Source of the DNA: Gemmatimonadaceae bacterium
Lineage (GTDB): Bacteria > Gemmatimonadota > Gemmatimonadetes > Gemmatimonadales > Gemmatimonadaceae
Assembly (NCBI GenBank): GCA_025358925.1
Contig: JANYHT010000017.1
Location: 1-64,000 of the forward strand
Reading direction: 5' to 3'
DNA: 64,000 nucleotides
In this document: positions 1-64,000 of the stretch, piece after piece
How positions within the stretch are numbered: position 1 is the stretch's first letter
Layout: every line of letters starts with the position of its first letter
The notes under the pieces: generated by a model
Databases searched by the model: none
Told to the model about the DNA's origin: nothing
The model's input: the letters and a program-made list of their open reading frames with translations, nothing else
Position numbers and translations under genes: made by a program

Positions 1-1
1 C

Positions 2-1255
2 TTCGCCAACACGGCCGGCGGTACGTTGTTGGTCGGGGTCGAAGATCGCTCGCGAAACGTGCGTGGGGTTCCAGATGCTCTCGATGTTGAGGAGCGCATC
101 GCGAACATCGTGAGCGACTCCATCGCGCCGCGGCTGTTGCCTGAGATCGAGATCCTGCCGTGGCGCCGCACGCAGGTCATCGCCATCCAAGTACACCCGA
201 GCGCATCACGCCCGCATTATCTCAAGCGAGAAGGCGCCGAGTCTGGCACCTATGTCCGTGTCGGCTCCACGAACCGCCGTGCCGATGCCGAGATGCTCCA
301 AGAGCTCCGCCGCGCTGCACGTGGCGAGACCTTTGATGAACAACCAATGCCGGAGCTGGACTCGGAAGCCCTCGACTTCCGAGCTGCTTCCGAGTCGTTT
401 GCGCCCATTCGTCCGCTCCGGAAACGCGACCTCGAGAGTCTGCGACTGCTCACCACACACCAGGGCCAAACCGTCCCAACGGTCGGGGGCATGTTGCTCT
501 TCGGTCGGGAGCGCGAGCGCTACTTCCCGGATGCCTGGATCCAAGCGGGACGTTTCGTGGGCCAAGACAAGGCCAATATCTTGGATGGGGCCGAGTTCCG
601 TGGGCTGCCAGTGGCCGCCATTGACGCCGCCATTGGGTTCATCGAGAAGCACTCTCTCCACGGCGCCGAGATCGGTAAGGTCCGTCGGACGGAACGCTGG
701 AACCTCCCGCCCGTCGCCGTGCGAGAAGCCGTGATCAATGCGGTCGCGCACGCGGACTATGCGCAGCGCGGCGCGCCAATTCGTATCTCGATCTTCGACG
801 ACCGCCTAGAGATCGAGAACCCGGGTCTGCTCCCGTTCGGCCTCACGGTCGCAGACCTTGAACATGGAATCTCCAAGCTTCGCAACCGCGTGATCGGGCG
901 CGTCGTCCATGCCCTGGGCCTCTTCGAGCAGTGGGGAAGCGGCATTCAGCGCATGACCGCCGCTTGCCGAGAGGCCGGGCTGCCGGACCCGCGGCTTGAG
1001 GAGATCGCGACGAGATTTCGCGTGAGCATCTTCACCACCCAGGTCAACCGCCCCACCCTCGATGACATTGACCAGACCATCGTGGATGGACTGTCAGACG
1101 GGGAGGGCAGATTGACCAGCGAGATCGCCGCCGTCATCGGGCTCACCTCGCGAGCCACCCGCACCCGCCTCGCCCGCCTAGTGGGCAACGGGCTCGTTCG
1201 CGAAGTTGGAAGCGGACCGCAGGACCCGAAGCGGCGCTATTTCCTTACGAAGTAA
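2..1255 (+). CDS. AlbA_2 / GHKL-ATPase (RecG-like) putative transcriptional regulator, 5' partial
   Basis: The reading frame is open to the left edge, so the start lies outside the window; the TTG at 26 falls inside a typical AlbA_2 motif (FANTAGGTLLVGVED) and is not the true start. After the AlbA_2 (Schlafen AAA-like) domain comes a HATPase_c_4-type segment with EAVINAVAHADY and ENPGLLPFGL, then GSGIQRM, and a C-terminal winged-helix-like stretch rich in TSRATRTRLARLV. This order is that of the COG2865 family, annotated as RecG-related helicases or regulators although no helicase motifs are present. These proteins are frequent in accessory and defence regions. It lies 38 bp upstream of a truncated DNA methylase on the same strand, which suggests a shared accessory origin. 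The family is clear; the function is not. Confidence 0.85.
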   Translation, partial: FANTAGGTLLVGVEDRSRNVRGVPDALDVEERIANIVSDSIAPRLLPEIEILPWRRTQVIAIQVHPSASRPHYLKREGAESGTYVRVGSTNRRADAEMLQELRRAARGETFDEQPMPELDSEALDFRAASESFAPIRPLRKRDLESLRLLTTHQGQTVPTVGGMLLFGRERERYFPDAWIQAGRFVGQDKANILDGAEFRGLPVAAIDAAIGFIEKHSLHGAEIGKVRRTERWNLPPVAVREAVINAVAHADYAQRGAPIRISIFDDRLEIENPGLLPFGLTVADLEHGISKLRNRVIGRVVHALGLFEQWGSGIQRMTAACREAGLPDPRLEEIATRFRVSIFTTQVNRPTLDDIDQTIVDGLSDGEGRLTSEIAAVIGLTSRATRTRLARLVGNGLVREVGSGPQDPKRRYFLTK

Positions 1256-1293
1256 CGCTAGTATCGCGTGTAGAGCTTCCCAAGCATTCGACC

Positions 1294-2085
1294 ATGAGCC
1301 AGATCAAGTCAAAGAAACGTGTCGCTGACCACGGGGAGGTGTTCACCCCCGCATGGATGGTGGAGGCCATGCTCGACCTCGTGAAAGGCGAGACCGAGCG
1401 CATTGACTCGCGCTTTCTGGAGCCGGCATGCGGGGACGGCAACTTCCTCGTACAGATCCTGCGGCGCAAGCTGGCCGCCGTGGAACTCAAATACGGCAAG
1501 TCCGATTTCGAGCGGCGGCAATACGCGCTGCTCGCGCTGATGTGCGTCTACGGCATAGAGCTGCTGACGGACAACATCGCCGAGTGCCGCGCGAACCTGC
1601 TGGCGATCTTCGCCGAGTATCTGAACCTCGCTCCGCCGGACGACCTGTATCGCGCCGCGTTCTACGTGCTTTCGCAAAACCTCGTCCATGGCGACGCCCT
1701 GACGATGCGTGCCCATGGCAACCTACCGATCACTTTCGCCGAGTGGGGCTATCTGGGCAAAGGCCGGTTCCAGCGGCGTGACTTTCGCTACGACAGCCTC
1801 ACCCAGTCATCGGCTTACAGCGCCGAGGGGTCGCGCTTTGCCCACCTTGGCCAACACGAGATTTTCACGCCGGCCCAAACAGGTCCTCGACCTACTCGTT
1901 GTCGTCGAGCGGATACCCGAGAAACGGCGCGCCAATTTCAAGACGGCTATCGTCACTCTACGTACGGCACCGCATGCGCCGCGCTACTTCGAAATCGAGT
2001 CCGAGGCCTCAACGATTGCACGGAGAGCCGACGCAATCTCTTCGCGAACGTCGGCGTCTGGCTCGTCATCAAAGCACGCACGTAG
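1294..2085 (+). pseudogene. N6-adenine DNA methylase (restriction-modification type), 3' truncated
   Basis: The N-terminal part is a good match to N-6 DNA methylases that begin with HGEVFTPAWMVEAMLDLV and carry SAM-binding motif I (LEPACGDGNFL) around residues 47-57, followed by a helical region and AEWGYLGKGRFQRRDFRYD. The recognisable sequence ends near HEIFTP at about 1872. Catalytic motif IV (NPPY or DPPY), expected further downstream, is absent. The remaining codons to 2085 look non-coding in this frame and run antiparallel into the 3' end of queG, which stops at 1984. In the neighbouring frame about 1874-1984 there is a short protein-like stretch (VLDLLVVVERIPEKRRANF) that may belong to another broken gene. 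I infer a degraded, inactive methylase left by a deletion or insertion next to queG. Confidence 0.75.
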
Positions 2086-3159
2086 CGTCGATTCTGCAAG
2101 CGATGTGCCGAGGCGCCCCAGCGCCCAGGCAGCATGGCCCCGCACGACGGGCGATTCGTCGCGCAGCGCGCTGATGAGCACCGGTACATCGTCGGCAGAG
2201 CCAACATTGCCCAGCACCACGGCGGCGTTGCGGCGCAAGCCGGAGAACTTGGCGCGCTTCATGGGCGAGCCTTTGAAGGCAGTGGTGTATTCGGCAACCG
2301 ACATTGCGAGCAGTCGGGTCGCGAGCGAGCGCGCATCCATCTCATCAAGCACTGCTCTAGGAGCGAATCTCAGCTCCGTCAACGGTAGTGAAAATTTACG
2401 GTTGTACGGGCACACCTCCTGACAGATGTCGCACCCATAAATCAACTCTCCGATCGCTTCGCGAAACTCAACCGGTATCGCGCCTTTTAATTCAATCGTG
2501 AGATAACTGATACAGCGTCGCGCATCGAGTTCGCGCGGTGCTGTGATGGCTTGCGTGGGACATGCATCAATGCACCGCGTACATGATCCGCAACGATCCG
2601 CGTCAAACGGCGCGTCCGTCTCCAGCGCGACGTCAACAAATAGTGATGCAAGAAATAAAAATGAGCCGTGCTGTGGATTGATCAACATCGTGTTTTTCCC
2701 AAACCAGCCAAGTCCTGCACGTTGTGCGAGATCGCGCTCCAGTACAGGACCCGAGTCTACATATGGTCGCGCATGCACCGGCGCGCCGATTTCGTTTTCT
2801 AACCATGCGTGCAACTCGCGGAGCTTGGCGCGCAGCACCTCGTGATAATCATCGCCCCGCGCATAGCGTGCCACTGGACCACTCGGCGCACGGCCGCCGT
2901 AGTTCATCGCGACAACGAGCGCGTGCGTCGCGCCTGCATGCGGCAATCGCGCATCACGGCGCAGCGCAGCGCCATCGCCAGCGAGGTACGCCATTTCGCC
3001 CTGCTGTCCACTGGTAATCCACGCATCAAAATGCGCGCGCGATGCAGGCTCGCCCAACGTTGCAATACCGGCAAGATCAAAGCCCAATCCGTACGCTTGC
3101 GCCTTCAATCGCTCTGATAATGCACGACGCTCAGCGGACGTGCGCAGCGTCAACGCCAT
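1984..3159 (-). CDS. queG: Epoxyqueuosine reductase QueG
   Basis: QueG performs the last step of queuosine tRNA modification, reducing epoxyqueuosine to queuosine with a cobalamin cofactor and two [4Fe-4S] clusters in the cytoplasm. The 391-residue product has VDSGPVLERDLAQRAGLGW near residues 134-152, the ferredoxin-type cluster motifs CGSCTRCIDACP (about 190-201) and CDICQEVCP (about 243-251), and a C-terminal HEAT-like extension (about 300-385), as in full-length QueG. I place the start at the ATG at 3157-3159, which lies 2 bp after the stop of the upstream small gene; a longer frame to 3183 would overlap that gene. The two genes are probably co-transcribed. The 3' end abuts the truncated methylase on the opposite strand. 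Confidence 0.95.
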   Translation of the reverse strand: MALTLRTSAERRALSERLKAQAYGLGFDLAGIATLGEPASRAHFDAWITSGQQGEMAYLAGDGAALRRDARLPHAGATHALVVAMNYGGRAPSGPVARYARGDDYHEVLRAKLRELHAWLENEIGAPVHARPYVDSGPVLERDLAQRAGLGWFGKNTMLINPQHGSFLFLASLFVDVALETDAPFDADRCGSCTRCIDACPTQAITAPRELDARRCISYLTIELKGAIPVEFREAIGELIYGCDICQEVCPYNRKFSLPLTELRFAPRAVLDEMDARSLATRLLAMSVAEYTTAFKGSPMKRAKFSGLRRNAAVVLGNVGSADDVPVLISALRDESPVVRGHAAWALGRLGTSLAESTLRACFDDEPDADVREEIASALRAIVEASDSISK

Positions 3160-3161
3160 CG

Positions 3162-3410
3162 CTACGGTTGGCGACCAACCCAACGCGCAAACGCAATCAC
3201 ATCATCGACCGGCGGCACGGCGTCTTCTTCACCGTACGCCGTATACATCCGCCAACGCACATATGTCATGGCGGGCAATGGCAAGAATGGAAAACGCGTC
3301 ATCCAATGCCGATGCCGAAAACGCCACGCAACACGCAGCAAATCAACGGCGAGTGCTGGATTGACGAGCGCACGGAGCGTCAGTGCGAGTGTGAGCGAGA
3401 GCCATGCCAT
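3162..3410 (-). CDS. Small conserved hypothetical protein
   Basis: An 82-residue protein starting at the ATG at 3408-3410, with a hydrophobic N-terminus (MAWLSLTLALTLRALVNPAL) and a basic, aromatic middle (RFRHRHWMTRFPFLPLP, YVRWRMYTAYG). It ends 2 bp upstream of the queG start, so the two are probably translated from one mRNA. The hydrophobic stretch could be a membrane anchor. The compact arrangement and sensible composition support a real gene, but I recognise no family with a known function. A 10-codon upstream extension to 3440 is also possible. Confidence 0.65.
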   Translation of the reverse strand: MAWLSLTLALTLRALVNPALAVDLLRVAWRFRHRHWMTRFPFLPLPAMTYVRWRMYTAYGEEDAVPPVDDVIAFARWVGRQP

Positions 3411-3514
3411 TGCTGCAATCTCGCCTACACACAACCCCACGCGCTACCTTCACGCAGCGCGACACCAACGTCGCGTTTTTCACACCAACGCTATCGCATC
3501 CGCACACACCACCG

Positions 3515-3841
3515 ATGCAATTCGACGACTATCAAGAACTGGCCGCCCGCACACTTGGCCGCGATCGCACGCACGAACAGCAACTCGCCAACGCCGCCCT
3601 CGGACTCACTGGCGAAGCCGGTGAAGTGGCGGAAGTGATCAAAAAACATCTCTTCCACGCGACGCCCCTCGATCAGGATGCCCTCGCGAAGGAACTTGGT
3701 GATTGCCTTTGGTATATCGGCGCGTTTGCCACCGTGCTGGGCCTCTCGCTCGAGGATATCGCGCAACGCAATATCGACAAACTGCGCAAACGTTATCCCG
3801 AAGGTTTTGACACGGAACGGAGTCGTAACCGCACCGAGTAA
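3515..3841 (+). CDS. MazG-like nucleotide pyrophosphohydrolase
   Basis: The 108-residue protein matches single-domain all-alpha NTP pyrophosphohydrolases of the MazG superfamily, which hydrolyse (often non-canonical) nucleoside triphosphates to monophosphates. The metal-binding pattern is visible: LTGEAGEVAEVIKK (E-x-x-E) followed by KELGDCLWYIGAF (E-x-x-D), then the typical LEDIAQRNIDKLRKRYPEGF tail. The start is the ATG at 3515; the longer frame to 3404 has a non-protein-like composition. The gene is divergent from the small gene and queG, and convergent with the phosphodiesterase gene downstream. The precise substrate cannot be told from sequence. Confidence 0.88.
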   Translation: MQFDDYQELAARTLGRDRTHEQQLANAALGLTGEAGEVAEVIKKHLFHATPLDQDALAKELGDCLWYIGAFATVLGLSLEDIAQRNIDKLRKRYPEGFDTERSRNRTE

Positions 3842-3879
3842 TAGGTCCCTCGCACCACAGCCCATTTAAGTTCTGGCTG

Positions 3880-3908
3880 TTCTCCGCGGTCTCCGCGCCT
3901 CCGCGTGA
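3880..3908. repeat. Short tandem TCTCCGCG repeat between convergent genes
   Basis: The intergenic space between the MazG-like gene and the phosphodiesterase gene contains three imperfect copies of a roughly 9-10 bp unit (TCTCCGCGG, TCTCCGCGCC, TCCGCGTGAAA). I recall similar CTCTGCG/CTCCGCG triplets in intergenic regions of unrelated bacteria, but that is memory, not a search. Only one copy cluster is seen in this window. Confidence 0.55.
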
Positions 3909-3926
3909 AACCGGTCGTTACCGATG

Positions 3927-5354
3927 CTACCAGAACGACCGACCATCTAATCCCCCCGGCACCGGCAATCCTAACGCGTCCAAGACGCTCGGCATCACAT
4001 CCGCCGTGCGCTGCGGTGCCCGCGCCACCGGACCATCGACGATTAACGGCACCAGCATCTGTTCGCGCAACAAGGCCCCATGAGTAGACACGTGCGCGAC
4101 GGGCTCGAAACGCGCTCGCAAATCCCACCCCGCCGCCGCGGACAGCACCATGTCTCCTGCACGCGACGAACCGCACAGCGCAACCAGTTGCACCAACGCA
4201 TCGGGATACGGCGACTCTGCACACAACGCCCACGCCGCGCTGTCGTCGAGTCCGCGCACTGTGCCACCCAGTTGCAACACGTCGCCAGCGCGCGCGTCAT
4301 AATCCCACCGCGCTTCGCGACCCGCACCTACGCGACGAATTTCAGCGACGCCGCGCACCGCGTGGGAGACGCGTACGCGATCCGCCGAGAGCGCCACCGC
4401 AATTAGATCAATCGCCTCTCGGGCCAACAACGTGTCGTGCCACGGCTGCCATCGCGACGCATGCGCGGGCCACCAAACACGGTCGCGTGACGAGGGCTGG
4501 AAATACACATGCGCCATCGCGTTGCCGCCCACCATCAACGCCACGTCCGCATTTCGCGTGAGTATCCGCGGATGCGCCAGCACGCGTAACGACTGCGACT
4601 CCATCCACCCGTGCAAATCGTCGTGATGCGACACCGGCGCATGCCCGTGATCGCCCACCACCCAAATACGCAATGATTCCGACCATCCGCCATTGATCGC
4701 CATTGCGCGCGCCGTCGCAACCGCTGCATCAAGGTCAGAGATCGCTCCGCGCACTGAGGGTGAATCACTCCCAAACTTGTGCGAGAATTTATCAGGACTG
4801 GTTAGCGCCAAGACGGAGAATCGTGGCCGTGTCGCCGCGAACACGCGCAAGAATTCCGAAGTCGCTGCACGCTCGGTGCGACGCCAACCCAGCGTGTCAC
4901 CGCGAAAGTGTGGGATGGCCGCGCGAATGGTCCACAGCAGGGAGCGCCCAACATTCGCGATGCTCGCGCCTCGAGCAAGCATACTCATGCCCGAAAGCGA
5001 TGGACGCGCCAGTTCAAAGAGCGTTGGAGACGCTGCGTCGACATCGTGATCGACATGCCAGATGTCGATGCCGGCGTAACTGCGCACGTGAGTGGGAGAC
5101 CAACGCAGCGTGCGCGCGCGATCAAACCAGCGCAATCCAGGCAATCCGACACTGCCCGGATAGCGCCCCATCAAAAAGGGGACGTACGCTGGTCCCGTCA
5201 CCGACGGAAACGAAGACGAGATTGTATGCAAGCCGCCGCAGTCGCGAAGCGCCGCAATCGCCGGTGCTCGCCCCGCATCAAGTTCCTCTTGCAATACGTC
5301 CGGACGAACACCATCGGCCACCACCAATAGTAGGCGCGCATCAATTTTCGTCAC
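3927..5354 (-). CDS. Alkaline phosphatase family / type I phosphodiesterase
   Basis: The 475-residue product belongs to the type I phosphodiesterase / nucleotide pyrophosphatase family (PF01663), metal-dependent hydrolases of phosphate mono- and diesters. Visible features are the first metal Asp in LLLVVADGVRPD, the nucleophile region SSFPSVTGPAYVPFLMGRYPG (Thr in VTGPAY), TSPDKFSHKFG, and the later metal site GDHGHAP. The start is uncertain: I use GTG at 5354 because the protein begins cleanly with VTKIDARLLLVVADG, whereas the frame up to 5417 runs into the promoter region of the divergent LOG gene. No clear signal peptide is seen. The 3' end faces mazG with an 85-bp gap. Confidence 0.87.
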   Translation of the reverse strand: MTKIDARLLLVVADGVRPDVLQEELDAGRAPAIAALRDCGGLHTISSSFPSVTGPAYVPFLMGRYPGSVGLPGLRWFDRARTLRWSPTHVRSYAGIDIWHVDHDVDAASPTLFELARPSLSGMSMLARGASIANVGRSLLWTIRAAIPHFRGDTLGWRRTERAATSEFLRVFAATRPRFSVLALTSPDKFSHKFGSDSPSVRGAISDLDAAVATARAMAINGGWSESLRIWVVGDHGHAPVSHHDDLHGWMESQSLRVLAHPRILTRNADVALMVGGNAMAHVYFQPSSRDRVWWPAHASRWQPWHDTLLAREAIDLIAVALSADRVRVSHAVRGVAEIRRVGAGREARWDYDARAGDVLQLGGTVRGLDDSAAWALCAESPYPDALVQLVALCGSSRAGDMVLSAAAGWDLRARFEPVAHVSTHGALLREQMLVPLIVDGPVARAPQRTADVMPSVLDALGLPVPGGLDGRSFW

Positions 5355-5477
5355 GCCGGCACCCGCACCACGGCGATGGTGGCGGAGCAGGCGAGCGGTC
5401 GCGTACACTTCGCGCAACGCGTGCTATTAAGGCACGCACAATGGTTAGGCCGACTACCCTCTTCACGAAGCGCACTC

Positions 5478-6470
5478 ATGGCAAAATTGCCGCGTCCAAC
5501 AAAAATCAAAAACACCGCTGCAGACGCGCCCGCCGAGAAGTCGCGCAAGGCACCGCGCACCGTGACGGGGAAAAAGGCGTCGCCCGGAACGCGTGCGATC
5601 GCCGAACACGCGTCGCTCAAAGGGTTGATTGAGCGCACGGAAGAAGGGCATCGGAAAGCAGGGCGCGTGCCAGACATGGAAGCGCTGGTGTCGAGCGGCG
5701 CGCGAGCAACGCGACGCAAAGCGCGGCGTCCGATTGACCAGGATCTCCGTGACATGCCGATGCTCACGGAAGACGAAAAATTGTTGCAGTCGCCGAGTGA
5801 AGACCAAGGCGCGTTCACGCGCACTGATCCGTGGCGTGTCATGCGCATCACGTCAGAATTTGTCGAAGGCTTTGACGCGCTCGCGGAAATCACGAAGGGC
5901 GTGACAATTTTTGGATCGGCGCGAACCGGCCCGGACGATCCGCAATACGCAGCAGCGACCGAGACCGCGCGATTGCTCGCGCAAGCCGGCTTCTCGATCA
6001 TCACGGGGGCGGGTCCGGGGATCATGGAAGCAGCGAACAAAGGATGTAAGGAAGGTGGTGGACATTCGGTAGGATGCAATATCGAATTGCCCTTTGAGCA
6101 GGGTGCAAACCCGTATGTCGACACGCTCGTCAACTTTCGATACTTCTTTGTCCGAAAGACGATGTTCATCAAGTATTCAAATGCGTTCATCATCTTTCCG
6201 GGTGGCTTCGGCACGCTCGACGAGCTCTTCGAAGCGCTAACGCTTATTCAGACCGGAAAAATCTATCAATTTCCAGTGGTGCTCTTTGGACGCCATTACT
6301 GGGCAGGCCTGGTGCGCTGGATCAGCTCGCGTCTCGCTGGCGAAGGTAAAATCTCACCGGGTGATTTAGATCTATTGCTGCTCACCGACGATCCGGCCGA
6401 GGCGGCAAAAGTGGTGATTGATGCGCACGCAGCGCAGGCCGCTCTTGGGCAGGCGCGTTCACCCGCGTAA
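5478..6470 (+). CDS. TIGR00730/LOG-family Rossmann protein (nucleoside 5'-monophosphate phosphoribohydrolase-like)
   Basis: The 330-residue product carries the LOG-family signature PGGFGTLDE near residue 241, preceded by GAGPGIMEAANKG and ITIFGSART-type Rossmann segments. Members once called lysine decarboxylases hydrolyse the N-glycosidic bond of nucleoside 5'-monophosphates, as in cytokinin activation. The N-terminal about 110 residues are a basic, Lys/Arg/Ala-rich extension (PRPTKIKNTAADAPAEKSRK) that is probably disordered and longer than in the smallest family members. The start at 5478 (ATG) avoids an implausible 34-codon extension. The last 12 bp overlap the 3' end of the convergent MBL-fold gene. 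Confidence 0.9.
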   Translation: MAKLPRPTKIKNTAADAPAEKSRKAPRTVTGKKASPGTRAIAEHASLKGLIERTEEGHRKAGRVPDMEALVSSGARATRRKARRPIDQDLRDMPMLTEDEKLLQSPSEDQGAFTRTDPWRVMRITSEFVEGFDALAEITKGVTIFGSARTGPDDPQYAAATETARLLAQAGFSIITGAGPGIMEAANKGCKEGGGHSVGCNIELPFEQGANPYVDTLVNFRYFFVRKTMFIKYSNAFIIFPGGFGTLDELFEALTLIQTGKIYQFPVVLFGRHYWAGLVRWISSRLAGEGKISPGDLDLLLLTDDPAEAAKVVIDAHAAQAALGQARSPA

Positions 6471-7238
6471 AACACACCGCACAAAATTATCGGACGAGTA
6501 ATCACCGGCGGAGATCCAATCGCTTGATACGCGCGGCCCAAACAACGCGACGCGAATCTCCGACACGTTGCGCCCCTCTGCGTGCAGCGCTTCAATGCGC
6601 CCGATCATCTCCTCCATCCAGTTGACCTTCGCCGCCAACAACAGCGCGCCACCTCGCAGTAGTCCGCGATGCGCGCAAAACACGCGCACTGGCTCACAGG
6701 CCAACATCGCGCGGAGCGATTGCACATGTTCACGCGGATTTTCGTACCGATGTGCCACCCGGACCCTCACGCCGAGAAACGCGTCGCCCGCAAACAGCGT
6801 CCGCGTTTCTGTGTCCCACACGACATGATGGTCTGGCGAGTGTCCCGGCGCGTATACCAGCGCTAACGCATCGTTCACAAACGGCTGAAACGGAGTCTGG
6901 AGCGGCGTCATCGACCGCCACAACACGTGACGATACAAACCGATGGGTTGCGATGCTCGTACCACAGCCAGCGTGCGCGCGTCGATGCCAATAGGCACGC
7001 CGAGTCGCGCAAGAAGTTCGACGTTTCCCGCGTGATCTTCGTGTTGGTGCGTCACCAGCGCGCCGCGCGGCCGCCGCTCGCGCACCACATCCGCGACATC
7101 GCGCGCAACCCCGGAAAAACCGGTATCCACCAACACGCCACGAATGAGATACACGTGTACCGCGTACCCGGCCAAGCGGCTACGCCACCAAGTGAGCCGC
7201 AATGCGGTGACATCGTCATGCTCGGTGCGCTCGATCAC
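6459..7238 (-). CDS. MBL-fold metallo-hydrolase
   Basis: A 259-residue metallo-beta-lactamase fold protein. The dinuclear metal motif THQHEDHAG (H64, H66, D68, H69) is complete, followed by APGHSPDHHVV and FAGDAFLG, giving the further His and Asp ligands of the fold. No lactamase-specific features are seen; the substrate could be a thioester or another hydrolysable ester. No signal peptide is evident, so it is likely cytoplasmic. It is divergent from the greA-like gene and overlaps the LOG-family gene tail to tail by 12 bp. Confidence 0.9.
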   Translation of the reverse strand: MIERTEHDDVTALRLTWWRSRLAGYAVHVYLIRGVLVDTGFSGVARDVADVVRERRPRGALVTHQHEDHAGNVELLARLGVPIGIDARTLAVVRASQPIGLYRHVLWRSMTPLQTPFQPFVNDALALVYAPGHSPDHHVVWDTETRTLFAGDAFLGVRVRVAHRYENPREHVQSLRAMLACEPVRVFCAHRGLLRGGALLLAAKVNWMEEMIGRIEALHAEGRNVSEIRVALFGPRVSSDWISAGDYSSDNFVRCVLRG

Positions 7239-7357
7239 AAATACAATCTACGTAGCGAATGACCGGTGCACCGCAGCATATTTCCTCACCTAGCGCGCTC
7301 GGCCCCCCACGGTCGAGCGCTCAACTTTTTTTAGTGATCTTTCAGCGTCCACGTCGC

Positions 7358-7843
7358 ATGTTCGAAGCACTCATCGCCTCAATGGCGCGTGAAGTCGAGA
7401 AGCTCTCATTTGAGCTCAACGTCACGATTCCCCATGAAATCCGAAAGGCCGTCGAACTCGGCGATCTGAAGGAAAATAGTGAATACAAGGCAGCGCTCGA
7501 ACGTCAGCAGTTTGTGCAGGCGCGTCTCGGACAACTCACGCAGCGCGTCACGAAACTCGCGAACATTGATGTTGCGCAAATTTCCAGTGATAAGGCGGGC
7601 CTTGGGTCGCGCGTTGTGGTTGAAGATCAAGCCACGAACAAGCGCGAGACCTACGAGCTTGTCTTTGGAGATGCAGGAGAGCTGCGCGAAGGACACGTGA
7701 CGATGGCGTCGCCCATTGGGCTCGCGCTCCAAGGCAAAGGGGTTGGTGAAGCGACAATCTTCAAGTTGCCGAAGCTTATTCGTCGCCTGATGATCGTCGA
7801 GCTCACCACCATTCACGAACGTGACGCCGCCGACTTGGCGTGA
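7358..7843 (+). CDS. GreA/GreB-family transcription elongation factor
   Basis: A 161-residue protein with the two-domain Gre layout: an N-terminal coiled coil (about 1-75) containing GDLKENSEYKAALERQQFVQARL, the conserved acidic tip region, and a C-terminal FKBP-like domain (about 80-155) with GSRVVVEDQATNKRETYELV and ASPIGLALQGKGVGE. Gre factors reactivate backtracked RNA polymerase by stimulating transcript cleavage. The ATG at 7358 gives the usual length; the earlier frame from 7259 has no family similarity. The stop lies 34 bp before the oxidoreductase gene, so the two may be co-transcribed. I cannot separate GreA from GreB here. Confidence 0.9.
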   Translation: MFEALIASMAREVEKLSFELNVTIPHEIRKAVELGDLKENSEYKAALERQQFVQARLGQLTQRVTKLANIDVAQISSDKAGLGSRVVVEDQATNKRETYELVFGDAGELREGHVTMASPIGLALQGKGVGEATIFKLPKLIRRLMIVELTTIHERDAADLA

Positions 7844-7877
7844 TATCGCACGCAACACTGAACGCGGAGCACTGAGT

Positions 7878-8876
7878 ATGAAGAAGGCCGAGTATGCGTC
7901 GCGTGGCCCAGTGCCGCAGGACATGATCGCGTGCGTGGATTTCGAACTACCGGCGCCCGTTGCAGGTGAAGTGCTGATCGAAGTCCTCGCGGCCCCGATC
8001 AATCCATCGGACGTGCTCACGATTACCGGCGCGTACGGCATGTTGCCGCCACTCCCAGCTATTGGTGGCAACGAAGGCATTGGTCGTATTGCCGCGCGCG
8101 GTGTTGGCGTGACGACGCTGTCGATTGGTCAACGGGTACTGCTGCCGGTTGGCTCCGGGACGTGGCGTACGCACATGCTGGCAACTGCGGCACAGCTCAT
8201 CGCGCTGCCGTCGGTTGGTGACGCACTGCAGCTGTCGATGCTCACCGTGAATCCGCCCACGGCATCGTTGTTGCTCTCGGAGTTTGTGACGCTCGAGGCA
8301 GGGGATTGGGTTATTCAGAACGCAGCGAATTCCGCCGTTGGTAGCTATCTCGTGCAGTTAGCGAAGCGACGAGGCGTACATACCGTCAACGTAGTGCGAC
8401 GAGAAAGTGCAATTGCGGGCGTGCAGGCGCTTGGCGGCGATGTCGTTCTGCTTGACGGGCCAGATCTCGCGCAACGCGTTGAGGCAGCCACGAGCAAAGC
8501 GAAAATAAAACTTGGCGTCGATGCAGTTGGTGGTCTGGCGACCGAATACATCGCTCGGAGCGTGCGTGTGGGCGGTACCGTGGTGAACTATGGCGGCATG
8601 AGTGGGAAACGCTGCACGATTGCACCCGATGCGTTTGTTTTTCGGGACGTGACGTTGCGCGGATTCTGGCTGGCATGGTGGTTTCGAAATTCATCACCGA
8701 CGGTGCAGCAGGCGCTGTTCGCGGAGTTGACGCAGCACATCGTGTCCGGAGCGCTGTTCACGAAAGTGGCCGCCACGTATTTCGTCGACGACATCAAAAC
8801 CGCTATTGCTGCAGCGGCAGCAGGGGAGCGTGACGGAAAAATTCTGCTCACGCCAAACGGGCCTATCCAGCCGTAA
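7878..8876 (+). CDS. MDR-family NAD(P)H oxidoreductase (enoyl reductase / quinone reductase type)
   Basis: The 332-residue protein is a zinc-free medium-chain dehydrogenase/reductase. It has the GroES-like N-terminal half (PINPSDVLTITGAYG, GNEGIGRIAARG) and the Rossmann half with NAANSAVGSYLVQLAKRRG near residue 150. The segment MLTVNPPTASLLLSEFV is like that of mitochondrial-type 2-enoyl thioester reductases (MECR/Etr1), which suggests trans-2-enoyl-CoA or enoyl-ACP reduction; a quinone reductase role is the alternative. The ATG at 7878 is preferred to the longer frame overlapping the greA-like gene. Its last 14 bp overlap the convergent SDR gene. Confidence 0.85.
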   Translation: MKKAEYASRGPVPQDMIACVDFELPAPVAGEVLIEVLAAPINPSDVLTITGAYGMLPPLPAIGGNEGIGRIAARGVGVTTLSIGQRVLLPVGSGTWRTHMLATAAQLIALPSVGDALQLSMLTVNPPTASLLLSEFVTLEAGDWVIQNAANSAVGSYLVQLAKRRGVHTVNVVRRESAIAGVQALGGDVVLLDGPDLAQRVEAATSKAKIKLGVDAVGGLATEYIARSVRVGGTVVNYGGMSGKRCTIAPDAFVFRDVTLRGFWLAWWFRNSSPTVQQALFAELTQHIVSGALFTKVAATYFVDDIKTAIAAAAAGERDGKILLTPNGPIQP

Positions 8877-9621
8877 GTCCGCCGTCGATCGCCAACGCGT
8901 GCCCCACCATAAACGCGGACGCGGTCGAACAGAGATACAGCGCGCTGGCCGCCACTTCTTCCGCGGTACCGAGACGTCCGAGCGGGATGCGCGCGGCAAG
9001 GGAGTCCACGGGCGTTCCCGCGTCAATCATGTGTTGCACCATCGGCGTATGCGTGAATCCAGGGCAAAGCACATTAATACGAATGCCTTTGCGCCCGTAC
9101 TCGAGCGCAGCCGTGCGCGTGAGTCCGACAACGCCATGTTTGCTCGCGGCATACGCGGGATGGCGGGGATAGCCATTGAGTCCAGCAACCGAGGCCACGT
9201 TGACTATGACGCCGCCATTGGCAGCGAGCATGGCGAGAATTTCGTGCCGCATACAACGCCATACGCCAGTGAGATTGATATCAATGACGCGATCCCAGTC
9301 TTCTTCGGTGTACTCCGCAGTGCGTAGCTCTGGTCCCCCAACGCCTGCAGCGTTGATGGCAATGTCCAATGCGCCATACGCGTGGAGTGTGCGCTGTATC
9401 GCACCGGATACGTCGGTATCACGGCGGACATCCATAGTGAGCCCAAGTGCAATTCCGCCGACTGCTTCCACTGCGCGAACCGTGTCTTGCGCTTCGGCAA
9501 GCTGCACATCAGCGATCACGACGCGCGCACCGCACGCGGCCAGTTGTAACGCGGCGGCACGGCCGATGCCCGACGCGCCGCCAGTTATGAACGCGACTTT
9601 GTCGCGGAATTCCGAGGGCAT
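8863..9621 (-). CDS. SDR-family oxidoreductase (FabG-like)
   Basis: A classical short-chain dehydrogenase of 252 residues: nucleotide-binding TGGASGIG (14-21), NAAG (about 90-93), and the catalytic set Ser144, Tyr157 and Lys161 in the YAASK motif. The C-terminal LGRLGTAEEVAASALYLCS and GHALAIDGGL are typical. The Asp in VVIADVQ suggests a preference for NAD(H). The substrate is not predictable. The ATG at 9619-9621 is used; the frame extends upstream into sequence without family similarity. It lies 37 bp downstream of glpD on the same strand and may be co-transcribed with it. Confidence 0.9.
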   Translation of the reverse strand: MPSEFRDKVAFITGGASGIGRAAALQLAACGARVVIADVQLAEAQDTVRAVEAVGGIALGLTMDVRRDTDVSGAIQRTLHAYGALDIAINAAGVGGPELRTAEYTEEDWDRVIDINLTGVWRCMRHEILAMLAANGGVIVNVASVAGLNGYPRHPAYAASKHGVVGLTRTAALEYGRKGIRINVLCPGFTHTPMVQHMIDAGTPVDSLAARIPLGRLGTAEEVAASALYLCSTASAFMVGHALAIDGGLTAG

Positions 9622-9658
9622 CTTCTGTCTCAGCCGCACGTGAACCTGTGATATCGCG

Positions 9659-11398
9659 TCACACTTTCTCAATCGTAAAGACGCGCGACATCTCGTGATC
9701 GTAAGCGACAATCTGTCGTTCGCGTTCGACATCAGTCCACCCCAGCAGCGCGCCTAGAAGCGGTGCAATACGTCTCGCAACCCCGCGACCATGATCGCGC
9801 GTTTCAAACGCGATGTGCATGCGACGCATCAGTACATCGGCCAACGTACACGCCATCTCGCGTTCGACGGCGTGCGCGACTTCGGCCGTGAGATACGGCA
9901 AGTTGTCAACGAGTCGATGTCCCAACGACGCGTCGCGTTGCGCATAACTCCATACATTGCGCCACCGACTCCCGTAGGCCAACGCCAGACGCTCGCCAAC
10001 CGCAGCGTCATGCACGGTGACCGCCGCTTCGTGTACAACGGCATCGCGCGAAATCACGTCGCCACCGGGCAAAAGCGTGCGCGCACTGGAGTGCGTAACC
10101 GCGGCGGGCGCAATCGGACCACCGGATTGCACTTCCTCACGTTTCACGTGCGCAAGCACAGCCGCAGCCATAGCGCGGTAGGTGGTCAGTTTGCCACCCG
10201 TCACGCTCACCAGACCATCGGCGTTGTGCGAAATCGCATGCTCGCGTGATGCCGAGTGCGCACTGTGCGAACCCGCACGTAGCGCGGCAAGCGGACGTAT
10301 ACCGGACCATGCGGAGATCACGTCCTCCAGTGTCAATCGCGCGTTTGGGAAACACACGTTCACGGTATGCAACAAATACGTCACTTCCTGTTCGGTCGGC
10401 CGGATGTCGTCCGGACCGTGCCGTGCTGGTCGCTCTGTTGTACCGATGATCGCATGCGCCCCCGCCGGCAACACAAATAGTACGCGACCGTCGTTTGGCG
10501 AGAGCAATGTGACCGCATCGTTATTGCCCAATCGATGTCGCGGCACCGCAATGTGCGCTCCGGCAGAGCCAAGTACTTGATGCGAAGGCGGCGCGCCGGT
10601 GAGTGCTGCGGTCGCATCGCTCCACGGACCAGTGGCGTTCACCACGACACGCGCGCGCACCGTCAACGACGCACCGGTGATCGCGTCAACCGCCGCAACG
10701 CCCGTCAGTCGCGTACTTGCCGCGCCGGTACGCACGCCTCCAACCACGGAGATATGATTGACGACTACCGCACCGGCTTCTCGCGCAGCGATGGCGCTCG
10801 CCAATGTCAGTCGCGCATCATCGGTTGCCGCATCCCAGTAACGTGCGCCACCAACCAATCCCTCCGCATCAAGCGCGGGCTCAAGCGCCAACACATCAGC
10901 TGTGTTGAGCGCGTCGTGTCCCTTCACATTACGAAACAGCGCCAGCGCATCATACAGCGTCAATCCCGCGCGCAACTTCCACAACGGAATGCGCGCACCC
11001 TCGTACACCGGCCACGTGAACGCCAACGGTCGGACGAGATGCGGGGCGAGATCGAGCAGCAGACGCCGCTCGCGGCTGGATTCAAAAACGAGCGAGAAAT
11101 GTCCATGCTCGAGATAACGCACGCCACCATGCACCAGGCGCGATGATCTGCTCGATGTACCACTTGCAAAGTCGTCGCGTTCGAGCAACGCTGTTCGCAG
11201 CCCGGCCAGTGCCGCCTCGCGCGCAACGCCGGCGCCGGTGATGCCACCACCAATAATTACCACATCGAAGGCGTCGTCGGCCAGCGCATGCAAGGACGCC
11301 TCTCGCGCCGCCACCGCCATCGGTCCGCGCGCCGCCAAACGCTCGGCAGTCGTGCTCGGCGGCACGTCGGCCGGAGGTAGGGAAGAGAGTTCATGCAT
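9659..11398 (-). CDS. glpD: Aerobic glycerol-3-phosphate dehydrogenase
   Basis: The 579-residue flavoprotein oxidises sn-glycerol 3-phosphate to dihydroxyacetone phosphate and passes electrons to the quinone pool at the cytoplasmic membrane. The FAD-binding motif VVIIGGGITGAGVA (GxGxxG near 50-55) is followed by the GlpD signature region SSRSSRLVHGGVRYLEHG, and later ATGPWSD and ITGGKLTTYRAMA; a C-terminal helical domain is present. The N-terminal 40 residues before the Rossmann fold are somewhat longer than usual. I choose the ATG at 11396-11398, since the open frame to 11803 would run through the divergent thiolase gene. No glycerol kinase or facilitator gene is adjacent. Confidence 0.94.
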   Translation of the reverse strand: MHELSSLPPADVPPSTTAERLAARGPMAVAAREASLHALADDAFDVVIIGGGITGAGVAREAALAGLRTALLERDDFASGTSSRSSRLVHGGVRYLEHGHFSLVFESSRERRLLLDLAPHLVRPLAFTWPVYEGARIPLWKLRAGLTLYDALALFRNVKGHDALNTADVLALEPALDAEGLVGGARYWDAATDDARLTLASAIAAREAGAVVVNHISVVGGVRTGAASTRLTGVAAVDAITGASLTVRARVVVNATGPWSDATAALTGAPPSHQVLGSAGAHIAVPRHRLGNNDAVTLLSPNDGRVLFVLPAGAHAIIGTTERPARHGPDDIRPTEQEVTYLLHTVNVCFPNARLTLEDVISAWSGIRPLAALRAGSHSAHSASREHAISHNADGLVSVTGGKLTTYRAMAAAVLAHVKREEVQSGGPIAPAAVTHSSARTLLPGGDVISRDAVVHEAAVTVHDAAVGERLALAYGSRWRNVWSYAQRDASLGHRLVDNLPYLTAEVAHAVEREMACTLADVLMRRMHIAFETRDHGRGVARRIAPLLGALLGWTDVERERQIVAYDHEMSRVFTIEKV

Positions 11399-11501
11399 TA
11401 CCGCAGAGATGCGTGTGAAACGCGCACAGCGCCAGTAGCGAATGCTGAGACGTTGCACAAAAGCGTCCTGCCAGCAGGCGAAACGAGCGTTACTTTCCGT
11501 C

Positions 11502-12794
11502 ATGCCCACCTTCGGAAATGGTCGACGCGTTGCCATCGTTGCTGGCGTGCGCACACCGTTCGCGCGCGCTGGAAGTGCACTGAAAGATCTCACGGCGATC
11601 GATTTGGGTCGGGCGGCGGTTGCCGAACTAATGCAGCGTAGTGACCTCGATGGTGCGCTCGTCGATCTGCTGGTGTTTGGCACGGTGGTGCAGTCGGTAG
11701 TCGCGCCAAATATTGCGCGTGAAGTTTCGCTCCTGCCGCATTTTCCGAAAACATTGCAAGCGTATACGGTCGGTCGTGCGTGCGCATCCGCCAACCAGGC
11801 CATTACGGATGCGGCGGACCAAATCGCGCTGGGTCACGCGCACATTGCCTTGGCCGGTGGCGCGGAGTCGTTAACGCAGGTGCCGATTCTACACTCGCGC
11901 GGGATGCGTGATGTGCTGGTGGCCGCGTCAAAAGCGAAGTCGATGTCGCAACGCCTCGCAATTTTCGCAAAACTGCGCCCAAAAGATTTTATACCAATTA
12001 CGCCGGCCATTGCGGAGCCGAGTACGGGCGAAACAATGGGGCAGTCGGCGGACAAGATGGCCAAGCTCAATGGAATTTCGCGCGAGACGCAGGACCGGTA
12101 TGCGTTGGCCTCGCATCAGAAAGCCGCCGCAGGAACGGCGGACGGGAGACTCACCGCCGAGATTGTCGCGATCGCCACGCCGCCTGCATTTGAAATGCTG
12201 GCGAGTGACAACGGCATTCGTCGCGATACCACGTATGAAGCATTGGCCGCGCTCAAGCCTGCGTTTGACCGCCAGTACGGCTCGGTGACTGCGGGCAACG
12301 CGTCGCCGCTTACCGATGGTGGAGCGGTCGTGTTGTTGATGTCGGAAGAGCGCGCGTTGGCGTTGGGATATACACCCTTGGCCTTCATCAAATCGTACGC
12401 GTATGCTGCCGTTGATCCATGCGAACAGTTATTGCAGGCACCGGTGCTTGCGGTGCCCGTAGCGTTGCAACGTGCGGGACTCACGTTGCCGGATATCGAT
12501 CTGGTGGAGATGCATGAAGCGTTTGCGGCGCAGGTGTTAAGCAACATTCAAGGATTGGCATCGAAATCTTGGGCAGCGCGGGCTGGCTTTAGCGATGCCA
12601 CTGGCGACGTCGATCTGACGCGACTCAATGTGATGGGTGGATCGTTATCCATCGGACATCCATTCGGTGCAACGGGTGCACGCGTCCTCACAACGTTATG
12701 CAACGAACTCGCTCGACGCGATGGAAAGTTTGGCCTGCTCACGGTGTGCGCGGCCGGCGGCATGGGCCACGCGATGATTGTGGAGCGCACATGA
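11502..12794 (+). CDS. fadI: Acetyl-CoA C-acyltransferase (thiolase, FadI-like)
   Basis: The 430-residue thiolase catalyses the last step of fatty-acid beta-oxidation, cleaving 3-ketoacyl-CoA to acetyl-CoA and a shortened acyl-CoA. The acylated Cys is in TVGRACASANQA (C94), the His pair is in VEMHEAFAAQ and LSIGHPFGATGARV, and the C-terminal CAAGGMGHAMIVE supplies the second Cys. The TGA stop overlaps the ATG of the next gene (ATGA at 12791), as expected for subunits of one trifunctional complex. The divergent glpD gene starts 103 bp upstream. Confidence 0.93.
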   Translation: MPTFGNGRRVAIVAGVRTPFARAGSALKDLTAIDLGRAAVAELMQRSDLDGALVDLLVFGTVVQSVVAPNIAREVSLLPHFPKTLQAYTVGRACASANQAITDAADQIALGHAHIALAGGAESLTQVPILHSRGMRDVLVAASKAKSMSQRLAIFAKLRPKDFIPITPAIAEPSTGETMGQSADKMAKLNGISRETQDRYALASHQKAAAGTADGRLTAEIVAIATPPAFEMLASDNGIRRDTTYEALAALKPAFDRQYGSVTAGNASPLTDGGAVVLLMSEERALALGYTPLAFIKSYAYAAVDPCEQLLQAPVLAVPVALQRAGLTLPDIDLVEMHEAFAAQVLSNIQGLASKSWAARAGFSDATGDVDLTRLNVMGGSLSIGHPFGATGARVLTTLCNELARRDGKFGLLTVCAAGGMGHAMIVERT

Positions 12795-14983
12795 GCGACG
12801 CGCAATTTCTGGACGCGATGGTTGGTATCACCATGACGGTGGACGACGGCGTTGCCATTATTGCGTACGACCAGCCGATGTCGCCGGTCAACACGCTGAA
12901 TACGCGTGTTGCTCCGGTATTGCATCAACTCCTTTCGCACCTTGAGCAAGATGCGAGTGTCACCTCGGTCGTCATTGTCAGTGGCAAGGTGGATAGTTGG
13001 ATTGCCGGTGCCGATATCGAAGAGCTGTCGAGTGTGACAACGGCGGCGCATGGTGCAGCGATGTCGCGCGGTGGACAGCAGTTGCTGGAGCGAGTTGCCG
13101 CACTATCTAAACCGGTCGTGGCTGCCATTCATGGCGCGGCGTTGGGCGGCGGATTGGAAATCGCACTGGCGTGTCGTCATCGCATCGCGAGTGATCATCC
13201 AAAAACAGTGCTCGCGCTACCTGAAGTGCAGCTTGGACTGATTCCGGGCGCTGGTGGGACGCAACGGCTGCCGCGCATCGTTGGATTGCAGGCGGCGCTC
13301 GATATGATTCTGACCGGCAAGAACATTCGCGCCAAGAAGGCGTGGCAAATGGGACTTGTGCATGAACTCGTGCATCCGTCCATCTTGCGCACGCTTGCGG
13401 TGCAACGCGCGCGCGAGCTCGGCAGAGGTGAGCAACCGATACTACGCACCCGCACGCAGAGTGCGACGGCTGTGCTGCTCGAAGGCAACGCGTTAGGTCG
13501 CCTACTCGTCTTTAAGCAAGCGCGCGAAACGGTGATGAAAAAGACGAAGGGATTGTATCCGGCGCCTGGCGCCGCCATCGCCGCGATACAGGCAGGATAT
13601 CGTGACGGTTTTGTGGCGGGTTTGGCCGAAGAGGCTCGCCAGTTTGGCGTACTCGCGGTATCGCCGGAGTGTCGTGAGCTCGTTTATTTATTCTTTGCGA
13701 CGACCGCACTCAAAAGGGACAGCGGTTTGCCGAATGGTATCACCGCCACTGCACATCGCGTGCGAAAGATTGGCATACTCGGCGCGGGCTTCATGGGTGC
13801 CGGTATTGCGTCGGTGGCAGTGCAAGCGGGATCGGTGGTGCGATTAAAAGATGCACCGCTGGAACGACTCGCGGCTGGATGGCGCTCGATTCGAGAGGTA
13901 TTGCGCGAGCGACTAAAACGTAAGCAAATGACGCGACTGCAATTCGACGACACGCTGTCGCTGATCGGCAGCACAACGACCTACAGCGGCTTCGCCAGCG
14001 CCGCACTCGTCATTGAAGCGGTCTTTGAAGATCTCGCGGTGAAGCATCAGGTTCTTCGCGAAGTAGAGGCGGCAGCGCCGAACGCGATCTTCGCGTCGAA
14101 CACCAGCACCATTCCAATACGGGAAATTGCAACCGCATCGTCGCATCCTGAACGCGTGGTTGGGATGCATTTTTTCTCGCCGGTGCACAAGATGCCGCTG
14201 TTAGAGGTGATCGTTACGCCCGAAACAAGCGCGGAGACCACCGCGACGGTCGTTTCCTATGGCCGCGCGTTGGGTAAGACTGTCATTGTAGTACGCGATG
14301 GACCGGGGTTTTATGTCAATCGCATTTTGGCACCGTACATTAACGAAGCTGGACAGTTGCTCGACGAAGGTGCGAGCACTGCGTCCATCGATGACGCGAT
14401 GATCGCGTTCGGATTTCCCGTTGGCCCGCTCACGTTGCTCGACGAAGTGGGGCTCGATATTGCGGGGAAGTCTGGACCGATCATGGCGGCGGCATTTGGC
14501 GCGCGCATGCAGCGGTCCCCAGCGTTGCAGCGCGTGATTGAAAGCGGGCGTCTTGGTCGCAAGTCAAAACGCGGCTTTTATCGCTATGACGAGAACGGAA
14601 AACGGCTCGGGGTCGATGAGGCCATCTATTTGCTGACCGCGCTCGGTATGACCCGCAAACCGTTCGATCAACTCGATATTCAGCGGCGCTGTGTCTTGCC
14701 AATGCTCAATGAAGCGGTGCGTTGTTTAGCGGATGGTATTATTCGTAGCGCGCGCGATGGCGATATCGGTGCTGTGTTTGGTATTGGCTTCCCGCCGTTT
14801 CGCGGCGGTCCGTTTCGCTATCTCGACGCGTTGGGCGCGAGCGCCGTGGTGGCGCAACTTGACGCGCTGAACGCGGTGCATGTTGGACGTTTTGAACCGG
14901 CGCCATTGTTGCGCGAGATGGCAGCCGCTGGTGCGCATTTTCATCCTACGGCCGCTTCGTTGGCCCAACTCCCATCGCCATGA
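12791..14983 (+). CDS. fadJ: Fatty-acid oxidation complex alpha subunit (enoyl-CoA hydratase / 3-hydroxyacyl-CoA dehydrogenase)
   Basis: A 730-residue bifunctional enzyme. The N-terminal crotonase domain (about 10-190) has AAIHGAALGGGLEIALACR and the catalytic-loop region LPEVQLGLIPGAGGTQRLP. The NAD-binding 3-hydroxyacyl-CoA dehydrogenase domain begins near residue 325 with GILGAGFMGAGIA, followed by SNTSTIPI, GMHFFSPVHKMPLLEV and GPGFYVNRIL, and a C-terminal domain with RGGPFRYLD. This is the standard FadB/FadJ layout. The start overlaps the thiolase stop (ATGA) and the stop overlaps the DinB-fold gene (ATGA at 14980), so all three are translationally coupled. FadJ rather than FadB is favoured by the FadI-like partner and gene order. 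Confidence 0.94.
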   Translation: MSDAQFLDAMVGITMTVDDGVAIIAYDQPMSPVNTLNTRVAPVLHQLLSHLEQDASVTSVVIVSGKVDSWIAGADIEELSSVTTAAHGAAMSRGGQQLLERVAALSKPVVAAIHGAALGGGLEIALACRHRIASDHPKTVLALPEVQLGLIPGAGGTQRLPRIVGLQAALDMILTGKNIRAKKAWQMGLVHELVHPSILRTLAVQRARELGRGEQPILRTRTQSATAVLLEGNALGRLLVFKQARETVMKKTKGLYPAPGAAIAAIQAGYRDGFVAGLAEEARQFGVLAVSPECRELVYLFFATTALKRDSGLPNGITATAHRVRKIGILGAGFMGAGIASVAVQAGSVVRLKDAPLERLAAGWRSIREVLRERLKRKQMTRLQFDDTLSLIGSTTTYSGFASAALVIEAVFEDLAVKHQVLREVEAAAPNAIFASNTSTIPIREIATASSHPERVVGMHFFSPVHKMPLLEVIVTPETSAETTATVVSYGRALGKTVIVVRDGPGFYVNRILAPYINEAGQLLDEGASTASIDDAMIAFGFPVGPLTLLDEVGLDIAGKSGPIMAAAFGARMQRSPALQRVIESGRLGRKSKRGFYRYDENGKRLGVDEAIYLLTALGMTRKPFDQLDIQRRCVLPMLNEAVRCLADGIIRSARDGDIGAVFGIGFPPFRGGPFRYLDALGASAVVAQLDALNAVHVGRFEPAPLLREMAAAGAHFHPTAASLAQLPSP

Positions 14984-15546
14984 CCACAGCGTCTACCGAA
15001 CTCCATCCGCGCATCGTTGAACTCATGGGCGCATTGAATGCATCGCGGAGTGAATTGCACGCCTGTCTAGACGCGATGAGCGAGCAGCAGCGCACCGCTC
15101 CTCCCATCGGTAACACTTGGTCGGTAGCGCAAAATCTCGAGCATCTCGCACTGATTGAAGGTGGCGTTGGTCGTTTGATCTCGAATTTGATGAAACAGGC
15201 TGCGGCAACGGGCACGAGTGAAACGGAAACCAGCACCGTGCTGGATTCACTGGCGAAGTGGAATCCGGCACGCGCATCGCAACCGCTACCAGCGCCCGAC
15301 GCCATGTTACCAAAAGAAGGGATCACCGTTGACGAAGCGCTGGTGCGGCTCAGCGCGAGTCGTGCTCGACTGCTGAGTGTCCTGCCAACCGCATCGGGAC
15401 TGCCGCTCGCATCGGTACACGCGCCGCATCCGTTTCTCGGGGCGATCAACGGCTATCAGTGGATCTTGCTGATTGCCGAACACGAGCGTCGTCATACCCG
15501 ACAAATAGAGGCCGTCGCATCGCGTTTCACCGCACCCCTTCATTAA
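14980..15546 (+). CDS. DinB-fold (DinB_2-like) protein
   Basis: The 188-residue protein looks like a four-helix DinB/YfiT-like metal-binding protein: WSVAQNLEHLALIEGGVGRL near residue 47 provides the first His, and a C-terminal YQWILLIAEHERRHTRQIEAV provides the usual His pair (ExxRHxxQ). Family members are thiol-dependent metalloenzymes or of unknown role. Its start overlaps the fadJ stop by four bases, tying it to the beta-oxidation operon, though no functional link is known. Its stop lies only 8 bp before the proline dehydrogenase start. Confidence 0.82.
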   Translation: MTTASTELHPRIVELMGALNASRSELHACLDAMSEQQRTAPPIGNTWSVAQNLEHLALIEGGVGRLISNLMKQAAATGTSETETSTVLDSLAKWNPARASQPLPAPDAMLPKEGITVDEALVRLSASRARLLSVLPTASGLPLASVHAPHPFLGAINGYQWILLIAEHERRHTRQIEAVASRFTAPLH

Positions 15547-15554
15547 TTTTCGGC

Positions 15555-16538
15555 ATGTTCCGTACTTCGCTGCTGTACCTATCGCGCCAGCAAGGCGTGT
15601 TCAACTTTATTCGCAACGTCGGCATTGCGCGCAAAATGGCGTCGCGGTTTGTCGCGGGCGAAACCATCACGTCCGCGCTTGATGCAGTAGAAGCGCTCAA
15701 CGCGAAAGGCATCAGTGCATCGCTCGACTTGTTAGGTGAGAGCGTCGCTAACGAGGCGGAAGCGCGCGAGACCGGTAAGCAATATCTCGAAATTCTTGAT
15801 CGCATTCAGCAGCGCAACCTGAACGCCAACGTGTCGGTGAAACTTACGGCGCTTGGCCAAGATATCTCGGATACGCTGGGTGTTGACGTGGTTCGGCAAG
15901 TGCTGACGCGCGCGAAGCAATATGAATCGTTCGTTCGGCTCGACATGGAGTCGAGCGCGTACACAGATCGCACGTTCGACACCTTTGAACAGCAGCTTTA
16001 TCAAGATTTTCGGGATAACGTGGGCATTGTCTTGCAGAGTTCACTACGCCGTACGCTCAACGACATCGATCGCGCCAATCGACTGCAGTGTCGCGTCCGC
16101 ATTTGCAAAGGCGCCTATCTCGAGGCGCCGGATGTGGCGTTCCCTGATAAAGCGGATGTCGACAAAAATTATGTCACGGCAATGCATCAGCTGATGGAGC
16201 ACGGTCGGTATCCGGGCATTGCCACGCACGACGAGGCCATCATTACTGAAGCGCAACGGTTTGCAAAAGAGAAAGGCATTGCATCAGATCGCTTCGAGTT
16301 TCAAATGTTGTACGGGGTACGGCGTGATTTGCAGGAACGCGTGGTGCGCGATGGCTATCGCATGCGTGTGTATGTGCCATTTGGCACGCAGTGGTACCCG
16401 TATCTGATGCGTCGTCTCGCCGAGCGTCCGGCAAATCTCGCGTTTATGGCTGGGAACATTGTTAAAGAAATGTTGGGCGGATCATCGTCGAGCGCGACAC
16501 AAAGCGCAGGAAACGGCGCGGGCAACGGGTCGCACTGA
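15555..16538 (+). CDS. putA: Proline dehydrogenase
   Basis: The 327-residue monofunctional proline dehydrogenase oxidises L-proline to 1-pyrroline-5-carboxylate with FAD, feeding electrons to quinone. The TIM-barrel signatures are present: NVSVKLTALGQD, VRLDMESSAYTD, RVRICKGAYLEAPDVAFP, ATHDEAII, FEFQMLYGVRRDLQ and RVYVPFGTQWYPYLMRRLAERP. The length equals the short monofunctional type, not the long PutA fused to P5C dehydrogenase; no P5C dehydrogenase gene is adjacent. The C-terminal Ser/Gly/Asn-rich tail (about 20 residues) is probably disordered. The upstream DinB-fold gene is 8 bp away, so expression may be shared with the fad genes. The symbol putA is used in the broad sense (prodh). Confidence 0.92.
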   Translation: MFRTSLLYLSRQQGVFNFIRNVGIARKMASRFVAGETITSALDAVEALNAKGISASLDLLGESVANEAEARETGKQYLEILDRIQQRNLNANVSVKLTALGQDISDTLGVDVVRQVLTRAKQYESFVRLDMESSAYTDRTFDTFEQQLYQDFRDNVGIVLQSSLRRTLNDIDRANRLQCRVRICKGAYLEAPDVAFPDKADVDKNYVTAMHQLMEHGRYPGIATHDEAIITEAQRFAKEKGIASDRFEFQMLYGVRRDLQERVVRDGYRMRVYVPFGTQWYPYLMRRLAERPANLAFMAGNIVKEMLGGSSSSATQSAGNGAGNGSH

Positions 16539-16603
16539 GTCACCACGGCCAGCACCTGCCCCCCGAGCCACATAAGGGGGACGAGCGTACACTCGGCGGC
16601 TAC

Positions 16604-16897
16604 ATGGCCGTGCACTCACGGCCAGCCGCTTTCGAAGGCATGGATGGTTTCTCGTATTCCGTCGACATCATCACCGACACGACGGGCGATACCGCGGCCC
16701 CATGGGGCGCGTACCTATTTTTCGTGAAGTGGGGGCAAGGTGAACCCGAAGTGCAAGGACATCTCGAAACGGCGTTTCTCATTACCGGCGACAATGAATC
16801 CTTCGTGCGCTATCAGCTGGGCGCCATGCAACTCGCCACGGTAAAAGCCACGCTCGACGGGTTGCTGCGACCTTCGGCGACGGAGCGACACGCGTGA
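16604..16897 (+). CDS. Conserved hypothetical protein
   Basis: A 97-residue protein with the core FSYSVDIITDTTGDTAAPWG, AYLFFVKWGQGEPEVQGHLE and SFVRYQLGAMQLATVKATLD. It has mixed beta/alpha character and no signal or membrane segment. The last four bases overlap the rsgA start (GTGA at 16894), so the two are translationally coupled. An alternative ATG at 16640 would remove 12 residues. I do not recognise the family; coupling to rsgA hints at a ribosome or translation context only by position. Confidence 0.7.
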   Translation: MAVHSRPAAFEGMDGFSYSVDIITDTTGDTAAPWGAYLFFVKWGQGEPEVQGHLETAFLITGDNESFVRYQLGAMQLATVKATLDGLLRPSATERHA

Positions 16898-17931
16898 CCG
16901 TTGAGACAGAAGCGCCACGCGACGATTTGTCGTTCGCGCGCACGCACGAGGGCGTGGTCTTGCAGGGCACGGGTGGGATATGGCAGGTGCGCGCCGACGA
17001 TGGAAGCACCCATGACGTATCGTTGCGCGGACGACTGAAGCATGAATCGGGGCGCGATGGAAAAAAAGATCCTGAGCGCGAAACAATGCGTCGCGTCGCG
17101 GCGCGCGATGACGCAGCGCGACCGATCAAACTCGCGGTTGGTGATCGTGTCACGATCAATGGAGAGGCCGATCCGTCCTCCTGGGCCATTGACGTAATTC
17201 ATCCGCGCACGAGCAAGCTGGCGCGACGCGCACCGGGTGGCGCGCGCGGTGAACGCGTGGTGGTCGCGAATCTCGATCAAGTATTGGTCGTGTTTGCGGC
17301 GGCGAAGCCAGAACCGCATCCGCGCATGCTTGATCGGTTTCTCGTCATCGCCGAAGCCAACGGACTCGCGGCACGCATCGTGATCAATAAGTGCGACCTC
17401 GTGCCCGAGCGCGAGATTCGCGCGCGTTTCGCCGAACATTCGAATGCCGGTTATCCGTTGCATCTCACCAGTGTGCGCACGAGTACGGGGCTGGAGGCGC
17501 TGCGCGATGAAGTCGGCGGGCGCAGTTCCGCGTTGAGTGGTCCATCGGGTGTGGGCAAGTCATCGTTGATGAACACACTTTTCCCAGGGCTCAATCTGCG
17601 CACGGCGGAGATCAGTGAGAGTGTCAACAAAGGGCGACACACCACGGTCGGTGCGGTACTTCATCCGTTGCCTGGCGGCGGTTTCATCGCTGACACGCCA
17701 GGGCTGCGCGAAGTAGGATTGTGGGGCATACATGTCAGCGAAATCGCCAACTGTTTTCCGGAATTACGCCCGTTGCTCGGCGAGTGTCGCTTTGCCGACT
17801 GCACGCACCTCGTCGAGCCGGGGTGCGCCATCCGCGAGGCGGTGCAGGCTGGTATCGTCAGCCGCGGGCGGTACGAAAGCTTCATCAAATTGCGTGAAGA
17901 GCTTTCCGATGGTTCGCAGGACGGCTGGTAA
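16894..17931 (+). CDS. rsgA: Ribosome small subunit-dependent GTPase A
   Basis: A 345-residue circularly permuted GTPase that aids 30S subunit maturation. The order is N-terminal OB fold (HEGVVLQGTGGIWQVRADDG), G4 INKCDL near residue 165, G1 GPSGVGKSSLMN near 216, G3 DTPGLREVG near 267, then a zinc-binding C-terminus (ECRFADCTHLVEPGCAI). This permuted order is diagnostic. The basic segment between OB fold and GTPase is longer than average. Start is GTG at 16894, overlapping the previous stop. Confidence 0.95.
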   Translation: MTVETEAPRDDLSFARTHEGVVLQGTGGIWQVRADDGSTHDVSLRGRLKHESGRDGKKDPERETMRRVAARDDAARPIKLAVGDRVTINGEADPSSWAIDVIHPRTSKLARRAPGGARGERVVVANLDQVLVVFAAAKPEPHPRMLDRFLVIAEANGLAARIVINKCDLVPEREIRARFAEHSNAGYPLHLTSVRTSTGLEALRDEVGGRSSALSGPSGVGKSSLMNTLFPGLNLRTAEISESVNKGRHTTVGAVLHPLPGGGFIADTPGLREVGLWGIHVSEIANCFPELRPLLGECRFADCTHLVEPGCAIREAVQAGIVSRGRYESFIKLREELSDGSQDGW

Positions 17932-18160
17932 GGCATGCAAGCCTAAGGGCCCAACCGAGGTCAAGTATACATCTGATTGGCGGTGAGGGGCGTAGCGTTT
18001 GCGAACCCTTATGTCGACCTTCCTTGCCTCCGCCACCGGCCTCGCCGTCGTACCGTACTCGTCCGGCCTGTTCATTGGCGCGGACGGGCAGTACGTTGAC
18101 CGCGACGCTATCGACCGCCGACATATTCGTTCACATCGTTTTCCGGCCGCATTTATTTCT

Positions 18161-18751
18161 GTGTTTACTCCTCCCGCCCACGATGATGCGCAGCTCGTGG
18201 CCGACATGGCGCAAAGCATTGAACGCGCAGCATCGCTGCTGTACGACAAGCATAGCGCCGTGATGTATGGCCTCGCCTTGCGCATGGTTGGCGAATCGGC
18301 CGATGCCGAAGAGGTCGTGCTCGACGCGTTTGCGCAGGCGTGGCGTGATGCGGCGCGATACGATCGGTCGCGCGCCACGGTAGTCGGATGGTTGACGACC
18401 ATCGTTCGCACACGTGCACTCGATTTGATACGCTCGCGTGGACGGCGGGCCCGCATGACGGAATCCGCCGCGTCACAGACGGATGAACCAACGGCGATGG
18501 GCCAAGGTTTTGTTGCGCCGGATCGCGCGGTGACCGATGCCGAGCGGGCGTCCGCTGTGGCCTCGGCGCTTGGTGTGCTGCCCGATGCGCAACGTCGTGC
18601 CATCGAGCTTGCGTTTTTTGAAGGACTCACGCATCACGAAGTTGCTGAACGCTTGCGGGAACCACTGGGTACAGTAAAAACGCGCATCCGATTGGGTATG
18701 CAGAAGTTGCGCGACATGCTCGATGGCATGGCACCGGAGGGCGCGTCATGA
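18161..18751 (+). CDS. ECF-type RNA polymerase sigma factor (SigK-like)
   Basis: Sigma region 2 is seen in LYDKHSAVMYGLALRMVG and AEEVVLDAFAQAWRDA, with GWLTTIVRTRALDLIRSRGRR, and region 4 in LGVLPDAQRRAIELAFFEG and VAERLREPLGTVKTRIRLGM. The 196-residue form from GTG at 18161 fits ECF sigma length; the frame is open to ATG 17999, so the start is uncertain. The stop overlaps the ATG of the anti-sigma gene (ATGA at 18748), the usual sigma/anti-sigma arrangement. Such factors are released from a membrane-bound RskA-type anti-sigma on an envelope or redox signal; the signal cannot be predicted. Confidence 0.88.
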   Translation: MFTPPAHDDAQLVADMAQSIERAASLLYDKHSAVMYGLALRMVGESADAEEVVLDAFAQAWRDAARYDRSRATVVGWLTTIVRTRALDLIRSRGRRARMTESAASQTDEPTAMGQGFVAPDRAVTDAERASAVASALGVLPDAQRRAIELAFFEGLTHHEVAERLREPLGTVKTRIRLGMQKLRDMLDGMAPEGAS

Positions 18752-19656
18752 CACTGCTATCAGTCGACGAGATGCGCGAACTCGCGCCCTGTTACGTCAT
18801 GGACACGCTGTCAGCGAGCGAGCTGCAGCAGTTTGAAGAAGGGATGCGCAACACCGAGATTGCGCGTGCAATCGAGCCTGAGATCGTAGCGCATCGTGCG
18901 GCAGTAGAGTTTCTCGCGACGCAGTATGCCGTTACGCCGCCCCCGTCACTGCGTGATCGATTGCAGGCACGCATTGCCGCAGAACAGCGTGCGGGCAACG
19001 AACCGGCCGTTGTGCTGCCCATGCGACCCGTGGCCCGTGTTACGCCCACAGTTGGTGGCGCAACGCGCGTGACACCGATTCAGGGAGCGTTCACGGGGCA
19101 GGGCAGCGTGCGCGTAGCGTCAGCAAGTAAGACAGTGTGGTGGGGTACAGGAGCGCTCGGTTTCGCGCTCGCGGCATCCGTCGTGTTCGCGATTGATTTG
19201 CAAAATCGCGTGCATGCGTTGCAAAGCGAGTTGACGCAGCAACAGCGCATCGCCGAACGCAGCACGGCGCGATTGGCAGAGCGTGAAATAACGTTGCGCA
19301 CATTGCTTGATGGTGGCAACGACCTCGTGCTGGTGCGATTGGCGGCGAACCAATCGAAGGGCCCAGGCATGCAAGTGTTTTGGAACACGCGTGACGGGCG
19401 CGCAGTGGTACTCGCATCGGGGCTCGCGCAGGTGCCGAAAAATCGCACGTACGCGTTATGGGCCATTCGAAACGGAAAGCCGATACCGCTTACGCTCTTC
19501 AACCCTGAGGCTGACGGCAGCGCGCTGATCTCGGGCGTCTCGCTCTTGAAGCAAGGAGACACGGTGGACGCGTTCGCCGTGACGGAAGAACCGGCGGCGG
19601 GTTCGCCGCAGCCTACGATGACGCCGTTTTTGGTGGGTGCAGTTCCGAAAACGTAG
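18748..19656 (+). CDS. Anti-sigma factor, RskA type
   Basis: The 302-residue protein starts with an anti-sigma N-terminal segment (about 1-80; MRELAPCYVMDTLSASELQQFEE), has a linker and then a membrane span near residues 130-150 (WGTGALGFALAASVVFAIDL), a short coiled coil, and an exported C-terminal RskA domain with VFWNTRDGRAVVLASGLAQV, YALWAIRNGKPIPLTLF and FAVTEEPAAGSPQPT. This is the SigK/RskA layout, with the C-terminal domain sensing outside the membrane. The first four bases overlap the sigma stop. A GCGCTTTC/GAAAGCGC hairpin (19706-19729) lies downstream but has no T-tract. Confidence 0.9.
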   Translation: MTLLSVDEMRELAPCYVMDTLSASELQQFEEGMRNTEIARAIEPEIVAHRAAVEFLATQYAVTPPPSLRDRLQARIAAEQRAGNEPAVVLPMRPVARVTPTVGGATRVTPIQGAFTGQGSVRVASASKTVWWGTGALGFALAASVVFAIDLQNRVHALQSELTQQQRIAERSTARLAEREITLRTLLDGGNDLVLVRLAANQSKGPGMQVFWNTRDGRAVVLASGLAQVPKNRTYALWAIRNGKPIPLTLFNPEADGSALISGVSLLKQGDTVDAFAVTEEPAAGSPQPTMTPFLVGAVPKT

Positions 19657-19801
19657 GATAGCGCAGCGACGACGGCTGGCCCGCCGTGCATCCGCCGCGG
19701 CGAGTGCGCTTTCACCGTGTGGAAAGCGCCGTGCGATGGCGTTTTCAGGTCGATCGGTGCATAATTTCTACTTGCCGTAGTTCGCGTAATTAGAAACATC
19801 T

Positions 19802-19806
19802 GGAGG
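19802..19806 (+). promoter_or_regulatory. Ribosome binding site for the propeller lipoprotein gene
   Basis: GGAGG lies 4 bp before GTG at 19811 and supports that GTG as the start of the frameshifted lipoprotein gene. Confidence 0.6.
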
Positions 19807-19810
19807 TGCT

Positions 19811-20951
19811 GTGAAGACCATCAGAATTGTGGAGTCGTCAATTGCTGGCGACGCCAGCGTCGGTAGAATGTTATTCTCGTGGCCCTTCGTCAGGCGCAGG
19901 TTATTTGGCGCTCGCGTGTTGGCCGTCACGTTAGCGTTTGCCGCCGCCGCGTGCCGTTCCGCCTCGTCAGACAATCGCCGCGTCGCAACTTTAGCGGTAA
20001 TCGACAGCGTAGAGCTTGTTGCCACTGACTCAGCATACGTTGCTCGCCCAGGTGGCCTCGCGATTACGCGAGACGGGCAGATGCTCGTGGCCGACAACGG
20101 CCAGAAGACCGTTTGTCGCTTTAATTCGACCGGCCAACTGCTTGATCGCTTTGGGAAACCAGGTGATGGCCCGGGCGAACTTCGATCAGCGTCCGATCTC
20201 GTTGTTGTGGGAGATTCGCTCGTCGCCGTCAATAACGTAGGGAGAAGGCAGATCGATTTGTTTTCACTGGCAACCGGAACTTTTGTGATCAAAGAAGGTG
20301 CCGGTGAACGTTCTTTCGATTCGGTCTTCTAATGACACCGTGCTTGCTGGTGCCGTCTATCCTGACGGCTCGCATTCGGTAACAAGCATTCCGCTTACAC
20401 CGACTGAACTGACTGCTGCCGGTCCCGTTCCAATTATTCTCTCTCGACACCCCATATTAATCGCACCGTTTGGTACCGTTGTATTTGACAATCGAAATCA
20501 AGACCGAGTGGCAGCGTTTGAAGCGTCCGATTGGCTCTTTCACTGGTCGACCGATGCAGCTGTTGACAGCGTGATGATGCCAAAAGTTCGTCGCCGCGGA
20601 GCTCGCACCGACTTGCTGATGGCTACGGCCGAGGACACCTCTCGTGGGCGCGAGGCGCTGTTCAAATCTTCCATGCCGACGTACGTCCGATTCGTGTCGG
20701 ACCGCAAAGCGCTTGTGATTCACGGCGACCTCGAGTTCTCGCGTTCGTTGTTTGCTGGCACGTTCTTCGCCTCGGTTGTAGATGTCGGAGGAAAGTCAGT
20801 TGTATGCAGTGACTTACTAATTCCAGTTCCAACCGATCCGCTGCCTCGATTCTTCAGCCGTAGCGACACGCTTTTTGCCATAGTGCAGCATTCGGAAGGC
20901 CGCACCTTCGTCTTGCGTTTGCGTATTCCGCTCGATCCTTGTCATTTATGA
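19811..20951 (+). pseudogene. Beta-propeller-like (NHL/6-bladed type) lipoprotein, frameshifted
   Basis: The 5' part (19811-20332) encodes a signal peptide with a lipobox (LAFAAAAC) and then propeller-like segments such as LAITRDGQMLVADNGQKTV and FGKPGDGPGELRSASDLVVV. The 3' part (20298-20951) continues in the +1 frame with NDTVLAGAVYP, FVRFVSDRKALVIHG-like and RSDTLFAIVQHSEGRTFVLR. The join falls near 20292-20300, in GAAGGTGCCGGTGAA; removing one base restores a single frame of about 380 codons. The product would be an outer- or inner-membrane-anchored 6-bladed propeller. It may be a true pseudogene or a one-base sequencing error. Downstream genes are on the same strand. Confidence 0.75.
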
Positions 20952-20961
20952 GGTCAGAATT

Positions 20962-21414
20962 ATGAGGACGATTTATTTAATCGGAGCTGCCGCATTCTTC
21001 GCATCCGCAATTGCGTCGGGCACGATTTTCGCGCCGCGTGTGGCAACGCCGATTGAGGCATTGCGGCTGGACGACGGTAGCACAACCGTAGAATTGATGC
21101 AGGCGACAGATACGTTGTTGCTATTGGTCTATCGTCCGAGCGATCTATTTACGTGCGCCAGCATTGTGTACGCGTGGCAGTCGCGCGCCAACAATAAGCA
21201 TTGGTCCACTCGTGTAGCGCTTTCTCATGCTCCGACTCCACTGGAGGAACGCGCCCTTCGTCGTTCGCGCATTCATTGGGTTCGGGTAGTCAACCTCGGC
21301 ATCGATAATGAAAAATGGAAATCGCGTGAGGTCTTGTTTGTAAACGGACATCTTGTCGAATCCAGCACATTCCCAAATATCGGTCGAAACTCGGCGCTCC
21401 GTCGATTGCTTTGA
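20962..21414 (+). CDS. Membrane-anchored conserved hypothetical protein
   Basis: A 150-residue protein with an N-terminal hydrophobic segment (IYLIGAAAFFASAIASGTIF) that is a signal anchor or uncleaved signal. The remainder, TDTLLLLVYRPSDLFTCASI followed by WSTRVALSHAPTPLEERALR and REVLFVNGHLVESSTFPN, has an alternating strand/helix pattern reminiscent of thioredoxin-fold proteins that accompany NHL-type propeller lipoproteins, but only one Cys is present in the would-be active site, so redox activity is doubtful. It follows the propeller gene by 10 bp, and its stop overlaps the possible TTG start region of the next gene. Confidence 0.65.
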   Translation: MRTIYLIGAAAFFASAIASGTIFAPRVATPIEALRLDDGSTTVELMQATDTLLLLVYRPSDLFTCASIVYAWQSRANNKHWSTRVALSHAPTPLEERALRRSRIHWVRVVNLGIDNEKWKSREVLFVNGHLVESSTFPNIGRNSALRRLL

Positions 21415-21443
21415 CCATCGGTAGTCCGCTTTCCTGCAATCGA

Positions 21444-22556
21444 ATGAGCCTTCAAAGCGCAAAGACATGCCCATACATGGTGAGCGCGATGACACTTGTC
21501 ATGGCGCTGCTCCTCGCGAGTTGCAAGTCGGACACGCACGCATCCGGAGAAGTGAACGAGCAGATGTCAAAGGCCATGGTGTTCATTGACAGTCTGCCGC
21601 TTCCCGTTGCGTCCGAATTTGGCGCGATACCGGCCGTCGCGCGCTCGGAGAATGGTTCGCTCTACTTTTTGAGCTCCGACTCTACGGTGACGATCTATTC
21701 GTCGGCCAATACGCCAACACGCGAATTCAGGGTGCCTCCGATAGCAGCACATTGGACGGGACACGCGAAAGCCATCGCAGTTTATGCCGATTCACTGATT
21801 GGATTTTTAAGCAGCGACGGTCGTGCAATTACCATTGCGAGTCTGCGATCACAGCAAGCGCAGTGGTCGGTAGCGCTACCGGCCGCCGCATTTGACATTC
21901 GTTTATCGGCTGGTGGCGCGCATGTCGCAAGTTTTGCTGGTGACTCGGGTGTGATATGGAGGATACCGAACAGTGATACCGTGAGCGCGAGTTCGCTTCG
22001 CCAACCTCCAAGCTACGCAACGTATCCGCAGTTGCGAGCGCTGCTCGGCGACTTCGTATTTCACGCCAACCGGCGAAGCGGGATGTTGATCTTTCCTGCT
22101 GATGCACACTTGTTCCTTTGGTTTCCGAGCGGTCGCCCCGACAGCATTTACTTGCCGCCCCGTCGCCGCTTTGGAACGCAAGCGGTGGAGCGCCTTAAGA
22201 ACGCCTCACCAGCGTCGCTCGCAGCGCTGCGGTCACATGTGTCGGTACCACGTTTCGTTGGTGTGCTCTCCGATTCGACGGCGCTTGTGGTGTATCGTGA
22301 TAGCACGTCAACACCCAAGGAACCGTCGACTTGGACTTTCTACGCGCTGATTGTCAACGCGAAACGATCACGAGTATGCCTCGACATTTCGATGCCACAT
22401 CTCGCCAATCGCGAAGTGAGGTTCTTGCTCCATCAGGACACGTTAGAAGCCATTGCGTCGTCAAACAACCGCGCGTCAAACACGTCGCTCTCGCGTTTTC
22501 GATTCAGGATTGCCATTGAGTCCTGCGGATGGATCGGTGTGCAACGCGGCATTTAG
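21444..22556 (+). CDS. Putative lipoprotein, propeller-like
   Basis: The product of 370 residues has a lipoprotein signal (VMALLLASC) and repeated strand-rich segments (GSLYFLSSDSTVTIYSS, LIGFLSSDGRAITIASLRS, HLFLWFPSGRPDSIYLPP) suggesting a beta-propeller related to the frameshifted gene at 19811. I choose ATG 21444; a frame from TTG 21411 overlaps the previous stop, and ATG 21477 is also possible. The three genes from 19811 probably form one unit acting at the cell envelope; the role is unknown. It is convergent with the SDR gene, 17 bp away. Confidence 0.68.
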   Translation: MSLQSAKTCPYMVSAMTLVMALLLASCKSDTHASGEVNEQMSKAMVFIDSLPLPVASEFGAIPAVARSENGSLYFLSSDSTVTIYSSANTPTREFRVPPIAAHWTGHAKAIAVYADSLIGFLSSDGRAITIASLRSQQAQWSVALPAAAFDIRLSAGGAHVASFAGDSGVIWRIPNSDTVSASSLRQPPSYATYPQLRALLGDFVFHANRRSGMLIFPADAHLFLWFPSGRPDSIYLPPRRRFGTQAVERLKNASPASLAALRSHVSVPRFVGVLSDSTALVVYRDSTSTPKEPSTWTFYALIVNAKRSRVCLDISMPHLANREVRFLLHQDTLEAIASSNNRASNTSLSRFRFRIAIESCGWIGVQRGI

Positions 22557-22573
22557 CAGCGCGTATGCCCGCC

Positions 22574-23341
22574 CTACTTCGCGCGCACCGTACCCAATCC
22601 ACCGTCCACACCCAAACACTGACCCGTCACCCACGATGCATCGGGACCAAGCAGCCAGGCCATCACGCCTGACACATCTTCCGGCTCGCCCAATCGACCT
22701 AACGCATGCATCGCGCGCGATGCTTCAGACGCCGCCACCGACGACGTGATACGCGCAGTCATCGGCGTTCGCACAAGTCCGGGCGCCACGGCATTCACGC
22801 GCAACCCACGCGATCCGTATGTTGCCGCCGCTGACAGCACGAGCCCCAACACGCCCGCTTTCGCTGCGGCAATTGCTTCGTGATTGGCCAGCCCCGTGCG
22901 CGCGGCGGCTGAACTGCACAACACAACACTTCCCCCATCGGGCATTACACGCGCCGCACTGCGAACCGAACCGAATGCGCTCGTAAGATTGGCCGCAATA
23001 ACCGCCTGAAATTCTTCCGCTTTCGTTAAATGCGCCGGCTTGAGCAACAATGATCCCACGCAATTCGCTACGCCAGTCACTCGACCAAACGCCTCGTTGG
23101 CGAGATCGGCTACGCGGTCAACCTCCGCAAAATCAGTGGCGTCGCCCACCGCATATGACACCGATGTCAGCATGCGCAGCTCGTTCGCTAGCGAGATCAG
23201 TGGATCCTCGCGACGCGCCACAAGAAACAATGATGTACCGGTAGCCGCAACACGTCGTGCAAGCGATGCACCAATACCGCCCGTTGCACCAAGAATGAGT
23301 ACGGCGGACGACGTGCCGGAAGGCTTCGAGTCGAATGTCAT
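22574..23341 (-). CDS. SDR-family protein lacking the catalytic tyrosine
   Basis: The 255-residue Rossmann protein has the nucleotide motif GATGGIGASLA (18-28), NCVGSLL in place of NNAG, and a C-terminal HALGRLGEPEDVSGVMAWL with VTGQCLGVDGG, all typical of SDRs. At the active site the sequence is NHEAIAAAK: Lys161 and Ser143/144 are present but the position of the catalytic Tyr (157) is Ile. It may be a divergent SDR with altered chemistry or a non-catalytic protein. It is the last gene of the minus-strand run after pdxH (48-bp gap). Confidence 0.85.
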   Translation of the reverse strand: MTFDSKPSGTSSAVLILGATGGIGASLARRVAATGTSLFLVARREDPLISLANELRMLTSVSYAVGDATDFAEVDRVADLANEAFGRVTGVANCVGSLLLKPAHLTKAEEFQAVIAANLTSAFGSVRSAARVMPDGGSVVLCSSAAARTGLANHEAIAAAKAGVLGLVLSAAATYGSRGLRVNAVAPGLVRTPMTARITSSVAASEASRAMHALGRLGEPEDVSGVMAWLLGPDASWVTGQCLGVDGGLGTVRAK

Positions 23342-23389
23342 GCATCAGCAACTCTTCAGCGATTACATCGGTTCCCGACGAGCACGGCC

Positions 23390-24034
23390 CTACGGTGACA
23401 GCCGACGACGCACCCACACACCGACTTCACGCCGAAAGCAGATGCGATCATGCAAGCGACTCCGACGACCCTGCCAAAACTCCAACTCTTCAGGCACCAC
23501 TCGAAAGCCTCCCCAGTGATCGGGCAGTGGTACTGCAGTGTCAGCGAAGCGCTGTTGATTGTTGGCGACCTCGCGCTCTAACGCATCGCGTGACGACAAC
23601 ACACTGCTCTGATGCGACGTAAAAGCGCCGAGTTGGCTGGTGACTGGACGCGAATGGAAATATTGATCTGAATCGGCCCGACTCACCCGCTGCACCGCCC
23701 CCGCAATACGCACCTGTCGTTCAAGCTCGGCCCAAAAAAAACAGAGCGATGCATGCGGATTGTCGGCCAATTCTTGACCCTTGCGACTGCGATAGTCCGT
23801 AAAAAATACGAAGCCACGTTCATCGACCGCTTTGAGTAACACAATACGCGCCGATGGATACGCGTCTGGCGTCGCGGTTGCCAAACACATCGCGTTAGGC
23901 TCGAGCACATCGGCCTTGATCGCATCATCAAACCATCGGCCAAACTGCACGATGGGATCGGCATCGACATCCGCTTCGGTCAGTTCGGCACGCTTGTAAT
24001 CGGTACGAATATCAGCGATGGACAGATTCGACAT
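23390..24034 (-). CDS. pdxH: Pyridoxine/pyridoxamine 5'-phosphate oxidase
   Basis: The 214-residue FMN enzyme oxidises pyridoxine or pyridoxamine 5'-phosphate to PLP. Signatures include PNAMCLATATPDAYPSARIV, the FMN-binding VFFTDYRSRKGQELADNP, ERQVRIAGAVQRVS, SRPVTSQLGAFTSHQSSV and the C-terminal EFWQGRRSRLHDRICFRR. Length and order match PdxH. The ATG lies 3 bp after the bioB stop, so it is part of the biotin operon; the PLP it makes is the cofactor of BioA and BioF encoded upstream. Confidence 0.95.
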   Translation of the reverse strand: MSNLSIADIRTDYKRAELTEADVDADPIVQFGRWFDDAIKADVLEPNAMCLATATPDAYPSARIVLLKAVDERGFVFFTDYRSRKGQELADNPHASLCFFWAELERQVRIAGAVQRVSRADSDQYFHSRPVTSQLGAFTSHQSSVLSSRDALEREVANNQQRFADTAVPLPDHWGGFRVVPEELEFWQGRRSRLHDRICFRREVGVWVRRRLSP

Positions 24035-24037
24035 GCT

Positions 24038-25111
24038 CTACACCTCGACCAGCGGCAGCGCTGCGCGCGGGTACTCGTCAGGGACGTCGGTAAACACATC
24101 GCCTTCGTACGATGCGCCATCAGGAGTTTCTAAGACAAAGCCCGCGTCCTCGATCATGCGCAAGTCATCACGAGCCGTCTGACCCTGCGTCGTGAGATAG
24201 TCACCGATAAATATGGAATTTGCCGCGTACAACCCCATTACTTGCATACTCCGCAGGTGCACTTCGCGTCCGCCGCTGACGCGAATTTCTTGCGTTGGCA
24301 ACAACAGACGATACAACACCAAAATGCGCAGACACCGTCGCGGGTCGAGCGCACGGATATTGGCAAACGTGGTGCCAGGCACCGGGATAAGGAAATTCAC
24401 CGGTACGCTTTTTACGTCGAGTTCGCGCAAGGACAACGCGAGATCAATCACGTCATCATCGCTCTCGCCCATCCCCAAAATACCACCACTGCACGTTTTC
24501 ATACCGGCGTCCTTCACCGCTTGGACCGTACCCACGCGATCTTCAAACGTGTGTGTACTCACAATTTCCGACGTAAAATTGGCCGATGTATTGAGATTGT
24601 GATTAATCGTCTCCACACCCGCCGCCTTGAGCCTTTGCACCTGCTCGGCGTTCAACAATCCGAGACACGCGCAAATTTTCAAATCGTGTTTTGCGCGCAC
24701 CGCTTGCACCGCGTCAATCACCTTTGCAAACACCGTCTCACCCGGCGCACGACCCGAAATCACCATACAAAGTGTGCCGGCCCTGAGCAGCGCGGCACGA
24801 TCCGCGGCCTCCATAATCTTGGCCAGCGCCAGCATCGGATACTTCTCAATTTCGGCCGTCGAGATTTTGGATTGCGAACAGTAGTGGCAGTCCTCCGGAC
24901 AAAGTCCACTCTGCGCGTTGAGCAAAAAGTGCAATCGAACACGATTGCCCCATGCCGCCCGTCGCACGCGATACGCCGCCGCAAGTTGATCCAGCAACGC
25001 GTCATCGGGCGCGGACAACACGGCATGCGCTTCTTCACGCGAGAGCAGCTCGCCCGCGAGCGAACGGTCGGCGAGCTGTTGCCAGTACGCAGCTTGGTGT
25101 GAGGCAGTCAT
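24038..25111 (-). CDS. bioB: Biotin synthase
   Basis: The 357-residue radical SAM enzyme inserts sulfur into dethiobiotin. The CxxxCxxC motif is in [13 protein letters not shown] (C71, C75, C78), and the region around [11 protein letters not shown] and [19 protein letters not shown], with [11 protein letters not shown], is standard for BioB. The C-terminal tail beyond [12 protein letters not shown] is normal in length. The start codon shares bases with the bioD stop (around 25109-25113), consistent with translational coupling within the bio operon. Confidence 0.96.
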
Positions 25112-25893
25112 CAGTCGAAGAAAAGGGTACCCGGCGCCGTTGGCACCGGTGTTTCACGAAGGAGCAACGTATCAAGCCCACTGCCTTGTGCAGCGGCAGC
25201 AAGCGCACTGAGTGAGTCGGTACGATCCACCCACGGAAAGCGAAAAATTGCATGATGCGGTAAGAGCGCGCGCAGCGCATCGTAGTTAGTCGCATCGCAA
25301 ATAGCGCCGTCATTTGCGGTGTGCGTTGTCAAAATGATCGCGCGCACGAGTAGCCCACCACGCTCCGCCGCGTGTACGGTGAGGAGCACGTGATTGAGCA
25401 CGCCGAGCCGGTCGCCGGCGACGATTATGAGTTCGCAGCGCCACCGCGCAAATAGATCGAGAAACGACAGCGTGCGCGTGATTGGCACGAGCAATCCGCC
25501 AGCGCCTTCCACCAAAATTATTTCGCGTTCATCGCAGAGCGCATCAAACGCGGCATCAAGCACGTCAAGCGACACCGTGAGGCCCGCTCGATGTGCTGCG
25601 ACCATGGGCGCCAGCGGTTCGCGGAACGCGTACGGACGAACGATCGACAGGTCATCGGTGCCACCCGCCGCTTCCTGCAATCGCTCCGCGTCGGATCGTG
25701 GCGCTCCATAAACAGCGAGTCCTTCATCAACGCCGCTTTCTACTGGCTTCATAGCGGCAATACGTTGGCCGAGCTGTACTGCGCGCGCCGTGAGTGCCGT
25801 TGCGACCACTGTCTTACCGATGCCCGTGTCCGTCCCCGTAATGGCAAGCCGTAATAACGGCAGTGGAGAAGCGGGCAATGATTTAGTCATCAA
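25111..25893 (-). CDS. bioD: Dethiobiotin synthetase
   Basis: The 260-residue ATP-dependent enzyme forms the ureido ring of dethiobiotin from 7,8-diaminopelargonate and CO2. It has the P-loop GTDTGIGKT (about 20-28), [11 protein letters not shown], and the [11 protein letters not shown] switch region. It starts inside the last codons of bioA (11-bp overlap) and its end touches the bioB start. Either of the two leading Met codons may be used. Confidence 0.94.
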
Positions 25894-27247
25894 CCGGTCC
25901 TCCGGATCCGGGCGTTTCCGCGCGTTCCCCGTCGAGAAAACGCTGGATCACTTCGTATACGCGATCCAGTTCTTCATTGGTGGTGCAATAGGGAGGAAGA
26001 CAATACGCCACGGTGCCCAGCGGACGCAACAACACGTTTTCCTGCAACGCAAAACTTGCGAGCTCCCGGCCGACGCCACTGAGATATCCTGTGGTGCCCG
26101 TGAGTTCAACGGCCGCGATGGTTCCGATTTGACGCACCGCATGTACGCCGGGCGTACCACGCAACGCTGACAGATGATGCGCCTGTGCTACTTCGATGCG
26201 AATGCGATCGTCTTCGCTGTCCTCATCGAAGAGCTCGAGCGATGCCAGCGCTGCCGCACACGCAATCGGATTGGCCGTATACGAATGTCCGTGAAAAAAC
26301 GTCTTCTCGCGGTCGCTGCTCAAGAACGCGTCGTAAATCGCTTCCGTTGCAGCGGTCGCGCCTAGTGGCAGCGTGCCGCCAGTGATGCCTTTAGACATGC
26401 AGAGTAAATCCGGCGCAACGTCGGCGCGCTCGCACGCAAACATCGGCCCCGTTCGGCCAAAGCCCGTGAGCACTTCATCCGCAATGAGATGCACACCCGC
26501 CGCGCGCGTCCGCTCGCGTATTTGTTGCAGCACGCGTTCATCCCACACGCGCATACCACCGGCACCAAGTATCAATGGCTCGACGATCACGGCCGCGAGT
26601 TCAGACCCCCGAGTTTGCAACAGCTGGTCGAGCGCACGAATGGTGTCGCCTTCAGACGGATCTGGAAGTCGCGCGACTTCGAACAACAACGGTTCATACA
26701 TATGCGTGAACACTCCGCGCGCGCCTGCCGCCATCGCACCAAATGTGTCGCCGTGATACGCGTGATCAAGCGCGGCAATCAGGCGACGCGGCTGCCCACG
26801 ATTGGCAAACGATTGCAACGAGAGCTTAATCGCCACTTCAACGGCGGTTGATCCGTCATCAGAAAAAAAGATGCGAGAGAGTCCGCGTGGTAATCGCGCG
26901 CAGAGTCCCGCCGCGAGCGCTGCTGCTGGAGCGTGCGTGAACCCAGCGAAGATGACCTGATCAAGCGTGCGCGCCTGTTCCGCAATCGCTGCGACAATAT
27001 CGTCATGACAATGTCCGTGTGTTGTCACCCACCACGACGAGATCGCATCGAGAATTGGACGACCATTGCCTTCGTATAACCACGCACCTTTCGCGCGTGC
27101 GATCGCGATCGGAATCGGTGCTTGCAAATGCTGCGTGTACGGATGCCATACGTGCGCGGCGTCCTGCAAAAGCACAGCGTCGAGCGCAACCTCATCGGCC
27201 TCGTCGTCATCCCTATCCCCTAATCCCCAGTCCCTATCCCCTACCAT
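25883..27247 (-). CDS. bioA: Adenosylmethionine-8-amino-7-oxononanoate aminotransferase
   Basis: BioA transfers an amino group from SAM to KAPA to make diaminopelargonate, using PLP. The family motifs are VWHPYTQ (33-39), ISSWWVTTHGHC, the Asp of IADEVLTGFGRTG (D257) and the PLP lysine in CMSKGITGGTLPLG (K286). The ATG at 27247 overlaps the bioF stop, but the first 13 codons (MVGDRDWGLGDRD) are just a translation of a G-rich heptanucleotide array; GTG at 27175 would give a more usual N-terminus (LLQDAAHVWHPYTQ). Either start may be used. It sits between bioF and bioD in one operon. Confidence 0.95.
   Translation of the reverse strand: MVGDRDWGLGDRDDDEADEVALDAVLLQDAAHVWHPYTQHLQAPIPIAIARAKGAWLYEGNGRPILDAISSWWVTTHGHCHDDIVAAIAEQARTLDQVIFAGFTHAPAAALAAGLCARLPRGLSRIFFSDDGSTAVEVAIKLSLQSFANRGQPRRLIAALDHAYHGDTFGAMAAGARGVFTHMYEPLLFEVARLPDPSEGDTIRALDQLLQTRGSELAAVIVEPLILGAGGMRVWDERVLQQIRERTRAAGVHLIADEVLTGFGRTGPMFACERADVAPDLLCMSKGITGGTLPLGATAATEAIYDAFLSSDREKTFFHGHSYTANPIACAAALASLELFDEDSEDDRIRIEVAQAHHLSALRGTPGVHAVRQIGTIAAVELTGTTGYLSGVGRELASFALQENVLLRPLGTVAYCLPPYCTTNEELDRVYEVIQRFLDGERAETPGSGGPVDD
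27212..27247 (-). repeat. G-rich heptanucleotide array at bioF stop / bioA start
   Basis: On the minus strand, TAGGGGA TAGGGAC TGGGGAT TAGGGGA TAGGGAT runs from the bioF TAG stop into bioA. The units are about 7 bp with GGG or GGGG runs spaced 3-4 bp, fitting a G-quadruplex pattern. The same unit forms a longer array at 31880-31957. The array lies within the first 12 codons of the bioA frame. Confidence 0.8.
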
Positions 27248-28437
27248 CGCATCGCCGCCAACAAACTCGCCGCCAACGCATCAACCAACTCGGGCGGATG
27301 CAGCGCCGATACCGACACACGCAATCTCGATGTTCCCGCCGGTACGGTGGGCGGTCGGACGCCGCCAACAAGAAACCCTCGACGGCGCATGTCCGCGACC
27401 AAACTCATCGTGCGCATCGGATCACCCACGCGTATCGGCAGAATGTGTCCATCGCTCGCACCGGGCACATCGTGTCCACCGCTGCGTAACCGTTCGCGCA
27501 ACTGACGCGCACGACCAAGCACCGCCGTACGTCGCCACGTTTCGACCCGTGACAATCGGAGCGCCTCTAACGTTGCTGCCGCGATAGCCGGAGGAGTGCT
27601 TGTTGTAAAAATGAAGGAGCGAGCGCGGCTCGTGAGATACTCGATCAGCACCTGCGATCCGCCAACAAACGCACCAGCCGTACCAAACGCTTTTCCTAAC
27701 GTGCCAACGACAACGTCGACGCGCGTGGTAACACCGAAATGCTCAAGCGCGCCCGCACCAGTCGCACCAAGCACGCCTGTTCCATGCGCATCATCGACAT
27801 ACGTCCACGCACCAAAGCGTTCGGCCACCTCAACTAATCGGTCCAGCGGAAAGAGATCACCGTCCATCGAGAACACACCTTCCACGATGATGAGCGCGCG
27901 CCGATATGTCCCTTGATCCTGAGCTAACATCGATTCCAACGCATCGACATCCCCATGCGGAAAGATGCGCACCGTCGCCTTCGACAATCGGCACCCGTCA
28001 ACTAAAGACGCATGATTCAGCTGGTCGCTGTAAATCACGTCACCCAGTGATACGAGCGCTGGAATAACGCCGATATTCACCATGTAGCCGGACGGAAAGA
28101 GCAACGTAGAGTCCACGCCCTTAAACCGTGCGAGCTCGCGTTCGAGCGCATCGTGAATGGGATGATTCCCCGAGATCAAACGCGCCGCGCCCGCTCCCGT
28201 ACCCTCGGCCTGCAAGACCGCGCTCGCCGCACGCGCCACGCGATGATCCGCCGCGAGTCCGAGATAATCGTTCGACGCAAAATCCGCGACGCGTTCGCCA
28301 TCGAGTATCACGGTTCCAGCGCGACGCTGCTGCACCGCGCGCATGGAGCGCTTGAGCCCCGCTGCTTGCAGCGCCACCAACTCTTCGTCTAACACATCGT
28401 CAATTGGACGAAGCGTGCGCGTCCCGAGGCTCGTCAT
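27241..28437 (-). CDS. bioF: 8-amino-7-oxononanoate synthase
   Basis: The 398-residue PLP enzyme condenses pimeloyl-ACP (or CoA) with alanine. Motifs: FASNDYLGLAAD, GTGAGAARLISGNHPIHDALE, SDQLNHASLVDGCRLS, VDDAHGTGVLG, and the PLP lysine in GTLGKAFGTAGAFVGG (K249). The ATG at 28435-28437 gives the standard N-terminus; the frame upstream to 28719 overlaps the cupredoxin-like gene and is not protein-like. It starts 7 bp after that gene's stop. No BioC/BioH, BioI or BioW gene for pimelate supply is nearby. Confidence 0.95.
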   Translation of the reverse strand: MTSLGTRTLRPIDDVLDEELVALQAAGLKRSMRAVQQRRAGTVILDGERVADFASNDYLGLAADHRVARAASAVLQAEGTGAGAARLISGNHPIHDALERELARFKGVDSTLLFPSGYMVNIGVIPALVSLGDVIYSDQLNHASLVDGCRLSKATVRIFPHGDVDALESMLAQDQGTYRRALIIVEGVFSMDGDLFPLDRLVEVAERFGAWTYVDDAHGTGVLGATGAGALEHFGVTTRVDVVVGTLGKAFGTAGAFVGGSQVLIEYLTSRARSFIFTTSTPPAIAAATLEALRLSRVETWRRTAVLGRARQLRERLRSGGHDVPGASDGHILPIRVGDPMRTMSLVADMRRRGFLVGGVRPPTVPAGTSRLRVSVSALHPPELVDALAASLLAAMRW

Positions 28438-28444
28438 TTCGCGC

Positions 28445-28789
28445 TCATTGCACAACGAACGTGAGGTGTTTGCTCGTCGCGTGCGCAGTACACGCACCGC
28501 CGTACGTGCCCGGCGGAATGGTGTACTCCGTCGTATTTCCTGACGCCGCGCGAAACATTGCGAGCTGATGCGGCATCGTGTCGTTATTAACAACGCGCAC
28601 TTTGCGACGCGCACCACCACCACCAACAAACACCGTGTCGCGTAGCGCGGAATGACGGCCATAGCCATCAACAACCGTCGCGACGCCGCCTCTGGCAACG
28701 CGAATTTCGACATCGGCACGTGGCCAGGTGAGCCACGCGACGACCATGGACGTCATCGCGACAGCGGCGATCATCAGTGTACGACGCAC
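28445..28789 (-). CDS. Cupredoxin-like exported protein
   Basis: A 114-residue protein with an N-terminal membrane or signal segment (LMIAAVAMTSMVVAWLTW) followed by a small beta domain: RRKVRVVNNDTMPHQLAMF supplies a His, and TYGGACTAHATSKHLTFVV supplies Cys and His, in the arrangement of a type-1 copper site (H...C..H). This fits its position after SCO1 and PCuAC copper-delivery genes. I use GTG at 28789, 13 bp after the PCuAC stop; ATG 28774 is possible. It may be a periplasmic copper carrier; ligand assignment is inferred. Confidence 0.72.
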   Translation of the reverse strand: MRRTLMIAAVAMTSMVVAWLTWPRADVEIRVARGGVATVVDGYGRHSALRDTVFVGGGGARRKVRVVNNDTMPHQLAMFRAASGNTTEYTIPPGTYGGACTAHATSKHLTFVVQ

Positions 28790-28802
28790 TACGAACGACC
28801 CG

Positions 28803-29243
28803 TCATGGCGTTCGGACGTGTGCCGTTGCAACAAACACTCGACCGTCTGCAAAACGCAGCGTGACGGGCACGGTATCTCGTCGCCTCAGTCGCCGTGTCA
28901 GATGCATCAACATGAGGTGCGTACCACCGGGCATCATCGTGAGTGTCGCACCTTTTGCGATAACGAGTTCTGGGCGAATGTCCATCGTCGCCATATCACC
29001 ATGCAACATCGTTTCATGCGCCTCGGTTGACGTCGAAATCGGCGTTTCAAAACTCGTGATGTGCAGTGTGGCCGTATCGGTATTCTTGAGCACGAGATAC
29101 ACACCGCCCGTCGCTCCGGAGTCGGCTGGACGTGCCCACGCATCAAGCACTTGCACGGGTCCAGCGGGTTTCGCACGAGCGCACGCCACCGCTAATGCAG
29201 CGAGTATCGCGCCGCCCAACATCGCACATCCGCGCGTCATCAT
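28803..29243 (-). CDS. PCu(A)C copper chaperone, lipoprotein
   Basis: The 146-residue protein has a lipoprotein signal (LAALAVACARAK) and a PCuAC domain: VLDAWARPADSGATGGVYLV, then the metal residues in EAHETMLHGD and PGGTHLMLMHL, matching the H-M...H-x-M pattern that binds Cu(I). Such proteins donate copper to cytochrome c oxidase together with SCO1, encoded immediately upstream with an ATGA-type overlap at 29240-29243. The C-terminal RRRDTVPVTLRFADGR is typical. Confidence 0.92.
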   Translation of the reverse strand: MMTRGCAMLGGAILAALAVACARAKPAGPVQVLDAWARPADSGATGGVYLVLKNTDTATLHITSFETPISTSTEAHETMLHGDMATMDIRPELVIAKGATLTMMPGGTHLMLMHLTRRLRRRDTVPVTLRFADGRVFVATAHVRTP

Positions 29244-29860
29244 AGAAACCGCTTCAAATCCGCCGTCATGGCTTCCCAGCCAATGCCAAACGGATACTGC
29301 GCGACAAGGCGCCCTTTGCCGTCGACTAAAAACACCTGTGACGAATGACTCACGAAATATCCGTTCGGTTCTGTCCCACCGTCGTGATACGCCACGACGC
29401 CAAACGACTCTTTAATGTGCGCTGTTGTCGCCGAGTCACCCGACACGCCAACAAAGCTGCTGTCAAATTGCGTCGCGTAGCGAGCGGCGATCGCTGGTGT
29501 GTCGCGTTCAGGATCGATCGTCACGAAAACAAAGCGCACACGCGACGATGCAGTGCCCAGCGCTTTCTTGACGCGTGTCCAATCAGCGAGCGTTGTCGGA
29601 CATACGTCGGGACAATGCGTGTACCCAAAAAAATACAGTTGGGGACGCCCGGATTCGGCGACTGTTCGCAACGCCGTCCCATCGGCTTTCCTGAACTCGA
29701 AAACTGGTAGCGGCCGCGCGGGGTCAATCTCGATGCCATGGAAGCCGCCTTTCGTCTCGCAGGCGCCGAACACGCCAATCGCGGCGAGGGCGACTGCGAC
29801 GGTCAGACCACGTCGACGAGGCAAGAGTGCGATCATGGGGTCAAATATGTCCCGACTCAT
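29240..29860 (-). CDS. SCO1/SenC-family copper chaperone, lipoprotein
   Basis: The 206-residue product carries the SCO Cu-binding motif YTHCPDVCPTTLADW (CxxxC) and the distal His in GYFVSHSSQVFLVDG, inside a thioredoxin fold. A lipoprotein signal (AAIGVFGAC) anchors it outside the cytoplasmic membrane. SCO proteins assemble the CuA centre of cytochrome oxidase. Start: ATG at 29860, or ATG at 29836 (MIALLPRRRG), which is closer to the signal peptide. It begins the long minus-strand run that continues through the bio genes, and is divergent from the PAP2 gene by about 40 bp. Confidence 0.93.
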   Translation of the reverse strand: MSRDIFDPMIALLPRRRGLTVAVALAAIGVFGACETKGGFHGIEIDPARPLPVFEFRKADGTALRTVAESGRPQLYFFGYTHCPDVCPTTLADWTRVKKALGTASSRVRFVFVTIDPERDTPAIAARYATQFDSSFVGVSGDSATTAHIKESFGVVAYHDGGTEPNGYFVSHSSQVFLVDGKGRLVAQYPFGIGWEAMTADLKRFL

Positions 29861-29900
29861 TGGTGGCGTGCAGGGCTGTCGCCCTTTTGATTTCTGACTA

Positions 29901-30563
29901 ATGACGATGCCTGCTCGCTCGCAAACCATCCACCAACTTGATCGCGCGCCGACACCGTTCGTGGGCCGTCGTCACTGGACCGTAGTGTCGGTGATCGCTG
30001 TGCTCGCCATTGCGCTCGCGCACGTGTTCGATCACGCGGCGTGGAGCCTCGTTCGTGATGCTAAGGTGTATGAACGGGATTGGGGTCGTCTGCTCCGGAT
30101 GATGGGCTATCTTCCCACATGGTTGATCATCGCTATTGGATGCTGGACGTCCGACTATCCGCGCGATGGCTGGAAGTGGCGCGGTGGTTTGCTGCTCGCG
30201 GCACCAACAGTGGGTGGTGCGATCGCTGAGCTCCTCAAGTTGTGTGTGCGTCGCTTGCGTCCCGATCCTGAACATTTTGGGTATGCATTTCGCGCGTTCA
30301 GCGATCATCCGTTCGGCAACGGCGGATTGGGGATGCCCAGCAGTCACACGTTGGTCGCATTTGCGGGTGCGACCGTACTGGCGCGTGTGTTTCCAAAGGC
30401 GGCATGGCTCTGGTATGCGTTGGCCGTTGGATGTGCCATCACCCGCGTGTTATCCGTCGCTCATTTCTTGAGCGACACCGTGGTTGCTGCGGTGTTGGGC
30501 TGGTTTGTTGGTGACCTGTTGTCGCGCGCGACGTCGGCGAAAATCTCAATCGCTCGGAGATAA
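29901..30563 (+). CDS. PAP2-family membrane phosphatase
   Basis: The 220-residue integral membrane protein has the three PAP2 motifs: KLCVRRLRP (K-x6-RP), GMPSSHT (PSxH), and TRVLSVAHFLSD (R-x5-H-x3-D). Five or so hydrophobic segments are visible. These enzymes dephosphorylate lipid phosphates such as undecaprenyl pyrophosphate or phosphatidate in the membrane. The gene is divergent from the SCO1 gene and is followed by a strong bidirectional terminator. Confidence 0.9.
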   Translation: MTMPARSQTIHQLDRAPTPFVGRRHWTVVSVIAVLAIALAHVFDHAAWSLVRDAKVYERDWGRLLRMMGYLPTWLIIAIGCWTSDYPRDGWKWRGGLLLAAPTVGGAIAELLKLCVRRLRPDPEHFGYAFRAFSDHPFGNGGLGMPSSHTLVAFAGATVLARVFPKAAWLWYALAVGCAITRVLSVAHFLSDTVVAAVLGWFVGDLLSRATSAKISIARR

Positions 30564-30564
30564 A

Positions 30565-30600
30565 AAACGCCGTCGCAACAATGCTTGCGACGGCGTTTTC
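30565..30600. terminator. Bidirectional rho-independent terminator
   Basis: A perfect 15-bp inverted repeat (30565-30579 and 30586-30600; AAAACGCCGTCGCAA) with a 6-nt loop is flanked by A-tract and T-tract. It serves the PAP2 gene (+) and the rpmE2 gene (-), which converge on it. Confidence 0.92.
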
Positions 30601-30620
30601 TATGTGATGTGACCGCGAGT

Positions 30621-30863
30621 TCAGCGGTTGTAACGCTTCTTGAACTTGTCCACGCGACCCTGCGTATCGATGAGGCGCTGCGTGCCCGTGTAGAACGGGT
30701 GCGAGTCACTCGTGATTTCCAGCAGGATGAGCGGATACTCGTTGCCGTCGTCCATACGAATCTTCTGCTCGCTGGTCATCGTCGAGCGAGTGATCATCGT
30801 GGTACCCGTGGACGAGTCTTTGAACACCACCGGATGGTACGGTGGGTGAATGCCTTCTTTCAT
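30621..30863 (-). CDS. rpmE2: 50S ribosomal protein L31 type B
   Basis: The 80-residue protein begins [20 protein letters not shown] and has [39 protein letters not shown] and [10 protein letters not shown]. It lacks the zinc-binding Cys residues of the L31 type A form, so it is the C-minus (type B) paralogue. The ATG at 30861-30863 has a good AGGAG site 5 bp upstream (30869-30873), which fixes the start; the longer frame to 30887 is rejected. The downstream side ends in the shared terminator. Confidence 0.95.
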
Positions 30864-30868
30864 GTCTG

Positions 30869-30873
30869 CTCCT
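30869..30873 (-). promoter_or_regulatory. Ribosome binding site of rpmE2
   Basis: AGGAG on the minus strand, 5 bp before the ATG at 30863, decides the start of L31. Confidence 0.75.
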
Positions 30874-30998
30874 GCATGCGCTGCCATTGCCGGCGGAAGC
30901 GCGTTGTTAGGGGGCTTGGCACACCCGGAGGTGGGTCAAGCGTAGCATGAATGAATGGCCTAGTTGGCGGGCTGGGTCAAGGCAGAGCCACAATTCCG

Positions 30999-31850
30999 CT
31001 AGGCCAGCACTGCCGCCGCGAGCATCGCCGCCGTCCCCGCGCCAATCCACCACAATCGCCCCCAATGCGCGGGGTCCGAATGCCGGTCGTGCAGCGACGC
31101 TCTCGCCACCACCTGCGCGATGTACAGGTACGTCCCTGCGGCAACCGGCAGGAGGTAGCCCGCGAGCGAGACCACCCGTTCCCCGATGAGGAGCGTGAGC
31201 ATTGCGCCGAGCATCGCAATGATTGCGGTGACGAGGTTGTAGGCCACGGCTCGCATCGGACGAATACCACCGTGCACAAACAAGCTGAACGTGCCCACCT
31301 CACGCGGAAGTTCGTGCATCCCAACCGCGAGCATCGTCAGCAGCCCCACCGATGGCGCGGCGAGAAAACCGGCGGCAATCAGCATTCCGTCGACGAGATT
31401 GTGCAGCGCATCGCCAAGAAATGTCATTGGCGCGATGGCTCTGGCACGCGCAACAGCAGCATGGGAATTGGCAGGAATTGGGTGTAAGTGTACGCATTCT
31501 GCTGCACTACTGTCGCTACTATGTGCGGACGGGGCTCCCAGCGCAACTCCATGCGCGTGCGCGTGATCGTGACCCGCCAGCACCCGCTCAATCAACCAAA
31601 ACATGGCGAAACCACTCAACACGCCAAGCAGCACGAACGTAGGTGATTGCCCTATTCGCAGCGCGTCGGGAATCAAATGCGCCACCGCTGCACCAAACAC
31701 CGCGCCCGCGCCAAACGCCGTGAGCTGCGGCAGAATGCGCCGAATCCACTGTTCCCGCTGCGCCATCAGCAGCGTGACCAAGAGCGGCACTCCAGACACG
31801 ATGGCAACCGATGTCAGGCTGCCCGACCACGCATCAACGGGAAATTGCAT
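30999..31850 (-). CDS. ZIP-family metal transporter
   Basis: The 283-residue membrane protein has the paired ZIP helix motifs FLGDALHNLVDGMLIA (HNxxD) and GMHELPREVG (HExPxExG), with about eight hydrophobic segments and a His-rich cytoplasmic loop (HDHAHAHG and later HLHPI) between segments 3 and 4. ZIP proteins import zinc or other divalent ions. The start is ATG 31850; TTG at 31865 is possible. The G-rich heptamer array ends 30 bp before this ATG, so it would form part of the 5' leader if transcribed from upstream. Confidence 0.9.
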   Translation of the reverse strand: MQFPVDAWSGSLTSVAIVSGVPLLVTLLMAQREQWIRRILPQLTAFGAGAVFGAAVAHLIPDALRIGQSPTFVLLGVLSGFAMFWLIERVLAGHDHAHAHGVALGAPSAHSSDSSAAECVHLHPIPANSHAAVARARAIAPMTFLGDALHNLVDGMLIAAGFLAAPSVGLLTMLAVGMHELPREVGTFSLFVHGGIRPMRAVAYNLVTAIIAMLGAMLTLLIGERVVSLAGYLLPVAAGTYLYIAQVVARASLHDRHSDPAHWGRLWWIGAGTAAMLAAAVLA

Positions 31851-31879
31851 ATCGAGTGCGCTCAAACTAACCCGCGCAT

Positions 31880-31957
31880 CAATCCCTATCCCCGATCCCT
31901 AATCCCTGATCCCTAATCCCTGATCCCTGATCCCAAATCCCTCATCCCTAGTCCCTA
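31880..31957 (-). repeat. G-rich heptanucleotide tandem array (about 11 units)
   Basis: Read on the minus strand, the array begins with the TAG stop codon of the upstream gene: TAGGGAC TAGGGAT, then GAGGGAT, TTGGGAT, CAGGGAT, CAGGGAT, TAGGGAT, CAGGGAT, TAGGGAT, CGGGGAT and a final AGGGATT. The consensus is YAGGGAT with period 7. There are 11 GGG runs with mostly 4-nt loops, a canonical potential G-quadruplex series. It fills the gap between the LIC_10091-like gene and the ZIP transporter. Confidence 0.9.
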
Positions 31958-33217
31958 ACGCGATCGCCCAATCACGTCTCCATAGCTCCGCACCAACCCC
32001 AACTTCGCATCCAATACCAACGAGATGATCGGCGACGTTAACTGCGCCATCATGTTGTTGCCGTTCCGCCCGGCGTATCCGCCACCGCCAAAGCCGCGAT
32101 TCGTTACGGAGCGAATAAACGCGCTCGTGGTATCGAGCGGCAACGTTTCGACATTCGCGTAAAAGCGATTCCAATCGTCACCTTGCATGAACAAGTATTG
32201 CTCGACGTTGCTGGTATAAAACACGTTGACTTTTGCCCCGCGCTCGCGGAGCCATGCCCCAACAGTACGCAGCGCCTTCGGTCCAGAAAAATTACCAACG
32301 AGTGGCACAACGAGATTGCGACGCTGCATGTCTCGCACCACGATATACGACGCCTCCGAAGCTAAAAATCCGCGGTTCAATCCCGTCTCGTCTGTCGCTC
32401 CTGCAATATCAGCAAACGTGGGCATGCCGCGGCCAAAACCACCACGCCCGCCGCCACCACCACTGCCAAACCCACCGCTCCCCGACGAATAATTGAGCGA
32501 CGGCCCCGACGAAAAAAACACGCTGTCCACGTAGCGCAGCGTCGACAAATCGGTCGAGTCAATCGTAAAGCCATGTGTCTTCACCAACAGGTCGCGCACC
32601 TCCGCAAACGTGCGACGAAAGAGGATTGGATCCGCAGGCGTTCGTCCAAGCGCCACGATCAGTGAATCGGCCGAGAGTGTCGGCAAGGTGTTCGTCGGCA
32701 ACGCGCGCGCAAACAATCGTGAGAGAAATGCGCCACGCGTCGGCGACAATTCAAACACGGCCTTATACCACAAATGCTGCAACAAATTCTGTCGACGGAT
32801 GTCAACGATGAACGCAATGCGCGGACGCAGCGCCGCGAGATATGTGAAGTTCTGTTCTGGACCTACGCCCACGTATACACCACCGGGCGGCACCGCTTGT
32901 TGCAAGCGAGGGATCACATACTGCACGCCCATCTCATTCGACACGAAATTCTCGGATCGAAAATATCCGCCCGGCTCGGAGAACTGCGTGATCATGCGCC
33001 AGTACGTGCTGTCGCTCAGCCGATCCGGAAGCCGAGCGCCGTAGAGTGTCGGCGCCAGTGGTGCGAGGCTCCCCAGCGGGTCGACCGCCGCATGTGCCAA
33101 CCTCGGCGCACGATGACAGGCCGCCGACAGGACGCTCGCCGCGACAACCGTACACGCGAAAAATCCCGAGTGTCTGAGCGACGCAGACCGCGTGGAGGAA
33201 CCGGAGTGGGAGATCAT
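31955..33217 (-). CDS. Exported conserved protein with Rossmann/SAM-like motif (LIC_10091-like)
   Basis: The 420-residue protein has a lipoprotein-like signal (VVAASVLSAAC, C34). The core has NEMGVQYVIPRL, then VYVGVGPEQNFTYLA (GxGxE near 116-121) and IAFIVDIRRQNLLQHLWYKA, which resembles motif I and acidic loop II of SAM methyltransferases; later GNFSGPKALRTVGAWLRERG and VNVFYTSNVEQYLF follow. I recognise the pattern as the LIC_10091-like group of unknown function; this assignment is from memory. A Gly-rich insert sits at about 245-264, and another Gly-rich patch near the C-terminus. The start (ATG 33217) is chosen for the signal peptide. The TAG stop is the first unit of the G-rich array. 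Confidence 0.75.
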   Translation of the reverse strand: MISHSGSSTRSASLRHSGFFACTVVAASVLSAACHRAPRLAHAAVDPLGSLAPLAPTLYGARLPDRLSDSTYWRMITQFSEPGGYFRSENFVSNEMGVQYVIPRLQQAVPPGGVYVGVGPEQNFTYLAALRPRIAFIVDIRRQNLLQHLWYKAVFELSPTRGAFLSRLFARALPTNTLPTLSADSLIVALGRTPADPILFRRTFAEVRDLLVKTHGFTIDSTDLSTLRYVDSVFFSSGPSLNYSSGSGGFGSGGGGGRGGFGRGMPTFADIAGATDETGLNRGFLASEASYIVVRDMQRRNLVVPLVGNFSGPKALRTVGAWLRERGAKVNVFYTSNVEQYLFMQGDDWNRFYANVETLPLDTTSAFIRSVTNRGFGGGGYAGRNGNNMMAQLTSPIISLVLDAKLGLVRSYGDVIGRSR

Positions 33218-33363
33218 CAGCAGACCATAGTGCGAAAGACCGCTAGCGCGAAAGAGCGACAGTACCGCAAGATGCTGAAACGGCAACGTGCGCGACGTCG
33301 TACGCGTTGACAGCCAACCGGTGGTGTTGGCGCATACCCAGCGACTTCGACAGGACAGTGTTA

Positions 33364-34053
33364 ATGCGCGATCAGACCTTTGGCTCGACGAATACCCCAG
33401 CGACGCCACCGCCCGCGCGGAGCATTGACGGCGCACGTGAGCTATCCCGCGCGAGCGCCGCCGACGTCTATAAAGCCGTCAAAAACGAACGGTCGGAGTT
33501 ACGAAGCCAGCTCGGGTCGCTGGAAAGCAAGCGCTCGGAATTGACGTCCACGTTGTCGGACTCAGATACTCCAGCGTCGGCGAAGGCGGGTTTGGAGGGC
33601 CGCATAAAAGACGTGGACGCCCGGATTGTGTTGGTCGACCAGCAAATCGCGCAAGCCGACGCGGCCGTCGCGAAAGCCGCCTCGGTGCCCGGCGCCATCG
33701 TCGAGCCACCGCCGTACGTTCGCGATGGTCCACCGGAGTCGCTCTATGCAATTCCGATCGTCTTCACGCTCTGCGTGCTCATGCCGATTTCGATTGCCTA
33801 CGCCCGTCGGATCTGGAAACGTGGCGCCACGATAGTCTCACCCGTCCCGCAAAAAGTCCAAGACCGTCTCGATCAGTTGAGCGAAGCGATTGACTCGATT
33901 GGACTCGAAGTGGAGCGCATTGGTGAGGGCCAACGGTTCATGACACGAGTGCTCACCGATCACAATGCCAAGGGACTCGGCGCCGGCGCCGCGCAACCCA
34001 TTGCTGTGCCACAGCGAAATCTCGAATTCGCCACCGCTCCGCGCGTCGAGTAG
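33364..34053 (+). CDS. Coiled-coil membrane protein of unknown function
   Basis: A 229-residue protein: a basic, Pro/Ser-rich N-terminus, a long coiled coil (about 30-105; ERSELRSQLGSLESKRSELT and IVLVDQQIAQADAAVAK), one transmembrane segment near 130-147 (AIPIVFTLCVLMPISIAYA), and a second helical stretch (VQDRLDQLSEAIDSIGLEVE). Start ATG 33364. It is divergent from the LIC_10091-like gene and 138 bp upstream of the second ECF sigma gene. I do not recognise a named family. Confidence 0.78.
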   Translation: MRDQTFGSTNTPATPPPARSIDGARELSRASAADVYKAVKNERSELRSQLGSLESKRSELTSTLSDSDTPASAKAGLEGRIKDVDARIVLVDQQIAQADAAVAKAASVPGAIVEPPPYVRDGPPESLYAIPIVFTLCVLMPISIAYARRIWKRGATIVSPVPQKVQDRLDQLSEAIDSIGLEVERIGEGQRFMTRVLTDHNAKGLGAGAAQPIAVPQRNLEFATAPRVE

Positions 34054-34123
34054 GCGTTCGCGCTATGTACACGGAGTGGGCGGCAGGCGACGCAACCCTT
34101 TGCGCGCACCCGCTGTCTCTCTC

Positions 34124-34141
34124 GTGCACATGCATGCGCAC
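34124..34141. promoter_or_regulatory. Near-perfect palindrome upstream of ECF sigma operon
   Basis: GTGCACATGCATGCGCAC is an 18-bp palindrome with one mismatched pair, about 50 bp before the GTG start of the sigma gene. It could be an operator or a chance palindrome; no second copy was seen. Confidence 0.3.
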
Positions 34142-34191
34142 CCAGTGGCAATCGACACGTCACGATCAACCCCATCGCTCGGCGCGTTGCC

Positions 34192-34734
34192 GTGATTGAT
34201 GCGGATCTGATCGCGCGACTCCAAGCGGGCGAACCGGCGGCAGAACGCGAGTTCTACGAACGGCACGTCGACCGCGTGTACCGTCTCATCTATCGCATGA
34301 GTGATCGTGCCGATCTCGCACAAGATTTTACGCAGGACACGTTCATTCGCGCCTTTCAGCGCATTGGACAGTTTCGCGGCGAGTCCGCACTCTCGAGTTG
34401 GTTGCACGCCATCGCCGTGTCAACCACACTGAACGGACTGCGCACGATCAAGCGCCGCGCGCTATTCGCGGCGCCGATTGAAGAAGCAGAAACACTGGGA
34501 CGTTGGCCGATCGAGCGTGATCCTGATTTAAAGACGCGCATGCGGGCCGCCATTGCAGCACTGCCACCCGGAACGCGGCAAGTCTTTGTGATGCATGACG
34601 TGGAAGGCTTTACGCACGAGGAGATTGGCGAAGCACTTGGTGTCGCTGTTGGCACCAGCAAATCGCAGCTTTCCCGCGCACGAGAAAAGTTGCGGGTGGC
34701 CTTAGCGCCATTCGCGCGACAGGAGTTGGCATGA
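34192..34734 (+). CDS. ECF-type RNA polymerase sigma factor
   Basis: The 180-residue protein has sigma region 2 (FYERHVDRVYRLIYRMSDRA, AQDFTQDTFIRAFQRIGQF, SALSSWLHAIAVSTTLNGLR) and region 4 (LPPGTRQVFVMHDVEGFTHE, GVAVGTSKSQLSRAREKLR). Start is GTG 34192. It heads a four-gene unit in which every junction is an ATGA overlap: sigma, a membrane partner and two HEAT-repeat exported proteins. The membrane partner is the natural candidate for its anti-sigma factor. Confidence 0.92.
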   Translation: MIDADLIARLQAGEPAAEREFYERHVDRVYRLIYRMSDRADLAQDFTQDTFIRAFQRIGQFRGESALSSWLHAIAVSTTLNGLRTIKRRALFAAPIEEAETLGRWPIERDPDLKTRMRAAIAALPPGTRQVFVMHDVEGFTHEEIGEALGVAVGTSKSQLSRAREKLRVALAPFARQELA

Positions 34735-35468
34735 CCGATAACGCACATGAACCGCCGCAGGATGACGAGATGGACCGCCCGCTCGATCCGTGGATCGTCG
34801 CACTCGCTCGCGAAGTCACGGACGATATCGTCGTCCCTCGCAAGATGATGTGGAAACGCATCGAGGCGAAGCGTAGCACGGCGAAGCTGCCACGACGCAC
34901 GAGCGCATCGTTCTGGCGAGGCGTGAGCGCGATTGCCGCGGTGTTGGTGATTGGTGTCGCGATTGGTCGTTATGCGTGGCCGTCGGCATCGGATACGCGC
35001 CGCGATAGCGTATCGACGACGATCGCGATCCTAGCGACACCGACCACCGCAGCAACGTCCGCGCTCGGACCCGATGCGCTCGCAGCCGCGCCTGTCTCTT
35101 CAGATCCGATGCGAGTCGCTTTGGACGAACATCTCATGCGAACGGTCGCCTTGCTCACGGCGGTACGCGACCGCGACCCCGATCTCGGTCCTGGACTCGA
35201 CGTCACCAGTTGGGCGCGCGATCTCCTCGGCACAACGCGTTTGCTGTTGGACGAACCAACCCTGCGTGACGAACGAACGCGTCGCCTGCTGCAGGATCTC
35301 GAACTCGTAATGATGCAGATCATCCAAACACGCCGGAATGGCGCAGAGGATGCGCGCCGAGTGGCGACTGAAACGATGCGTGACACCAACCTTTTACCGC
35401 GTGTGCGGGCCGTCGTGACGGCCGCCGCGGTTCGCGAAGAACTTTCCGTTCATGGAGGTCTCGAATGA
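34731..35468 (+). CDS. Membrane protein, probable anti-sigma factor
   Basis: A 245-residue protein with an acidic, cytoplasmic N-terminus (DDEMDRPLDPWIVALAREVT), one membrane span near 64-83 (VSAIAAVLVIGVAIGRYAW) and an exported helical C-terminal part (DPMRVALDEHLMRTVALLTA, RDLLGTTRLLLDEPTLRDE). No zinc-binding anti-sigma (ZAS) HxxxCxxC motif is present, so the anti-sigma role rests on topology and on its ATGA overlap with the sigma gene. The C-terminal region could contact the exported HEAT proteins encoded next. Confidence 0.75.
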   Translation: MTDNAHEPPQDDEMDRPLDPWIVALAREVTDDIVVPRKMMWKRIEAKRSTAKLPRRTSASFWRGVSAIAAVLVIGVAIGRYAWPSASDTRRDSVSTTIAILATPTTAATSALGPDALAAAPVSSDPMRVALDEHLMRTVALLTAVRDRDPDLGPGLDVTSWARDLLGTTRLLLDEPTLRDERTRRLLQDLELVMMQIIQTRRNGAEDARRVATETMRDTNLLPRVRAVVTAAAVREELSVHGGLE

Positions 35469-37096
35469 AGACGAGTCGAGTACGGTCATACGGCGTCATA
35501 CGCGCAAGCGCGTTGCTCTTGGGCCTTGGATTCGCGCGCGCTGCCGCGGCGCAGGTGCCGCCTATTCCACCAGTCGCGCCCATGGCGCCAATGCCGCCGC
35601 GGGCGCCGTACGGCAGCGAGTGGATTCGCGGTTTTGACATCGACCGCCAAGCGATCGCGGACATCACGCGCGACGCGGTTGAACGTTCTATGGCGGGCCT
35701 GCGCGCGCTGGATTCGTATAAGTATTCGATGCAGTCAACCGAGTCATCGTTCGCTCGCCTGAAGAGTCTCTCGGCGTTGGACGAGTTGAAGGCACTCCCG
35801 GGCCTGTCCGGGTGGATGACCACGCGCGTGTCGACCCCTCCAGCGTCCTGGGATGCGAACGATCCCGCCGACTCGCTTTATCGCGAAGCACGGAAAGCCT
35901 TGGCGAACGACGCCAATCGCAAAGCGGCTGACTTATTTCGGCGCATTCGTGATCAGTATCCGAAGTCGACGTACACGCCAGACGCTGGCTATTGGGAAGC
36001 GTATGCACTCCAACGCATCGGTGGGCAAGATGATTTGCGCGCGGCGCAGTATGCGCTTACCGCGCAACTGAAAGCATTTCCGAAAGCGACAACCAATGGA
36101 GACGCGACGGCACTCAATGCAAAGATCGACATTGCACTCGCTCGGCGTGGTGATGCGTCTGCTGCACAAACGCTGTACGGACGTGCGGTGAAAGCATCGA
36201 GCGACGGCTGTCCCCGCGCCGCCGACGACGAACGTGTTGACGCGCTGAACGCGCTTACCGCGCTAGACGTTGACAAGGCGATGCCGATTTTGAAAAAAGT
36301 GTTGGCGCGTCGTGAGGCATGTACACAAGCGATGCGTCGCACGGCGGTGTGGTTGGTCGCGTCTCGCAAAACGACAGACGCCGCAGAGATTTTGGTGAAC
36401 GTCGCGAAGAATGATCCGGACAAAGACGTTCGTGAACAGGCAGTCTTTTGGCTTTCGAACGTGCCGACTGATGAAGCGGCAGGTATGCTGATCGATCTGG
36501 TGAAGGGCAACGGTGATGTCGATCTGCGTAAACGGGCGGTTTATGCGCTCTCGCGTTCAAAATCGCCGCGCGCCGCGTCGACGTTGCGGGAGGTCGCATT
36601 GGATGCAAACGCGCCAGTCGAATTGCGATCTGACGCGGTGCAGTGGTACATGCAGGGCGCGGGTCGCCAGTCTGATGACGCAATGTCGTTCCTCAAAGAC
36701 GTGTATGGCCGCGCAGATGATGCACAGTTTAAGCGCAGCATTCTCAGCAGCATCGCGCAACAGCGTAGTGAGGCGGCGCGCGACTTCTTGATGAACGTTG
36801 CGCAAAATCAGAAGGAGTCGTTTGAAACGCGACGTTCGGTGCTGAGCTATGTCAGTACGGCCGGCGTCCTGCCCGCGCAGATTGCAACGCTCTACGACAA
36901 AACCAACGAACTCGAACTGAAGAAACAACTGCTCTCGACGATGTCGATGTTCAAAGAGAATGGTGGCATCGACAAGCTGCTCGACGTGGCACGCAACGAC
37001 AAAAATGTCGAACTGAAAAAACAGGCGTTGAGCTCGCTCTCGCGCAGCAAGGATCCGCGCGTGCTACAACTGTTGCAAGAAATCATCGACCGATGA
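35465..37096 (+). CDS. Exported HEAT-repeat protein with TPR-like N-terminal part
   Basis: The 543-residue protein has a signal peptide (ASALLLGLGFARAAAAQ), a Pro-rich linker, a TPR-like segment (about 140-240; LYREARKALANDANRKAADL and YWEAYALQRIGGQDDLRAAQ), then a solenoid of HEAT repeats (about 300-540) with motifs such as DVREQAVFWLSNVPTDEAA, DLRKRAVYALSRSKSPRAA and ELKKQALSSLSRSKDPRVLQ. It is likely a periplasmic protein-interaction scaffold. ATGA overlaps link it to both neighbours in the ECF sigma operon. Confidence 0.85.
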   Translation: MKTSRVRSYGVIRASALLLGLGFARAAAAQVPPIPPVAPMAPMPPRAPYGSEWIRGFDIDRQAIADITRDAVERSMAGLRALDSYKYSMQSTESSFARLKSLSALDELKALPGLSGWMTTRVSTPPASWDANDPADSLYREARKALANDANRKAADLFRRIRDQYPKSTYTPDAGYWEAYALQRIGGQDDLRAAQYALTAQLKAFPKATTNGDATALNAKIDIALARRGDASAAQTLYGRAVKASSDGCPRAADDERVDALNALTALDVDKAMPILKKVLARREACTQAMRRTAVWLVASRKTTDAAEILVNVAKNDPDKDVREQAVFWLSNVPTDEAAGMLIDLVKGNGDVDLRKRAVYALSRSKSPRAASTLREVALDANAPVELRSDAVQWYMQGAGRQSDDAMSFLKDVYGRADDAQFKRSILSSIAQQRSEAARDFLMNVAQNQKESFETRRSVLSYVSTAGVLPAQIATLYDKTNELELKKQLLSTMSMFKENGGIDKLLDVARNDKNVELKKQALSSLSRSKDPRVLQLLQEIIDR

Positions 37097-37905
37097 ATGG
37101 CCTTCTGCGAGCCGCGCACACGAGCGCGTTGGCGATAGCACTGGGGTTCGGGGCGCCCGTGTCTACGGCGTGCGCACAAAGCACTGCCGCGGCGCTCGCC
37201 ACGCGCATCGACGCGGTACGTAACGGGCGCGTGCGCCTGACGTTCGCGACACGGCCAGGCGTGTGCGGCAACGGGAACGGATGGAGTCGCACGCGACCCG
37301 GCAACACGAACGAGTCGTGGGGCTCACGCGATATTGAAGTGTCATGCGAGGCAGGGCCTGCGCGTGTCGTTGTCGTACGCATTGACGGCGAAACGACGGA
37401 AATCCGCACCGGTGTTGGTGGACGTTGGCGCGCTGACACCGGCGTCACGGACCTCGGCAACATCTCAGCGAAAGTCGCGGGTCAATGGCTATTGCAGGCT
37501 GCCGAATTTGGTGCAGATAAGCCAGCGCGAGAGGCAATCTCCGCGATTATGCTCACGGATTCGCTTGATGGTGCGCAAATCCTGTTGCGGATCGTACGCA
37601 ACGAGAAACGTTCGTCGGACGTTCGCACGCAAGCGATGTTCTGGCTTGGTGAAGCCGCGGGCGACAGAGCGACTGCGACGCTCGACTCTGTCGCATACGA
37701 GGCCGGTGACCGCGAAGTACGCAAACAAGCGATTTATGCGATGTCGCGACGACCACCCGAGGAAGCCGTTCCAAATCTGCTGCGCATGTCGGAGACGTTG
37801 CCCGACCGCGAGCTACGAAGAACGGCTATTTTCTGGCTCTCGCGATCAAAAGATCCGCGCGCGTTGGCGTGGATTGCGAAGGCGATCGAGAACAAAGAAA
37901 AATAG
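37093..37905 (+). CDS. Exported HEAT-repeat protein
   Basis: The 270-residue product has a signal peptide (SALAIALGFGAPVSTACAQS), a short region rich in Arg/Gly/Asn with Cys residues (PGVCGNGNGWSRTRPGN), and three to four HEAT repeats (about 150-270; VRTQAMFWLGEAAGDRA, EVRKQAIYAMSRRPPEEAV, ELRRTAIFWLSRSKDPRAL). The repeats resemble those of the upstream protein, so the two probably arose by duplication. ATGA overlap at 37093. Confidence 0.85.
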   Translation: MNGLLRAAHTSALAIALGFGAPVSTACAQSTAAALATRIDAVRNGRVRLTFATRPGVCGNGNGWSRTRPGNTNESWGSRDIEVSCEAGPARVVVVRIDGETTEIRTGVGGRWRADTGVTDLGNISAKVAGQWLLQAAEFGADKPAREAISAIMLTDSLDGAQILLRIVRNEKRSSDVRTQAMFWLGEAAGDRATATLDSVAYEAGDREVRKQAIYAMSRRPPEEAVPNLLRMSETLPDRELRRTAIFWLSRSKDPRALAWIAKAIENKEK

Positions 37906-37919
37906 TGCAGCGCGAAACT

Positions 37920-38402
37920 CTACACGCCGTTTAACAACAGCGTCCACGTCACCGGCATGTTCGGATCGAGCGAATATTTCACGGAGCAATATTTGCTGAC
38001 CGCGAGGTCAATGGCGCGGTCGGCATGCACGCGATCAACGTCCTCGCCGCCTATGTGAAACGTCAGGTGCACACTCGTCACACGCGCCGGTGCCGCTGCG
38101 GCGCGTTCACCGACCACGGACACCTCGAGTGACTGCACAGGTGTGCGACGTTTCGCGAGAATGTCCACCACGTCGATGCCAGCGCACGACGCCAACGCTA
38201 ACAGGAGCGCATCCACGGGCGATGGTCCGGTGACACCATGACCATCGAGGCGAATTGATGGACCACCCACTTCGCGATGTCCGTCAAAGCGCATCTCGCC
38301 GTTCCACACGGCGCGAACACGTGTTGGCGGTTTGCCGATTACCGGGACACTCGTTGGCGTTCCGGTTGCGTCGGGGACGGCCGTGCTGCTCGGGTCGGTC
38401 AT
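37920..38402 (-). CDS. OsmC-family protein
   Basis: A 160-residue OsmC/Ohr-superfamily protein with the core [20 protein letters not shown] (first redox Cys) and [18 protein letters not shown], then [10 protein letters not shown] (second Cys), the Cys pair used for peroxide reduction in this family. The C-terminus ends in WTLLLNGV. The ATG overlaps the sulfurtransferase stop (ATGA at 38399-38402), suggesting a joint role in thiol or sulfur metabolism or in peroxide detoxification. Confidence 0.88.
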
Positions 38403-39304
38403 GGATTTGCTCCTTTGCGAATGGCGGCGCGTACCGAGTTGCCCCACTCGGTCCACGAGCCGTCGTAATTGCGTACGCGCTCGTAGCCTAGGAGATACGT
38501 CAGCACAAACCAGGTGTGTGATGAACGTTCGCCGATTCGACAGTACGTGATGACGTCGTCGGTTGGCGAGAGACCAAGCTCGCCATGATAGATGGCGCGG
38601 AGATCGTCGGCAGATTTAAATGTGCCATCGGAATTGGCGGCGCGCGCCCACGGGACACTGCGCGCGCCCGGAATGTGACCACCGCGCAGCGTACCTTCTT
38701 GTGGATAGTCGGGCATGTGCAACTTTTCACCCGTGTATTCTTGCGGTGACCGCACGTCGATCATTGGCTTATCAGCCAACAGGTGCACGCGCGTGTCGTC
38801 GAGAAATGCGCGAATGACGGTGTCATTGCGTTCGACGGCATGGTATGTCGTGCTAGGATACGATGGCACGTCGGTGGTGGTCGCACGGCCTTCGGCAATC
38901 CACTTGGCACGACCGCCGTCGAGGATCACGGCGTTCTCAAAACCAAACAATCGAAAGACCCAAAACGCGTACGTCGCCCACCAATTGTTCTTGTCACCGT
39001 AGAAAATGACCATGGTGCTCTCGTTAATCCCTTTGCTTTGCAAGAGCGCTTCGAACGCATCGCGTGCAACGTAATCGCGTTCGATCTGATCATTAAGGTC
39101 GATGTGCCAATCGAGCTTCTGCGCACCGGGAATATGCTCCACGCTATAAAGCAATACATCCTCGTTGCACTCGAGCAGGCGGAGCGATGGGTTGCTTGCC
39201 TGCGTAGCGAGCCAGTCGGTGGAGACGAGACGCTCCGGATGCGCGTAGCCCTTGGCGACGATGAGCGGGTCCGGCAGGATGATCGATGCTGTGTGCGAAT
39301 TCAT
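38399..39304 (-). CDS. Sulfurtransferase, two rhodanese domains
   Basis: The 301-residue protein has two rhodanese domains: an N-terminal inactive one ([40 protein letters not shown]) and a C-terminal active one with [26 protein letters not shown] and the catalytic loop [11 protein letters not shown]. The loop (CRxGxR) is of the thiosulfate sulfurtransferase type. It is cytoplasmic (no signal). The stop overlaps the OsmC start, and it is divergent from the RMD1-like gene by 66 bp. Confidence 0.92.
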
Positions 39305-39370
39305 GCGTGAAAGGTAACAACGAGTCAGCGTGCTGAGCGGGAGAATTCGGCGGCCGCGTTAGGTTTCGGC

Positions 39371-40513
39371 ATGAGCTCCGAACGTGAAGCATCGTTGGCC
39401 GCAGCGGATGGCCTCAGTGTTGTAGGGGCGGCGATTGCGTATCGGTTACACGACGTCGGCTACAGTATCGATTTGGATCGAGCGCTCAACCTGCTTGCCG
39501 AAAGCGCGCCGGAGCGTATTCGCCCTGTTCGCGGCGAAGGGCAGGCGCTGCAAATCGCCAACCCGCCGGTGACGGTTCTCCTGGGCACGGAGGTGTTACT
39601 CGTGTCGGGAGACGCGCATGACGCGGACATCTCGGCGCGCATTTTTGATTTTGGCGTGATCTCGCTACGCGTCCGCGTTCGTGCGCCCAATGCACAATCG
39701 TGGGCTTCGTTTACAACGTTCGGCCGAAGTCTCGAGGATCACGCCGGAATCAACGCGATATTCGCGCATCATCTCCAATTGCTGACGACACGCATTCGCG
39801 GTGCAGTCGAGCGACCGTCGATCGCCGATGTGCACGAAGACTACACGGTGTTTCGCCTCACGCGCGTGACATTGGCCGACGGCGCCGTGCTGACCGCTGA
39901 GGCACTCTCGTTACTGGATGTCGTGCCGCTTTTGTTGAATGAAACACGGCCGCTCAGCGTGGAGGCAAAGCGCGAGCTGTTACCGCATCGTTTCTCGTAC
40001 TACAGTGACGATCTCGCGATTCTCACGTGGGACAATGCCCTAGTGGTTGAACCGGGTGAGCACGACACCGACCTGCAATACATCCTCGAATTTGCCAATG
40101 CGCAGTTGCTGGAGTTGCGATACTACGACGCGGTCCTCGATGCGGAATTACCGCGCGTGTACGACGCCATTGAGCAAGCGCGGGCGCGTCGGGCGTTATT
40201 TCCTGGTCGCCGTTTTGCCGGTCTGCTCGCGAAACTTCAGGCACAGGTTGCCGACTCTACCGAGCTGGTGGAGCGTGTCGAAAACGCCCTGAAGGTGACC
40301 GACGACGTATACCTCGCGCGCGTGTATTCGGCGAGCCTTGAACTGTTTCGTGGTAAGGCTTGGCGCGCTGGAATTGATCGGAAACTCGCTATTTTGCGAG
40401 ACACATACGCCATGTTGAATGATGAGGCGCAGGCAGCACGGAGTGAAACGTTGGAGATCGCCATCGTGGTGCTGATTGTTGGCGAGATGGTGATGGCATT
40501 TCTGCGGGGATAA
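39371..40513 (+). CDS. RMD1/YagE-family (DUF155) protein
   Basis: The 380-residue protein matches the DUF155 family (yeast Rmd1, human RMND1): DISARIFDFGVISLRVRV early on, then HRFSYYSDDLAILTWDNALV, YILEFANAQLLELRYYDAVL and the C-terminal hydrophobic helix LEIAIVVLIVGEMVMAFL, a membrane anchor. Eukaryotic members support mitochondrial translation; the bacterial role is unknown. The start ATG 39371 is supported by the divergent spacing to the sulfurtransferase gene. Confidence 0.85.
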   Translation: MSSEREASLAAADGLSVVGAAIAYRLHDVGYSIDLDRALNLLAESAPERIRPVRGEGQALQIANPPVTVLLGTEVLLVSGDAHDADISARIFDFGVISLRVRVRAPNAQSWASFTTFGRSLEDHAGINAIFAHHLQLLTTRIRGAVERPSIADVHEDYTVFRLTRVTLADGAVLTAEALSLLDVVPLLLNETRPLSVEAKRELLPHRFSYYSDDLAILTWDNALVVEPGEHDTDLQYILEFANAQLLELRYYDAVLDAELPRVYDAIEQARARRALFPGRRFAGLLAKLQAQVADSTELVERVENALKVTDDVYLARVYSASLELFRGKAWRAGIDRKLAILRDTYAMLNDEAQAARSETLEIAIVVLIVGEMVMAFLRG

Positions 40514-40933
40514 TCCCACCGCCAGTCCTTCAATTGTTGCAATGGTTCGGCAAATATTGCGATCGGGAAGAAAGGAGATTCCGACTCCGCTTCAGTCGGA
40601 TGCGAGCTATTTGCACTGACGCCGAGCGGAAAGTATCGGACTAAGAGTCTTCTGTATCGAGTGCTACGTTCGGGTGCTGCAGTCGAGACAAGTGCCCGCA
40701 GTGTCCGCCTCATGTATACCGATTGGGTGGTCGATGAGCCAAATCCCCGTAAAATCGCGACATGCCTCGTGTCCGACCAGCCGTCCTCGGTTGTTTGGTT
40801 CGAAGGAATATCTGGGAAGTCCGAAAGGGTAGAAGGTGCGATCAAACATCTGGATCAAACAGCAGCTGAACAGCGCGTCGCTGAATCCCGAATAACATGC
40901 CTCTCCGCCCTGATACGACACACCCCGGCGCAG
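40514..40933. other. 420-bp gap without a recognised gene
   Basis: Between the RMD1-like gene and the HNH gene there is no ORF with family similarity. There is a perfect 7-bp hairpin (TCCGACT/AGTCGGA, 40580-40600, 7-nt loop) without a T-tract. Short ORFs on both strands have implausible composition. The gap may hold the promoter or terminator regions or a degraded gene. Confidence 0.5.
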
Positions 40934-40950
40934 CTAGTCTGCGTCGGGGT
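40922..40950 (-). terminator. Probable terminator of the first HNH gene
   Basis: An inverted repeat (CACCCCGGCGCAG ... CTGCGTCGGGGTG) spans about 40920-40951 and includes the HNH stop codon at 40934-40936 in its loop. One G-T mismatch is seen in the stem. The T-tract is weak on the minus strand, so termination is plausible but not certain. Confidence 0.5.
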
Positions 40951-41329
40951 GTTTCTCCATAAGAAAATCAGCGATGGCCTCGGAGCCGCGCAGCCCCCGA
41001 ATCTCCTCCACGAAACCCGTCGAACGCTCCACAACGCCCCGGCGCGCAAGCTCCTCGGCCACCGCTTTCATGTGCCGTGCCCATACATACCGCGCATACA
41101 AAAAGAAGTTCCGGCGTGCGACTGGATTTTCTGCCAAGAATTGCGCGAGAGGCCGTGATGCCTTGACCGTGTTGCAGGCGATGCAGGCGGTCACTACGTT
41201 GCCTCCAGAGCCATCGCCGCCGCGCACGCGCGGCTGCACGTGGTCCACGCTCAGGGTGTCCACATCCTGCACGGTGCCGCAGTACACGCAACGGAACGCG
41301 TCGCGTGCAAACACTTCCAAGCGGTTCAT
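40934..41329 (-). CDS. Solitary HNH endonuclease
   Basis: A 131-residue HNH protein: FRCVYCG (first Cys pair), LSVDHVQPRVRGGDGSGGN (H and N of the HNH core) and CIACNTVKASR (second Cys pair). C-terminal to the nuclease it has a helical extension, FLAENPVARRNFFLYARYVW, that is shared with the second HNH protein at 58002. No methylase or phage genes are next to it. It is probably a zinc-ribbon-stabilised nickase or nuclease of unknown target. Divergent from the small gene at 41372. Confidence 0.88.
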   Translation of the reverse strand: MNRLEVFARDAFRCVYCGTVQDVDTLSVDHVQPRVRGGDGSGGNVVTACIACNTVKASRPLAQFLAENPVARRNFFLYARYVWARHMKAVAEELARRGVVERSTGFVEEIRGLRGSEAIADFLMEKHPDAD

Positions 41330-41371
41330 CCGGTCTGCCCCTTTGTGAACGTCCCTGATCGTGCACGACGG

Positions 41372-41656
41372 ATGTTGTTTCAGAAGGTGACGCGTTTCCT
41401 TGAAACCGAGGAGAGCGCGAGTTCGCCGAACGACCTCCCGCCCCGACTCACTCTCAAAGCCCTCGAGGGCCTTCGCATGTCGCGTTCCCGTGATCGTATT
41501 CTGACCAATCTCGAAGAGATGTACCGTGAAGCGTTTGATCGCGCCAAATCTTCGGACGATCCCGCTGCAATGACGTCGCTCGACTTTGCCTATCGCCGCG
41601 AGCAGTTGTACTTCGAAATTCTGCTTGACGTACGCGACGCCATGGAACGGCGCTAG
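41372..41656 (+). CDS. Conserved hypothetical protein
   Basis: A 94-residue, largely helical protein (LFQKVTRFLETEESASSPND; LEGLRMSRSRDRILTNLEEM; FAYRREQLYFEILLDVRDAM). ATG 41372 is taken because it gives a protein-like sequence; the upstream frame overlaps the HNH gene antisense. No named family is recognised. It converges with the VTT-domain gene, 22 bp away. Confidence 0.6.
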   Translation: MLFQKVTRFLETEESASSPNDLPPRLTLKALEGLRMSRSRDRILTNLEEMYREAFDRAKSSDDPAAMTSLDFAYRREQLYFEILLDVRDAMERR

Positions 41657-41678
41657 CCGTCACGCGATAACGCGTGCG

Positions 41679-42389
41679 CTAAAATGCGCGCGTGACGGCG
41701 GCCAGTGTTTTCGCCGCTTCAGCGTCACGCATCGCCTTCTGTGCGATGCGCGCGAGCAAGATGCCAAGGATGACCGTCGCGACGATACCAATGGCAAGCA
41801 CGGTTGGAGAAACGGCCGACGAGCCATCTGGCCGTGGGCCTGCGCCAGAAGCACTGCCATACGCTGCATAGGTAAGCACGATCGGTGTCAGACCAATCGT
41901 GCCCACTACAAAGTGCGAGAGCTTCACACGCGTCACTCCTAATGCGTAATTGCTCAGCACAAACGGAATGGCGGGAGATAAGCGCAACAGAAAAACCAGC
42001 TTCATGCCGTCCTCGCCAACTGCACGATCAATCGCGGACAGTATGGGATTCTTGGCAACACGCCGAGCGACAACGTCGCGCGCGAGATATCGACCAATGA
42101 GAAATGCGCACGTTCCACCAATGAGGGCACCGGTCATGGCCAGCATTGATCCGTTCACCACGCCGAAAACGGCGCCCCCGACCATAATGAGGAGAAAGGC
42201 GGGAAACATGCAAATGACCACAATCACGTAGGCAACGACGAACGCGAACGGCGCCCACACGCCGAGCGTGTGCACCCACGCTGCAAACTGCGGTAACCAC
42301 GGCGAGAGTAACCGTCCGATGACGAGTCCGAATACAATCGGAATCGCGACGCCGACCGCGCGCAGCACAGATTTTAGATCGAATCGCAT
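41679..42389 (-). CDS. TVP38/TMEM64-family (VTT domain) membrane protein
   Basis: A 236-residue DedA-like membrane protein. The VTT motif is visible as GGAVFGVVNGSMLAMTGALI and LVFLLRLSPAIPFVLSNYAL with GVTRVKLSHFVVGTIGLTP; five or six membrane segments are present. Family members are proposed phospholipid scramblases or flippases. It lies 76 bp after the M14 peptidase gene on the same strand, possibly in one transcript. Confidence 0.9.
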   Translation of the reverse strand: MRFDLKSVLRAVGVAIPIVFGLVIGRLLSPWLPQFAAWVHTLGVWAPFAFVVAYVIVVICMFPAFLLIMVGGAVFGVVNGSMLAMTGALIGGTCAFLIGRYLARDVVARRVAKNPILSAIDRAVGEDGMKLVFLLRLSPAIPFVLSNYALGVTRVKLSHFVVGTIGLTPIVLTYAAYGSASGAGPRPDGSSAVSPTVLAIGIVATVILGILLARIAQKAMRDAEAAKTLAAVTRAF

Positions 42390-42465
42390 GGCTCAATAAT
42401 AAACGACCGCGCGCGTACGTCTGTGCAAGCTCGTACGCGCGCTTTTGACGAGGCGGTGACAAGAA

Positions 42466-45261
42466 TTACTGCACGGGCTTTGTTGGACGCTCAAACCCAC
42501 CACTGAGCGCGTTGAGCAACAACTTGTAGGTACCGTGCGGCTGCGAACGAAACAGAATCTCGGGGCCGAAGAGATAGAGTGTACCCGCACCAACTTTGGC
42601 TTCCGCCATCGCCACACCGCCCTTCAATAGCTCCTGTCCCCACGCCCAGCCGCTCTTAAGCGACTTGTCCGTATCAAACGTCGCAATGGCGCGAACACCC
42701 TTTGCTGCAGCGTCCGGTCCAAGCTTCATGACTGGACTGTTGTCGAACACGACCGATGGGCGCGGTGCCATGCCCGTAGCAATCGTTGCCGACGTATCGA
42801 GTGACACTTCGAGTAATGAACCCGGCACGTAGAACTTTTCGCCTGGCAGCGGGCGTCCGTTCTCGAGCAAATAATTATCGATTGGCAAGCCGAGCTGTTT
42901 GCCGAGTGCGATGGATGATCCGATGGTGACGATGCGTCCACCGGCTTCAAGGAATGTCTTCAACTGCGGTGTCGTTTTTTCCGCGCTGAAACGACCCAAC
43001 TGTCGGCGATACTCGGAGGGAATGAGCGTGGTGTCCGGTGAACCACCAAAGCCCGTGCCCGCACCAGCTTGCGCGGCAATGGCACCATCAGTGAAGACGA
43101 GGACATCGTATTTCGCACGCAGATTTCCAGCGTCAATATCTTGCGGAAACACGACGGTAAACGGGAACTCAAACTTCTCCATGATCAATCGCGTCCAGCC
43201 GCTGGGCATCGATCCACCGTAGCGATCGGCGAGTGCGATACGCAGTTGTTTGATCTGCTGACCACTGGATGGTTTCGTATTGGCTGCTGCGAAGTTCACG
43301 CCCAGTTCTTGCGCGGATTTCGCGATGATTGCGTCGCCTGCACCACCGGACGGAATGAACCACGATCCCGCCGGCCACGTGGTGGCACCGTCGTTGAACG
43401 CCGTTGGAATGCGATACGCTTTCACATTCGCTTTCGCGAGCCGATTGGCGACCGTCGCGGCATCGTTTACTTCAGGGCGAACAAAGTAGCCAGCCTTACC
43501 TTTGGCAACTTGGCCAGCCGGCATTGCCGTGACGCCGTTCACGTTCACCAATGGACCAGTGACGGCATCGAGCGCACGATCAAACTGCACGCCCATCTGA
43601 TACGCCAGTGTCCATCCCGCATTGTCGTACGGCGCGATGGGAGGGCCGCCCGGATAAGCAAAATCGTTAGGATGATCCTGCGGTTCAAACATGTCGAGCA
43701 CGTGTGCACGGAATGCTTGCCCCGTCTGAATCACCCATGAGTTGGCAGGATACGTCTTGCCGTTTGTCTGGAACGACGACGTTGCGCGCTGCACTTGCAC
43801 ACCGGACTTCTCGAGCGCTTGCACAAACTTTGTGGCGGTTGGAAAATCAGGTTGCGTGCTCGGTATGATGTACGCACGTGCATCACGATCTTCCGGCTTC
43901 TTGAGCAGCGCCATGTAGCGATCGTTCGCCACGGAGCTTCCCGTCGTGGCGCGCGTACCACCTCGACGTCCACCGGCATTCTCTGGGCTCGCGGTCGCCG
44001 TACGATCCTTCTCAATTTGCGCCGTCATTGCCGCAACCCGCTTCGGGCTGATGGTCCAGTTGTCGTGCATGCCCGCCAGAATTGCATCAGTACCCATCCG
44101 CCAGCGATCCATCAAAAACTGTTCACGATATTTCGACGCGAGATCGAGCAACGCGCGATTGGACGTGACGGAGTAATCGATCGATTGACGGAAATGCCAC
44201 TCTTGCGGTGCGACTGGAAGTGGCAGGCCGGCCGAACGCAGTTGACGGTCGGGTACGAGCGACACACGCATTGGTGTTGGGCTGCCAATCGTTTCGGTCA
44301 GGATGCCGATCATGTTGTGGAAGTACGCCGTCGTCCGCAATCCACCGTTCCACCACGTCGAGTAATTCGATCCTGCGCGAAACGTCAAACCCGGCTTGTT
44401 CTCCAAAACGAAGCGGTGATTGAGCGCGGCACCGACAAGATCGAGTCCCGTGATAATCGCGGGGTGAAAATTGTAGTTGGCTGGATCGCGATACGGCGGT
44501 GCGGCCATAATCGTGCCCGTCGGGCCGGTTTGGTGATGGTTGTACATGATTTGCGGATGCCATTCGATGAACATTTGACGAGACATGTTTGTTGTCTCCT
44601 GCAACGCGTTCATGAAAGAGTCACGGTTGTCATCGTGACCCGCGTACTTGTTGTACAAGCGTGGAATGGTGCTGAAGGTCCGTTTCAGCTTGTCGGGCTC
44701 TTTCATGTACCAATCAGAGACCTGCTCCATACCGTCCGGATTTGCGTGGACCACGAGGATGATACAGTCGTCGAGAATCCGTTTTGTCTCATCGTCGGTA
44801 AAACTTGAGAGCTGCCAAAAAATCTCGATCAATTGTTGTGCGCCCAAGACTTCAGTGGCGTGGAGGCCTCCGTCAATCCAGAACACCGATTTTCCTTCTT
44901 TCGCGAGCTTGTGCGCTTCGACTGAGTCAACACCGTCGGCCAAAGCGAGCTTGCGAGAAATTTCTTTATAGCGTGCAAGATTCTTCATGTTGGCTGGACT
45001 CGTCACAATGGCCATGATTTGTGGGCGTCCCTCCGACGTGAGGCCGATGGTATCGAGCTTCACGCGGTCGCTTTCCTTTGAGACCTTGATGAAGTACTCG
45101 TGAAGTTTCGTGTAATTCGGCAGCATGTAATCTGCGCCGATATCGTGTCCGAAAAATTCTTTCGGCGATGTGATGTGCTGCTGGGCCGGGAGGATGGCTG
45201 GCAATGCCGCGGCAAGAAAAATCACGGCGGTGCACCGAGAGGCGCGACGCAGACGAAACAT
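42466..45261 (-). CDS. Exported M14-family zinc carboxypeptidase
   Basis: The 931-residue protein has a signal peptide (AVIFLAAALPAILPAQQ) and an N-terminal M14 peptidase domain: the zinc motif region IDGGLHATEVLG (H-x-x-E) and HANPDGMEQVSDW, with the third ligand probably in the EWHPQIMYNHHQTG region. The C-terminal half (FVRPEVNDAATVANRLAKAN onward) contains a glutamine-amidotransferase-like Rossmann region (VLVFTDGAIAAQAG). Large M14 proteins of this architecture are typical of Gemmatimonadota and Bacteroidota exported peptidases. The start ATG 45261 sets the signal peptide; it is divergent from cyanophycinase. Confidence 0.88.
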   Translation of the reverse strand: MFRLRRASRCTAVIFLAAALPAILPAQQHITSPKEFFGHDIGADYMLPNYTKLHEYFIKVSKESDRVKLDTIGLTSEGRPQIMAIVTSPANMKNLARYKEISRKLALADGVDSVEAHKLAKEGKSVFWIDGGLHATEVLGAQQLIEIFWQLSSFTDDETKRILDDCIILVVHANPDGMEQVSDWYMKEPDKLKRTFSTIPRLYNKYAGHDDNRDSFMNALQETTNMSRQMFIEWHPQIMYNHHQTGPTGTIMAAPPYRDPANYNFHPAIITGLDLVGAALNHRFVLENKPGLTFRAGSNYSTWWNGGLRTTAYFHNMIGILTETIGSPTPMRVSLVPDRQLRSAGLPLPVAPQEWHFRQSIDYSVTSNRALLDLASKYREQFLMDRWRMGTDAILAGMHDNWTISPKRVAAMTAQIEKDRTATASPENAGGRRGGTRATTGSSVANDRYMALLKKPEDRDARAYIIPSTQPDFPTATKFVQALEKSGVQVQRATSSFQTNGKTYPANSWVIQTGQAFRAHVLDMFEPQDHPNDFAYPGGPPIAPYDNAGWTLAYQMGVQFDRALDAVTGPLVNVNGVTAMPAGQVAKGKAGYFVRPEVNDAATVANRLAKANVKAYRIPTAFNDGATTWPAGSWFIPSGGAGDAIIAKSAQELGVNFAAANTKPSSGQQIKQLRIALADRYGGSMPSGWTRLIMEKFEFPFTVVFPQDIDAGNLRAKYDVLVFTDGAIAAQAGAGTGFGGSPDTTLIPSEYRRQLGRFSAEKTTPQLKTFLEAGGRIVTIGSSIALGKQLGLPIDNYLLENGRPLPGEKFYVPGSLLEVSLDTSATIATGMAPRPSVVFDNSPVMKLGPDAAAKGVRAIATFDTDKSLKSGWAWGQELLKGGVAMAEAKVGAGTLYLFGPEILFRSQPHGTYKLLLNALSGGFERPTKPVQ

Positions 45262-45464
45262 GCGAGGAGTTGGTGAAGAGGATCGTTGAATCCCGGCGCG
45301 CCGGGTCGGTACCGATGGAGGCGGCACCAAGAGGGATACGATGCGGGACGGGACGACGTTGGGCGAGGGGCGCGTCTATTGAACTTTTCGTTGACGTGCG
45401 GATAGGTGCAGCGAGCGCTGTTCTTCGTCGCGACCGTACGGCGTTGACGTTAGCTTGCGCACGT

Positions 45465-46304
45465 ATGCCCTCAAAACCACCTCTCGACGCAACGCGTGGA
45501 TGGATCATCCCGATTGGCGGCAAGCTGTTTGACGAAGCGATCTTGGATCGGTTCGTCACCCTCAGCGGCGGCACGGATGCGCGGATCGCCATCATTCCCA
45601 CGGCGTCGAGCGAGCCGGATATCGGCACGTTCTACGAGCGCGTATTTCTCCAACATGGCGTCGCCAGCACAAAAGCGCTGAACTTCGATGATCGCATGGA
45701 TTGCGATGATCGCGATTGGCTCGACTGGCTCGGCAATGCCACGGGCATTTTCATCGCGGGTGGCAATCAGCTGAAACTCACGACAACGCTTGGAGGCACC
45801 CCAGTTGCGCGGCTCATGCGTGCGCGTAATGCGGCGGGCGTGCCAATTGCCGGCACCAGCGCGGGTGCCGCGTTTCTCAGCGAGCATATGATCGCGTTTG
45901 GCGATGAAGGCAGCACCCCACGGGCGGGCATGGTGCAAATGTGCGCTGGTCTCGGTCTCACCAATCGGATCATCGTCGATCAGCACTTTCGGCAACGTGA
46001 CCGACTCGGCCGCCTCCTCACGGCGCTTGCGTACAACCCATTCGCTATTGGACTCGGCGTCGATGAAGACACGGCGGCGTTCATTGGCTCGGATGACGTG
46101 ATCGATGTGATGGGATCGGGCGCGGTGACGGTCGTCGATCCGACTGATGTGCAATTCTCGTCTATCGCTGACGCCAAACCCGGTGATGCCATCACGCTCG
46201 TCGGCGCAAAAGTGCACGTGCTCCATGCGGGCGGCACGTTCAATCTTGAAACGCGGCAGGCCACCGGCGCTGCTAGCGACGCCACGTTCGCCACGGGAAG
46301 CTAG
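45465..46304 (+). CDS. cphB: Cyanophycinase
   Basis: Cyanophycinase is a serine peptidase that breaks cyanophycin (poly-Asp with Arg side chains) into beta-Asp-Arg dipeptides. The 279-residue protein has WIIPIGGKLFDEAILDRFV, the IFIAGGNQLKL segment and the nucleophile elbow GTSAGAAFLSEHM, then IVDQHFRQRDRLGRLLTAL. No signal peptide is evident, so it is intracellular. ATG 45465 is used; the longer frame has no similarity. The stop lies 6 bp before cphA. Confidence 0.92.
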   Translation: MPSKPPLDATRGWIIPIGGKLFDEAILDRFVTLSGGTDARIAIIPTASSEPDIGTFYERVFLQHGVASTKALNFDDRMDCDDRDWLDWLGNATGIFIAGGNQLKLTTTLGGTPVARLMRARNAAGVPIAGTSAGAAFLSEHMIAFGDEGSTPRAGMVQMCAGLGLTNRIIVDQHFRQRDRLGRLLTALAYNPFAIGLGVDEDTAAFIGSDDVIDVMGSGAVTVVDPTDVQFSSIADAKPGDAITLVGAKVHVLHAGGTFNLETRQATGAASDATFATGS

Positions 46305-46310
46305 CAACGC

Positions 46311-49166
46311 ATGGAGATTCTTGATCGGTCCGTGTATGTAGGGCCTAGCCACTACGCGCATTTTCCAGTGATTCGACTCGAGCTTGATCTCGGGCCACTG
46401 GAAGCGTGGCCAACCGGCAAGCTTGGCGCCGATTTTGTTGCGTCGTTGCTGACGGCGCTGCCCGGCTTGCGCGAACATGGATGCTCGTACGGCGAACCCG
46501 GTGGTTTTGTACGCCGCATGACGGAAGACGAGGGCACTTGGCTGGGGCATGTGTTGGAGCACGTCGCGATTGAATTGCAAAATGTCGCTGGCGTGAAGGT
46601 GACGTTCGGGAAGACGCGCGAAACGAGTCGTGCGGGTGTGTACGACGTAGTGTTCGAATACGAGCAGGAAGACGTGGGCCTCGAAGCCGCCGAGGTTGCC
46701 CTTGATTTGCTGCATCATTTGCTGCCGCGTGCATTGCGCCCGCACAATATCAGCGACGCGTTCGACCTCGTTGCGCGACGCGATGATTTCATTCGCTACG
46801 CGCAACGTCGCGCGCTGGGGCCGAGTACAGCGAGCATTGTGCATGCCGCCGAACAACGAGATATTCCGTGGCTCCGACTTAACGAACACAGCCTCATACA
46901 GTTGGGTTACGGCTGCAATCAGCAACGCATTCAGGCAACGATCACGGGGCGCACGTCGCACATCGCGGTTGATCTCGCGTCGGACAAAGAAGAAACGAAC
47001 CACATCCTATCGCGCCTAGGATTACCGGTGCCGAAACAGCGTCTCGTGCAAACAGCGGAGCGCGCTGTTGCTGCGGCAGAACGCATTGGCTATCCGGTCG
47101 TGACAAAGCCATACAACGGCAATCACGGACGTGGCGTGTCGATCGAGTTGCGCACGGCAGCCGACGTGACGGCGGGATTTTTACGCGCGCAGGATATTTC
47201 GCGCAATGTGATCGTGGAGAGTTACATCACCGGACATGATCATCGCATGTTGGTGGTGAACGGCGAACTCGTCGCCGTCTCAAAGCGCGAGCCCGGCAAA
47301 GTGGTGGGCGACGGCGTGCATTCCATCGAGCAATTGGTGGCCGTGGTGAACGCAGATCCGCGACGCGGCATCGGGCACGAAAAGGTGCTCACGCAAATTG
47401 ACATCGACAGCCAAGCGTTAACGTTGCTCGGCAAAAGTGGATACACAGCGCAGTCTGTCCCGTCGCTCGGCGCGCATGTGTATTTGCGGCTCACGGCAAA
47501 TTTATCAACTGGTGGCACCGCAGCGGACATGACGGATGTCGTGCATCCGGACAACGCAGAGATGGCGGTCCGAGCCATTCAGGCAATTGGACTTGATGTC
47601 GGTGGTGTCGATTTCTTATCACCCGACATCACACAATCGTACAAAGACGTTGGTGGCGCAATTTGCGAAGTCAATGCCGCACCCGGATTTCGTATGCACA
47701 TGGCGCCGAGTGAGGGTCGGGCGCGTGATGTGGCAGGGAAGGTGATTGACATGCTGTTTCCGAAGAATGCTCCAAGCACGATACCGATCGCCGCCATTAC
47801 GGGCACGAACGGGAAGACTACAACCGCACGTTTGCTCGCGCACATTCATAAGTTGGCCGGTCGGCGCGTCGGTCTCACCACAACGGACGGCGTCTACATC
47901 GACGGACAGCGCACGGTTGAAGGCGACATGACCGGACCAACGTCAGCGCGTATCGTGCTAGGTGATCCAGCGGTAGAAGTCGCGGTATTGGAGACGGCAC
48001 GTGGTGGATTGCTCCGCGCGGGCATGGCGATGCGTCATGTCGATGTTGGTGCGGTGCTCAACATTCAACCGGACCACCTCGGGCAAAAGGGCATTGAAAC
48101 GCTTGAGCAATTGGCGGAAGTCAAGCGCACCGTGATTGAAGTGGCGACAGATACGGCGGTCCTCAATGCGGATGATCCGCACGTGCTGCGTATGGGCGCG
48201 TACACGAGTGCCAAACATGTGTGTTACGTCACGATGGATCCTGCACATAGTCTGGTGCGCGAGCATATTCGTGCCGGTGGACGAGCCTGCGCCATTGAAG
48301 CGGGAGTGAACGGTCATATGATCACCATTTACGATCATGGTGCGCATATCCCGCTGCTGTGGACGCATCTTATTCCGGCAACGATGGAAGGCCGCGCAAC
48401 GTTCAACGTGCAGAACGCGATGTTTGCGGCCGCGATGGCGTTCTCAATGGGCGTGCGTCTCGAAGATATTCGGCACGGGTTGCGTACGTTTGACACGACA
48501 TTTTTTCAGGCGCCGGGTCGACTGAATGTGTACGACGAGCATCCGTTTAAGGTGCTGTTTGACTACGGGCACAACGCGCATGCGGTCACGGCACTGTGTC
48601 AATTGGTGAACCGATTGGACGTGCAGGGCAAGCGCATTTGTGTCCTTTCGGCGCCAGGTGATCGACGCGACGCGGATATTGTCGCGATTGCCACGGCGGG
48701 CGCGGCAGCGAATTTTGATCACTACATCTGTCGACGCGACGATGCATTGCGGGGCCGTGGCACGGAAACGGTACCACACATGTTGGCGGACGCGTTGCGC
48801 TCGGCGGGCATAGCCAACGAGCGAATTTCGATCGTCGTCGACGAACAGCAGGCGATCGACGCGGCGCTCCGTATGGCGCGCATTGGCGACTTGGTACTCA
48901 TTTTTGCAGACGCATTGGCGCGCGGTTGGAAGCAGATCGTCAACTTTCGCGTTGGTGACCACGAGGCGATTTTGTCCGCTCCGCGAGCAGCGCGTTCGGT
49001 GCCGCGCGCCGAGGTGGTTGAAGACTCGCCGGCGGACGATGCTGCGCCCGCAAAGCCTGCAGATGTGCGCGAGGAGCCGACGACCGCGAAACCCGGACTC
49101 GTGGACGAACTTGTACTCTTGCGCGATGGCCGCGGTGTGATCCTCGCGCCAGAAGCGGGCGATTGA
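46311..49166 (+). CDS. cphA: Cyanophycin synthetase
   Basis: The 951-residue two-active-site enzyme polymerises L-Asp and L-Arg into cyanophycin using ATP. The N-terminal domain (about 1-200; HVLEHVAIELQNVAGVKVTF) is followed by an ATP-grasp half (about 210-480; VTKPYNGNHGRGVSIEL, EVNAAPGFRMHM) and a Mur-ligase half starting with ITGTNGKTTTARL (P-loop near 496), with LETARGGLLRAGMAM and DYGHNAHAV. Both halves look complete. The tail beyond about 885 is longer and acidic/Ala-Pro-rich. The stop overlaps the next gene's TTG start. Confidence 0.95.
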   Translation: MEILDRSVYVGPSHYAHFPVIRLELDLGPLEAWPTGKLGADFVASLLTALPGLREHGCSYGEPGGFVRRMTEDEGTWLGHVLEHVAIELQNVAGVKVTFGKTRETSRAGVYDVVFEYEQEDVGLEAAEVALDLLHHLLPRALRPHNISDAFDLVARRDDFIRYAQRRALGPSTASIVHAAEQRDIPWLRLNEHSLIQLGYGCNQQRIQATITGRTSHIAVDLASDKEETNHILSRLGLPVPKQRLVQTAERAVAAAERIGYPVVTKPYNGNHGRGVSIELRTAADVTAGFLRAQDISRNVIVESYITGHDHRMLVVNGELVAVSKREPGKVVGDGVHSIEQLVAVVNADPRRGIGHEKVLTQIDIDSQALTLLGKSGYTAQSVPSLGAHVYLRLTANLSTGGTAADMTDVVHPDNAEMAVRAIQAIGLDVGGVDFLSPDITQSYKDVGGAICEVNAAPGFRMHMAPSEGRARDVAGKVIDMLFPKNAPSTIPIAAITGTNGKTTTARLLAHIHKLAGRRVGLTTTDGVYIDGQRTVEGDMTGPTSARIVLGDPAVEVAVLETARGGLLRAGMAMRHVDVGAVLNIQPDHLGQKGIETLEQLAEVKRTVIEVATDTAVLNADDPHVLRMGAYTSAKHVCYVTMDPAHSLVREHIRAGGRACAIEAGVNGHMITIYDHGAHIPLLWTHLIPATMEGRATFNVQNAMFAAAMAFSMGVRLEDIRHGLRTFDTTFFQAPGRLNVYDEHPFKVLFDYGHNAHAVTALCQLVNRLDVQGKRICVLSAPGDRRDADIVAIATAGAAANFDHYICRRDDALRGRGTETVPHMLADALRSAGIANERISIVVDEQQAIDAALRMARIGDLVLIFADALARGWKQIVNFRVGDHEAILSAPRAARSVPRAEVVEDSPADDAAPAKPADVREEPTTAKPGLVDELVLLRDGRGVILAPEAGD

Positions 49167-50920
49167 ACGAGCCTGCGTTTCCGTCGCCGAGTATTGTTGA
49201 CTCGCGGCGGTTGATGGGGCCAAATGTGTACGCGGCGCAAGAAGGTGCGCTGCTCGTTGTCACGGTTGAAGAGAGCCCGCACGCGGACGAATCGTTCACA
49301 CAGGTATTGGTCGCGTTCGAGTCGCAAATACGAGCGCTAATGGCCGCGCTTCAGTGGCCGACGCCAACTATTGTCGTACGCCGAGATGGCCTGCGTGCGA
49401 CCGTGTTCGCGTCCGCGCCGATCGATGCACTGATGACGGCCACCGAGGTGAACGAGCAGGCCTGGACGTCGGCCGAAGCAACAGTGCACGCTGAGACATT
49501 CCTGGTTGATCTCGCGCGTTTGCGGTCGTTGTACGACATCGAGCACGCAGCACAGCCGAACGCAGCAGCCGTGCACACCGAGGCGCTGGCACGCCGTGTA
49601 ACCGTCACGTTCGATGACGAGACATTGTCTGTCGGGAACGGTGAAGGTTCGTGCACATGGGCACTGGCGCTGGTCCCCGAGGTCGCTGGCGTGCCGTGGC
49701 ATGCGATATACGACGTCCCGCTCGCGCTCGTTACTGGCTCAAATGGGAAGACCACCACCACACGACTTGTCGCCGCGATGTGGCGCGCAGCAGGCCGTGT
49801 GGCGGGCTTCTGCTGTAGCGACGGAATCTGGATTGACGACGCGCAACTCGACAGCGGCGACTATTCAGGTCCGACCGGTGCGCGCACGGTATTGCGCGAT
49901 AGGCGCGTGCAGGCGGTGGTACTTGAGACGGCGCGCGGTGGAATTTTGCGTCGCGGGCTGGCGGTGCATCAAGCAACGGCGGCAATCATTACCAATATCG
50001 CCGCCGATCATTTCGGCGAGTATGGCGTGCACACGTTGCAAGATTTGGCTGACGCGAAGAGCGTAGTGGCGTCAGCGCTTCACGAGGATGGCTGTCTCGT
50101 GCTCAATGCGGACGATTCGATACTGGCGGCGTTGGGTGATCGGCTCTCAGTGCCGTGCGCATGGTTTTCGGTGGCGGACGTGCACGATGCGCTGGATGCG
50201 CATGTCGCAGGCGGTGGAGATGCGGCTATTGTGCACGACGGCAAAGCGTGGTTGCACATGGCGCAGTCGTGGCACGATCTCGGCGCCGTCTCGGCGATGC
50301 CCCTCACACTCGGCGGCGGCGCACCGTACAACGTCGCAAATATTCTTGGTGCAAGTTTGCTCGCCGCGGTTATGGGCGCGCCGATCGATGCCATCAGGTT
50401 GACGCTCGCGAGCTTTGGCGCAGTGCCGTTGGATAATCCAGGTCGGCTGCAGTTGTGGCAATTTGGTGGCACGACCGTGCTCGTTGACTATGCACATAAT
50501 CCAGACGGACTCGCGGCGTTGTGTCGCGCGGCTGCCACCATCCCAGCGACGCGGCGATTGCTGGTGCTCGGACAAGCCGGCGACCGTGATGACGCGCAGT
50601 TGCGAGCACTCGTTCGCGCCGCATGGTCGGTAACGCCGTTTGATCGCGTGATTGTGAAAGAGATGCCACTGCTGCTACGCGGACGAGTGCTTGGCGAACT
50701 GCCTACCGTATTTGTCGATGAGCTACGCGCGCTCGGTGTGCTGGACGCGGGTGTGGACATAACGCCAAGCGAGTTGGTGGCAGTACGTCACGCTTTGGAA
50801 TGGGCGCGCGATGGTGATGTGCTCGTATGTCCGGTGCATATAGAGAAGGCGCTCGTCCTGGCGTTGCTGGAGCAGTTGCGTGCGGAGGGCTGGCGCGCCG
50901 GTGATGCGCTACCGTCATAG
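49163..50920 (+). CDS. Mur ligase-family protein, CphA-like without ATP-grasp
   Basis: A 585-residue protein with a CphA-type N-terminal domain (IVDSRRLMGPNVYAAQEGAL) and a Mur-ligase domain: P-loop VTGSNGKTTTTRL near 190, GDYSGPTGARTVL, VLETARGGILRRGLA, and VDYAHNPDGLAALC. The ATP-grasp segment present in CphA is missing. It begins with TTG 49163, overlapping the cphA stop (TTGA); starting later at ATG 49214 would cut the VDSRRL motif. By position it probably modifies or extends cyanophycin-like material; its amino-acid substrate is unknown. Confidence 0.88.
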   Translation: MNEPAFPSPSIVDSRRLMGPNVYAAQEGALLVVTVEESPHADESFTQVLVAFESQIRALMAALQWPTPTIVVRRDGLRATVFASAPIDALMTATEVNEQAWTSAEATVHAETFLVDLARLRSLYDIEHAAQPNAAAVHTEALARRVTVTFDDETLSVGNGEGSCTWALALVPEVAGVPWHAIYDVPLALVTGSNGKTTTTRLVAAMWRAAGRVAGFCCSDGIWIDDAQLDSGDYSGPTGARTVLRDRRVQAVVLETARGGILRRGLAVHQATAAIITNIAADHFGEYGVHTLQDLADAKSVVASALHEDGCLVLNADDSILAALGDRLSVPCAWFSVADVHDALDAHVAGGGDAAIVHDGKAWLHMAQSWHDLGAVSAMPLTLGGGAPYNVANILGASLLAAVMGAPIDAIRLTLASFGAVPLDNPGRLQLWQFGGTTVLVDYAHNPDGLAALCRAAATIPATRRLLVLGQAGDRDDAQLRALVRAAWSVTPFDRVIVKEMPLLLRGRVLGELPTVFVDELRALGVLDAGVDITPSELVAVRHALEWARDGDVLVCPVHIEKALVLALLEQLRAEGWRAGDALPS

Positions 50921-51049
50921 AGTTTACGATTCGCGCGCTGCCGGAACCCCCGCCGCTTGCTCTGGCCCTCAGCCGCTGTAGGTTGTGACATGGAGTCCGC
51001 GTTTCAAGGAATATCCGCCGCACCAACACTCTCTGTCGTTGAGGGGCTT

Positions 51050-52078
51050 ATGCGCTTCCTGCCATCCTCCAATCGCACGCTGCCGCGCGTGCTTGTTGGA
51101 TCACTGTTCCTGTCCGCTGCGGCCGTCGCCATGGCCGATGCGCGACTTGTGGTCCCGCCGCGTGTGCCCAGCGTGCGCGCATCCGGCGTAACGTTCTCGT
51201 CGCGCGTGACGTCATCCAGCACCGACAAGAAGGTGCGCGAGACCAGTAGCAGTCTGAGCACTGTTCGCATGCAGGACGGTAACATTCGCATGGATTATAT
51301 CGAAGGCGTGACGCCGATGGGTCAAAAAAACGGCTACGTCATCGTGCAAGGAGAAGCAGGCCGATTTGTCATCGTGAATCCCAAAGACAAGCAGGCCTTC
51401 GTCATGTCGGCCGACGGATTTGGCAGCGGACTTGGCGCGTTGATGAATAATCCGATGATGAAAGTGACGATGAGCAACACCAGCTTTCATTTCAAAGAGC
51501 TCGGCGCCGGTGAAACGATCCTCGGCTACAAGACGCGCAAGGTTCGCACGTACTACGCGAGTACGATCAAGGTGAGAGTGCTCATGATGAACAGTGAAAC
51601 GATGGTCTCCGACTCCAGTGACCAGTGGATTGGCAACGTCGATGTCGATCCGCGCAATCTCGAGAGCTGGTCGAAGTCATTTTCGTCAGGGGTAAAAAGC
51701 ACAAACCCAGAGCTCGCAGCGGAGCTGGCGAAGTACACGAAAGAGTACGGACGCACGGGCCTCGCGCTCAGGACCATCACGTGGTCCACGCGCACCGACA
51801 AGAAGGGGAAGGTGACGGCTGATACGATTCTTTCGGAAGTCACCGACGTGAAAACTGGTGCGATCGACGCCGATGTCTTCAAGATTCCCGACGGCTACGA
51901 AGTCACGGATATGTCGCAGATGATGGCTGGCATGTCGGCGTCAATTGACAGCGCGAAAGCCGCCGACGAGAAGAAGGGTGACAAGAAGGACGTGAAGCAG
52001 GATGAGAAGCGCAGCGCGTCCGATGCAATTAAGGCGGGGCTGGGTGGCATTTTCGGGAAGAAGAAGCCGCCGATGTGA
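51050..52078 (+). CDS. Exported DUF4412-like protein
   Basis: The 342-residue protein has a signal peptide (VLVGSLFLSAAAVAMADA) and a middle domain with FSSRVTSSSTDKK, IRMDYIEGVTPMGQKNGYVI, VIVNPKDKQAFVMS and ETILGYKTRKVRTYY, which I assign to the DUF4412/outer-membrane-carrier-like fold by pattern only. The C-terminus is a Lys/Asp-rich linker with an Ala/Gly end (AIKAGLGGIFGKKKPPM). Start: ATG 51050 (ATG 50990 also possible). A strong terminator follows at 52112-52154. Confidence 0.72.
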   Translation: MRFLPSSNRTLPRVLVGSLFLSAAAVAMADARLVVPPRVPSVRASGVTFSSRVTSSSTDKKVRETSSSLSTVRMQDGNIRMDYIEGVTPMGQKNGYVIVQGEAGRFVIVNPKDKQAFVMSADGFGSGLGALMNNPMMKVTMSNTSFHFKELGAGETILGYKTRKVRTYYASTIKVRVLMMNSETMVSDSSDQWIGNVDVDPRNLESWSKSFSSGVKSTNPELAAELAKYTKEYGRTGLALRTITWSTRTDKKGKVTADTILSEVTDVKTGAIDADVFKIPDGYEVTDMSQMMAGMSASIDSAKAADEKKGDKKDVKQDEKRSASDAIKAGLGGIFGKKKPPM

Positions 52079-52111
52079 TGCGCACACTCTGTTGAAGCGC
52101 ACGCGCACATC

Positions 52112-52154
52112 ACTATGAGGCTTGACCAAGTTGGTCAAGCCTCATAGTTTTTTT
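52112..52154 (+). terminator. Strong rho-independent terminator
   Basis: A perfect 18-bp inverted repeat (52112-52129 and 52131-52148) with the sequence ACTATGAGGCTTGACCAA and a T7 run follows the DUF4412-like gene. The stem closes to a very short loop. Confidence 0.9.
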
Positions 52155-52187
52155 ACTAGCCCGTTGCGTGTTCACTCCGGAGAGCTG

Positions 52188-52439
52188 ATGGCCAAGCGTG
52201 TCGTTCGCGAGTCGCTCAGTTTGTATGAAGCAAAGACGCATCTGTCCGCGCTCGTTGATCGCGCGTGCTCGGGTGAGGAAATTATTATCATGAAATCCGG
52301 ACAGCCCATGGCCATGTTGGTGCCAATGCCGGAGGTGACACACCGCCGTGTATCCGGGCTGGGACGAGGTTTGTGGTCGGTGTCACGAGATTTTGACGCA
52401 CCGCTTTCGGACGATGTGCTCGCCGAATTTGAGCGGTAG
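52188..52439 (+). CDS. Type II antitoxin, Phd/YefM-like
   Basis: The 83-residue protein has the Phd/YefM pattern: SLYEAKTHLSALVDRACSGE followed by IIIMKSGQPMAMLVPMPE, and a C-terminal toxin-binding tail. A GGAGAG site lies 6 bp before ATG 52188. The gene is immediately followed (3 bp) by the PIN-domain toxin gene. The antitoxin would bind its promoter and neutralise the toxin. Confidence 0.9.
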   Translation: MAKRVVRESLSLYEAKTHLSALVDRACSGEEIIIMKSGQPMAMLVPMPEVTHRRVSGLGRGLWSVSRDFDAPLSDDVLAEFER

Positions 52440-52442
52440 CGC

Positions 52443-52814
52443 GTGCGACTCCTGCTCGATACCCACGTGCTTATTTGGTGGGACGTTGGTGCGCGATTGT
52501 CGCGCGAGGCACGCAATGCCATACGCGACGCTGACGAGGTGTATGTCAGCGCCGCGTCGGCGTGGGAGATCGCAATAAAAACCGCACGTGGTAGAATCGT
52601 GACAAGTAGGACAGTGTCTGATGCGGTTCAAACGTCCGGATTCACCGAACTACCCGTGCTATTTCGTCACGCAGACGCGCTCACTGCGCTCCCACCACTG
52701 CATCGCGACCCATTCGATCGGTTACTGGTCGCACAGGCGCACGTTGAAAAGCTCACCATCGTCACGCGTGATGCGTTCGTCTCACAGTATGCAGTGAAAG
52801 TGATCCGCGCGTAG
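52443..52814 (+). CDS. vapC: PIN-domain toxin (VapC type)
   Basis: A 123-residue PIN ribonuclease: LLLDTHVLIWW holds the first Asp, SAASAWEIAIKTARGRI the Glu, and HRDPFDRLLVAQAHVEKLTI with VTRDAFVSQY the remaining acidic metal ligands. This is the VapC fold with all acidic residues in place, so it is probably active. Start is GTG 52443. It pairs with the Phd-like antitoxin. Confidence 0.92.
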   Translation: MRLLLDTHVLIWWDVGARLSREARNAIRDADEVYVSAASAWEIAIKTARGRIVTSRTVSDAVQTSGFTELPVLFRHADALTALPPLHRDPFDRLLVAQAHVEKLTIVTRDAFVSQYAVKVIRA

Positions 52815-52834
52815 CACTGCAGCGTCGCTAGTGA

Positions 52835-53191
52835 TTAGACCGTTGTGCGCGCCCACGGAATGATGTCGAGTCGCTCAAACGGAATGCGCTCGCCGGAATT
52901 TTCATCCGTACCGAAGGTATCCGGAGACTGCGCAATTCGCTCTAATGCCGCATCAATTTCGGCGATCTCCGCCGACCGTCGCGTGGCGATTGACGCATCA
53001 AGTTCTTCACTCGCGATGTCGCTGCCTAGATCGGCCGGATGCGTGGGAAATTTGGAGAGATCGCCCGCGCGACCTTCGCTTTCCTCGCTCGATTCGGTAT
53101 CGGTAAACTCGCGAAGTTGACCGACGAGGCGCGCACGCTCTTCGTGCAACCGCTGTTCGATGTGTTGCAACTGTTTGTGGGACAACGGCAT
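52835..53191 (-). CDS. DksA/TraR-like protein lacking zinc-finger cysteines
   Basis: The 118-residue protein has the coiled-coil hairpin of DksA/TraR proteins (HIEQRLHEERARLVGQLREF; IATRRSAEIAEIDAALERIA) and the C-terminal segment DTFGTDENSGERIPFERLDI, equivalent to the zinc finger (YGxCxxCGxxIxxxRL). All four cysteines are replaced and no Cys occurs anywhere. Family membership is inferred from the linear pattern. Such Cys-less forms may still bind RNA polymerase. ATG 53191. Confidence 0.75.
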   Translation of the reverse strand: MPLSHKQLQHIEQRLHEERARLVGQLREFTDTESSEESEGRAGDLSKFPTHPADLGSDIASEELDASIATRRSAEIAEIDAALERIAQSPDTFGTDENSGERIPFERLDIIPWARTTV

Positions 53192-53286
53192 AGAGTCTCC
53201 GGTACGGATTATGGACAGCGCATCGACGATGCGCTGCCGCCAGGTACACCAGTGGTGCAATTGTCGAACCATTGCGCGCGCCCACG

Positions 53287-54858
53287 TCACCTCCCCGCGC
53301 GCTTCCCCTTCAACGCACGCCCCGCCATCGCCGCCGTAGGCACCCCCGCCTCAACTACCGCAACCCCATTCACAAACACATACCGCATGCCGACCGCCAA
53401 CAACGTCGGCTCGATATACGTCGACCGATCCTTCACCGTCGCTGCATCAAACACCACGACATCCGCAAACGCACCCACCTTCAACACGCCCCGATCCGTC
53501 AACCTAAACACCTCGGCTGGCAAAGCACTCGATTGATGCACCATCGCCGAGAGCGATAACACCGGTCGATCAAACACATATTCGCGTAGTTTTTTCGGAA
53601 ACGTGCCGTACTTGCGTGGATGACCGTCGCTGCCGTCTGAGCCAGTCATCACCCACGGTTCTTTCGCCAGCACATCAATGTCCGCTTGCCGCATGTTAAA
53701 CGACGCGATGTCCGCGCCACCGTTGCGAATCACCACAATGGCCGCAGCAATGGGGTCAAGCTTGAGTCGCTCCGCCACCTGCGCAAGCGTCAGCCCTCGT
53801 AAGGCCTTGTCACGCGACGATGTGAGCAACAACGATGCGGCACCGCCGCGGCGTCGCATGTTGTTCTCCATCTCACCACGCAATCGCGATTGCAACGTGT
53901 CGTTAGCGAAACGCGCGAGCATTGCGGCATTACCGCCATCTTCTGCCCATCGCGGCACTAATGCCGCCGTGAGCGACGTGCCCGACGCCGTGTATGGATA
54001 CTGATCCGCAAAGACTCGATCGCCTGTCGCGCGCGCCGCACGAATCATCGCAATGAGTGAATCCGAACGTCCCCACACATCAACACCAAGCGCTTTGATG
54101 TGCGAAATATTCAACGTGATCCCGGCATCCTTCGCAATGCGCATGGCCTCACGCGTCGACGCCAATAACCCAATGCCATACGAACTTTCATCGCGCTGAT
54201 GCGTGTCGTACACACCACCAAACGGCTTGAGCTCTTGGGCGAGCGCAATCACTTCTTCAGTTGTGGCAAAGCTGCCGGGCGCATAAAACAATCCGGACGA
54301 CATCCCCACCGCGCCATCCATCATCGCGCGACGAACCAGCGCACGCATCGAATCGATTTGCACCGCCGTGGCGGGAATATCACGACGACCAACCACCGTG
54401 CCGCGCACGGACCCCTGTCCAATAAACAACCCAGCATTCGGCCCAATGCCACGACGTGTCCATGCGCCGAGTGTACCGCCCACATCAACCGGACCACCGC
54501 CGTCATTGCCGGTGAGCACCGTCGTCACACCCTGCATCAAATACCCATCCAAATGACTCGTACTCGGCTGCGCGAGATCGACCATCACATGCGCGTGCGG
54601 ATCGATAAACCCCGGTGTGACAACCAGTCCCTTTGCGTCGATGGTACGCTTGGCCGTTACCGTGCGCGCCGTGGCCGTGCCGACAAAGACGATACGATCA
54701 GCACGCAGTCCAATGTCTGCTATGCGCGGTGCGACGCCCAAGCCATCAACGACGCGACCACCGCGAATGAGGACGTCGACGGTGATCGGTTGCGCGCGCA
54801 ACGCACGTGGCGCGACCACGCTGACACACAACGCGATCACGCCGAGTGCGATGCGCAT
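53287..54858 (-). CDS. Exported amidohydrolase (N-acyl-D-amino-acid deacylase type)
   Basis: The 523-residue amidohydrolase has a signal peptide (ALGVIALCVSVVAPRALRAQ) and the D-aminoacylase pattern: DVLIRGGRVVDGLG, VTPGFIDPHAHVMVD (metal HxH), MQGVTTVLTGNDGG, FYDTHQRDES-like FGGVYDTHQRDES, NISHIKALG, VMTGSDGSDGHPR. The ATG at 54858 overlaps the TAA stop of the upstream E1 gene (TAATG). It probably hydrolyses D-amino-acid or peptide derivatives outside the cytoplasm. Confidence 0.88.
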   Translation of the reverse strand: MRIALGVIALCVSVVAPRALRAQPITVDVLIRGGRVVDGLGVAPRIADIGLRADRIVFVGTATARTVTAKRTIDAKGLVVTPGFIDPHAHVMVDLAQPSTSHLDGYLMQGVTTVLTGNDGGGPVDVGGTLGAWTRRGIGPNAGLFIGQGSVRGTVVGRRDIPATAVQIDSMRALVRRAMMDGAVGMSSGLFYAPGSFATTEEVIALAQELKPFGGVYDTHQRDESSYGIGLLASTREAMRIAKDAGITLNISHIKALGVDVWGRSDSLIAMIRAARATGDRVFADQYPYTASGTSLTAALVPRWAEDGGNAAMLARFANDTLQSRLRGEMENNMRRRGGAASLLLTSSRDKALRGLTLAQVAERLKLDPIAAAIVVIRNGGADIASFNMRQADIDVLAKEPWVMTGSDGSDGHPRKYGTFPKKLREYVFDRPVLSLSAMVHQSSALPAEVFRLTDRGVLKVGAFADVVVFDAATVKDRSTYIEPTLLAVGMRYVFVNGVAVVEAGVPTAAMAGRALKGKRAGR

Positions 54859-56984
54859 TAGTATGCCATGAGGTCCGTGTACGCCGTACGAAACGTCTCG
54901 ACTTGCGGCAAGATGGCGTCTTCCAAACTTGGTGCGTATCCAACAAACGTATCGGTACTGGCCACGCGCTTTACCGGTGCATCGAGCCATGCAAAACACT
55001 CGTCGGCGATGCGCGCGGCAATCTCTGCACCGTAGCCCCACGAGATGGAATCTTCATACGCAACGATAACGCGTCCGGTTTTTTTCGCGCTCGCATATAC
55101 CGCTTCCTGATCCCACGGCGACAGTGTGCGCAAATCAATGACTTCGACCGACGGACCACCTTCTTCGGCGATCTGATTTGCCGCAACCAAGGCGCGCTGC
55201 ACCGTGGCACCGTACGTCACAACCGTAATGTCCGTGCCCGAGCGTACCGTGCGTGCTTTGCCAAACGGAATCATGAAATTCGGGCCAGGGTTCTGCCCCT
55301 TGTTGTACGTTTGCCGATAGAGGTGCTTGTGCTCGAGGAATATGACCGGATCCTCGCAACGAATGGCCGTGCGTAACAACCCATTCGCGTCGAGCGCGGA
55401 GCTCGGACACACCACGCGCAATCCCGGGCAATGCGTAAACAACGAGGCGCCTGTTTGCGAGTGATACAACGCGCCGCGGATGTAGCCACCATATGTCGTG
55501 CGGACGACCATCGGCGCACTAAACGCATTGTTGGAGCGCCAGCGCATCGTGGCTAACTCGTCGCGCAACTGCATGTATGCTGGCCAGATGTAATCGAAAA
55601 ACTGAATTTCGACGACGGGTTTAAACCCGCGTTGCGCGAGTCCAATGGCGCGCCCAATAATGTTCGCTTCTGCTAACGGTGAGTTGTACACGCGCGCGCT
55701 ACCAAATTGTTTTTGCAGTCCCCACGTCACCTTAAAGACACCACCTTTGCCTTTCACTTTGCCCAAGTGCTCGTCGCGCGAGACGTCGGCCACGTCTTCT
55801 CCAAACACGAGAATTCGCTCGTCGCGCGCCATCTCATCTTTCATGCACGAGTTGAGCAAATCCACCATCGTGGTCGGTTGACCCGTAAACTGCGGATCAT
55901 CCTCCGTATCAAACGGCTCGCTGCACGGGTCGACATCTGGCGAATACACCGCGTAATGCACGGTATCGGGGCTTGGCTGCGCTTGCGACAATGCATCGTC
56001 TGTTGCGGCGAGCACGTCGGCATCCACCGACTCGCGAATGGTCTCGAGTTCCGCTGCGCTGGCGATTCCGTCGCGCAGAAACCATGCGGGCCACGTCACG
56101 AACGGATCCCGCAGCGCATCCGCATCGCGTTCATCCTGGGGACGATAGAACACCTCGTCATCCGAGAGCGAATGCGAATACGGACGGATCACTTTCGCGT
56201 GTACCAGCGCCGGCCCTCTCCGTTCTCGCGCATACGCCACCGCACGTTGCATCACCTCATACGATGCCAGCAAATCGCAGCCGTCTACCTCTTGGATATA
56301 CAAGCCGGGGAACGACGCGACGAGTTTCGAGATTGACCCACCGGCAGTGCCAACCTCCACCGGAACGGAGATCGCATATCCATTGTCTTCCACGAGATAC
56401 ACGACCGGCAACTTCAAATTGCATGCGGTGTTGAGTGATTCCCAAAACTCACCCTGACTCGTGGTGCCATCACCGGTCGTTACCAACGTGACTTCATCGT
56501 TCGCAAAGTTATCTGAGATGCCGAGCATTTTTGCGCGCATCGTTGCTTCGGCACATCCAACCGCCTGCAGGAACTGTGTGCCGGTCGGCGACGAACTCGA
56601 CGTGATGTTCAGCGCCTTATGCCCCCAGTGACTCGGCATCTGTCGACCACCAGAATTCGGATCAATCGCGGCACCAACCGCGCTGTACAGCATCTCGTTG
56701 GCCGTCATACCGAGCATCAGGCACAGCGCACGGTCGCGATAGTACAGGTAAAACCAGTCATGCGACGGACGGAGCACCATGCCGGCGGCGATGAGAATCG
56801 CTTCGTGCCCAGCGCCGGAGATTTGAAAGAAAATCTTGTTCTGTCGTTTGAGCTGGATTTCTTTGTCGTCGATACGGCGCGACAAGTACATCATGCGATA
56901 GGCATGTAGTAGCTGTTCGCGAGAAAGAGCGGGCTCGGCGATCGCGGCCTTGTCGGCGCGAGTCGGGCGGGTCGTGGTTGCCAT
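54858..56984 (-). CDS. 2-oxoacid dehydrogenase E1 component, alpha-beta fusion
   Basis: The 708-residue protein joins E1 alpha (about 20-350; [15 protein letters not shown] ThDP site, [10 protein letters not shown]) and E1 beta (about 375-700; [50 protein letters not shown]) in one chain. It decarboxylates a 2-oxoacid (branched-chain or pyruvate type) with ThDP. The E2 and E3 genes are not in the window, so the substrate is uncertain; the alpha-subunit has a branched-chain-like character. It is followed by the D-aminoacylase-like gene with no gap. Confidence 0.9.
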
Positions 56985-57142
56985 CGTATAGACTCGAAGG
57001 GTTGTAGGACGAAGCTGGAAAGCTAGTTGCGACGATCGCCCGTTGACAGACGATGGGACGGTCGGGAAGATGTCAGGGGTAATCCGCGTGCCTTCGTGCG
57101 TGGGTCAGTCGTCTCTCGAATACATGTCGAGCCTGTAATTTC

Positions 57143-57628
57143 ATGCACGCACCAACCTCTCCGATGACGCCTTCCAGCGGTCACTGTATTTTCTGCGACC
57201 TGATGCGCGGTGCGGCGGAAGTCTCCATTTGCTACGAGGATGCGACCGCTATTGCGTTCCTTGACATCCAGCCCGTGAATCCGGGGCACGTGCTCGTCGT
57301 GCCCCGCGAACACTACGAAACGCTGCAGGACATTCCTGGTCACGTCGGCGCGCATCTGTTTCAAGTGGCAACGAAACTGATTCCCGTGGTGCAAACGGCG
57401 TCAGGTGCGACGGATATGAACATCGTGGTCAACTCAGGCGCCGCTGCTGGGCAGAATGTGATGCACTATCACATCCACCTCATTCCGCGTCGAGAAGGCG
57501 ATGGCTTTGATGTACCGCTGCCGTTTCCGGGTTCGCAGATGCCGAATCGCCAGCAGCTTGACGCGATGGCGGCACGCATTGGCAGCATGTTACGCGATCC
57601 GCTACGCGATGGTGGGATGAAGTTGTAA
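57143..57628 (+). CDS. HIT-family hydrolase
   Basis: The 161-residue protein has the histidine triad VMHYHIHLIPR (H108, H110, H112) and the Cys pair CIFCDLM near the N-terminus, as in Hint-type nucleotide hydrolases/transferases acting on AMP conjugates. Other family features: FLDIQPVNPGHVLVVPREHY and NIVVNSGAAAGQ. The start is ATG 57143 or 57164. It is divergent from the E1 gene by 158 bp. Confidence 0.93.
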   Translation: MHAPTSPMTPSSGHCIFCDLMRGAAEVSICYEDATAIAFLDIQPVNPGHVLVVPREHYETLQDIPGHVGAHLFQVATKLIPVVQTASGATDMNIVVNSGAAAGQNVMHYHIHLIPRREGDGFDVPLPFPGSQMPNRQQLDAMAARIGSMLRDPLRDGGMKL

Positions 57629-58001
57629 CGCGAGATGTCGCCGTCTCGTTGCAAAAAACTCTTGACCGAACGACGATCCGTGTTCTATCGTGCGTTCGTG
57701 ATGGCGAGCAAGCGCCATCCGGCTTACATTCGCACTCGCGTTGAGTGTGGTGTGGCTCGCTGGGCTGTCTCCACCCGGTTCCACCAGGAGGATGATGCGC
57801 TCCATTTTCGGTGACACTCGCCTGCGATGCCCCGCGCGTGATCGACGCCCACGGCGTCGCGGCGGCTCGACCCCCACGATCCGTCGTCGGGGAAGTTGCC
57901 CAACGACGTCACCCGCCGATCAACGTCTTATCGATTTCCGCCCCGACATGAGGATACTCGCCTCTGTCGGGGCGTTGTTATTTACAGGAGGATGTCGCTG
58001 A
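57629..58001 (+). other. 373-bp region before the second HNH gene
   Basis: No ORF with similarity is seen. A possible promoter lies at 57662-57689 (TTGACC, 16 bp, TCTATC). Near the end, CGCCCCGACA ... TGTCGGGGCG (57939-57974) forms a hairpin with one bulge and a 7-nt loop, followed by a weak T-rich stretch and AGGAGG (57986-57991) 10 bp before the HNH start ATG 58002. A leader RNA is plausible. Confidence 0.45.
57939..57974 (+). promoter_or_regulatory. Leader hairpin upstream of second HNH gene
   Basis: Stem CGCCCCGACA-GAGG with a single T bulge, loop ATACTCG. It could be a terminator or attenuator, since it is followed by GTTGTTATTT and then an SD site 12 bp further on. Confidence 0.45.
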
Positions 58002-58496
58002 ATGCCTCGACGATCTTCCTTGCGATTGGCCCGCGGCACTGCGGTGCGCGGCGTGCGCCCATCGAAGCGGTCCGCAGTGCGGGCGCGCGGGGCAAAGTCC
58101 GCACATCGTTCAAGTGCGCGTGATGTGGCAAAATTGCAATCTGGTGCCTTTCTCGTACATACGGCTTTGAAGCGCGCGATGCGAAAGACAGCGCTCCGCG
58201 ACTGTGGGCAACGCTGCGTGTATTGCGCCGTGCATCTGGATCAGAGCACGGCGACGCTCGATCATGTGGTGCCACTCGCGCGCGGCGGTGCACATGATCC
58301 GGGCAACCTCGTGGTGGCATGTGGTCCGTGTAATCGACTGAAGGGTGACCTCTTTCCGTTCGAGTTCTTCTCGCGGCACCCTTGGGCTGGCGCAAATTTC
58401 GTGCGCTATGCACGCTCGGTGCACCGTGCGCTGAAGCGTGGTGCGCGTCGCGCGGTGAGTTTGGCCTTTGCACGCGATGCGGCGTACGCGGCGTAG
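58002..58496 (+). CDS. Solitary HNH endonuclease, paralogue of the one at 40934
   Basis: A 164-residue protein: a basic N-terminal extension (about 55 residues, Arg/Lys/Ser-rich, probably DNA-binding), then the HNH core CGQRCVYCAVHLDQS, TLDHVVPLARGGAHDPGN, CGPCNRLKGD, and a C-terminal extension HPWAGANFVRYARSVHRALK that aligns with the C-terminus of the HNH protein at 40934-41329. AGGAGG lies 10 bp upstream of ATG 58002. No restriction or phage genes are adjacent. Confidence 0.88.
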   Translation: MPRRSSLRLARGTAVRGVRPSKRSAVRARGAKSAHRSSARDVAKLQSGAFLVHTALKRAMRKTALRDCGQRCVYCAVHLDQSTATLDHVVPLARGGAHDPGNLVVACGPCNRLKGDLFPFEFFSRHPWAGANFVRYARSVHRALKRGARRAVSLAFARDAAYAA

Positions 58497-58635
58497 CACG
58501 CACGAGATCGGGGGACAGTTATTGCAGTAGGAGACTCCCATCCGGCGCGCACATCGCACACCATTCAAACTGCGGGCGTTTCGGTCCGCACTTTGTTTGC
58601 CTCGATGAGTACGTCACGTTGCCAGCACTAGGCCA

Positions 58636-60651
58636 ATGACCTGCATGCCGCCGTTGATCGCTCGCGTTCTCGTGCCGGCCAGCGCGGCGCTGATTGCATG
58701 GGCACCGCTGCCACTGTCGGCTCAGCAGGCGGTACCGCCGCAGGCACCATCGCTGCTCGCCGCCGCAGCGTCGGACAGCATTGTTCGACTCGCTGTTGAC
58801 CCGGCGAAGTTCAAAGGCAAGCCTTTAGTCCTATTGCTTGACGAAGGCGTCTACCGCGTTGAACCAGACGGACGCGGAGCGCGCCGCACACGACAAGTGA
58901 TTCAAGTGCTCGACGCAAGCGCGGTGCGAGGACTCTCGGAGCGTGCATACAGTTATGCAAAGACGCATCAAACGCTTACCGTGCAGTGGGTGCGGGTACT
59001 GAAGCCCAATGGCGAGGTGGTGAGCGACAAAGTGTCGCAGGAGCAAGAGTCGGACGTTCCAGCCGCAATGTCCAATCCGATTTATCAAGATCAACGTCTC
59101 AAACGACTATCGCTCTCCGGGATTGCGGTCGGCACCATTCTCGATATCGCGTGGACGCTCGAGGAAGCCGCACCGTCGCGTCTTGGCGATTTCTTTTTTC
59201 GGTGGAACGCCAACAATACCAGTCCCATCGTGCAGTCGCGCTTTGTCCTCGACGTTCCCGTTGGCTTCACGCCGCGCATAGCCGAGCACAATCTCACGTC
59301 GCGTCGAACAGAAACGGTTGCTGGTGGTCGTCGCTTGATCACGTGGGCGATACACGATGAGCCGGGCCTTCTCCTCGAACCGTTTGCTGCAGATTCCAAC
59401 GATGCGGTGATGACCGTAACGATCGCGCCACCGGGCAGTTGGAACGAGCTCGCGCACTGGTATGATACCCTGGCGCGTGACCGCTACGCGCTCACGGCAC
59501 CCGTCGCACAGCGCATTGATTCCTTAGTGCGCGCCAGCGGCGCGCGCACACGGATCGATACGATACGCGCTGTGCGTCGATGGGCTGCACAAGACGTGCG
59601 GTACGTCTCCGTCGCGCTGGGTATCGGCGGTTACCAACCACGCACGCCCGCTGAAGTGCTCACTACTGGTTTTGGTGACTGCAAAGACAAGGCAACGTTG
59701 TTCGTCGCCGCTCTCCGTCGTTACGGCATTCCAGCAAGTCCGGTGCTGCTCGCGCTTGGTGGACGCCCTGATCGTCTGCTGCCGTCGATTTATCAGTTCA
59801 ATCACGCGATCGCGGCAGTGCGCGAAGGAAAAGACTGGACGTACACCGATCTCACCGCCGACGTCATTCCGTACGGCGTCATCCCCGACGCCTATCAAGG
59901 CGCGCTCGGCATCATCGTCAATCCGGATGGCTCGGCGCAGGAGATCACGTTTCCTGTGACCGCTGTTGACGAAAACATCAATACGCAGCGACTCAGTCTC
60001 GCGGTTGACACGTCCGGCCACGCCGTCGGACACATGACGGAAGAGTCGTTGGGCGTGTTGTCATATCCGATGCGCGCTGCCTTCGCGTCGCCCCTCGATT
60101 CCGCACGTCGCGCTGCGCTCGGCAAGGCGCTTGCACAGCGCATTTTTGCTGCCGATGCCACGGTGGATTCTATCGTCGCCTTTGACGGACGTGATGAACG
60201 CGCGCACACGCAGATGTCGTATCGCATTGTGGCGGACGCGACACTAAAGCCGGTTGGGGATGTGCGGTTGTTCACACTCTCACCGACCATTCGTGGGCCG
60301 GCACGAGCCTTTCGCAATCTGGCGCGCGATCTTGAAAGCCGTCCGAAGCGCATGTTCCCCATTGATGCCGCGCAATTGTTAACGCCGTCTGTCGCGGTGC
60401 TGGATTTGCATCTCACACTGCCCGACGGTTGGAAAGCCGACCTGCCAAAAAATGTGACTGCGACAACGTTCTTCGGTCGGTACGAGTCCACGTGGACACA
60501 GGTAGGCAGCGACGTGCATCTCATGCGTCGCATAACGGGAGCTCGCGGCTATTTTCCGTCAACGCGAATTGTCGAGGTGATCGCGTGGCTGAAAACTGTG
60601 GGCACGGATGACTATGAGTTTCTTTCGTTGCACCCAAGGACGTCACCGTAA
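58636..60651 (+). CDS. Exported DUF3857/transglutaminase-like protein
   Basis: The 671-residue protein has a signal peptide (ALIAWAPLPLSAQQ), an N-terminal DUF3857 domain (about 80-250; RGLSERAYSYAKTHQTLTVQ, ILDIAWTLEE) and a transglutaminase core (about 310-430) with the catalytic triad in TGFGDCKDKATLFVAALR (Cys about 349), QFNHAIAAV (His) and YTDLTADVIP (Asp). The C-terminal about 200 residues are a beta-rich domain. It may act as a periplasmic peptidase or cross-linking enzyme. It precedes the zinc metallopeptidase gene by about 29 bp and could share a transcript. Confidence 0.88.
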   Translation: MTCMPPLIARVLVPASAALIAWAPLPLSAQQAVPPQAPSLLAAAASDSIVRLAVDPAKFKGKPLVLLLDEGVYRVEPDGRGARRTRQVIQVLDASAVRGLSERAYSYAKTHQTLTVQWVRVLKPNGEVVSDKVSQEQESDVPAAMSNPIYQDQRLKRLSLSGIAVGTILDIAWTLEEAAPSRLGDFFFRWNANNTSPIVQSRFVLDVPVGFTPRIAEHNLTSRRTETVAGGRRLITWAIHDEPGLLLEPFAADSNDAVMTVTIAPPGSWNELAHWYDTLARDRYALTAPVAQRIDSLVRASGARTRIDTIRAVRRWAAQDVRYVSVALGIGGYQPRTPAEVLTTGFGDCKDKATLFVAALRRYGIPASPVLLALGGRPDRLLPSIYQFNHAIAAVREGKDWTYTDLTADVIPYGVIPDAYQGALGIIVNPDGSAQEITFPVTAVDENINTQRLSLAVDTSGHAVGHMTEESLGVLSYPMRAAFASPLDSARRAALGKALAQRIFAADATVDSIVAFDGRDERAHTQMSYRIVADATLKPVGDVRLFTLSPTIRGPARAFRNLARDLESRPKRMFPIDAAQLLTPSVAVLDLHLTLPDGWKADLPKNVTATTFFGRYESTWTQVGSDVHLMRRITGARGYFPSTRIVEVIAWLKTVGTDDYEFLSLHPRTSP

Positions 60652-60680
60652 CACGCTCATTCCTCTTACCGCACACTCCT

Positions 60681-61544
60681 ATGCGCTGGCTGCCCGGTGG
60701 CCGTAGCAACAACCTCGAAGATCAGCGCGGCAACTCGTCCGGTGGCGGCGGTGGCGGCGGATTCGGTGGCGGACGCCTAGGAATAGGCGGCGTGGTGATC
60801 TTGCTCGTCCTCAGCTTTGTATTCAAGCGTGACCTACTGAGTGAGTTTGGCGGTGTTGGTGGGGCGGACAACGGTGCGCCGACGAGTTCGAACGCGAGCG
60901 CGCCGGTGAATGACGCCTCGGAAGAAAAGATGGTGCAGTTTGTGTCATTTGTATTCGATACGCTGCAATCTGATTGGCATCGCATCGTGCCGCGCTACAC
61001 GGATGCGAAGATCGTGCTATTTCGTGACGCAGTCACGTCAGCGTGCGGTCGCGCCGAAGCGGGTAGTGGACCTTTTTACTGTCCGGGTGATCGCAAAGTT
61101 TACGTTGATCTGAGTTTCTTTTCGCAGTTGGACCGACAGTTCGGCGCTCCAGGTGATTTTGCGCAAGCGTACGTGTTAGCACATGAACTCGGGCATCATG
61201 TGCAGAATGTTCTGGGGACGGAGCGACAAGTGCGCGCGTTGCAGCAACGTGATCCAGCGGCCGGGAATCAGTTGTCCGTGGCGCTCGAGTTGCAGGCCGA
61301 TTGCTACGCCGGAGTATGGGCGCATAGTGCGCAGACGGAAGGTGTGTTGCAGGCGGGCGACATTGATGAAGGGCTGAATGCTGCCGCCGCTGTTGGCGAT
61401 GATCGACTGCAAAAGATGTCGACCGGCCGTGTAAATCCGGAAACGTTTACGCACGGATCGTCGGCTGACCGACGGACGTGGTTTCGTCGCGGATTTGACA
61501 CCGGCGATCCGAATTCGTGCGACACGTTCCGCCAAGGCAGGTAG
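60681..61544 (+). CDS. Neutral zinc metallopeptidase (YpfJ/KPN_02809 type)
   Basis: The 287-residue protein has a Gly-rich N-terminus (GNSSGGGGGGGFGGG), a membrane segment (GIGGVVILLVLSFVF), then the metallopeptidase domain: ACGRAEAGSGPFYCPGDRKV, DLSFFSQLDRQFGAPGDFAQ and the zinc motif LAHELGHHVQNV (H168, E169, H172), followed by VALELQADCYAGVWAHS. These are the features of the putative neutral zinc metallopeptidase family (PF04228). It is membrane-anchored with the catalytic part outside. Confidence 0.9.
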   Translation: MRWLPGGRSNNLEDQRGNSSGGGGGGGFGGGRLGIGGVVILLVLSFVFKRDLLSEFGGVGGADNGAPTSSNASAPVNDASEEKMVQFVSFVFDTLQSDWHRIVPRYTDAKIVLFRDAVTSACGRAEAGSGPFYCPGDRKVYVDLSFFSQLDRQFGAPGDFAQAYVLAHELGHHVQNVLGTERQVRALQQRDPAAGNQLSVALELQADCYAGVWAHSAQTEGVLQAGDIDEGLNAAAAVGDDRLQKMSTGRVNPETFTHGSSADRRTWFRRGFDTGDPNSCDTFRQGR

Positions 61545-61549
61545 TTACG

Positions 61550-62308
61550 TTGTCGCGACCTGGTGTGCTTGAGGAGCTCAACTGGCCGGTAGTGCGTGCA
61601 GCGTTGTGGCCCGTGGCCATTCTGCCGTTTGGCGCCACGGAGGCGCACAACACGCATTTGCCGTACGGCACGGACACGATTCTCGCGCGCGAAGTTTCGG
61701 CGCGCGTGAGTGTGGCCTGTGCTGCGCGTGACGTCCGCGTTGCGACCCTGCCCGCGATACCCTTTGGTGTAAACACGACGCAGCTCGATTTGCCGCTGAC
61801 GATCAACGTCATGCCCAGTACGCAACTGGCCGTGTTGCGCGACGTTATTCGCAGTCTTGAACCGCATGGAGTCCGTGCATTGCTATTGCTCAATGCGCAC
61901 GGCGGCAACGAACTGCGTGCGCTCGTTCGCGAGTTACAGCCAGAAACGTGCATGGTGTTAGCGATCGCGAATTGGTGGCAAGCGGGCGATCAGGGTGTAT
62001 TCGACGAACCGGGAGATCACGCGGGCGAATTAGAAACGAGCGCCATTTTGCACGTGGCACCGCATTTGGTTGCCGAACGTGACACGTGGGGCGACGGGGC
62101 CGCACGTGACAGTATTTTCGAGGGCGTGCGCAATGGTTGGGCGTGGGTCCCGCGTCGATGGACGCAGGTCACGGCGGACACGGGCGTCGGTAATCCGCGC
62201 GCCGCCACCGCAGAAAAAGGTTCCCGATTTGTTGCGCAGGCGGTGGAACGCATCACGCAACTCTGCTGTGAACTCGCGGTTGCCGATTCGTCGGCGTTGT
62301 ATCGCTGA
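61550..62308 (+). CDS. Creatininase-family amidohydrolase
   Basis: The 252-residue protein matches creatininases: LPFGATEAHNTHLPYGTDTI (metal His/Asp), PFGVNTTQLDLP, LLNAHGGNELRALV and DHAGELETSAILHVAP. Related enzymes hydrolyse cyclic amides (for example creatinine, mycofactocin or FAPy intermediates). Start is inferred as TTG 61550, 5 bp after the preceding stop; a GTG at 61517 would overlap it. It is convergent with nadE. Confidence 0.87.
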   Translation: MSRPGVLEELNWPVVRAALWPVAILPFGATEAHNTHLPYGTDTILAREVSARVSVACAARDVRVATLPAIPFGVNTTQLDLPLTINVMPSTQLAVLRDVIRSLEPHGVRALLLLNAHGGNELRALVRELQPETCMVLAIANWWQAGDQGVFDEPGDHAGELETSAILHVAPHLVAERDTWGDGAARDSIFEGVRNGWAWVPRRWTQVTADTGVGNPRAATAEKGSRFVAQAVERITQLCCELAVADSSALYR

Positions 62309-62346
62309 CCTACTTTTTATGCGCGGAATTTCCCGGTGAAATGTTC

Positions 62347-64000
62347 TTAGTAGTCTACCGGCCGCAGATACGACTCGCCGATTCCCGAATGACTCACCAA
62401 CGCGGTTGCCGGCGGACGGCGTTTCCAATGTGTCCCATCAAGCCGTCGTTTCACGAGCGCTAATTCGTCCAGTTGAAATCCCCGCGAACGCATGGCTTCA
62501 TGTGAAAATCCGTGCAGTAATCCGTTGAGAATGTCGTCAGCGCGCGCGTAACTAATGCCGAGATCCGCCTCGTCGGTCTGTCCAACAATCAAATCTGCCG
62601 TTGCCGGTTTGTTCACGATCACCGATGGCACACCGAGATGTCGCGCGAGCTGCCACACTTGCGTTTTGTATAGATCGCCGATGGGATTGACCGGCGGTGA
62701 ATCATCGGCGTGCCACGTGAAGTAGCCGAACAGTCGTTCGGTCTTGTTGCCGGTGCCGAGCGGCAGTGCGTGATAGCGCGCGGACAAATCGAAGAGTGCC
62801 ATCATGCGCGTACGCGCCATGACGTTGCCGCGGCGTCCAACATCGGCCTCCGGTTCGTTGCCGAAGTATCCGTCCACCGCTCCTGAGATATCAAGCGTGC
62901 GTGATTCGATGCCGAGTGCGTCGATCACGAGTTGCGCGTGTTCGAGCGATTCACTGCTGGATGTGCGATACGGCAGTCGCACGCCAATCACGTTGGTTTT
63001 ACCGAGTGCACGAACAGCAAGGTATGCCGCGACGGCCGAGTCGACGCCGCCTGATAGTCCGATCACAGCACGCGCAAAGCCGCGTCGCGTCATCTCTTCG
63101 CGAAGAAAGCCGACGAGCCAAGCTTCCGTGAGATCGACATCAATGTCGAGCGGTGGCGGTCCACCTTGCTCGCCAACATTGTGTCGGATGACCGGAATGG
63201 AATCGGGCACGGTACGCACGCGCGCGTTCGCGAGCTTCAGCGCTTCCATGGGTACTTGAAATTCGCCGGTCGTGAATCCGCGTGTACCGCTGAGTAAATC
63301 AGCGGCCGCAGGTTCAGGTCCATCATACATGAGCGGAGCGGAGATGCCCTCTTGGACTCGACGCACGGTTTCCAAGACGTGTGGAAGCGCAACGCGGAGA
63401 TCGCTTAACAACGGCGCGTCTGCGCGAGCGCGGACGAGGTCGTCGAGATCAATCGTGATCGAAAGAAAACTTTCGGTCCACACTGGCGAGCGACCACGCA
63501 CATCACCACCCGGACCCACGAGCATTGACGTACCGAAGAAACGTTTTCCACCCTCCGTGCCGACGAGATTGGATAAGCTGGCGTATACGCCGTGTTCTTC
63601 GGCGATATCGCGCATCAAGCGTTCCCATCGTGCAGCGCTGTACGGGCCTGGAATGCCATCATCACGCGGCCACAGTCCGCGCGCCGGTGCCGCCGCACAG
63701 ACGAAAATCAGTTGCGCGCCATCGAGGGCGGCAATCATGCCCGCGATGGAATGCCAAGCGTCTTCGCACACGAGAATTGCCGCTCTGCCCCACGGTGTTT
63801 CAAAGGCACGAATTTCGCTACCCCGTTCGACAAATCGTTCTTCGTCAAACAAGCCGTACGTTGGCAAAAAGTTCTTTCGATGCACATGCCGCAATACGGG
63901 TGGACCATCGTCGAGGCCGATGGTGATGTAGGCGGCACTGTTGTGCAAGGTGTCGCGCCACCGTTCGTAAAATCCGACGACGACATCGGTCGGCACAGAC
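62347..64000 (-). CDS. nadE: Glutamine-hydrolysing NAD+ synthase, 5' partial
   Basis: The frame is open to the right edge, so the N-terminus is missing. The visible part has the C-terminal half of the nitrilase-type glutaminase domain (AAILVCEDAWHS with the Cys nucleophile, FVCAAAPARGLWPR) and the complete NAD synthetase domain with the PP-loop VIGLSGGVDSAVAAYLA, then YFGNEPEADVGRRGNVMARTR, GTGNKTERLFGYFTWHADDS and GLLHGFSHE. It uses glutamine-derived ammonia to amidate NaAD to NAD+. The family is unambiguous. Confidence 0.95.
   Translation of the reverse strand, partial: SVPTDVVVGFYERWRDTLHNSAAYITIGLDDGPPVLRHVHRKNFLPTYGLFDEERFVERGSEIRAFETPWGRAAILVCEDAWHSIAGMIAALDGAQLIFVCAAAPARGLWPRDDGIPGPYSAARWERLMRDIAEEHGVYASLSNLVGTEGGKRFFGTSMLVGPGGDVRGRSPVWTESFLSITIDLDDLVRARADAPLLSDLRVALPHVLETVRRVQEGISAPLMYDGPEPAAADLLSGTRGFTTGEFQVPMEALKLANARVRTVPDSIPVIRHNVGEQGGPPPLDIDVDLTEAWLVGFLREEMTRRGFARAVIGLSGGVDSAVAAYLAVRALGKTNVIGVRLPYRTSSSESLEHAQLVIDALGIESRTLDISGAVDGYFGNEPEADVGRRGNVMARTRMMALFDLSARYHALPLGTGNKTERLFGYFTWHADDSPPVNPIGDLYKTQVWQLARHLGVPSVIVNKPATADLIVGQTDEADLGISYARADDILNGLLHGFSHEAMRSRGFQLDELALVKRRLDGTHWKRRPPATALVSHSGIGESYLRPVDY

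Follow-up and report, generated by a model that had tools for sequence, protein, structure and literature searches.

The G-rich heptamer array at 31881-31958 (minus strand) of the 64,000 nt stretch analysed here, referred to as the window, is almost certainly one copy of a dispersed, slippage-expanding repeat with the core unit TAGGGRN, equivalent to GGG(A/G)NTA, and the family almost certainly belongs to the class of G-quadruplex (G4)-forming heptamers known from Xanthomonas and Nostoc, here in Gemmatimonadota. The copies are held at gene ends with a fixed polarity and the best explanation that we can offer, with a little less than even confidence, is that they are polar gene-boundary or 3′-UTR elements. 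On the minus strand, the window array reads CGCG and then TTAGGGACTAGGGATGAGGGATTTGGGATCAGGGATCAGGGATTAGGGATCAGGGATTAGGGATCGGGGATAGGGATTG. Direct reading gives 11 GGG runs with the consensus YAGGGAT (GGGATYA), in an exact 7 nt register for 10 of the 11 with the final run one base short, and Tandem Repeats Finder reports a period of 7, 11.3 copies and a score of 93, the highest in the window, in agreement with the approximately 11 minus-strand heptamers and 11 GGG runs counted in the first-pass annotation. All eight copies of GGGATNNGGGAT in the window lie within the array, with 0.01 expected from shuffled sequences. As was also recognized at first pass, unit 1 supplies the TAG stop codon (31955-31957, minus strand) of the upstream DUF7790 gene (PF25046; 31955-33100, minus strand, start approximate), within an ORF (31955-33436, minus strand) that ends at TAG 31957-31955, inside the array, and the other end of the array is 30 bp from the ATG, at 31850, of a ZIP-family metal transporter gene (30999-31850, minus strand; Pfam Zip, PF02535, 2.4e-29). 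The DUF7790 orthologues in three other genomes, G009, G007 and G002, have the same end point within a few residues. The G4-forming capacity that had been read from the letters is strongly predicted by computation, with a G4Hunter score of 1.31 and an RNAfold minimum free energy of -21.9 kcal/mol when quadruplexes are allowed compared with -11.4 kcal/mol when they are not.

A second array of the family, with five units, is located at 27211-27243 or, more broadly, 27208-27247 (minus strand), and a class I/II aminotransferase gene (27241-28437) terminates at its first TAG. The third unit has TGG in place of TAG, and as this TGG is exactly in the frame of a class III aminotransferase ORF located downstream, that ORF continues through the array (MVGDRDWGLGDRD...). 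The counterpart in congener G018, a draft genome of 490 contigs with 86-94% DNA identity to the source genome (84-94% in most of the stretches compared), likewise has TGG at unit three, as though the frame were being maintained.

The possibility raised at first pass of a dispersed repeat family is borne out by the 4.0 Mb source genome (72 contigs), in which TAGGGNNx3 has 136 overlapping matches and a start-anchored pattern identifies about 44 arrays. Arrays were studied in detail in 881 kb of surrounding DNA, a sample enriched for arrays, in which a small 3-periodic model called 713 genes with 87% of the DNA coding. A more tolerant scorer located 77 TAGGG-core arrays in these 881 kb and zero copies in order-2 Markov simulations, which were substituted for a reversed-pattern control that is uninformative because TAGGGAT is identical when read backwards. 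Nearly all arrays are intergenic; only 4 of the 77 are positioned ≥80% inside called genes, in DNA that is 87% coding. Long TAGGGGT arrays are present at contig ends of the assembly or about 50 bp or less from them (G000 C18:96176-96229 and C1:92321-92455), so that arrays probably break the assembly with the long ones under-counted. With units picked by GGG spacing alone, and the flanks therefore unselected, T occupies unit position 1 in 88% and A occupies position 2 in 91%, with A or G at position 6 and any base at position 7. When the unit is instead started at its G run, it becomes GGG followed by A (74%) or G (23%), any base, T (88%) and A (91%), and the consensus in the source genome is GGGATTA.

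Recording the further copies relative to stop codons, as the first-pass annotation had proposed, reveals that anchoring is specific to one strand. Among arrays with a same-strand gene on the 5′-side of the G strand, 38 of 41 begin ≤11 nt from the stop codon of that gene, where uniform intergenic placement predicts 9.3 ± 2.0, whereas arrays in the opposite orientation behind a stop codon are not anchored (7 of 42 within 11 nt, with 9.7 expected). In congener G018, 18 of 20 arrays in this same-strand arrangement are within 11 nt of the stop codon. With stricter exclusions, 37 arrays have stop distances of -17 (6 arrays), -10 (6), -3 (14) and 1-11 nt (9), with two outliers beyond 400, and the negative distances correspond to the three frames in which a TAG of the array can act as the stop codon. 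The polarity is fixed, the G-rich strand corresponding to the coding strand of the preceding gene. A weaker antisense preference may also exist before start codons, with 16 of 33 antisense but only 3 of 30 sense arrays located ≤50 bp upstream (p=0.02 on distances). That arrays land within genes and shorten them was considered and rejected, as congener homology extends to the last residues of two test genes that end in arrays (residues 334 of 338 and 290 of 294). At the array pair C3:4876, the C-terminus of one gene agrees with G018 within a few residues and the convergent partner is 14 codons longer in G018.

Array position is conserved in a relative, a point on which the first-pass annotation had made its significance depend. 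In G018, an array, at times degenerate, is in the same place at 32 of the 33 loci with both flanks alignable; many of the G018 contigs compared were chosen for carrying arrays, and in regions picked without that bias 7 of 8 arrays are kept. Both the number of units and their letters have changed at most shared loci. At the one remaining locus, the site is empty in G018 (16 bp), where the source genome has a 100-bp pair (C3:4876-4976). Some loci are about 100% identical to G018 (C18:89685, C26:68700 and C50:173672 versus L334, L301 and L342), the result either of recent exchange or of cross-binning of the source and G018 assemblies. The TAGGG unit is patchily distributed in the genus and order, being found in 13 of 61 genomes searched; it is abundant in the source genome and G018, and absent or rare in most congeners and therefore dispensable. 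Period-7 GGG arrays of other units are present in 115 of 149 relatives, a raw count without a per-genome background in which some matches are poly-G, and the exact 21-mer (TAGGGAT)x3 is present across many phyla. A member of the same taxonomic family, G070, sampled for nine arrays only, has long GGGGATT/GGGGACT arrays (L368, L369 and L380), the unit of Nostoc, which belongs to a different phylum.

Among alternative explanations, the one that survives best is that the arrays constitute a functionless heptamer microsatellite, expanded by slippage, with selection only purging the copies that arise in genes and regulatory regions. We regard this as possible, although improbable on balance. The patchy occurrence in 13 of 61 genomes, the strong turnover of copy number and letters, and the empty site at C3:4876-4976 are all consistent with such a neutral origin. 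Mutation alone, however, recognizes neither stop codons nor gene orientation, and the difference between 38 of 41 and 7 of 42, repeated in G018, therefore implies selection on array location and orientation, even if this selection merely purges harmful copies. In addition, position 7 of the unit varies, in contrast to its nearly constant TA and R positions. The strand-specific and nearly absolute anchoring to sense stop codons, together with the retention of position despite the turnover of letters, argues against a purely neutral microsatellite.

For the gene-boundary element that we prefer, an action of the array on transcripts might account for the maintained polarity, a mechanism that we propose only tentatively and rate as somewhat less than probable. 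The outgoing transcript would carry the G-rich strand and might form an RNA G4 in its 3′-UTR, upstream of any terminator, that could plausibly protect the 3′-end. Transcription incoming from behind the gene would encounter a G4 on the DNA template, generating a C-rich RNA, and this template G4 could be a polar roadblock, expected to impede transcription that enters the gene as antisense or read-through. Several arrays do sit between a stop codon and an ordinary intrinsic terminator, and so in a 3′-UTR, and intergenic regions between convergent genes are enriched in the elements (odds ratio 3.1, p=0.002). The rule of G-rich outgoing and C-rich incoming RNA fits most cases, but 9 of 60 elements are flanked by divergent genes, as are 95 of 393 intergenic regions of ≥40 bp. 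The dispensability of the unit among congeners also weighs against a boundary function, as does the report that a clear expression or regulatory effect of the corresponding repeats was not found in Xanthomonas (Rehm et al. 2015, PMC4692102).

The first-pass annotation suggested that the array might control the ZIP gene, as a cis-regulatory leader with a G4 that switches translation or transcription. Its closeness to the ATG and the good conservation of the ZIP leader between the source genome and G018 are in keeping with this, but the family adjoins many different genes genome-wide, following the stop codons of unrelated genes, G007, G009 and G002 all lack a TAGGG array at the corresponding site, and Rfam covariance models have no match at E≤1 across 31000-33200. 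The proposal is not supported and appears very unlikely. The arrangement in G018 also speaks against it. The G018 match to the ZIP side extends up to window position 31897 (contig C359) and the match to the DUF7790 side starts at 31939 (contig C330), which places the break in synteny within the array and the two genes on different contigs. G009, G007 and G002 share the gene order of the window, and the G018 arrangement is therefore either derived or the product of a draft assembly that is wrong at this locus. The stop codon of the G018 DUF7790 gene is still accompanied by a short array (TAGGGATTGGGGATTAGGGG), whereas the ZIP leader has only a remnant of one or two degenerate units, which argues that the array belongs to the gene that stops and not to ZIP. 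In the array-less congener G009 (L064), a different short period-7 run is present at the stop codon of the DUF7790 orthologue (TAGCCCGTAGACCGTAGCCC).

Also very unlikely is that the arrays serve as translational stop cassettes for all three frames. That a 7 bp unit carrying TAG places stop codons in every frame, as noted at first pass, is true of the sequence, although not every unit has a TAG (several units of the window array have CAG, GAG or TTG instead), and 26 of 37 same-strand arrays do provide the stop codon as a TAG in unit 1, 2 or 3 (14:6:6). As a function, however, this did not hold. Conservation of TA is 81% in stop-anchored arrays, where it would be read by ribosomes, and 80% in other arrays, with no dependence on unit index, so that the supply of stop codons is a by-product of the unit, and the cassette reading was rejected. 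Consistent with this, the GGGAATC and GGGGAYT units of Xanthomonas and Nostoc are stop-free yet occupy the same location (PMC4692102).

Neighbouring arrays within 150 bp of each other are convergent in 15 of 15 pairs, with spacers of 6-77 bp, and a convergent partner is present for 37 of the 77 arrays, a divergent partner for 0 of 77. Such pairs, and the absence from G018 of an entire pair at one site, would fit the arms of a palindromic mobile element, REP- or MITE-like, but the variable letters are not shared between the arms of a pair (cosine 0.39 versus 0.48 for the null), and the arms are therefore independent. The spacers are local sequence, some being an ordinary intrinsic terminator, and several are conserved with G018. 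With no common element body and with native spacers, this explanation was rejected and is highly improbable. Equally improbable is that the pair itself, through a hairpin of G-array and C-array, is a transcription terminator, since, although convergent pairs could form a stem and transcript starts or stops in Xanthomonas are more frequent at these G4-forming repeats than at control sites (PMC4692102), about half of the arrays, including that in the window, are unpaired. Among spaced convergent gene ends, ordinary terminators follow the stop codon in 39% of those with arrays (7 of 18) and 22% of those without arrays (18 of 82), which in this small sample indicates that the arrays do not replace terminators.

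Heptamer repeats with some of these features have been described in other Bacteria. The TAACTGA repeats of marine Beggiatoaceae (MacGregor 2015, PMC4679880), proposed to be protein-binding sites in mRNA leaders, are similarly dispersed, intergenic direct repeats with a patchy taxonomic distribution that have stop codons in all frames and, in some cases, overlap upstream stop codons; unlike the TAGGG arrays, they are not G-rich and mostly occur in forward orientation just before start codons. The closer counterparts are the G4-forming heptamer SSRs of Xanthomonas (GGGAATC/GGGANTN) and Nostoc PCC7120 (GGGGA(C/T)T), for which Rehm et al. (2015, PMC4692102) already described intergenic enrichment, convergent pairs, stop-codon overlap, a bias towards the nearest 5′ ORF, unit turnover and G4 folding. 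The TAGGG arrays share with them a period-7 GGG unit, an intergenic location that is nearest to the 5′ ORF, a stop codon on the sense strand that is overlapped or close by, a typical length of ~4 units, and a position kept between species while length varies; convergent pairs are common to Xanthomonas and to the TAGGG arrays. The GGG-R-N-T of the TAGGG arrays agrees with the Xanthomonas GGGANTN, with position 4 relaxed to R, and the Nostoc GGGGAYT also fits this formula in another register. Neither GGGAATC nor GGGGAYT is the exact consensus in the source genome, where it is GGGATTA. The TAGGG arrays differ from both in their phylum, in having A (74%) or G (23%) at position 4, and in a unit that, as its seventh base is A (TAGGGRN), carries TAG; their stop anchoring was measured within 11 nt, compared with 50 for Xanthomonas and Nostoc. 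To this prior work are added a new phylum and unit, quantification of strand-specific stop anchoring, the independence of the arms, evidence against the stop-cassette reading and patchiness within a genus. It is conceivable, although we consider it unlikely, that the GGGRNTN heptamers of these unrelated phyla are one recurrent class of putative polar gene-boundary elements that screen genes from incoming transcription. Such elements would sit at stop codons, the coding side having the G strand, and the seventh base would differ by lineage: A in the source genome, C in Xanthomonas and G in Nostoc.
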